From positions 1 through 17,881 of the forward strand of contig CAKTKV010000011.1 in the NCBI GenBank assembly GCA_934572355.1: a stretch of DNA of 17,881 bases, given 5' to 3'. Under the pieces are notes generated by a model that saw only the letters and a list, made by a program, of their open reading frames with translations, ran no database searches and was not told the origin of the DNA. The position numbers and the translations under genes were made by a program. The DNA is from an uncultured Oscillospiraceae bacterium (GTDB lineage Bacteria > Bacillota > Clostridia > Oscillospirales > Oscillospiraceae). Positions 1-17,881 of this stretch are shown here, piece after piece. The stretch's first letter is position 1; each line of letters starts with the position of its first letter.

Positions 1-103
1 CACTATCAGTCAGCATACCATAAGGGCGTTTTTAAGGCAAGTGGTAATTGGGGGGCGATTCGGCCGTGATCCATACAAATGGCAAATATTTGTAAAAACA
101 GCA

Positions 104-132
104 TTGACTTTTTCATATTCGCACATTATAAT
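104..132 (+). promoter_or_regulatory. Promoter of the tracrRNA
   Basis: A TTGACT -35 box (104-109) is followed after exactly 17 nt by a perfect TATAAT -10 box (127-132). The predicted start is near 137-140, immediately before the anti-repeat at 142. It is the only good sigma-70-type promoter I see upstream of cas9, so it may also feed the cas operon by read-through of the tracrRNA terminator. The boxes are seen directly; the start site is inferred. Confidence 0.85.
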
Positions 133-138
133 AAAAGT

Positions 139-231
139 GGTATTTACCATACCAAGAACTGCGCAGGTTACTATGATAAGGTCTTAGTACCGCAGAGCTC
201 TGACGCCCCGTTTCTGCGGGGCGTCATCTCT
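139..231 (+). ncRNA. tracrRNA of the type II-C CRISPR-Cas9 system
   Basis: The anti-repeat (142-177) shares 21 consecutive bases (142-162) with the plus-strand form of the CRISPR repeat. It therefore pairs perfectly with a crRNA repeat read from the minus strand. After an internal bulge (163-169), ACTATGAT at 170-177 pairs with the first eight repeat bases of the crRNA, using G-U wobbles. The tail follows the type II-C pattern: AAGG, a small GGT/ACC nexus-like hairpin (180-191), a CAGAGCTCTG palindrome (193-202), and a GC-rich terminal hairpin. In the cell it would pair with pre-crRNA, allow RNase III processing and load Cas9. The 5' and 3' ends are inferred from the promoter and terminator. 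Confidence 0.9.
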
Positions 232-233
232 TT
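201..233 (+). terminator. Intrinsic terminator and last stem-loop of the tracrRNA
   Basis: TGACGCCCC (201-209) pairs perfectly with GGGGCGTCA (218-226), and G210-C217 extends the stem to 10 bp with a 6-nt loop. It is followed by TCTCTTT. The U-tract is broken by C, so some read-through into cas9 is plausible. The cas9 start is only 43 nt downstream of the stem. Confidence 0.8.
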
Positions 234-269
234 ATATATAGACAAATACAGATAATAGGAGGCTCCGCA

Positions 270-3200
270 ATGCTTTCATACGGGATCGGTCTTGACATAG
301 GCATAGCATCTGTCGGCTGGGCCGTCGTCGCGCTTGATAACAATGAATCCCCCTACGGAATAATAAATATGGGGTCACGCATATTCGATGCTGCCGAGAA
401 TCCTAAAGACGGTGCCTCCCTCGCACTGCCGAGGCGGGAAGCGCGCAGCATGCGCCGCAGGCTGCGCCGTCACAGGCACCGGAACGAGCGTATACGCGCC
501 ATGCTCGTCAGGTGCGGTATTCTCACGCAGGACAGCCTTGATACTCTTTTTGACGGGCAGCTTGAGGATATATACGCGCTGCGCGTCCGCGCCCTGGACC
601 AAAGCGTAACGGCGGAGGAATTTGCGCGGATACTGATACACCTTTCCCAACGCAGGGGCTTCCGTTCAAACCGCAAGGCCGAAGTGTCAAAAGAGGATGG
701 GGAGCTTTTATCCGCGGTTAGCAAAAACGCTGAGCGGATGCGCGAAAACGGCTATCGCACCGCTGCCGAGATGTTTCTGAAATCGGAGGAATACGCAGAG
801 CACAAGCGCAACAAGGGAAGCAGCTATATTTCAACAGTCAGCCGCGGCATGGTCGAAGCCGAGGCAAAGATGATCTTTGCCGCACAGCGGTCATTTGGCA
901 TGCCCTTTGCCTCGGAGAAAACAGAGGAAGAGTATCTCAGCATTCTTCTGAGTCAGCGCTCCTTTGACGAAGGCCCCGGCGGAGACAGTCCATACGGCGG
1001 CAATCAGATCGAGAAGATGATAGGTAAATGTACGCTCGAGCCTGACGAGCCGCGTGCGGCAAAGGCCAGTTATTCGTTTGAATACTTCAATCTGCTGACG
1101 CGGATAAATAATATCCGTATAGTGGATGGCGGAGCGTCTGTCCCGCTCGACGACGCGCAGCGTGCGCTGATCGTTGAGCTTGCGCACAAGACCGAAGCCT
1201 TGGATTTTGCCAAGCTGCGCAAAGCGCTTGAGCTCTCGCCGTCACAGACCTTCAACCTTGTGTATTATCGCGCAGATGAAACGCAGGAAGCGTCGGAGCG
1301 CAAGCAGAAATTCAGCTTTCTGAAAGCATATCACGAGCTGCGCCGCGCATTTGATAAGCTCTCCAAGGGCTATATAAACGGCATGAGCCGTGAAAAACGC
1401 AACACGATCGCTTACGCGCTGACAGCATATAAAACGGAAAAATCGATACGCGCGGGGCTTGAAAATGCCGGGCTGACAGAGGATGAGCTGAACATAGCGC
1501 TCACAATAGGCAGCTTCTCAAAGTTCGGCCATCTCTCCGTAAAGGCCTGCGACAAGCTTATCCCTTATCTTGAGCAGGGCATGAAGTATAACGATGCCTG
1601 TGCCGCGGCAGGGTACAATTTCAAAGCCCACGACACAGAAAGCAGAACACGGCTCCTGCACATCACGCCGGAAGACCTGGAGCCGGTAACGAGTCCGGTT
1701 GTTCGCCGCGCGGTATCGCAGACAGTGAAGGTCATCAACGCGATCATCCGCGAGCGCGGATGCAGCCCCACATTCATAAACATCGAGCTTGCGCGTGAAA
1801 TGGCAAAGGATTTCCAGGAACGCGGCAGACTCAAAAAGGAAATGGACGCAAACGCCGCACAGAACGAGTGCGTTATGGAACAGATAAGGGAACTGGGCAA
1901 GGCTCAGCCCACAGGTCAGGACCTGCTGAAATATCTTCTCTGGCAGGAGCAGGACGGACGCTGCGCATATTCGCTGAAAACGATACCGCTCGAAAACCTG
2001 TTCGACGAGGGCTATGCGGAGATCGACCACATCATACCTTACAGCATCAGCTTTGACGACAGCCGCAGGAACAAGGTGCTCGTACTTTCAAAGGAGAACC
2101 GCGAAAAAAGCAACCGTCTGCCGCTGCAATATCTGAGCGGTAAACGGCGCGACGACTTCATCGTATGGGTCAACACAGCCGTGAGGGATCAGAAGAAGCG
2201 CAGAAATCTGCTCAAAGAGGAGATAAGCGACGCGGACCGCAGCAGGTTCATTGAGCGGAACCTTCAGGATACAAAGACGATGTCAAGCTTTCTCATGAAT
2301 TATCTGAACGATAATCTGGAATTTGCGCCGTCGGATAAGCGAAAGAAAAGAGTGACCGCGGTAAACGGAGCTGTCACGTCGTACCTGCGCAAGCGCTGGG
2401 GCATCAGGAAGCTCCGCGCGAACGGCGATACTCATCATGCCGTTGACGCGCTTGTCATCGCCTGCACGACTGATGGTCTGATCCAGCGCGTCAGCAGGTA
2501 CAGCAGGTGTCACGAAAGCAGCACCGTCGATGTCGACTCTGAGACCGGCGAGGTGATTGACCGCTTCCCGTACCCTTGGCCGCAGTTCCGCAAGGAGCTT
2601 GAAGGCCGCTTGACGAGCGACCCGATGAAAAATCTCCGCGAACTGAACCTGCCGCTTTACGGCGATCCTGAAGTGTCGCTGCGGCCGTTGTTTGTCTCGC
2701 GCATGCCGAGACGTAAGGTCACGGGTGCGGCGCACAAGGAAACGATCAAAAGCCCCGCCGCCCTTGATGATGGTTTCCTCGTAGTCAAAAAGCCGCTTAC
2801 CGAGCTGAAGCTCGATAAGGACGGCGAGATTGCGAACTACTATATGCCGCAGAGCGACCGCCTGCTGTATGAGGCGCTGAAGCGGCAGCTCAGCGCTCAC
2901 GGCGGAGACGGGAAAAAGGCCTTCACTGAGCCTTTCCATAAGCCGAAGAGCGACGGTACTCCCGGTCCGGTCGTCAACAAGGTGAAGATATGCGAGCCGA
3001 GCACAATGTCTGTCCCGATCCTCGGCGGCAGCGGCGCGGCCGATAACGACAGTATGGTGAGAGTAGACGTGTTCCGCGTTGAGGGCGAGGGCTACTACTT
3101 TGTCCCCATCTATGTCGCCGATACGCTGAAGTCCGAGCTTCCGAACAGAGCATGTACCCGATCATATCCGTATGACAAATGGAAAGTAATGGATGACAGG

Positions 3201-3512
3201 GATTTCATTTTCTCGCTCTATCCAAATGATCTGTTCAAAGCGACGAGCCGAAAGACGCTCACTCTGAAGCTTTCCCAGCAGGACAGCACGCTGCCGCTGG
3301 AATACTGCGTAAAATCAGAGCTTATGTACTTCAAGAGTGCGAGCATAAGCACAGCAAGCTTCACTGCGATCAATCATGACAACAGCTATAAAATAGACAG
3401 TTTAGGAATAAAGACTCTTGAGAATTTAGAAAAATACACCGTGGATGTTCTCGGTACATACCACGCCGTAGGGAAGGAAAACAGACAGTCGTTTTATAAA
3501 AAGAGAGGTTGA
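270..3512 (+). CDS. cas9: Cas9, type II-C RNA-guided DNA endonuclease
   Basis: This is the crRNA/tracrRNA-guided effector that cleaves both strands of target DNA. At 1080 aa it is in the compact II-C size range. RuvC-I has D9 in YGIGLDIGIASVGW. The arginine-rich bridge helix spans about 55-80, and a REC region covers about 85-470. RuvC-II has E506 in INIELARE. The HNH domain has D586-H587 in EIDHIIPYS and N610 in the downstream N/K-rich segment. RuvC-III has H723 and D726 in HHAVDALV. A conserved SRMPRRKVTG segment follows at 810-819, then a WED/PAM-interacting region with YYFVPIYV (942-949) and FSLYPNDL (981-988). All nuclease residues are present, so the protein should be active. The start is fixed by AGGAGG at 257-262, 7 nt before ATG. 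PAM preference cannot be read from the sequence. It heads the cas9-cas1-cas2 operon. Confidence 0.97.
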   Translation: MLSYGIGLDIGIASVGWAVVALDNNESPYGIINMGSRIFDAAENPKDGASLALPRREARSMRRRLRRHRHRNERIRAMLVRCGILTQDSLDTLFDGQLEDIYALRVRALDQSVTAEEFARILIHLSQRRGFRSNRKAEVSKEDGELLSAVSKNAERMRENGYRTAAEMFLKSEEYAEHKRNKGSSYISTVSRGMVEAEAKMIFAAQRSFGMPFASEKTEEEYLSILLSQRSFDEGPGGDSPYGGNQIEKMIGKCTLEPDEPRAAKASYSFEYFNLLTRINNIRIVDGGASVPLDDAQRALIVELAHKTEALDFAKLRKALELSPSQTFNLVYYRADETQEASERKQKFSFLKAYHELRRAFDKLSKGYINGMSREKRNTIAYALTAYKTEKSIRAGLENAGLTEDELNIALTIGSFSKFGHLSVKACDKLIPYLEQGMKYNDACAAAGYNFKAHDTESRTRLLHITPEDLEPVTSPVVRRAVSQTVKVINAIIRERGCSPTFINIELAREMAKDFQERGRLKKEMDANAAQNECVMEQIRELGKAQPTGQDLLKYLLWQEQDGRCAYSLKTIPLENLFDEGYAEIDHIIPYSISFDDSRRNKVLVLSKENREKSNRLPLQYLSGKRRDDFIVWVNTAVRDQKKRRNLLKEEISDADRSRFIERNLQDTKTMSSFLMNYLNDNLEFAPSDKRKKRVTAVNGAVTSYLRKRWGIRKLRANGDTHHAVDALVIACTTDGLIQRVSRYSRCHESSTVDVDSETGEVIDRFPYPWPQFRKELEGRLTSDPMKNLRELNLPLYGDPEVSLRPLFVSRMPRRKVTGAAHKETIKSPAALDDGFLVVKKPLTELKLDKDGEIANYYMPQSDRLLYEALKRQLSAHGGDGKKAFTEPFHKPKSDGTPGPVVNKVKICEPSTMSVPILGGSGAADNDSMVRVDVFRVEGEGYYFVPIYVADTLKSELPNRACTRSYPYDKWKVMDDRDFIFSLYPNDLFKATSRKTLTLKLSQQDSTLPLEYCVKSELMYFKSASISTASFTAINHDNSYKIDSLGIKTLENLEKYTVDVLGTYHAVGKENRQSFYKKRG

Positions 3513-3514
3513 AC

Positions 3515-4414
3515 ATGGCGTTTCGAAACATTATTGTCGAAAATCCTGCGCATATCTCCGTGAAGAACAGCCAGCTTGTGATCCGTACCGATACTGAGCA
3601 CAGCGCCGCGCTTGAGGATATCTCTGCGCTGCTGCTCGAAAACCGGCAGACAACAATAACAGCAGCCGCACTCTCCGCTCTTGGAGAGTGCGGCTGCTGC
3701 GTTTTTACCTGCGACGAAAAGCATTTACCCTGCACAGTCCTCACTCCATTCATGCAGCACAGCCGTCAGGCTGCTGTCATCGAAAAGCAGCTTGCGGCGG
3801 GTGAACCGCTGAAAAAGCGGATGTGGCAGGCCATAGTCAAGGCAAAGATCACCAATCAGGCGCTTTGCCTGAAAAACTGCGGCAACGAGCATGACTGCCA
3901 GACCTTAAAAGCGATGGCAGAGCGTGTCCGTTCGGGCGACGTGGGGAACGTAGAAGCTGCCGCGGCACGCTTTTATTTCCCCGTTCTCTTCGGGGATGGT
4001 TTCACTCGCGGGACTGACTGCGTATACAATGCCGCGCTCAATTACGGCTATGCCATCATCAGGGGCAGCATCGCCCGCTCCCTGGCGGTACACGGTCTGC
4101 TGCCCGTTTTCGGAATACACCATGAAAGCTTGATGAACGCATTTAACCTTGCCGATGACCTGATAGAGCCTTTCCGTCCGCTGATCGATCTGCTTGTATT
4201 CTCCTCTTTCCGTCCCGAGGATGAGCTTACTCCCGACAAAAAGCGCCTTCTTTTCAGCACGCTGAATCTGGACATTCTTTCCGATTCCCAGCACCACAGC
4301 ACCGCATACGCGATAGACAGGCTCGTGCAGAGCCTGCTGCGTTCATTGGATGAAAAGCAGCCCCGGCTTCTCCTTCCAGAGCTGCTTGCGCTTGAGCAGC
4401 ACCGGTATGAATAA
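3515..4414 (+). CDS. cas1: Cas1, CRISPR adaptation integrase (type II)
   Basis: Cas1 is the metal-dependent integrase that, with Cas2, inserts new spacers at the array. The protein is 299 aa, normal for type II Cas1. The expected metal ligands are visible: E147 in GNVEAAAARFYF, the His pair H202/H203 in GIHHES, and E218 in DLIEPFRP. An in-frame TTG exists at 3509. I chose ATG 3515 because GAGAGG (3502-3507) is then 7 nt upstream and the product begins MAFRNIIVEN, as expected for the family. It begins 2 nt after the cas9 stop, so the two are cotranscribed. A terminator-like 17-bp hairpin lies within the first fifth of the coding sequence (see 3660-3706). Confidence 0.96.
   Translation: MAFRNIIVENPAHISVKNSQLVIRTDTEHSAALEDISALLLENRQTTITAAALSALGECGCCVFTCDEKHLPCTVLTPFMQHSRQAAVIEKQLAAGEPLKKRMWQAIVKAKITNQALCLKNCGNEHDCQTLKAMAERVRSGDVGNVEAAAARFYFPVLFGDGFTRGTDCVYNAALNYGYAIIRGSIARSLAVHGLLPVFGIHHESLMNAFNLADDLIEPFRPLIDLLVFSSFRPEDELTPDKKRLLFSTLNLDILSDSQHHSTAYAIDRLVQSLLRSLDEKQPRLLLPELLALEQHRYE
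3660..3706 (+). terminator. Terminator-like hairpin inside cas1
   Basis: Bases 3660-3676 and 3683-3699 are perfect reverse complements: a GC-rich 17-bp stem with the 6-nt loop GCTCTT. They are followed by CG and five Ts (3702-3706). This has the full form of an intrinsic terminator within an actively translated frame. The codons spell AALSALGECGC, a region where type II Cas1 proteins usually carry a similar Ala/Ser-Ala-Leu pattern, so part of the symmetry may be chance. Function as an attenuator is inferred; translating ribosomes would normally melt the hairpin. Confidence 0.5.
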
Positions 4415-4727
4415 GTTTATGAGAATGATCGTATTTTTTGATCTGCCTGTGCAGACAAAGACGCAGCGGAGAGAGGCCACAAAATTCAGAAACTTCCTGC
4501 TCAAGGACGGTTATCACATGCTGCAATACTCCGTATACGCCCGCGTGTGCAACGGGACTGACGCTGTGGACAAGCACCGCGAGCGTCTGCGTAACCGTCT
4601 GCCGAAAAACGGAGCTATCCGGATGCTCGTCATTACCGAGAAGCAGTACGAGAGTATAGAAATTCTGCTGGGTGAGCTCACCCCAGCGGACGAGCCGTTC
4701 GAGAGCGAGGTTCTCACCGTTTTTTGA
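4407..4727 (+). CDS. cas2: Cas2, CRISPR adaptation protein
   Basis: Cas2 is the small ferredoxin-fold partner of Cas1 in the spacer-integration complex. The start ATG at 4407 overlaps the cas1 end by 8 nt, giving a 106-aa protein that begins MNKFMRMIVFFDLPV. D12 in FFDLPV is the conserved Asp of the family. The middle region (LKDGYHMLQYSVYARVC) and the C-terminal LVITEKQY segment match type II Cas2. An in-frame upstream ATG at 4350 would add 19 residues coded inside cas1 and is rejected. Overlap with cas1 implies translational coupling. No csn2 or cas4 follows, consistent with subtype II-C. Confidence 0.95.
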   Translation: MNKFMRMIVFFDLPVQTKTQRREATKFRNFLLKDGYHMLQYSVYARVCNGTDAVDKHRERLRNRLPKNGAIRMLVITEKQYESIEILLGELTPADEPFESEVLTVF

Positions 4728-4774
4728 AAAACCGGAATTTTTGCATTTTTGCCGCGGCGGCGCAGACTTTTTAT

Positions 4775-4816
4775 AAAAAAAGGAACCCTGAAACCATTGA
4801 TTTCAGGGTTCCTTTT
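4775..4816. terminator. Bidirectional terminator between cas2 and the CRISPR array
   Basis: AAAAGGAACCCTGAAA (4778-4793) pairs perfectly with its reverse complement at 4801-4816: a 16-bp stem with a 7-nt loop. The seven As at 4775-4781 become a TTTTTTT tract on the minus strand, the better direction. On the plus strand the hairpin ends in TTTTCC. It lies 48 nt after the cas2 stop and 9 nt before the first repeat. It can end the cas operon and, more strongly, an array transcript read from the minus strand. Confidence 0.85.
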
Positions 4817-4825
4817 CCGCAGTCA

Positions 4826-5391
4826 GATTTACCATACCAAGAACTGCTAGGGAACTACAACCACCGACCAAGGCATTGTCAAGGCCGTCAAGATTTACCA
4901 TACCAAGAACTGCTAGGGAACTACAACTACCACCGGTGCGCATAGTTGATCTCGACTGATTTACCATACCAAGAACTGCTAGGGAACTACAACTACCAAA
5001 TACGGCAAAGACAGTAATCATATGATTTACCATACCAAGAACTGCTAGGGAACTACAACGTGTCGCGGCTGCGCACTGGAGCGCTGTGCGATTTACCATA
5101 CCAAGAACTGCTAGGGAACTACAACTTCGGGCACATTCTTGAGCACCGATGCTAAAGATTTACCATACCAAGAACTGCTAGGGAACTACAACTATGCACT
5201 CAAGTTGTTCACAAGACGAAACGATTTACCATACCAAGAACTGCTAGGGAACTACAACAGCTGACCACGGTTAGATGTTAACATACGGGATTTACCATAC
5301 CAAGAACTGCTAGGGAACTACAACAGCTGAAACAAGAGGCCGTCGCCGTTGAGCTGTTTCACCATACCAAAAACTGCGAAGAGACTACAAC
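4826..5391 (-). CRISPR. CRISPR array, nine repeats and eight spacers
   Basis: Eight identical 36-nt repeats start at 4826, 4892, 4958, 5024, 5090, 5157, 5223 and 5289, plus a ninth diverged copy at 5356-5391. On the plus strand each begins GATTTACC and ends ACTACAAC. Spacers are 30 nt, except the fifth (5126-5156) and eighth (5325-5355), which are 31. The minus strand is assigned because only minus-strand repeats (GTTGTAGTTCCC..., a type II-C style) pair with the plus-strand tracrRNA. Each minus-strand repeat also has a possible internal promoter, TTGTAG then TATGGT 18 nt later, like the repeat-borne promoters known in Neisseria II-C arrays; this is inference. By eye, no spacer matches another part of the window. 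Confidence 0.97.
5356..5391 (-). repeat. Degenerate terminal CRISPR repeat
   Basis: This copy differs from the other eight at seven positions (2, 5, 16, 23, 25, 27 and 28, counted on the plus strand) but keeps the ACCATACCAA core and the ACTACAAC end. Diverged terminal repeats usually mark the oldest, leader-distal end of an array. Here that end lies away from cas2 but at the upstream end of the transcription direction required by the tracrRNA. Confidence 0.9.
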
Positions 5392-5422
5392 AATGAGGCT
5401 AATTGCCTACACCCTGCTGCAC

Positions 5423-5620
5423 TCATTCCTCAATGACCTCAAGCTCGGATTCCACACAACCGTACAGTTTCCAGCTATCATCGTCGCCGTAACCGCCGGG
5501 CGTTCCTTTTTCGTCGGATTCAACTTCAAAGCGCTCTTTGCCCCTTACTGTGCCTATATCAACCACGATGCCGGTAATGCCCGTCTCTTTTATTCTCACA
5601 TGCGTAAATAGTTCTATCAT
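5423..5620 (-). CDS. Small acidic KOW/SH3-like hypothetical protein
   Basis: A 65-aa acidic protein. It begins MIELFTHVRIKETGITGIVV, a beta-rich pattern like small KOW/SH3-barrel proteins (DUF4926-type), and ends in an acidic tail. The start at 5620 is chosen because AAGGCGGG lies just upstream on the minus strand; a longer frame to 5695 would run through the promoter. The promoter is at 5642-5670. The gene faces the array and stops only 31 nt before its terminal repeat, with no obvious terminator between, so its transcript could run into the array in the crRNA-sense direction. I see no evidence that it acts in CRISPR immunity; similar small proteins are generic in Firmicutes. Function is unknown. 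Confidence 0.7.
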   Translation of the reverse strand: MIELFTHVRIKETGITGIVVDIGTVRGKERFEVESDEKGTPGGYGDDDSWKLYGCVESELEVIEE

Positions 5621-5641
5621 TTTCTGCCCGCCTTTTTTAAT

Positions 5642-5670
5642 AGTATACACTATCGTTCCCCGTTTGGCAA
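5642..5670 (-). promoter_or_regulatory. Promoter of the small minus-strand gene
   Basis: Read on the minus strand, TTGCCA (5665-5670) is followed after 17 nt by TATACT (5642-5647). It lies 22 nt upstream of the start codon at 5620. It is the nearest clear promoter that could read through the small gene into the minus-strand CRISPR array. Confidence 0.65.
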
Positions 5671-5713
5671 GCCGTCCCGCTGCGCAGGGCGGCAACTTCC
5701 CCCGCCCCGGCTA

Positions 5714-5741
5714 TTGACACGGCGCAAAAACCTGCTATAAT
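5714..5741 (+). promoter_or_regulatory. Promoter of the metK riboswitch transcript
   Basis: A perfect TTGACA (5714-5719) and perfect TATAAT (5736-5741) are separated by 16 nt, with a TG extended -10 at 5733-5734. The start is predicted near 5748, about 13 nt before the aptamer. This is a strong constitutive promoter whose output is set by the downstream riboswitch. Confidence 0.9.
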
Positions 5742-5760
5742 ATCACAGTACAATTGAACA

Positions 5761-5896
5761 CCTTATCAAGAGCGGTGGAGGGAACGGCCCTGTGAAGCCC
5801 GGCAACCTGCGTATGCAAGGTGCCAAATCCGGCGGTGATACGAAAGATGAGGCTTTTATGCAGACTTTATGCTCCGTCGGTTGACGGAGCTTTTTT
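5761..5896 (+). promoter_or_regulatory. SAM-I (S-box) riboswitch controlling metK
   Basis: The aptamer (5761-5852) shows the S-box core: P1 strands CCTTATC (5761-5767) and GATGAGG (5846-5852), then AAGAGCGGTGGAGGGA, GGCCC, GAAGCCCGGCAACC and GGTGCCAAATCC. The expression platform is explicit. GATGAGGC (5846-5853) can pair with GCTCCGTC (5871-5878), with one mismatch and two wobbles, as antiterminator. Otherwise GCTCCGTC forms the terminator stem. By the established mechanism, bound S-adenosylmethionine stabilises P1 and favours termination, so SAM shuts off its own synthase. Confidence 0.95.
5871..5896 (+). terminator. Riboswitch-controlled terminator upstream of metK
   Basis: GCTCCGTC (5871-5878) and GACGGAGC (5883-5890) form a perfect 8-bp stem with a GGTT loop, followed by six Ts (5891-5896). 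The 5' strand is shared with the antiterminator. Confidence 0.93.
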
Positions 5897-5944
5897 ATCG
5901 CTCTTGACCCAAAGTTCTGTAAAAATACAAAGGAGGATATATAA

Positions 5945-7126
5945 ATGAGCCATTACTTTTTCACATCCGAATCCGTGACCGAGGGGCATCCCGATAAGAT
6001 CTGCGACCAGATATCCGACGCTGTGCTCGACGCCATCCTTGAGAAGGACCCGCAGGGGCGCGTCGCCTGCGAGACCACCGTCTCCACCGGCCTTGTCCAT
6101 ATCATGGGCGAGATAAGCACCGAGTGCTATGTCGACATTCCCCGCATCGCGCGCGAGGTCATCCGCGATATCGGCTATGACCGCGCAAAATACGGCTTTG
6201 ACTGCGACACCTGCGGCATCATCACGAACATCGACGAGCAGTCCGGCGACATCGCAATGGGCGTTGACAAGTCCCTTGAGAACAAAAACGGCGAATATGA
6301 CGAGCTCCAAAACGGCGCCGGCGACCAGGGCATGATGTTCGGCTACGCCTGCGACGAGACCCCGGAGCTTATGCCGATGGCCATCTCCCTGTCCCATAAG
6401 CTCGCAAAGAAGCTCACCGCCGTCAGGAAATCCGGCGAACTCACCTATCTCAGACCCGACGGCAAGACCCAGGTCACCGTTGAGTACGACGAGCAGCGCC
6501 ATCCCGTCAGGGTCGACACCGTCGTTATCTCCACGCAGCACTCCCCCGACGTCTCACTTGAGCAGATCAGAGCCGACATGATCGAGAAGGTCATCAAGAC
6601 CACTGTTCCCGCGGGGCTGCTGGATGAGAACACCAAGTACCTCGTCAACCCCACCGGCCGCTTTGTCATCGGCGGGCCGCAGGGCGACTCCGGCCTCACC
6701 GGGCGCAAGATCATCGTCGACACCTACGGCGGCAGCGCTCCCCACGGCGGCGGCGCTTTCTCCGGCAAGGACCCGACAAAGGTCGACCGCAGCGCAGCCT
6801 ACGCCGCGCGCTACGCGGCAAAGAACGTCGTCGCGGCTGGCCTTGCGAAGCGCTGCCAGATAGAGCTTGCCTACGCGATAGGCATGGCGGCTCCCGTGTC
6901 CGTCCTCGTTGAGACCTTCGGCACCGGCACGGTCTCCGATGCCGTCCTGTCCGAAGCGGTGCAGAAGGTGTTCGACCTGCGCCCGAGCGCCATCATCCGT
7001 GACCTCGACCTGCGCCGTCCTATCTACCGCAAGCTCGCCGCCTACGGCCATATGGGGCGCGAAGACCTCGGCGTGAGCTGGGAAAAGACCGACCGCGTTC
7101 AGGCTCTGCTCGATGCGGTAAAGTGA
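5945..7126 (+). CDS. metK: S-adenosylmethionine synthetase
   Basis: MetK makes S-adenosylmethionine from methionine and ATP in the cytoplasm and supplies methyl groups for the cell. The 393-aa length is standard. Hallmarks are the N-terminal [35 protein letters not shown] near residue 120, [13 protein letters not shown] near 240, and [19 protein letters not shown] near 265. The last contains the P-loop-like GGGAFSGKD that binds the phosphates. AAAGGAGG precedes ATG 5945. It is controlled by the SAM-I riboswitch immediately upstream and appears monocistronic, ending before the hairpin at 7176-7210. Confidence 0.98.
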
Positions 7127-7175
7127 CAGCGCAATGAAATAAATAACAACGCATAAAATTCTAATCGTCATACTC

Positions 7176-7210
7176 TCCCCCGGTGCGGCTCATTTATCCG
7201 TGCCGGGGGA
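7176..7210 (+). terminator. Hairpin after metK
   Basis: TCCCCCGGTGCGG (7176-7188) pairs with CCGTGCCGGGGGA (7198-7210) as a 13-bp stem with two wobbles and a 9-nt loop. It is followed by CTTCTAT, not a clean U-tract, so it may be a weak terminator or an RNA-stabilising 3' end. Confidence 0.6.
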
Positions 7211-7263
7211 CTTCTATACGCATTTGCAGATTACACATAAGTTTCAGCCGTCTTTAACGGAAA

Positions 7264-7281
7264 TTTGGCGCGAGCGCCAAA
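7264..7281. other. Short palindrome upstream of the hydrolase promoter
   Basis: TTTGGCG (7264-7270) and CGCCAAA (7275-7281) are inverted around CGAG. The element lies 36 nt upstream of the -35 box at 7317. It could be an operator for a dimeric regulator or a small hairpin. No regulator gene is nearby and its role is unknown. Confidence 0.35.
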
Positions 7282-7316
7282 ATGAATAAATATTCGTGTT
7301 TTTCGGAATATATGTG

Positions 7317-7345
7317 TTGACTTTTCCTCGCCGCGGCCTTATGAT
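7317..7345 (+). promoter_or_regulatory. Promoter of the MBL-fold hydrolase gene
   Basis: TTGACT (7317-7322) and TATGAT (7340-7345) are spaced by 17 nt. They lie about 37 nt upstream of the start codon, leaving room for a short leader with the AAGGAGGG ribosome-binding site. Confidence 0.75.
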
Positions 7346-7381
7346 TACGCCATTCAAGTATTCTTTTAAGGAGGGTTCGGT

Positions 7382-8209
7382 ATGGCACATGCAGCAGATT
7401 TTTCCGCATTCCCGGTCATCGGCGCGGAAAGCCGCTGGTTCACCGTGTGGCAGATCGCGCCCAATGTAAAGGCTATATTTGAGCCGCATCATTTTCAGGA
7501 AGTGATAAGCTACCTGATTGAGGGCGAGACCGGCGCAGTGCTTTTCGATTCCGGTATGGGCATCGGGAACATGAGGGCGCTGGTGGAGTCGCTCACGGAT
7601 AAGCCCATAACGCTTGTCTGCTCGCACGGTCACTTCGATCATGTCGGCGGGGCATGGCAGTTCGACGGGGCGCATAAGCTCTGCACTCCTGATTCCGTCG
7701 CTGAAGCGGCTGAGGGCTTTTCACTCCCGGAGGACGATGAGAACCGTTCCCTCGCGGCCTTCTCCATTGTCGGTACGCTGTGGTTCGACCCTAAGACCTT
7801 CCGCGTGAAGCCCTATAAGGTGATCCCCGCGGAGGAGGGCGAGGTCTTTGACCTCGGCGGCAGACGGCTGCGCGTTGTCGCCGCGCCGGGGCACTCTGAC
7901 GACGGCATGATGCTTGCCGACGATGAGAACCGTCTGCTCTTCACCGGCGACACGGTGTACCCCGGTCCGCTTTATGCGCACCTTTCCGGGGAGCACGGCG
8001 CGGAGGTCTACCGCAGGACGCTCGAAAAGCTCGCGCCGGAGTTCGGCAGCTACACTCTCCTGTGCTCGCACAACTCCCCCGTGATGGAGGGCGCGGCGCT
8101 CGCGGAGATGGCCGAAGCATTCAGCGCGGTCGAGCGCGGGGACGTGTCCGGATATGAATATATGCGGCACCGACGATATGATTTTGACGGATTTTCTATT
8201 GTAATGTAA
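7382..8209 (+). CDS. Metallo-beta-lactamase-fold hydrolase
   Basis: A 275-aa protein of the MBL superfamily with the metal-binding signature HGHFDH (about residues 80-85), an upstream ...AVLFDSGMG strand, a second metal-ligand His in APGHSDDGMM (about 171), and the Asp of LLFTGDTVYPGP (about 191). A late His in CSHNSPV completes the usual ligand set. Such proteins hydrolyse thioesters, lactones or other esters with two bound zinc or iron ions; the substrate cannot be told. No signal peptide is seen, so it should be cytoplasmic. AAGGAGGG precedes ATG 7382. It has its own promoter and stops 53 nt before the ABC lipoprotein gene without an obvious terminator, so some read-through is possible. 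Confidence 0.9.
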   Translation: MAHAADFSAFPVIGAESRWFTVWQIAPNVKAIFEPHHFQEVISYLIEGETGAVLFDSGMGIGNMRALVESLTDKPITLVCSHGHFDHVGGAWQFDGAHKLCTPDSVAEAAEGFSLPEDDENRSLAAFSIVGTLWFDPKTFRVKPYKVIPAEEGEVFDLGGRRLRVVAAPGHSDDGMMLADDENRLLFTGDTVYPGPLYAHLSGEHGAEVYRRTLEKLAPEFGSYTLLCSHNSPVMEGAALAEMAEAFSAVERGDVSGYEYMRHRRYDFDGFSIVM

Positions 8210-8262
8210 GTTTATACTGTGCTCTAATGCACACTGTCCAAAAATTAAAACGGAGGAAAAAT

Positions 8263-9036
8263 GTGAAGAAATTTGTTGCTTTTATACTTGCGCTCGTTAT
8301 GATGCTTTCTCTCGCCGCCTGCGGTTCGAGCCAGAGCGCCGAAAAGACCTGGGAAGATGAACTCGGCACTGCAGGTCTCCTGCGTGTCGGCATCGCTACC
8401 GACTATCCCCCCTACGAGAGCTACGACGCTGACGGCAACGTCGTCGGCCTTGACGCCGATATCGCCCAGCTCATCGCCGACAAGCTCGGCGTAAAGCTCG
8501 AGCTCGTCCCCATGTCCTTTGACACCATCGTCTCCGCCGTCGCCGCCGGCACGGTCGACATGGGCATCTCCTGCTTCTCCTACAACGAGGAGCGCGCAAA
8601 GAGCGTCCTCTTCTCCAATACCTACATGACCTCCGCACAGGCCTGCTTCACCTCCACCAAGTACGGCGTTGACACCATGGAAGACCTCAAGGACGGCGTC
8701 GTCTGCGCGGGCAACGGCACGACCGGTATGGACGTTGCGGAATCCCTCAAGGATCAGTACGGCTTCACCACTCAGGCCGGTGAGATCGCCATCATCACCG
8801 AGGCTATCCGCTCCGGCGCTGTGAAGGGCTGCATCACCGAGCTGTGCGTTGCGCAGAGCGTGAGCGACAATAACCCCGGCGAGTTCCAGATCATTGCCGA
8901 TAACCTCTCCGAGGAGCAGATCAAGGCCGTCGCGAACCTCAACAGCACCAAGCTCATTGAGGAAGTCAACAAGATCATCGACGAGTTCACCGCGAGCGAC
9001 GATTACAGCGCCCTCGTCGTGAAATGGTTCGGCTGA
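8263..9036 (+). CDS. Polar amino-acid-type ABC transporter substrate-binding lipoprotein
   Basis: This is the extracellular solute receptor of the importer encoded by the next two genes. GTG 8263 is chosen: GGAGG at 8252-8256 is 6 nt upstream, and the product then starts with a standard lipoprotein signal MKKFVAFILALVMM and lipobox LAAC with Cys20. The mature part has the SBP_bac_3 pattern: LLRVGIATDYPPYESYD, then GLDADIAQLIADKLG and VDMGISCFSYNEERAKSVLFS. At 257 aa it is the usual length. An ATG at 8227 is in frame but lies before the ribosome-binding site. A TATACT at 8213-8218 may be its -10 box, without a good -35. The bound solute could be an amino acid or a related polar compound; the operon partners make an unusual ligand possible. 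Confidence 0.92.
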   Translation: MKKFVAFILALVMMLSLAACGSSQSAEKTWEDELGTAGLLRVGIATDYPPYESYDADGNVVGLDADIAQLIADKLGVKLELVPMSFDTIVSAVAAGTVDMGISCFSYNEERAKSVLFSNTYMTSAQACFTSTKYGVDTMEDLKDGVVCAGNGTTGMDVAESLKDQYGFTTQAGEIAIITEAIRSGAVKGCITELCVAQSVSDNNPGEFQIIADNLSEEQIKAVANLNSTKLIEEVNKIIDEFTASDDYSALVVKWFG

Positions 9037-9068
9037 TCCTGCTAAGCAGATAATCTAAGAAAATACGC

Positions 9069-9093
9069 AAAGGGGGCCTCCGCCCCCTTTTGC
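9069..9093 (+). terminator. Intra-operon terminator after the lipoprotein gene
   Basis: AAAGGGGGC (9069-9077) and GCCCCCTTT (9082-9090) form a perfect 9-bp stem with a CTCC loop, followed by one more T and GC. It lies 32 nt after the lipoprotein stop and 26 nt before the permease start. Partial termination here would give more lipoprotein than membrane subunits, a common arrangement in importer operons. Confidence 0.75.
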
Positions 9094-9116
9094 ACGTTTA
9101 GTTAGGAATAATTACA

Positions 9117-9797
9117 ATGAATGTTTTTCAAAGGATACTCACCGCGGAAAACCTGCTCTTCATGCTCAAGGGCGCGGGCTACTCGCTGCTGGTCGCCATC
9201 GCGGCGCTGGCCGGCGGCTCGATCCTCGCGCTGCTTGCCGCTATGGCAAAGATGAGCAAGAGCAAGATCCTGCGCGTTATCGCAAACGTCTATGTTGAAG
9301 TCATCCGCGGCACGCCGATGATGCTTCAGATACTCATACTCTATCTCTGCGGCCCTGTCATCACAAGGACGCTGTTCCACTATGTCTTCACGCCGAATCC
9401 GCTCGTCGTCGGCACGATCGCCATCGGCATAAACTCCGGCGCGTATACCTCGGAGCTGTTCCGCTCGGCTATCCAGTCCATCGACAAGGGGCAGTGGGAG
9501 GCCGCCAAGACCATCGGCCTCAACTACTGGCAGACGATGAAGGAGATCATTCTCCCGCAGGCCTTCAAGCGCGTGCTTCCGCCGTACATAAATGAGTTCA
9601 TCGTGCTTATAAAGGACTCATCCCTGCTCGCGTCGATCGGCGCGGTGGAGCTGCTGCACGGCGCGCAGGTGCTCGGCGCGAACTACTATAACTACATGAT
9701 CCCGCTGCTGTGCGCGACGGTCATGTACCTTGTCATGACGATGACCATTTCGCACTTTGCGCGGAAACTGGAGAGGAGGCTGGCTCAGAGTGATTAA
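9117..9797 (+). CDS. Polar amino-acid-type ABC transporter permease
   Basis: This is the membrane subunit of the importer, 226 aa, HisM/GlnP family. Hydrophobic spans are visible near residues 15-40, 65-80, 95-110 and 180-215. The EAA loop that docks on the ATPase is at about 123-145: [20 protein letters not shown]. The early [12 protein letters not shown] segment is typical of the family. ATG 9117 has a weak AGGAAT upstream, so translation may be modest. The end overlaps the ATPase start by 8 nt. It probably works as a homodimer, since only one permease gene is present. Confidence 0.93.
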
Positions 9798-10515
9798 CGC
9801 GGTGCATCTTAAAAAGTCCTTCGGCAGCGTCAAGGCCGTGGACGATGTGTCCTTGCACATTGAAAAGGGCGAGGTGATCTGCATCATCGGACCGTCCGGT
9901 TCCGGCAAGAGCACCCTCATCCGCTGCCTGCACGGGCTGGAAACGCCCGACAGCGGCGAGCTCTATATAGACGGGCAGAAAATAGATTTCACCAAAAACA
10001 ACAGCAAGGCCTTCTCCCGCGTGGGCTTTGTGTTCCAGCTGTTCAATCTCTTCCCGCACAAGACCGTGCTCGAAAACCTCACGCTCGGCCCGGTAAAGGC
10101 TTTCAACGTTCCGAAGGCTGAGGCCGAGGAGAAAGCGCACAAGCTGCTTGCCCGCGTTGGGCTCGACGACAAGGCCGACGCCTACCCCAACCAGCTCTCA
10201 GGCGGCCAGAAGCAGCGTGTGGCTATCGCCCGTGCGCTGTGCCAGAACCCGGAGGTCATCCTCTTTGACGAGCCCACCTCCGCGCTCGACCCCGAAATGA
10301 TCGGCGAGGTGCTCAACGTCATGAAGGAGCTTGCGGACGAGGGCATGACGCTTGCCGTCGTGACGCATGAGATGGGCTTTGCCCGCAAGGTCGCGACGCG
10401 CGTGATCTTCTTCGACGGCGGGCGCATCGTTGAGGAGGGCACACCTGACGAGATATTCGACCATCCGAAAAGCGACCGCCTCAAGCTGTTCCTTTCGCAG
10501 GTCATACACATGTGA
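9790..10515 (+). CDS. Polar amino-acid-type ABC transporter ATP-binding protein
   Basis: This is the cytoplasmic motor of the importer. GTG 9790 gives 241 aa, the normal size for the GlnQ/HisP family, with AGGAGG at 9774-9779; an in-frame ATG at 9757 would add 11 residues inside the permease gene. Walker A is GPSGSGKST (about 36-44), the Q-loop lies in [10 protein letters not shown], the signature is [15 protein letters not shown], Walker B is [12 protein letters not shown], and the switch His is in VTHEM. All motifs are intact. The 8-nt overlap with the permease and 4-nt overlap with the next gene indicate one translationally coupled operon. Confidence 0.95.
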
Positions 10516-11462
10516 GCGCTATGGAATACATTGTAGCCGGTTACAACATGCTGACGGATATCACCTATTCTGACGGCAGCACCATAGAAAACACCCCCGG
10601 CGGCTCGTTCTATTCCGCCTCCGGGGTCAAGTTCTGGCGCGACAGCGTCGCCTACGTCGGCACTGCCGGGCCGGATTTTGAGCGCTGGTACGGGAAATGG
10701 TTCAGTGACAATGCCATCGACTGCCGCGTGAAGCCCTGTCTGCCGAAAACGCTCAGGTACACTCTCTCCTACGCCGCAAACGGTATATGGTCGGAGGAGT
10801 GCAGCTACGGCGAGGAATACGAGGCCATGGCAAAGGACGTCGGGCGCATTACCCCGGAAATGCTCGGCGAGTGCGTGGACGACAGCACTCGCGGCATCTA
10901 CCTTGAGGCGAGCCTTTCGGCAAAGATCGCCGACCATTTTGCCGAGGTCAAATCACTTATCCCGAACGGCGTTTTCCTCTGGGAAATCAACGGCGACGAC
11001 CTGCGCGATCCCGCAAAGCGGGACGCCATCGAGGAGCGCATCGCCATTGCCGACGCATTCTCACTTAACCTTGACGAAGCTCAGGGCTTCTTCGGCACGG
11101 ATGACGGGGACGTCATCCTGCAAAGTCTCTCAGCCTACGGCAAGCCCTGCTTCTTCCGTCTCGGGGAGAAGGGCTCTGGCATCGTGCGCCCCGAGGGCGC
11201 GGTGTTCGGCCGCTCCGTCGGGACAGAGAAGAGCGTCGACCCCACGGGCTGCGGCAACTGCTCTACCGCCGCGGCGATGATCGGCCTTGCCGAAGCGCTG
11301 CCGGATGAAATGACCGTCGCCATGGCAAATATCGCGGCGGGACACTGCGCGGCGCAGTTCGGCCCCTGGCCGTGCGTGACGCGGGAGAGCCGCGCCGAGG
11401 CGTATGCGGAGCTTGACAGCTATCTTGCCGCCGCGCCTTTTGTTTACGGGAGGCTTTTATGA
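10512..11462 (+). CDS. PfkB-fold carbohydrate kinase-like protein, atypical catalytic motif
   Basis: A 316-aa ribokinase/PfkB-fold protein. Family marks are the N-terminal [11 protein letters not shown] glycine motif (28-38), [12 protein letters not shown] (184-195), [10 protein letters not shown] (216-225) and the ATP-site motif DPTGCGN (243-249). In most PfkB kinases the last motif reads DTTGAGD, whose final Asp is the catalytic base; here it is N249. The protein may therefore be a subfamily with altered chemistry, or a sugar/nucleoside-binding pseudokinase. GTG 10512 overlaps the ATPase stop by 4 nt (GTGA); ATG 10521 is an alternative. Its place between an importer and a BtpA-like enzyme suggests that it acts on the imported compound. 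The substrate is unknown. Confidence 0.85.
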
Positions 11463-12196
11463 AAGCATTCAGCAAAGTATTCAAAGAAACCAAACCCGTC
11501 ATCGGCGTCATCCACCTCAAGGGGACGGACGAGGCTGACATCCGCGAGCGCGCCAAAAGGGAGATCGAGCTCTACCTCAACGGCGGGCTCGACGGCATTA
11601 TAGTTGAGGATTATTTCGGAACGTACCCGAACCTTGTCTGGGCGCTCGGTTATCTGCAGGAGCAGAAGCTCGGTATCCCCTACGGCGTCAACTGCCTGAA
11701 CTTCGATTCGCTCTGCTTCAAGCTCGCGCGGGATTTCTCCTGCGATTTTCTCCAGCTCGATTCCGTCGTCGGACATGTGAAGCCGCGCGACGAAGCGACG
11801 CTCAACGCTTTCTTCGCCCTTGAGCGCCCCATCTGCGATGCTCTCGTCCTCGGCGGAGTGCGCTTCAAGTACCAGCCGGTGCTCTCGGAGCACACTGTGG
11901 AGGAGGACATCGAGACGGCGAAGGGTCGCTGCGACGCGATATGCGTGACCGGCGACGGCACCGGCATGGAAGCGCCCATCGATAAGATCCGCCGCTTCAA
12001 GCTCGCCTGCGGGGACACGCCGCTTGTTATATGCTCGGGCGTGAACGTGGATAACTGCGCAGAGCAGCTCGCCGTCGCGGACGGCGCGGTGGTCGGCAGC
12101 TTCTTCAAGGACACCGGTAAAGACACCGGCGACGTCTCCGCAGAAAAGATCGAGCTTCTCATGCAGCAGGTGCGCGCGCTGCGCGGAAAGCTATGA
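11459..12196 (+). CDS. BtpA/SgcQ-family TIM-barrel protein
   Basis: A 245-aa protein with the BtpA pattern: KPVIGVIHLKGTDE at the first strand, GGLDGIIVEDYFGTYP (about 42-57), PYGVNCLNFDS (about 74-84), and the C-terminal phosphate-site-like GVNVDNCAEQLAVADGAVVGS. The family was named after a cyanobacterial photosystem I biogenesis factor, but in Firmicutes its members occur in sugar and nucleoside operons and look like (beta/alpha)8 enzymes for phosphorylated sugars. ATG 11459 overlaps the kinase-like gene stop (ATGA), so the two are translationally coupled. It is a candidate to act on the product of the preceding protein. The reaction is unknown. Confidence 0.85.
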   Translation: MKAFSKVFKETKPVIGVIHLKGTDEADIRERAKREIELYLNGGLDGIIVEDYFGTYPNLVWALGYLQEQKLGIPYGVNCLNFDSLCFKLARDFSCDFLQLDSVVGHVKPRDEATLNAFFALERPICDALVLGGVRFKYQPVLSEHTVEEDIETAKGRCDAICVTGDGTGMEAPIDKIRRFKLACGDTPLVICSGVNVDNCAEQLAVADGAVVGSFFKDTGKDTGDVSAEKIELLMQQVRALRGKL

Positions 12197-13560
12197 GCGC
12201 CGTGGAGGATATCAAAGCCGCCTCCTCGGAGCTGCTCACGGCTCCCCCGGCAAAGGCGCTGCTGCGCTTTGCCCTGCCGCTTATGGCGGGCGGCGCGTGC
12301 CAGCAGATATACGCGCTGACCGACGCCACGGTCGTCGGGCGTGTGCTCGGCGTGAACGCGCTTTCGGCGCTCGGCGCATGCGACCTGCTCGTCTGGCTTG
12401 TCGGCGCGTCCCTCGGCGCTTTCACTCAGGGCTTTTCGATCCGTCTCTCCACCGCCTTCGGCGCGGGAGACAGGGAGCTTTTCTGCCGCACCGCTGCGAC
12501 CTCGCTGCTGCTCGCGCTCGTCTCGGGGCTTATCCTCTGCATCGCGACGGAGCTTTGCGCGCCGCTTATTCTCCACGCCATGCAGGTGCAGCCGGAGATA
12601 TGGGACTATGCCCTCATATACCTGCGCACGATCTACGCGGGGATACCGCTTCTGATGCTATACCATTTCTTCTCAGGCGTGCTGCGCTCCGTGGGCGACA
12701 GCCGCGCGCCGCTGCGCGCGATGCTCATATCCTCGGTGCTGAACATCGTCCTTGATATAGTGCTGGTCGCGTTTCTGCACCGCGGCATATTCGGCGCTGC
12801 CGCCGCGACGGTCTTTTCGCAGGGCGTCTCGGCGCTCTACGCTGGGCTTTGCATGCGTAAGCTCATCGCCCCGGCAGACAAAGCCGCGCTGCGCTATGAC
12901 GGTGCTCTGACCGCGCCGATGCTGCGCTTCTCCGCGCTCATGACGGGGCAGGTCGCGGTGAGCGCGGTCGGCGGGCTCGTGACCCAAGCCGTGGTGAACA
13001 CCTACCCTATCCCGTACATCGCGGGCTACACCGCAATGAACAAGCTATACGGCCTGCTCGAATTCGCCGCGCTCTCCTACGGCTACGCGATCACGACCTA
13101 CACCGGGCAGAACTACGGCGCGGGGAATATCCACCGCGTCCGCCGCGGGCTCATCGTCGGCGAGGGGCTTGCCCTCGCGACCTCCGCGCTCTTCTCGCTG
13201 CTGATCTTCACGGCGGGGCGGGCGCTGGTCATGGTCTTTCTTTCCGGTGACGCTGCGGATGTCGCCGCGGCCTGCGCGGTCGGGCTGAAGTTCCTGCGCA
13301 TCATGGGCGTCGGAATGTCGATGCTGTACACGGTGCACTTTATGCGCTCTTTCGTGCAGGGGCTCGGCCACGCCGGGCTTGCCACGGCAGCCAGCGTATG
13401 CGAGCTGGCCGCGCGCCTTGCTTCGGTCTTCCTCCTCGGCGCGGTGCTCGGCACGGACTGTGTGCTCTATGCCGAGACGCTTGCATGGATCGCCGGGGCT
13501 GTCATCACGACGATCGGCGCGGTATACTACGCCCGGCGCTTGAAAGCAGACGCAGAATAA
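12193..13560 (+). CDS. MATE-family multidrug/metabolite exporter
   Basis: A 455-aa integral membrane protein, the usual MATE length, with about 12 hydrophobic spans in two related halves. The N-terminal half shows LLRFALPLMAGGACQQIYALTDATVVGRVLG, written here only to mark the typical MatE opening. The second half begins near residue 235 with MLRFSALMTGQVAVSAVGG. MATE proteins export cationic drugs or metabolites in exchange for Na+ or H+. ATG 12193 overlaps the BtpA-like gene stop (ATGA). Coupling to an importer operon suggests export of a related product or protection from a toxic analogue, but this is inference. Confidence 0.93.
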   Translation: MSAVEDIKAASSELLTAPPAKALLRFALPLMAGGACQQIYALTDATVVGRVLGVNALSALGACDLLVWLVGASLGAFTQGFSIRLSTAFGAGDRELFCRTAATSLLLALVSGLILCIATELCAPLILHAMQVQPEIWDYALIYLRTIYAGIPLLMLYHFFSGVLRSVGDSRAPLRAMLISSVLNIVLDIVLVAFLHRGIFGAAAATVFSQGVSALYAGLCMRKLIAPADKAALRYDGALTAPMLRFSALMTGQVAVSAVGGLVTQAVVNTYPIPYIAGYTAMNKLYGLLEFAALSYGYAITTYTGQNYGAGNIHRVRRGLIVGEGLALATSALFSLLIFTAGRALVMVFLSGDAADVAAACAVGLKFLRIMGVGMSMLYTVHFMRSFVQGLGHAGLATAASVCELAARLASVFLLGAVLGTDCVLYAETLAWIAGAVITTIGAVYYARRLKADAE

Positions 13561-13566
13561 ACGTTA

Positions 13567-13603
13567 AAGAACGCGGACAGGCTTATGTCCGCGTTCTTGT
13601 TTT
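13567..13603. terminator. Terminator between the MATE gene and the convergent peptidase gene
   Basis: AAGAACGCGGACA (13567-13579) pairs perfectly with TGTCCGCGTTCTT (13586-13598) around GGCTTA, followed by GTTTT. The 13-bp stem ends the six-gene operon. On the minus strand it ends in CTTTAACG, so it is weaker for the peptidase gene, whose stop codon (13602-13604) touches it. Confidence 0.88.
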
Positions 13604-14879
13604 AGGTCACTAGCGCGCCGTAGACGAGGATGCCGAGGCAGCGCTCATAGATATCCGGGAACTGATACGTTGGCAGGGGATTTGTGCCGAGCCCGGCCTC
13701 GATCGTATAGCCGGGGCGGTCAAAGCTCTCGATGAACCAGTCCTTGTACCCGGCAAAGCCGGAGGCGAAGGGCGTCTCCTCAAGCGTATAGCCCGAGGCT
13801 TCGGCGAATATTTCCCCGATATGGCGCGACTGCGGCGGCTCATAGTCGAGGTAGCGCCAGTAGATCACCTCGCCCTGAGTGTGCAGCGCGAGGGTCAGCG
13901 CCGGGGCGAGGGCAAGAGTGTAATCATACATAGCGCGGCTCTCGGGAGACGTGAGCGGCGCGCTGCCGACGAAGTCTGCCGGGGCGGGCGAGCGGATGCC
14001 GAGGGCATACTTATTCTCCCGTGCCTGCTCCCAGCCTGCGGGGTACTGGAGGTTAAGGTCTACCCCGCGGATGTTCGCCTTCCAGCCTGAGGGGAACGGA
14101 AAGCGCGGATAGTCCGCGGCGATGTTCTGCGCCTGACGGTAAAACTCGCCGCTTTGCAGCTCGCCGGTCACAAGATCCATGCCGTCCGGGTTCACAGCGG
14201 GGACAAGGTGGATATCCGCATAAGCGAGGATATCCGCGGCGCTCTGGTCAAACAGCGTCCCGCCGGTGACATAGGCTTCACATAGCTCCTCAGCAAATTT
14301 CATGAGCACCGGGGTACATATCCATTCATTGGCATGGTGCGAGGCGTTATACAGCACGCGGTTCTCCCCCGCACCGAGGCTCAGCCGCCAGAGCGGACGG
14401 CCCATCATGCTCTTGCCGATGTCCCCGGCGGAAATGAACGGATAGCGCGCGGCAAGCCCGCGCACGCAGTAGCCCACGAGCGCCGACGACCAGCTTATAT
14501 CTATCGGTACGACCGGGAACGGCAGCGGCACGGTGACATACTCCCCCACGCTCAGCCGCTCCGGGACTATGCCGGGGTTTGCCGTCTCTATCGCCTCAAC
14601 GCTGCTGTTGTGCATCTGCGCGATGGTCCAGAGCGTGTCGCCAGACTTCACACGGTGCATTATATACCCGGTGTACCACGGCAGCAGCGCCCTGTGCGTG
14701 TCCCGCCCGGCGACGCCGTCGGGCGTCAGGCCGTGCGCAGATTGAAAACGGCGCAGGGCGCTGTCCGTCGCGCTTGAAAATATCCCGTCCTGGCGCAGCT
14801 CCCCGAAGCCCGCTCTATTGAGCGCAAGCTGGAGCAACTCGACCGCGGGGCCGATGCTGCCCATGCGTAAAATTCTCAT
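13602..14879 (-). CDS. Peptidoglycan-binding LysM/M14 zinc carboxypeptidase (endopeptidase I-like)
   Basis: Three domains are visible in 425 aa: a PG_binding_1 domain (about 5-65, ending in the DGVAGRDTHRAL motif), a LysM domain (about 74-117, HRVKSGDTLWTIAQ), and an M14 zinc peptidase (about 125-425). Zinc ligands are H182 and E185 in HHANEW and H333 in ALHTQGE. The catalytic Glu is E394 in YTIEAG. The substrate Arg lies in NIRGVDLN (R271). This matches gamma-D-glutamyl-L-diamino acid endopeptidase I (B. subtilis YqgT-like), which cuts peptidoglycan stem peptides in sporulation or wall recycling. The start at 14879 has AGGTGG 7 nt upstream; a longer frame to 14954 is rejected. No signal peptide is visible. 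It converges on the MATE gene. Confidence 0.9.
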   Translation of the reverse strand: MRILRMGSIGPAVELLQLALNRAGFGELRQDGIFSSATDSALRRFQSAHGLTPDGVAGRDTHRALLPWYTGYIMHRVKSGDTLWTIAQMHNSSVEAIETANPGIVPERLSVGEYVTVPLPFPVVPIDISWSSALVGYCVRGLAARYPFISAGDIGKSMMGRPLWRLSLGAGENRVLYNASHHANEWICTPVLMKFAEELCEAYVTGGTLFDQSAADILAYADIHLVPAVNPDGMDLVTGELQSGEFYRQAQNIAADYPRFPFPSGWKANIRGVDLNLQYPAGWEQARENKYALGIRSPAPADFVGSAPLTSPESRAMYDYTLALAPALTLALHTQGEVIYWRYLDYEPPQSRHIGEIFAEASGYTLEETPFASGFAGYKDWFIESFDRPGYTIEAGLGTNPLPTYQFPDIYERCLGILVYGALVT

Positions 14880-14975
14880 CTCTTCACCACCTGTAGAGTT
14901 TTCCTCCCATGTATATGCGCGCGGCGCGGCGGTATTCCCCGGCAAAGTGCACAATTTTTGACCTCGATTTTTGAG

Positions 14976-15004
14976 TTGTAATATCAGGGCACGGCCTGTA
15001 TAAT
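14976..15004 (+). promoter_or_regulatory. Promoter upstream of the MsmX/UgpC-type ATPase gene
   Basis: TTGTAA (14976-14981) and a perfect TATAAT (14999-15004) are spaced by 17 nt. The 321-nt gap between the two divergent genes (14880-15200) holds this promoter, a perfect AAGGAGG at 15079-15085 with no usable start just after it, a small CCCTGA/TCAGGG hairpin (15096-15110) and a 37-codon open frame (15076-15189). The leader before the ATPase start would be about 190 nt. I found no clear promoter for the minus-strand peptidase gene. Confidence 0.75.
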
Positions 15005-15075
15005 CATTTACAGTGGACGATAAGTCCTATTTGACTGCGTGCGCGGCACTCCACACAATGCCGCGCATAGCTTTA

Positions 15076-15189
15076 ATGAAGGAGGAATTTATTTTCCCTG
15101 AGGCTCAGGGTGCGGCAGCGTGGAGATCTGTCGTAATGCGGGTGGCGATGCCCCTGCGAGTGCGTCTGAGGCGGAGGCCCGGCGCATAG
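15076..15189 (+). CDS. Possible leader small ORF before the ATPase gene
   Basis: ATG 15076 opens a 37-codon frame starting MKEEFIFPEAQG and ending in an Arg-rich tail at TAG 15187-15189, 11 nt before the ATPase ATG. Its own ATG lacks a ribosome-binding site, because the AAGGAGG lies inside it (15079-15085); a start at ATT 15091 would use that site. It may be non-coding. No family is recognised. Confidence 0.2.
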   Translation: MKEEFIFPEAQGAAAWRSVVMRVAMPLRVRLRRRPGA

Positions 15190-15200
15190 AGCCGGAAAGA

Positions 15201-16385
15201 ATGGCAACTGTATCACTGAGAAACGTCAAAAAAATCTACCCGTTCGTAAGCGGAGAGAACAAGAAGAAAAAGAAGAAGGACGACAAGGAAGAGGAAGGCA
15301 AGGCCAAGCTCCAGATAACCGAGCAGGGCGTTGTCGCGGTGCAGGAGTTCAGCCTTGACATCGCCGATAAGGAGTTCATCGTTCTGGTCGGTCCCTCCGG
15401 CTGCGGCAAGTCCACGACGCTTAGAATGGTCGCGGGTCTTGAGGAGATCACCGAGGGCGAGCTTTACATCGACGGCAAGCTCATGAACGACGTCGCGCCC
15501 AAGGACAGGGATATCGCGATGGTTTTCCAGAACTACGCCCTGTATCCGCACATGACCGTCTATGAGAACATGGCCTTCTCGCTGAAGCTGCGCAAGGAGC
15601 GCAAGGATGTTATCGACAAGAAGGTCCGCGAGGCCGCGGAGATCCTCGATATCACCCAGTACCTTGACCGCAAGCCCAAGGCTCTGTCCGGCGGCCAGCG
15701 CCAGCGCGTCGCCATTGGCCGCGCGATCGTGCGCGATCCCGCAGTCTTCCTGATGGACGAGCCGCTCTCCAACCTCGACGCTAAGCTGCGCAACCAGATG
15801 CGCGCCGAGATAATCAAGCTGCGCGAACGTATCAATACCACCTTTATATACGTCACCCATGACCAGACCGAGGCCATGACCCTCGGCGACAGGATCGTCA
15901 TCATGCGCGACGGCTACATCCAGCAGATCGGCACCCCGCAGGAGGTGTTCAACAATCCGCGCAACCTCTTTGTCGCGGGCTTTATCGGCACACCGCAGAT
16001 GAACTTCTTCGACGCGCAGCTCGTGCGCGAGGATAAGAAGTTCTTCGTTGAGCTCGGCGGAAAGCGCGTTGAGCTGAGCGCGGAGAAGGAAGAGCGCCTG
16101 CTTGAAAACGACGTGAAGTCCCAGCCCGTGACGCTCGGCGTCCGTCCGGAGCACACGGTCATCGCCGCTCCCGGCGAGGGCATCGCCGCGAAGGTCGACG
16201 TGAGCGAAATGATGGGCTCCTCCGTACATCTGCACGTCACCGCCGAGGGCAAGGACGTTATCATCATCGTCCCGACGCTCGACATGAAGGAGCACTACGC
16301 CATGGGCGACGCCGTCAGCTTCAGCTTTGACGGCAACGTCGCGCACGTCTTCTCCAAGGAGACGGAAAAGAACCTCGAATGGTGA
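15201..16385 (+). CDS. MsmX/UgpC-type ABC transporter ATP-binding protein
   Basis: An ATPase of the carbohydrate importer class (MalK/MsmX/UgpC), 394 aa from ATG 15201, with GGAAAG (15194-15199) just upstream. An in-frame GTG at 15120 would add 27 unconserved residues and is not favoured. Walker A is GPSGCGKST (64-72), the Q-loop lies in VFQNYALYPH, the signature is LSGGQRQRVAIGRAI, Walker B is VFLMDEPLSNLD, and the switch His is in VTHDQTEAM. A C-terminal TOBE/OB regulatory domain starts near 240. An unusual lysine- and glutamate-rich insert (about 18-45) splits the first strand from Walker A. No permease or binding-protein genes are adjacent, so by analogy with MsmX it may serve several sugar importers encoded elsewhere. 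Confidence 0.93.
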   Translation: MATVSLRNVKKIYPFVSGENKKKKKKDDKEEEGKAKLQITEQGVVAVQEFSLDIADKEFIVLVGPSGCGKSTTLRMVAGLEEITEGELYIDGKLMNDVAPKDRDIAMVFQNYALYPHMTVYENMAFSLKLRKERKDVIDKKVREAAEILDITQYLDRKPKALSGGQRQRVAIGRAIVRDPAVFLMDEPLSNLDAKLRNQMRAEIIKLRERINTTFIYVTHDQTEAMTLGDRIVIMRDGYIQQIGTPQEVFNNPRNLFVAGFIGTPQMNFFDAQLVREDKKFFVELGGKRVELSAEKEERLLENDVKSQPVTLGVRPEHTVIAAPGEGIAAKVDVSEMMGSSVHLHVTAEGKDVIIIVPTLDMKEHYAMGDAVSFSFDGNVAHVFSKETEKNLEW

Positions 16386-16404
16386 GGTAAGGAATAATAA
16401 TATT

Positions 16405-16438
16405 GGCTCTGCACCGAAAAACGGTGCAGAGCCTTTTT
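16405..16438 (+). terminator. Terminator of the MsmX/UgpC-type gene
   Basis: GGCTCTGCACCG (16405-16416) pairs perfectly with CGGTGCAGAGCC (16422-16433) around AAAAA, followed by TTTTT (16434-16438). It is a textbook intrinsic terminator 20 nt after the stop codon. Confidence 0.95.
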
Positions 16439-16448
16439 ATCATCCGCC

Positions 16449-16477
16449 TTGCGCGGGCAGCGTTTTTGATGTATATT
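16449..16477 (+). promoter_or_regulatory. Probable promoter of the alpha/beta hydrolase gene
   Basis: TTGCGC (16449-16454) and TATATT (16472-16477) are spaced by 17 nt, just after the preceding terminator and 27 nt before the start codon at 16505. The boxes are imperfect, but the position fits a monocistronic unit. Confidence 0.5.
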
Positions 16478-16504
16478 ATCAGAAAACCACATCAGGAGCG
16501 GCCT

Positions 16505-17344
16505 ATGCTTATAATGAAGCCCTGCCCAGGAATACGAGTGCAGAAAATATACATCCCCTCAGGAACCCGGCGCGTCCCGGCGCTGGTGCTGTCACCGGAG
16601 GAGCTTTCCGCCCCGGCAACGGGCGTGCTGTGGATACACGGCGGCGGGTACATTTCGGGTATGAAGGAGATGGTATACATCTCCCGCGCCGTTGAGTTAG
16701 TGAAGAGCTTTGGCGCTGTCGTCGTCTCCCCCGGCTACCGGCTCGCGCCGTTTTCGCCGTACCCCGCGGCGATAGACGACTGCTACGCTGCGCTGCTTTA
16801 CATGAAGGAGCACGCGGCGGAGCTCGGGGTGCGTGAGGATCAGCTCATGGTCGGCGGAGAGAGCGCGGGCGGCGGCCTGTGCGCCGCGGTCTGCATCAAG
16901 GCGCGGGACACTGGAGAGGTGAACGTCGCCTTTCAGATGCCGCTCTACCCGATGCTTGACGACCGGGACACCGAAACCTCGCGCGATAACCACGGGCGCG
17001 TGTGGAACACATGGAAGAACCACTTCGGATGGCGCTGCTATCTGCGCGGCACCGGCCGGGAGACGCTGCCACCATACGCCGCGCCCGCCCGCGTTGAGAA
17101 CATGGAGGGGCTGCCCCCGGCGTACACCTTCGTCAGCACCGGCGAGCCGTTCTACGCCGAGACGCTGGAGTATATCCGTCGGCTCAAGGACTGCGGTATA
17201 CCCGCGAGCGCGGATGTTTATGAGACGGATATGCACGCCTTTGACATGATGCGCCCAAAGGACGCGCTCAGCATCGAGGCCGCGCGCCGCTTCAACGAAA
17301 GCTTCGCCTACGCCCAGGCGCACTACTTTGCTCCGCAGAAATGA
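16505..17344 (+). CDS. Alpha/beta hydrolase, HSL/acetyl-esterase family
   Basis: A 279-aa cytoplasmic esterase or lipase of the hormone-sensitive-lipase class. The oxyanion motif is HGGG (45-48), with nucleophile Ser120 in GESAG (118-122). The family LDDR motif lies at 151-154, and the catalytic His is probably H244 in DMHAF. The acid is probably E214 in STGEPFYAET, where other members have Asp or Glu followed by Pro-Phe. ATG 16505 has AGGAG (16494-16498) 6 nt upstream. An open frame reaching back to 16403 would begin inside the previous terminator and is rejected. It should hydrolyse short-chain acyl or acetyl esters; the natural substrate is unknown. It is monocistronic and converges on the flavoprotein gene. 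Confidence 0.92.
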   Translation: MLIMKPCPGIRVQKIYIPSGTRRVPALVLSPEELSAPATGVLWIHGGGYISGMKEMVYISRAVELVKSFGAVVVSPGYRLAPFSPYPAAIDDCYAALLYMKEHAAELGVREDQLMVGGESAGGGLCAAVCIKARDTGEVNVAFQMPLYPMLDDRDTETSRDNHGRVWNTWKNHFGWRCYLRGTGRETLPPYAAPARVENMEGLPPAYTFVSTGEPFYAETLEYIRRLKDCGIPASADVYETDMHAFDMMRPKDALSIEAARRFNESFAYAQAHYFAPQK

Positions 17345-17389
17345 AAAATCACAGGCGGCACGGAAATTCGTGCAGCCTGTGATTTTTCA
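17342..17389. terminator. Bidirectional terminator between convergent genes
   Basis: TGAAAAATCACAGGC (17342-17356) and its exact reverse complement at 17375-17389 form a 15-bp stem, topped by an inner GCACG/CGTGC stem (17358-17362, 17369-17373). Runs of five Ts in one arm and five As in the other serve both directions. The hydrolase stop codon TGA is the first three bases of the hairpin, and the flavoprotein stop is 10 nt beyond it. Confidence 0.93.
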
Positions 17390-17398
17390 ATATTCACC

Positions 17399-17881
17399 TT
17401 ACTTATCCAGCCATGCGCAGGCTGCGAGCGCCGCGACGGAGCCGTCGGACATGGCGGTCGTGAGCTGGCGGACGGACTTTGCGCGGCAGTCGCCCGCGAC
17501 GAAAACGCCGGGGCAGACGGTCAGGCAGTCCTCGCCCGAGGCGGCGTAGCCGCCCTTGTCGAGAGAGATGAGCCCGCTGAAAACTTCGGTATCGGGCGCG
17601 CGGCCGATGGAGACGAAGAGCCCGGACACCGGCAGCACACGGCGCTCGCCGCCCTGCTCGACCTCGACACCGGAGAGCTCGTCCCCGCCGATCAGCGCGC
17701 TTATCTTTGCATTGAGCACAAACTCAACATTGGCCTTGCCGCACAGAGCCTCGACGAGCATCGCCTCGCCGCGGAAGCTGCCGCGCCGGTGGATGAGATA
17801 CACCTTGCGGCAAATTTCGCTCAGCAGCATCGCGTCGGAGAGCGCACTGTTGCCGCCGCCCGAGACGGCGACATCCTGCCC
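17399..17881 (-). CDS. Thioredoxin reductase-like FAD/NAD(P) oxidoreductase, 3' part
   Basis: The frame is open from the window edge to TAA at 17399-17401, giving the last 160 residues. It opens with the NAD(P)H-binding fold GQDVAVSGGGNSALSDAMLL and continues with KVYLIHRRGSFRGE, the pattern of thioredoxin reductases. The C-terminal FAD motif is GVFVAGDCRAKSVRQLTTAMSDGS. The redox CxxC of true TrxB lies just upstream of the GGG motif and falls outside the window, so I cannot tell TrxB from a TrxB-like ferredoxin/flavodoxin reductase. In TrxB the motif is normally GGGDSA; here it is GGGNSA. The start lies beyond 17881. It converges on the hydrolase gene. Confidence 0.85.
   Translation of the reverse strand, partial: GQDVAVSGGGNSALSDAMLLSEICRKVYLIHRRGSFRGEAMLVEALCGKANVEFVLNAKISALIGGDELSGVEVEQGGERRVLPVSGLFVSIGRAPDTEVFSGLISLDKGGYAASGEDCLTVCPGVFVAGDCRAKSVRQLTTAMSDGSVAALAACAWLDK

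Follow-up and report, generated by a model that had tools for sequence, protein, structure and literature searches.

A complete, compact type II-C CRISPR-Cas9 locus from an uncultured Oscillospiraceae bacterium, with a predicted attenuator hairpin inside cas1

Here, we report that positions 104-5391 of a 17,881-nt stretch of DNA from an uncultured Oscillospiraceae bacterium (contig CAKTKV010000011.1; hereafter the window) form, as judged from sequence, a complete and compact type II-C CRISPR-Cas9 locus of a known kind. Taken as a whole, the locus is likely (at roughly 85%) a dual-RNA-guided, DNA-cutting immune system in which a hairpin in the cas1 mRNA would hold back the expression of cas1-cas2. 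Directly visible are the gene content, the catalytic residues, the match between repeat and tracrRNA, the minus-strand sense of the crRNA, a diverged distal repeat, and a covarying hairpin at 3660-3699.

Composition and type of the locus

The tracrRNA and cas genes lie on one strand.

104-132, plus strand: sigma-70-like promoter of the predicted tracrRNA; TTGACT (104-109), 17 nt, TATAAT (127-132)
139-230, plus strand: predicted tracrRNA; anti-repeat from about 141, nexus, terminator stem at 201-226; both ends are predicted
270-3512, plus strand: cas9, 1080 aa, type II-C like; TIGR01865, 828 bits (cut-off 100)
3515-4414, plus strand: cas1, 299 aa; TIGR03639, 295 bits
4407-4727, plus strand: cas2, 106 aa; TIGR01573, 82 bits

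An earlier, sequence-only reading had called this a complete compact type II-C locus, and we confirm that call on the basis of gene content, protein families, and crRNA sense. Cas9, Cas1, and Cas2 are the only CRISPR families in the locus (269 bases of the window lie upstream of cas9), neither csn2 nor cas4 is present between cas2 and the array, the crRNA sense is antisense to the cas genes, and among named structures the compact Cas9 is nearest to ThermoCas9, GeoCas9, BlCas9, and NmeCas9. The locus is not a chance assembly, since the family matches clear their cut-offs by a wide margin and its tracrRNA is kept in a 12-row alignment.

The individual parts bear this out. The promoter described earlier is present and matches the consensus at 11 of 12 positions. 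Cas9 has the reported length of 1080 aa and all six catalytic residues that had been named (D9, E506, H587, N610, H723, and D726), each invariant across 20 aligned rows that include the window, so that its RuvC and HNH active sites appear intact; its predicted AlphaFold model reached a pTM of only 0.54. The metal ligands attributed to Cas1 (E147, H203, D215, and E218) show no variation in any of the 13 rows compared, and the Cas2 assignment agrees with the family match listed above. As for the tracrRNA, a predicted gene, its anti-repeat fits the locus's own repeats, matching the 5' part of the repeat at 21 of 22 nt, and repeat and tracrRNA co-fold when the crRNA is read from the minus strand. 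Double-sided changes occur in 8 of 17 consensus pairs of the 12-row alignment, and the terminator covaries. The tracrRNA would pair with each repeat, and Cas9 would load the pair. The earlier statement that nothing required for function is missing appears sound at the level of sequence.

Comparison with known Cas9 proteins and related loci

Our PDB searches are consistent with there being no near-identical characterised orthologue, three of the best matches reaching 41-44% identity over the full length and a fourth 52% in the C-terminal part; characterised Cas9s that lack a solved structure were sought in the literature only. ThermoCas9 (9ar4) is 44% identical to the window's Cas9 over its full length, C-terminal part included, as are GeoCas9 (8uza, 8uzb, 8jtj, 8jtr) at 41-43% and BlCas9 (8x5v) at 41%, and all three are too distant for a PAM to be transferred. 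The best sequence match is PDB 21dz, a Cas9 of 1154 aa that aligns with residues 3-1078 at 891 bits, is longer than the window's protein through insertions, and shares 139 of 268 aligned C-terminal residues (52%); it is not among the fold-search matches listed.

Closer relatives come from a MAG and a plasmid. The Clostridiales MAG SUG1290 (L001/L047) encodes a Cas9 that is 76% identical over 963 residues, and a tracrRNA that matches the window's at every position from base 3 of the alignment through to its end; its contig stops within cas9, which places cas1, cas2, and the array outside the comparison. The Subdoligranulum variabile plasmid OY725839.1 (L009) has the same tracrRNA-cas9-cas1-cas2-array order, a Cas9 57% identical to the window's, and, as in the window, a diverged distal repeat and pairing between flank and repeat, but unlike the window it has no cas1 hairpin. 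A Cas9 search of viral contigs gave no confirmed match.

The cas1-internal hairpin

Within cas1 lies an element that we did not find in the literature searched.

3660-3699, plus strand: cas1-internal mRNA hairpin of 18 bp with a 4-nt loop; predicted attenuator of cas1-cas2
3702-3706, plus strand: run of five T, two bases past the hairpin (codons for V-F)

The hairpin is the strongest of 239 windows in the operon. Every full-length member of the Cas1 clade to which the window belongs (8 of 8) has it, as do two close fragments. In each of these 10 loci, its stability exceeds that of 297 or more of the 300 synonymous-codon shuffles. Both sides of the stem have changed in 7 of 18 pairs, covariation is 0.240 against 0.127 ± 0.020 in shuffles, and the non-Watson-Crick cells, read in the mRNA sense, comprise 11 G-U and 1 A-C. 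A test for further pair types was less sharp, with 24 of 500 shuffles reaching the observed value. Outside the clade, locus L096 forms a hairpin of another sequence at almost the same codons, with none of 300 shuffles as low.

Might such a stem have no function, being a palindrome that codon choice and the protein sequence of an Ala/Gly/Cys-rich stretch happened to produce and that was handed down from one ancestor? The eight full-length carriers do form a single Cas1 clade (support 97/97), 10 of the 18 pairs are invariant, and shared ancestry inflates the shuffle tests. Against this, the synonymous shuffles, the double-sided changes, and the G-U asymmetry all speak for a functional RNA, and the carriers' Cas1 proteins share no more than 61-67% identity with that of the window; we regard a non-functional hairpin as improbable. 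Two other candidates were set aside: a dispersed repeat, rejected because a search of 6 genomes placed the hairpin nowhere but in cas1 in 5 of them (the contig of the sixth, G001, ends within cas9), and a DNA palindrome, disfavoured by the same excess of G-U over A-C.

What, then, might the hairpin do? It is not a textbook terminator, because the U-run starts 2-5 nt past the stem in carriers and is absent or short in L048, L051, and L091. Where the canonical pattern has a U-run immediately behind a G+C-rich stem, the window reads as stem, two bases, and TTTTT. Runs of at least four T are nonetheless found in 7 of 10 hairpin loci against 0 of 13 others examined, which points to termination or pausing and speaks against a second possibility, namely that the stem is a processing site at which a nuclease such as RNase III cleaves the cas9-cas1-cas2 message with no termination of transcription, parting a stable cas9 mRNA from an unstable cas1-cas2 mRNA. 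Cleavage would suit the stems of 15-18 bp that a perfect-stem scan found in six loci (L090 and L091 have one interior flaw), as well as the predominance of G-U in the mRNA sense and the fact that the U-run is not universal. We nonetheless consider processing unlikely, and the hairpin is likely an attenuator of cas1-cas2, a reading that draws on comparative sequence analysis. With less confidence as to the steps, RNA polymerase or ribosomes may meet the hairpin and U-run about 150 nt into cas1, fewer transcripts would reach cas2, and memory formation would stay low relative to Cas9.

It could also be that the locus is decaying, with adaptation under loss in the lineage and the window merely an intact snapshot. 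Four relatives (L006, L054, L055, and L051) have cas1-cas2 broken or deleted, although assembly errors may account for some of this. In the window, both genes are intact with their ligands conserved, and the eight identical repeats of the array suggest recent turnover, making decay very improbable.

Array polarity and the extra repeat

Four features went unmentioned in the sequence-only reading: the polarity of the array, its diverged extra repeat, the hairpin in cas1, and the pairing of flank with repeat.

4778-4816, no strand assigned: hairpin of 16 bp that separates cas2 from the array, a predicted two-way terminator
4826-5324, minus strand (crRNA sense): eight identical 36-nt repeats and the seven spacers between them
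5325-5355, minus strand: eighth spacer, 31 nt, presumably the oldest
5356-5391, minus strand: ninth, diverged "extra" repeat, first in the crRNA sense; 7 mismatches
5392-5416, minus strand: would-be guide of an extraneous crRNA; self-folds at -7.1 kcal/mol

The eight identical repeats that had been counted are there, with spacers of 30-31 nt, but a ninth, diverged repeat inside the same end point of 5391 had been left out of the count. A cas-distal repeat with at least 2 mismatches occurs in 13 of 25 loci, and stems of at least 14 bp adjoin the array in 11 of 25, the window being included in both. The pre-crRNA would run minus-ward, from 5391 to the terminator at 4778-4816. The cas2-proximal repeat would be the site at which Cas1-Cas2 insert new spacers, in line with reports on type II-C, for which PMC12080349 describes acquisition through the last repeat.

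The mutations of the extra repeat might be thought to block an extraneous crRNA, but they are no clear block in the window, since pairing with the tracrRNA is kept (-43.0 vs -45.9 kcal/mol); the would-be guide's own fold fits such a role better. At its end, the window's repeat reads TGGTAAATC, and the other 7 of 8 aligned rows have an extended -10, TGGTATAA(T/C); a promoter scan called no sigma-70-like promoter within the window's array. The idea that a promoter in the last repeat gives rise to a small RNA acting on the repeats was dropped by reasoning, because the expected start of that RNA would remove much of the arm.

Type II-C PAMs are usually located about 4-8 nt to the 3' side of the protospacer. 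The suggested route from spacers to a PAM yielded nothing, there being no credible protospacer in IMG/VR, phage records, or related genomes. IMG/VR gave 0 matches for 7 of 8 spacers (those between the identical repeats at 4826-5324, as exact 21-mers from the repeat-proximal end), the array hit only three of 50,697 phage records, at E of about 6 and none credible, and the arrays of three relatives gave no matches. One spacer, searched with up to 3 mismatches, was found in 0 of 149 related genomes, and the best alignment of the spacers to the rest of the window was 20/31, with no self-target.

Pairing between the flank and the newest repeat

4819-4824, minus strand: flank arm, GACTGC in the minus sense, with the potential to pair with the newest repeat, over just 6 bp in the window
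4842-4847, minus strand: repeat arm, GCAGTT in the minus sense, in the cas2-proximal repeat

Across 25 loci, the newest repeat can pair with the flank adjoining it, and the flank's sequence follows that of the repeat (permutation p of about 5e-5), flanks scoring 6.34 with their own repeat against 4.94 ± 0.22 when permuted, whereas the next 16 nt of flank, as a control, gave p = 0.76. The pairing is strong in many relatives, L003 and L006 among them, but weak in the window, where 27% of shuffled flanks match the score of the 6-bp helix and RNAfold favours another fold. The flank may fold onto the repeat and compete with the tracrRNA for it, weakly so in the window itself. We did not find this pairing in the literature searched. 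The nearest parallels are the leader-repeat hairpins of types II-A and VI, in which, as described in PMC13187072 and PMC12080349, sequence beside the array likewise folds back on the repeat next to it. In those systems, the partner is the spacer-less extra repeat, the source of the extraneous crRNA, whereas here it is the cas-proximal one, the last and newest, which follows a real spacer.

The test is equally significant in the plus sense and so leaves the strand unfixed, which brings in an alternative to crRNA control: the pairing may serve spacer acquisition, as a leader mark read by Cas1-Cas2 as DNA or RNA. Its location exactly at the end where acquisition is expected in II-C, in line with the last-repeat acquisition cited above, agrees with this, as does the equal significance in both senses. 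Pulling the other way, the pairing is kept in L006, L054, and L055, where most of cas1-cas2 is lost (a loss that may be recent), and the non-Watson-Crick cells of the helix cores, in the minus sense, comprise 12 G-U, of which 8 come from a single fixed position, and 2 of other kinds, including an A-C in L055; A-C is also present at the helix edges (6 in register 20). On balance, a role in acquisition is possible, at a little under even odds.

A bolder proposal joins the two hairpins into a two-point RNA control in this II-C lineage, in which the cas1 attenuator keeps Cas1-Cas2 scarce and the repeat-tracking hairpin, with the terminator, holds back the newest crRNA by competing with the tracrRNA. 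We offer this as a rather doubtful idea.

Implications

The locus adds a further compact Cas9 to a thinly sampled branch, its nearest named solved relatives being 41-44% identical. Should the hairpin in cas1 prove to be an attenuator, then a regulatory element is hidden in a core adaptation gene, where it is invisible to genome annotation. Both hairpins bear on how acquisition is kept low in CRISPR systems and on how type II-C arrays handle the newest spacer, and they make these questions of control directly testable. Were the two-point control to prove true, spacers would be acquired sparingly and each new one armed slowly, which would limit self-targeting.

A type II-C locus and its Cas9

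The locus is a type II-C member whose functional steps are predicted from the sequence. Its cas genes lie on the plus strand, and its parts are as follows.

104-132: promoter TTGACT-17-TATAAT, followed by the predicted tracrRNA
201-226: terminator of the predicted tracrRNA
270-3512, plus: Cas9
3515-4414, plus: Cas1
4407-4727, plus: Cas2
4826-5324: eight identical repeats of 36 nt each
5356-5391: ninth, diverged repeat (7 mismatches), beyond the eight

The three proteins match NCBIfam, Pfam and PADLOC models. The sequence-only reading had claimed intact catalytic residues in Cas9, intact metal ligands in Cas1 and eight identical repeats, all of which hold: Cas9 D9, E506, H587, N610, H723 and D726 are present and invariant across 20 aligned rows, and Cas1 E147, H203, D215 and E218 are invariant in 13 of 13. 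The tracrRNA anti-repeat agrees with the 5' portion of the repeat at 21 of 22 nt. The predicted tracrRNA co-folds with the repeat when the latter is read on the minus strand, so the crRNAs are of minus sense.

The records closest to this locus come from Clostridiales and Oscillospiraceae MAGs and from Subdoligranulum, which suggests a Clostridia host. Among the related loci compared here (L-numbers), L009 (OY725839.1) was deposited as a Subdoligranulum plasmid. The 6.8-kb contig that carries L063 (MT837457.1) entered the database as 'Bacteriophage sp.' and could be a bacterial fragment. The closest genome relative of the Cas9 is that of L001 (76% identity), with others at about 58-65%. Our search for characterised relatives covered PDB structures and the literature. 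By sequence the top PDB entry is 21dz (891 bits), followed by 9ar4 and GeoCas9 entries, a ranking unchanged when the C-terminal 280 residues alone are compared (against 21dz, 139 of 268 aligned residues are identical). An AlphaFold model (pLDDT 81.8, pTM 0.54) matches BlCas9, HpaCas9, NmeCas9, ThermoCas9 and GeoCas9 in Foldseek, with identities of 41% to BlCas9, 44% to ThermoCas9 (9ar4) and 41-43% to GeoCas9. A literature search on II-C Cas9 and Oscillospir* found no characterised close relative, nor did passages of the 2020 Cas9 ortholog catalogue (PMC7606464).

Elsewhere in the window, a SAM riboswitch (5760-5853) stands before a metK-like gene, and a malK-like ABC gene is preceded by a malK-I RNA (15031-15206).

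A conserved hairpin inside cas1

A terminator scan flagged an 18-pair stem within cas1 (3660-3699, plus). When 25 cas1 genes were each folded against 300 synonymous-codon shuffles of their own sequence, this stretch was more stable than at least 297 of 300 shuffles in ten loci (the window, L048, L049, L050, L051, L058, L089, L090, L091 and L092); 14 of the 15 other genes were less extreme (shuffle fractions 0.023 to 0.95). L096 carries a different, short hairpin close by (11 bp, codons about 49-57; 0 of 300 shuffles as low), unrelated and outside the hairpin clade, a possible convergence. The eight full-length carriers form a single Cas1 clade (support 97/97, tree of 23 rows, omitting the incomplete carriers L051 and L058). 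The motif is confined to cas1 in five of six genomes searched. An operon scan of seven loci ranks it top in the window (z -5.3), L050, L089 and, narrowly, L048 and L092; at L009 and L003 the site is not top-ranked.

Across the ten aligned rows, 89.4% of cells form a pair. Ten of the 18 pairs are invariant and seven have changed on both sides (equalled by 7 of 500 shuffles), and covariation scores 0.240, compared with 0.127 +- 0.020 after shuffling (0 of 500 as high), with slid alignments reaching at most 0.095. Read in mRNA sense, the 15 inner pairs hold 136 Watson-Crick, 11 G-U, 1 A-C and 2 other cells; the excess of G-U over A-C identifies the mRNA strand as the pairing strand.

What might this hairpin do? 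A run of at least four T falls within the two codons after the stem in seven of the ten hairpin loci, starting 2-5 nt past it, and in none of 13 other loci examined (L002 and L062 lie outside this count); L051, whose cas1 is broken, has no such run. We infer that the hairpin probably attenuates cas1-cas2; it may instead act by pausing or by RNase III cutting. We found no earlier description of a cas1-internal hairpin in the open-licence PMC literature.

Loss of adaptation genes among relatives

Adaptation genes appear to have been lost repeatedly among the relatives, with Cas9 and the array retained (coordinates oriented as cas9 plus).

L006 10292-10456: most of cas1-cas2 deleted
L054 8230-8370: most of cas1-cas2 deleted
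L055 8324-8506: most of cas1-cas2 deleted
L051 7302-7863: stop and deletion in cas1-cas2

In L006 and L054 the deletion leaves an open frame fusing the start of Cas1 to the end of Cas2. In the sister group L003, L006 and L054, the tracrRNA gene lies not before cas9 but beyond the far end of the array, in crRNA sense.

L003 near 12516, minus: tracrRNA
L006 near 11076, minus: tracrRNA
L054 near 9059, minus: tracrRNA

The two ends of the array

According to three papers (PMC12080349, PMC12638026, PMC13187072), type II-C arrays gain new spacers at their last repeat, their repeats may hold promoters, and the oldest repeat, transcribed first, is 'extra' and frequently mutated. The window agrees with this polarity, its diverged repeat being cas-distal and first in crRNA sense. 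Counting the window, 13 of 25 loci have a cas-distal repeat with at least two mismatches; the remaining 12 have 0-1 mismatch there or an irregular repeat, or their array reaches the contig end. That mutation of the extra repeat serves as a block is disfavoured in the window, where its pairing with the tracrRNA is still nearly as strong (-43.0 vs -45.9 kcal/mol). Its would-be guide self-folds (-7.1 kcal/mol), in agreement with another mechanism described in the cited extra-repeat work. A promoter scan called no promoter inside the window's array. Directly upstream in crRNA sense lies a small minus-strand ORF (5426-5617; no Pfam or PADLOC match) with a promoter-like site (5670-5642, minus), whose transcript could continue into the array. 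In L053, repeat copies about 250 bases or more apart extend past the regular array (9416-10420).

On the cas2 side a 16-bp terminator-like hairpin adjoins the window array. A strict perfect-stem scan finds such a stem of at least 14 bp in 11 of 25 loci; by eye, seven more (L050, L052, L053, L005, L089, L090, L093) have a flawed stem there, L091 is equivocal, and no clear stem is visible in L066 and L094-L098.

The bases between this hairpin and the newest, cas2-proximal repeat complement the middle of that repeat. We found no earlier description of a 3' flank hairpin that pairs in this way in the open-licence PMC literature. When 25 loci are taken together, the best helix between each flank and its own repeat reaches a score of 6.34, compared with 4.94 +- 0.22 for permuted pairs (p 5e-5; 0 of 20,000 permutations equal it), and the next 16 nt, taken as a control, give p 0.76; in an earlier test, limited to 15 loci, p was about 1e-4. 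The plus sense is equally significant (5.68 vs 4.34), so the test is silent on strand. Scores of at least 6.5 occur in 15 of 25 loci against 11% of shuffled flanks, and of at most 5 in nine (L007, L005, L053, L093, L094, L095, L002, L052, L066); the window's own helix is just 6 bp (score 5.5, equalled by 27% of shuffled flanks). In the window's register (eight loci) 98.2% of cells pair, four of seven pairs have changed on both sides, and covariation is 0.510 against 0.245 +- 0.054 (0 of 500 shuffles); in another register (five loci) the values are 97.5%, two of eight, and 0.400 against 0.187 (5 of 500). Because the pairing is retained in L006, L054 and L055 despite their largely deleted cas1-cas2, the evidence leans towards a role in crRNA rather than in acquisition, unless those losses are recent.
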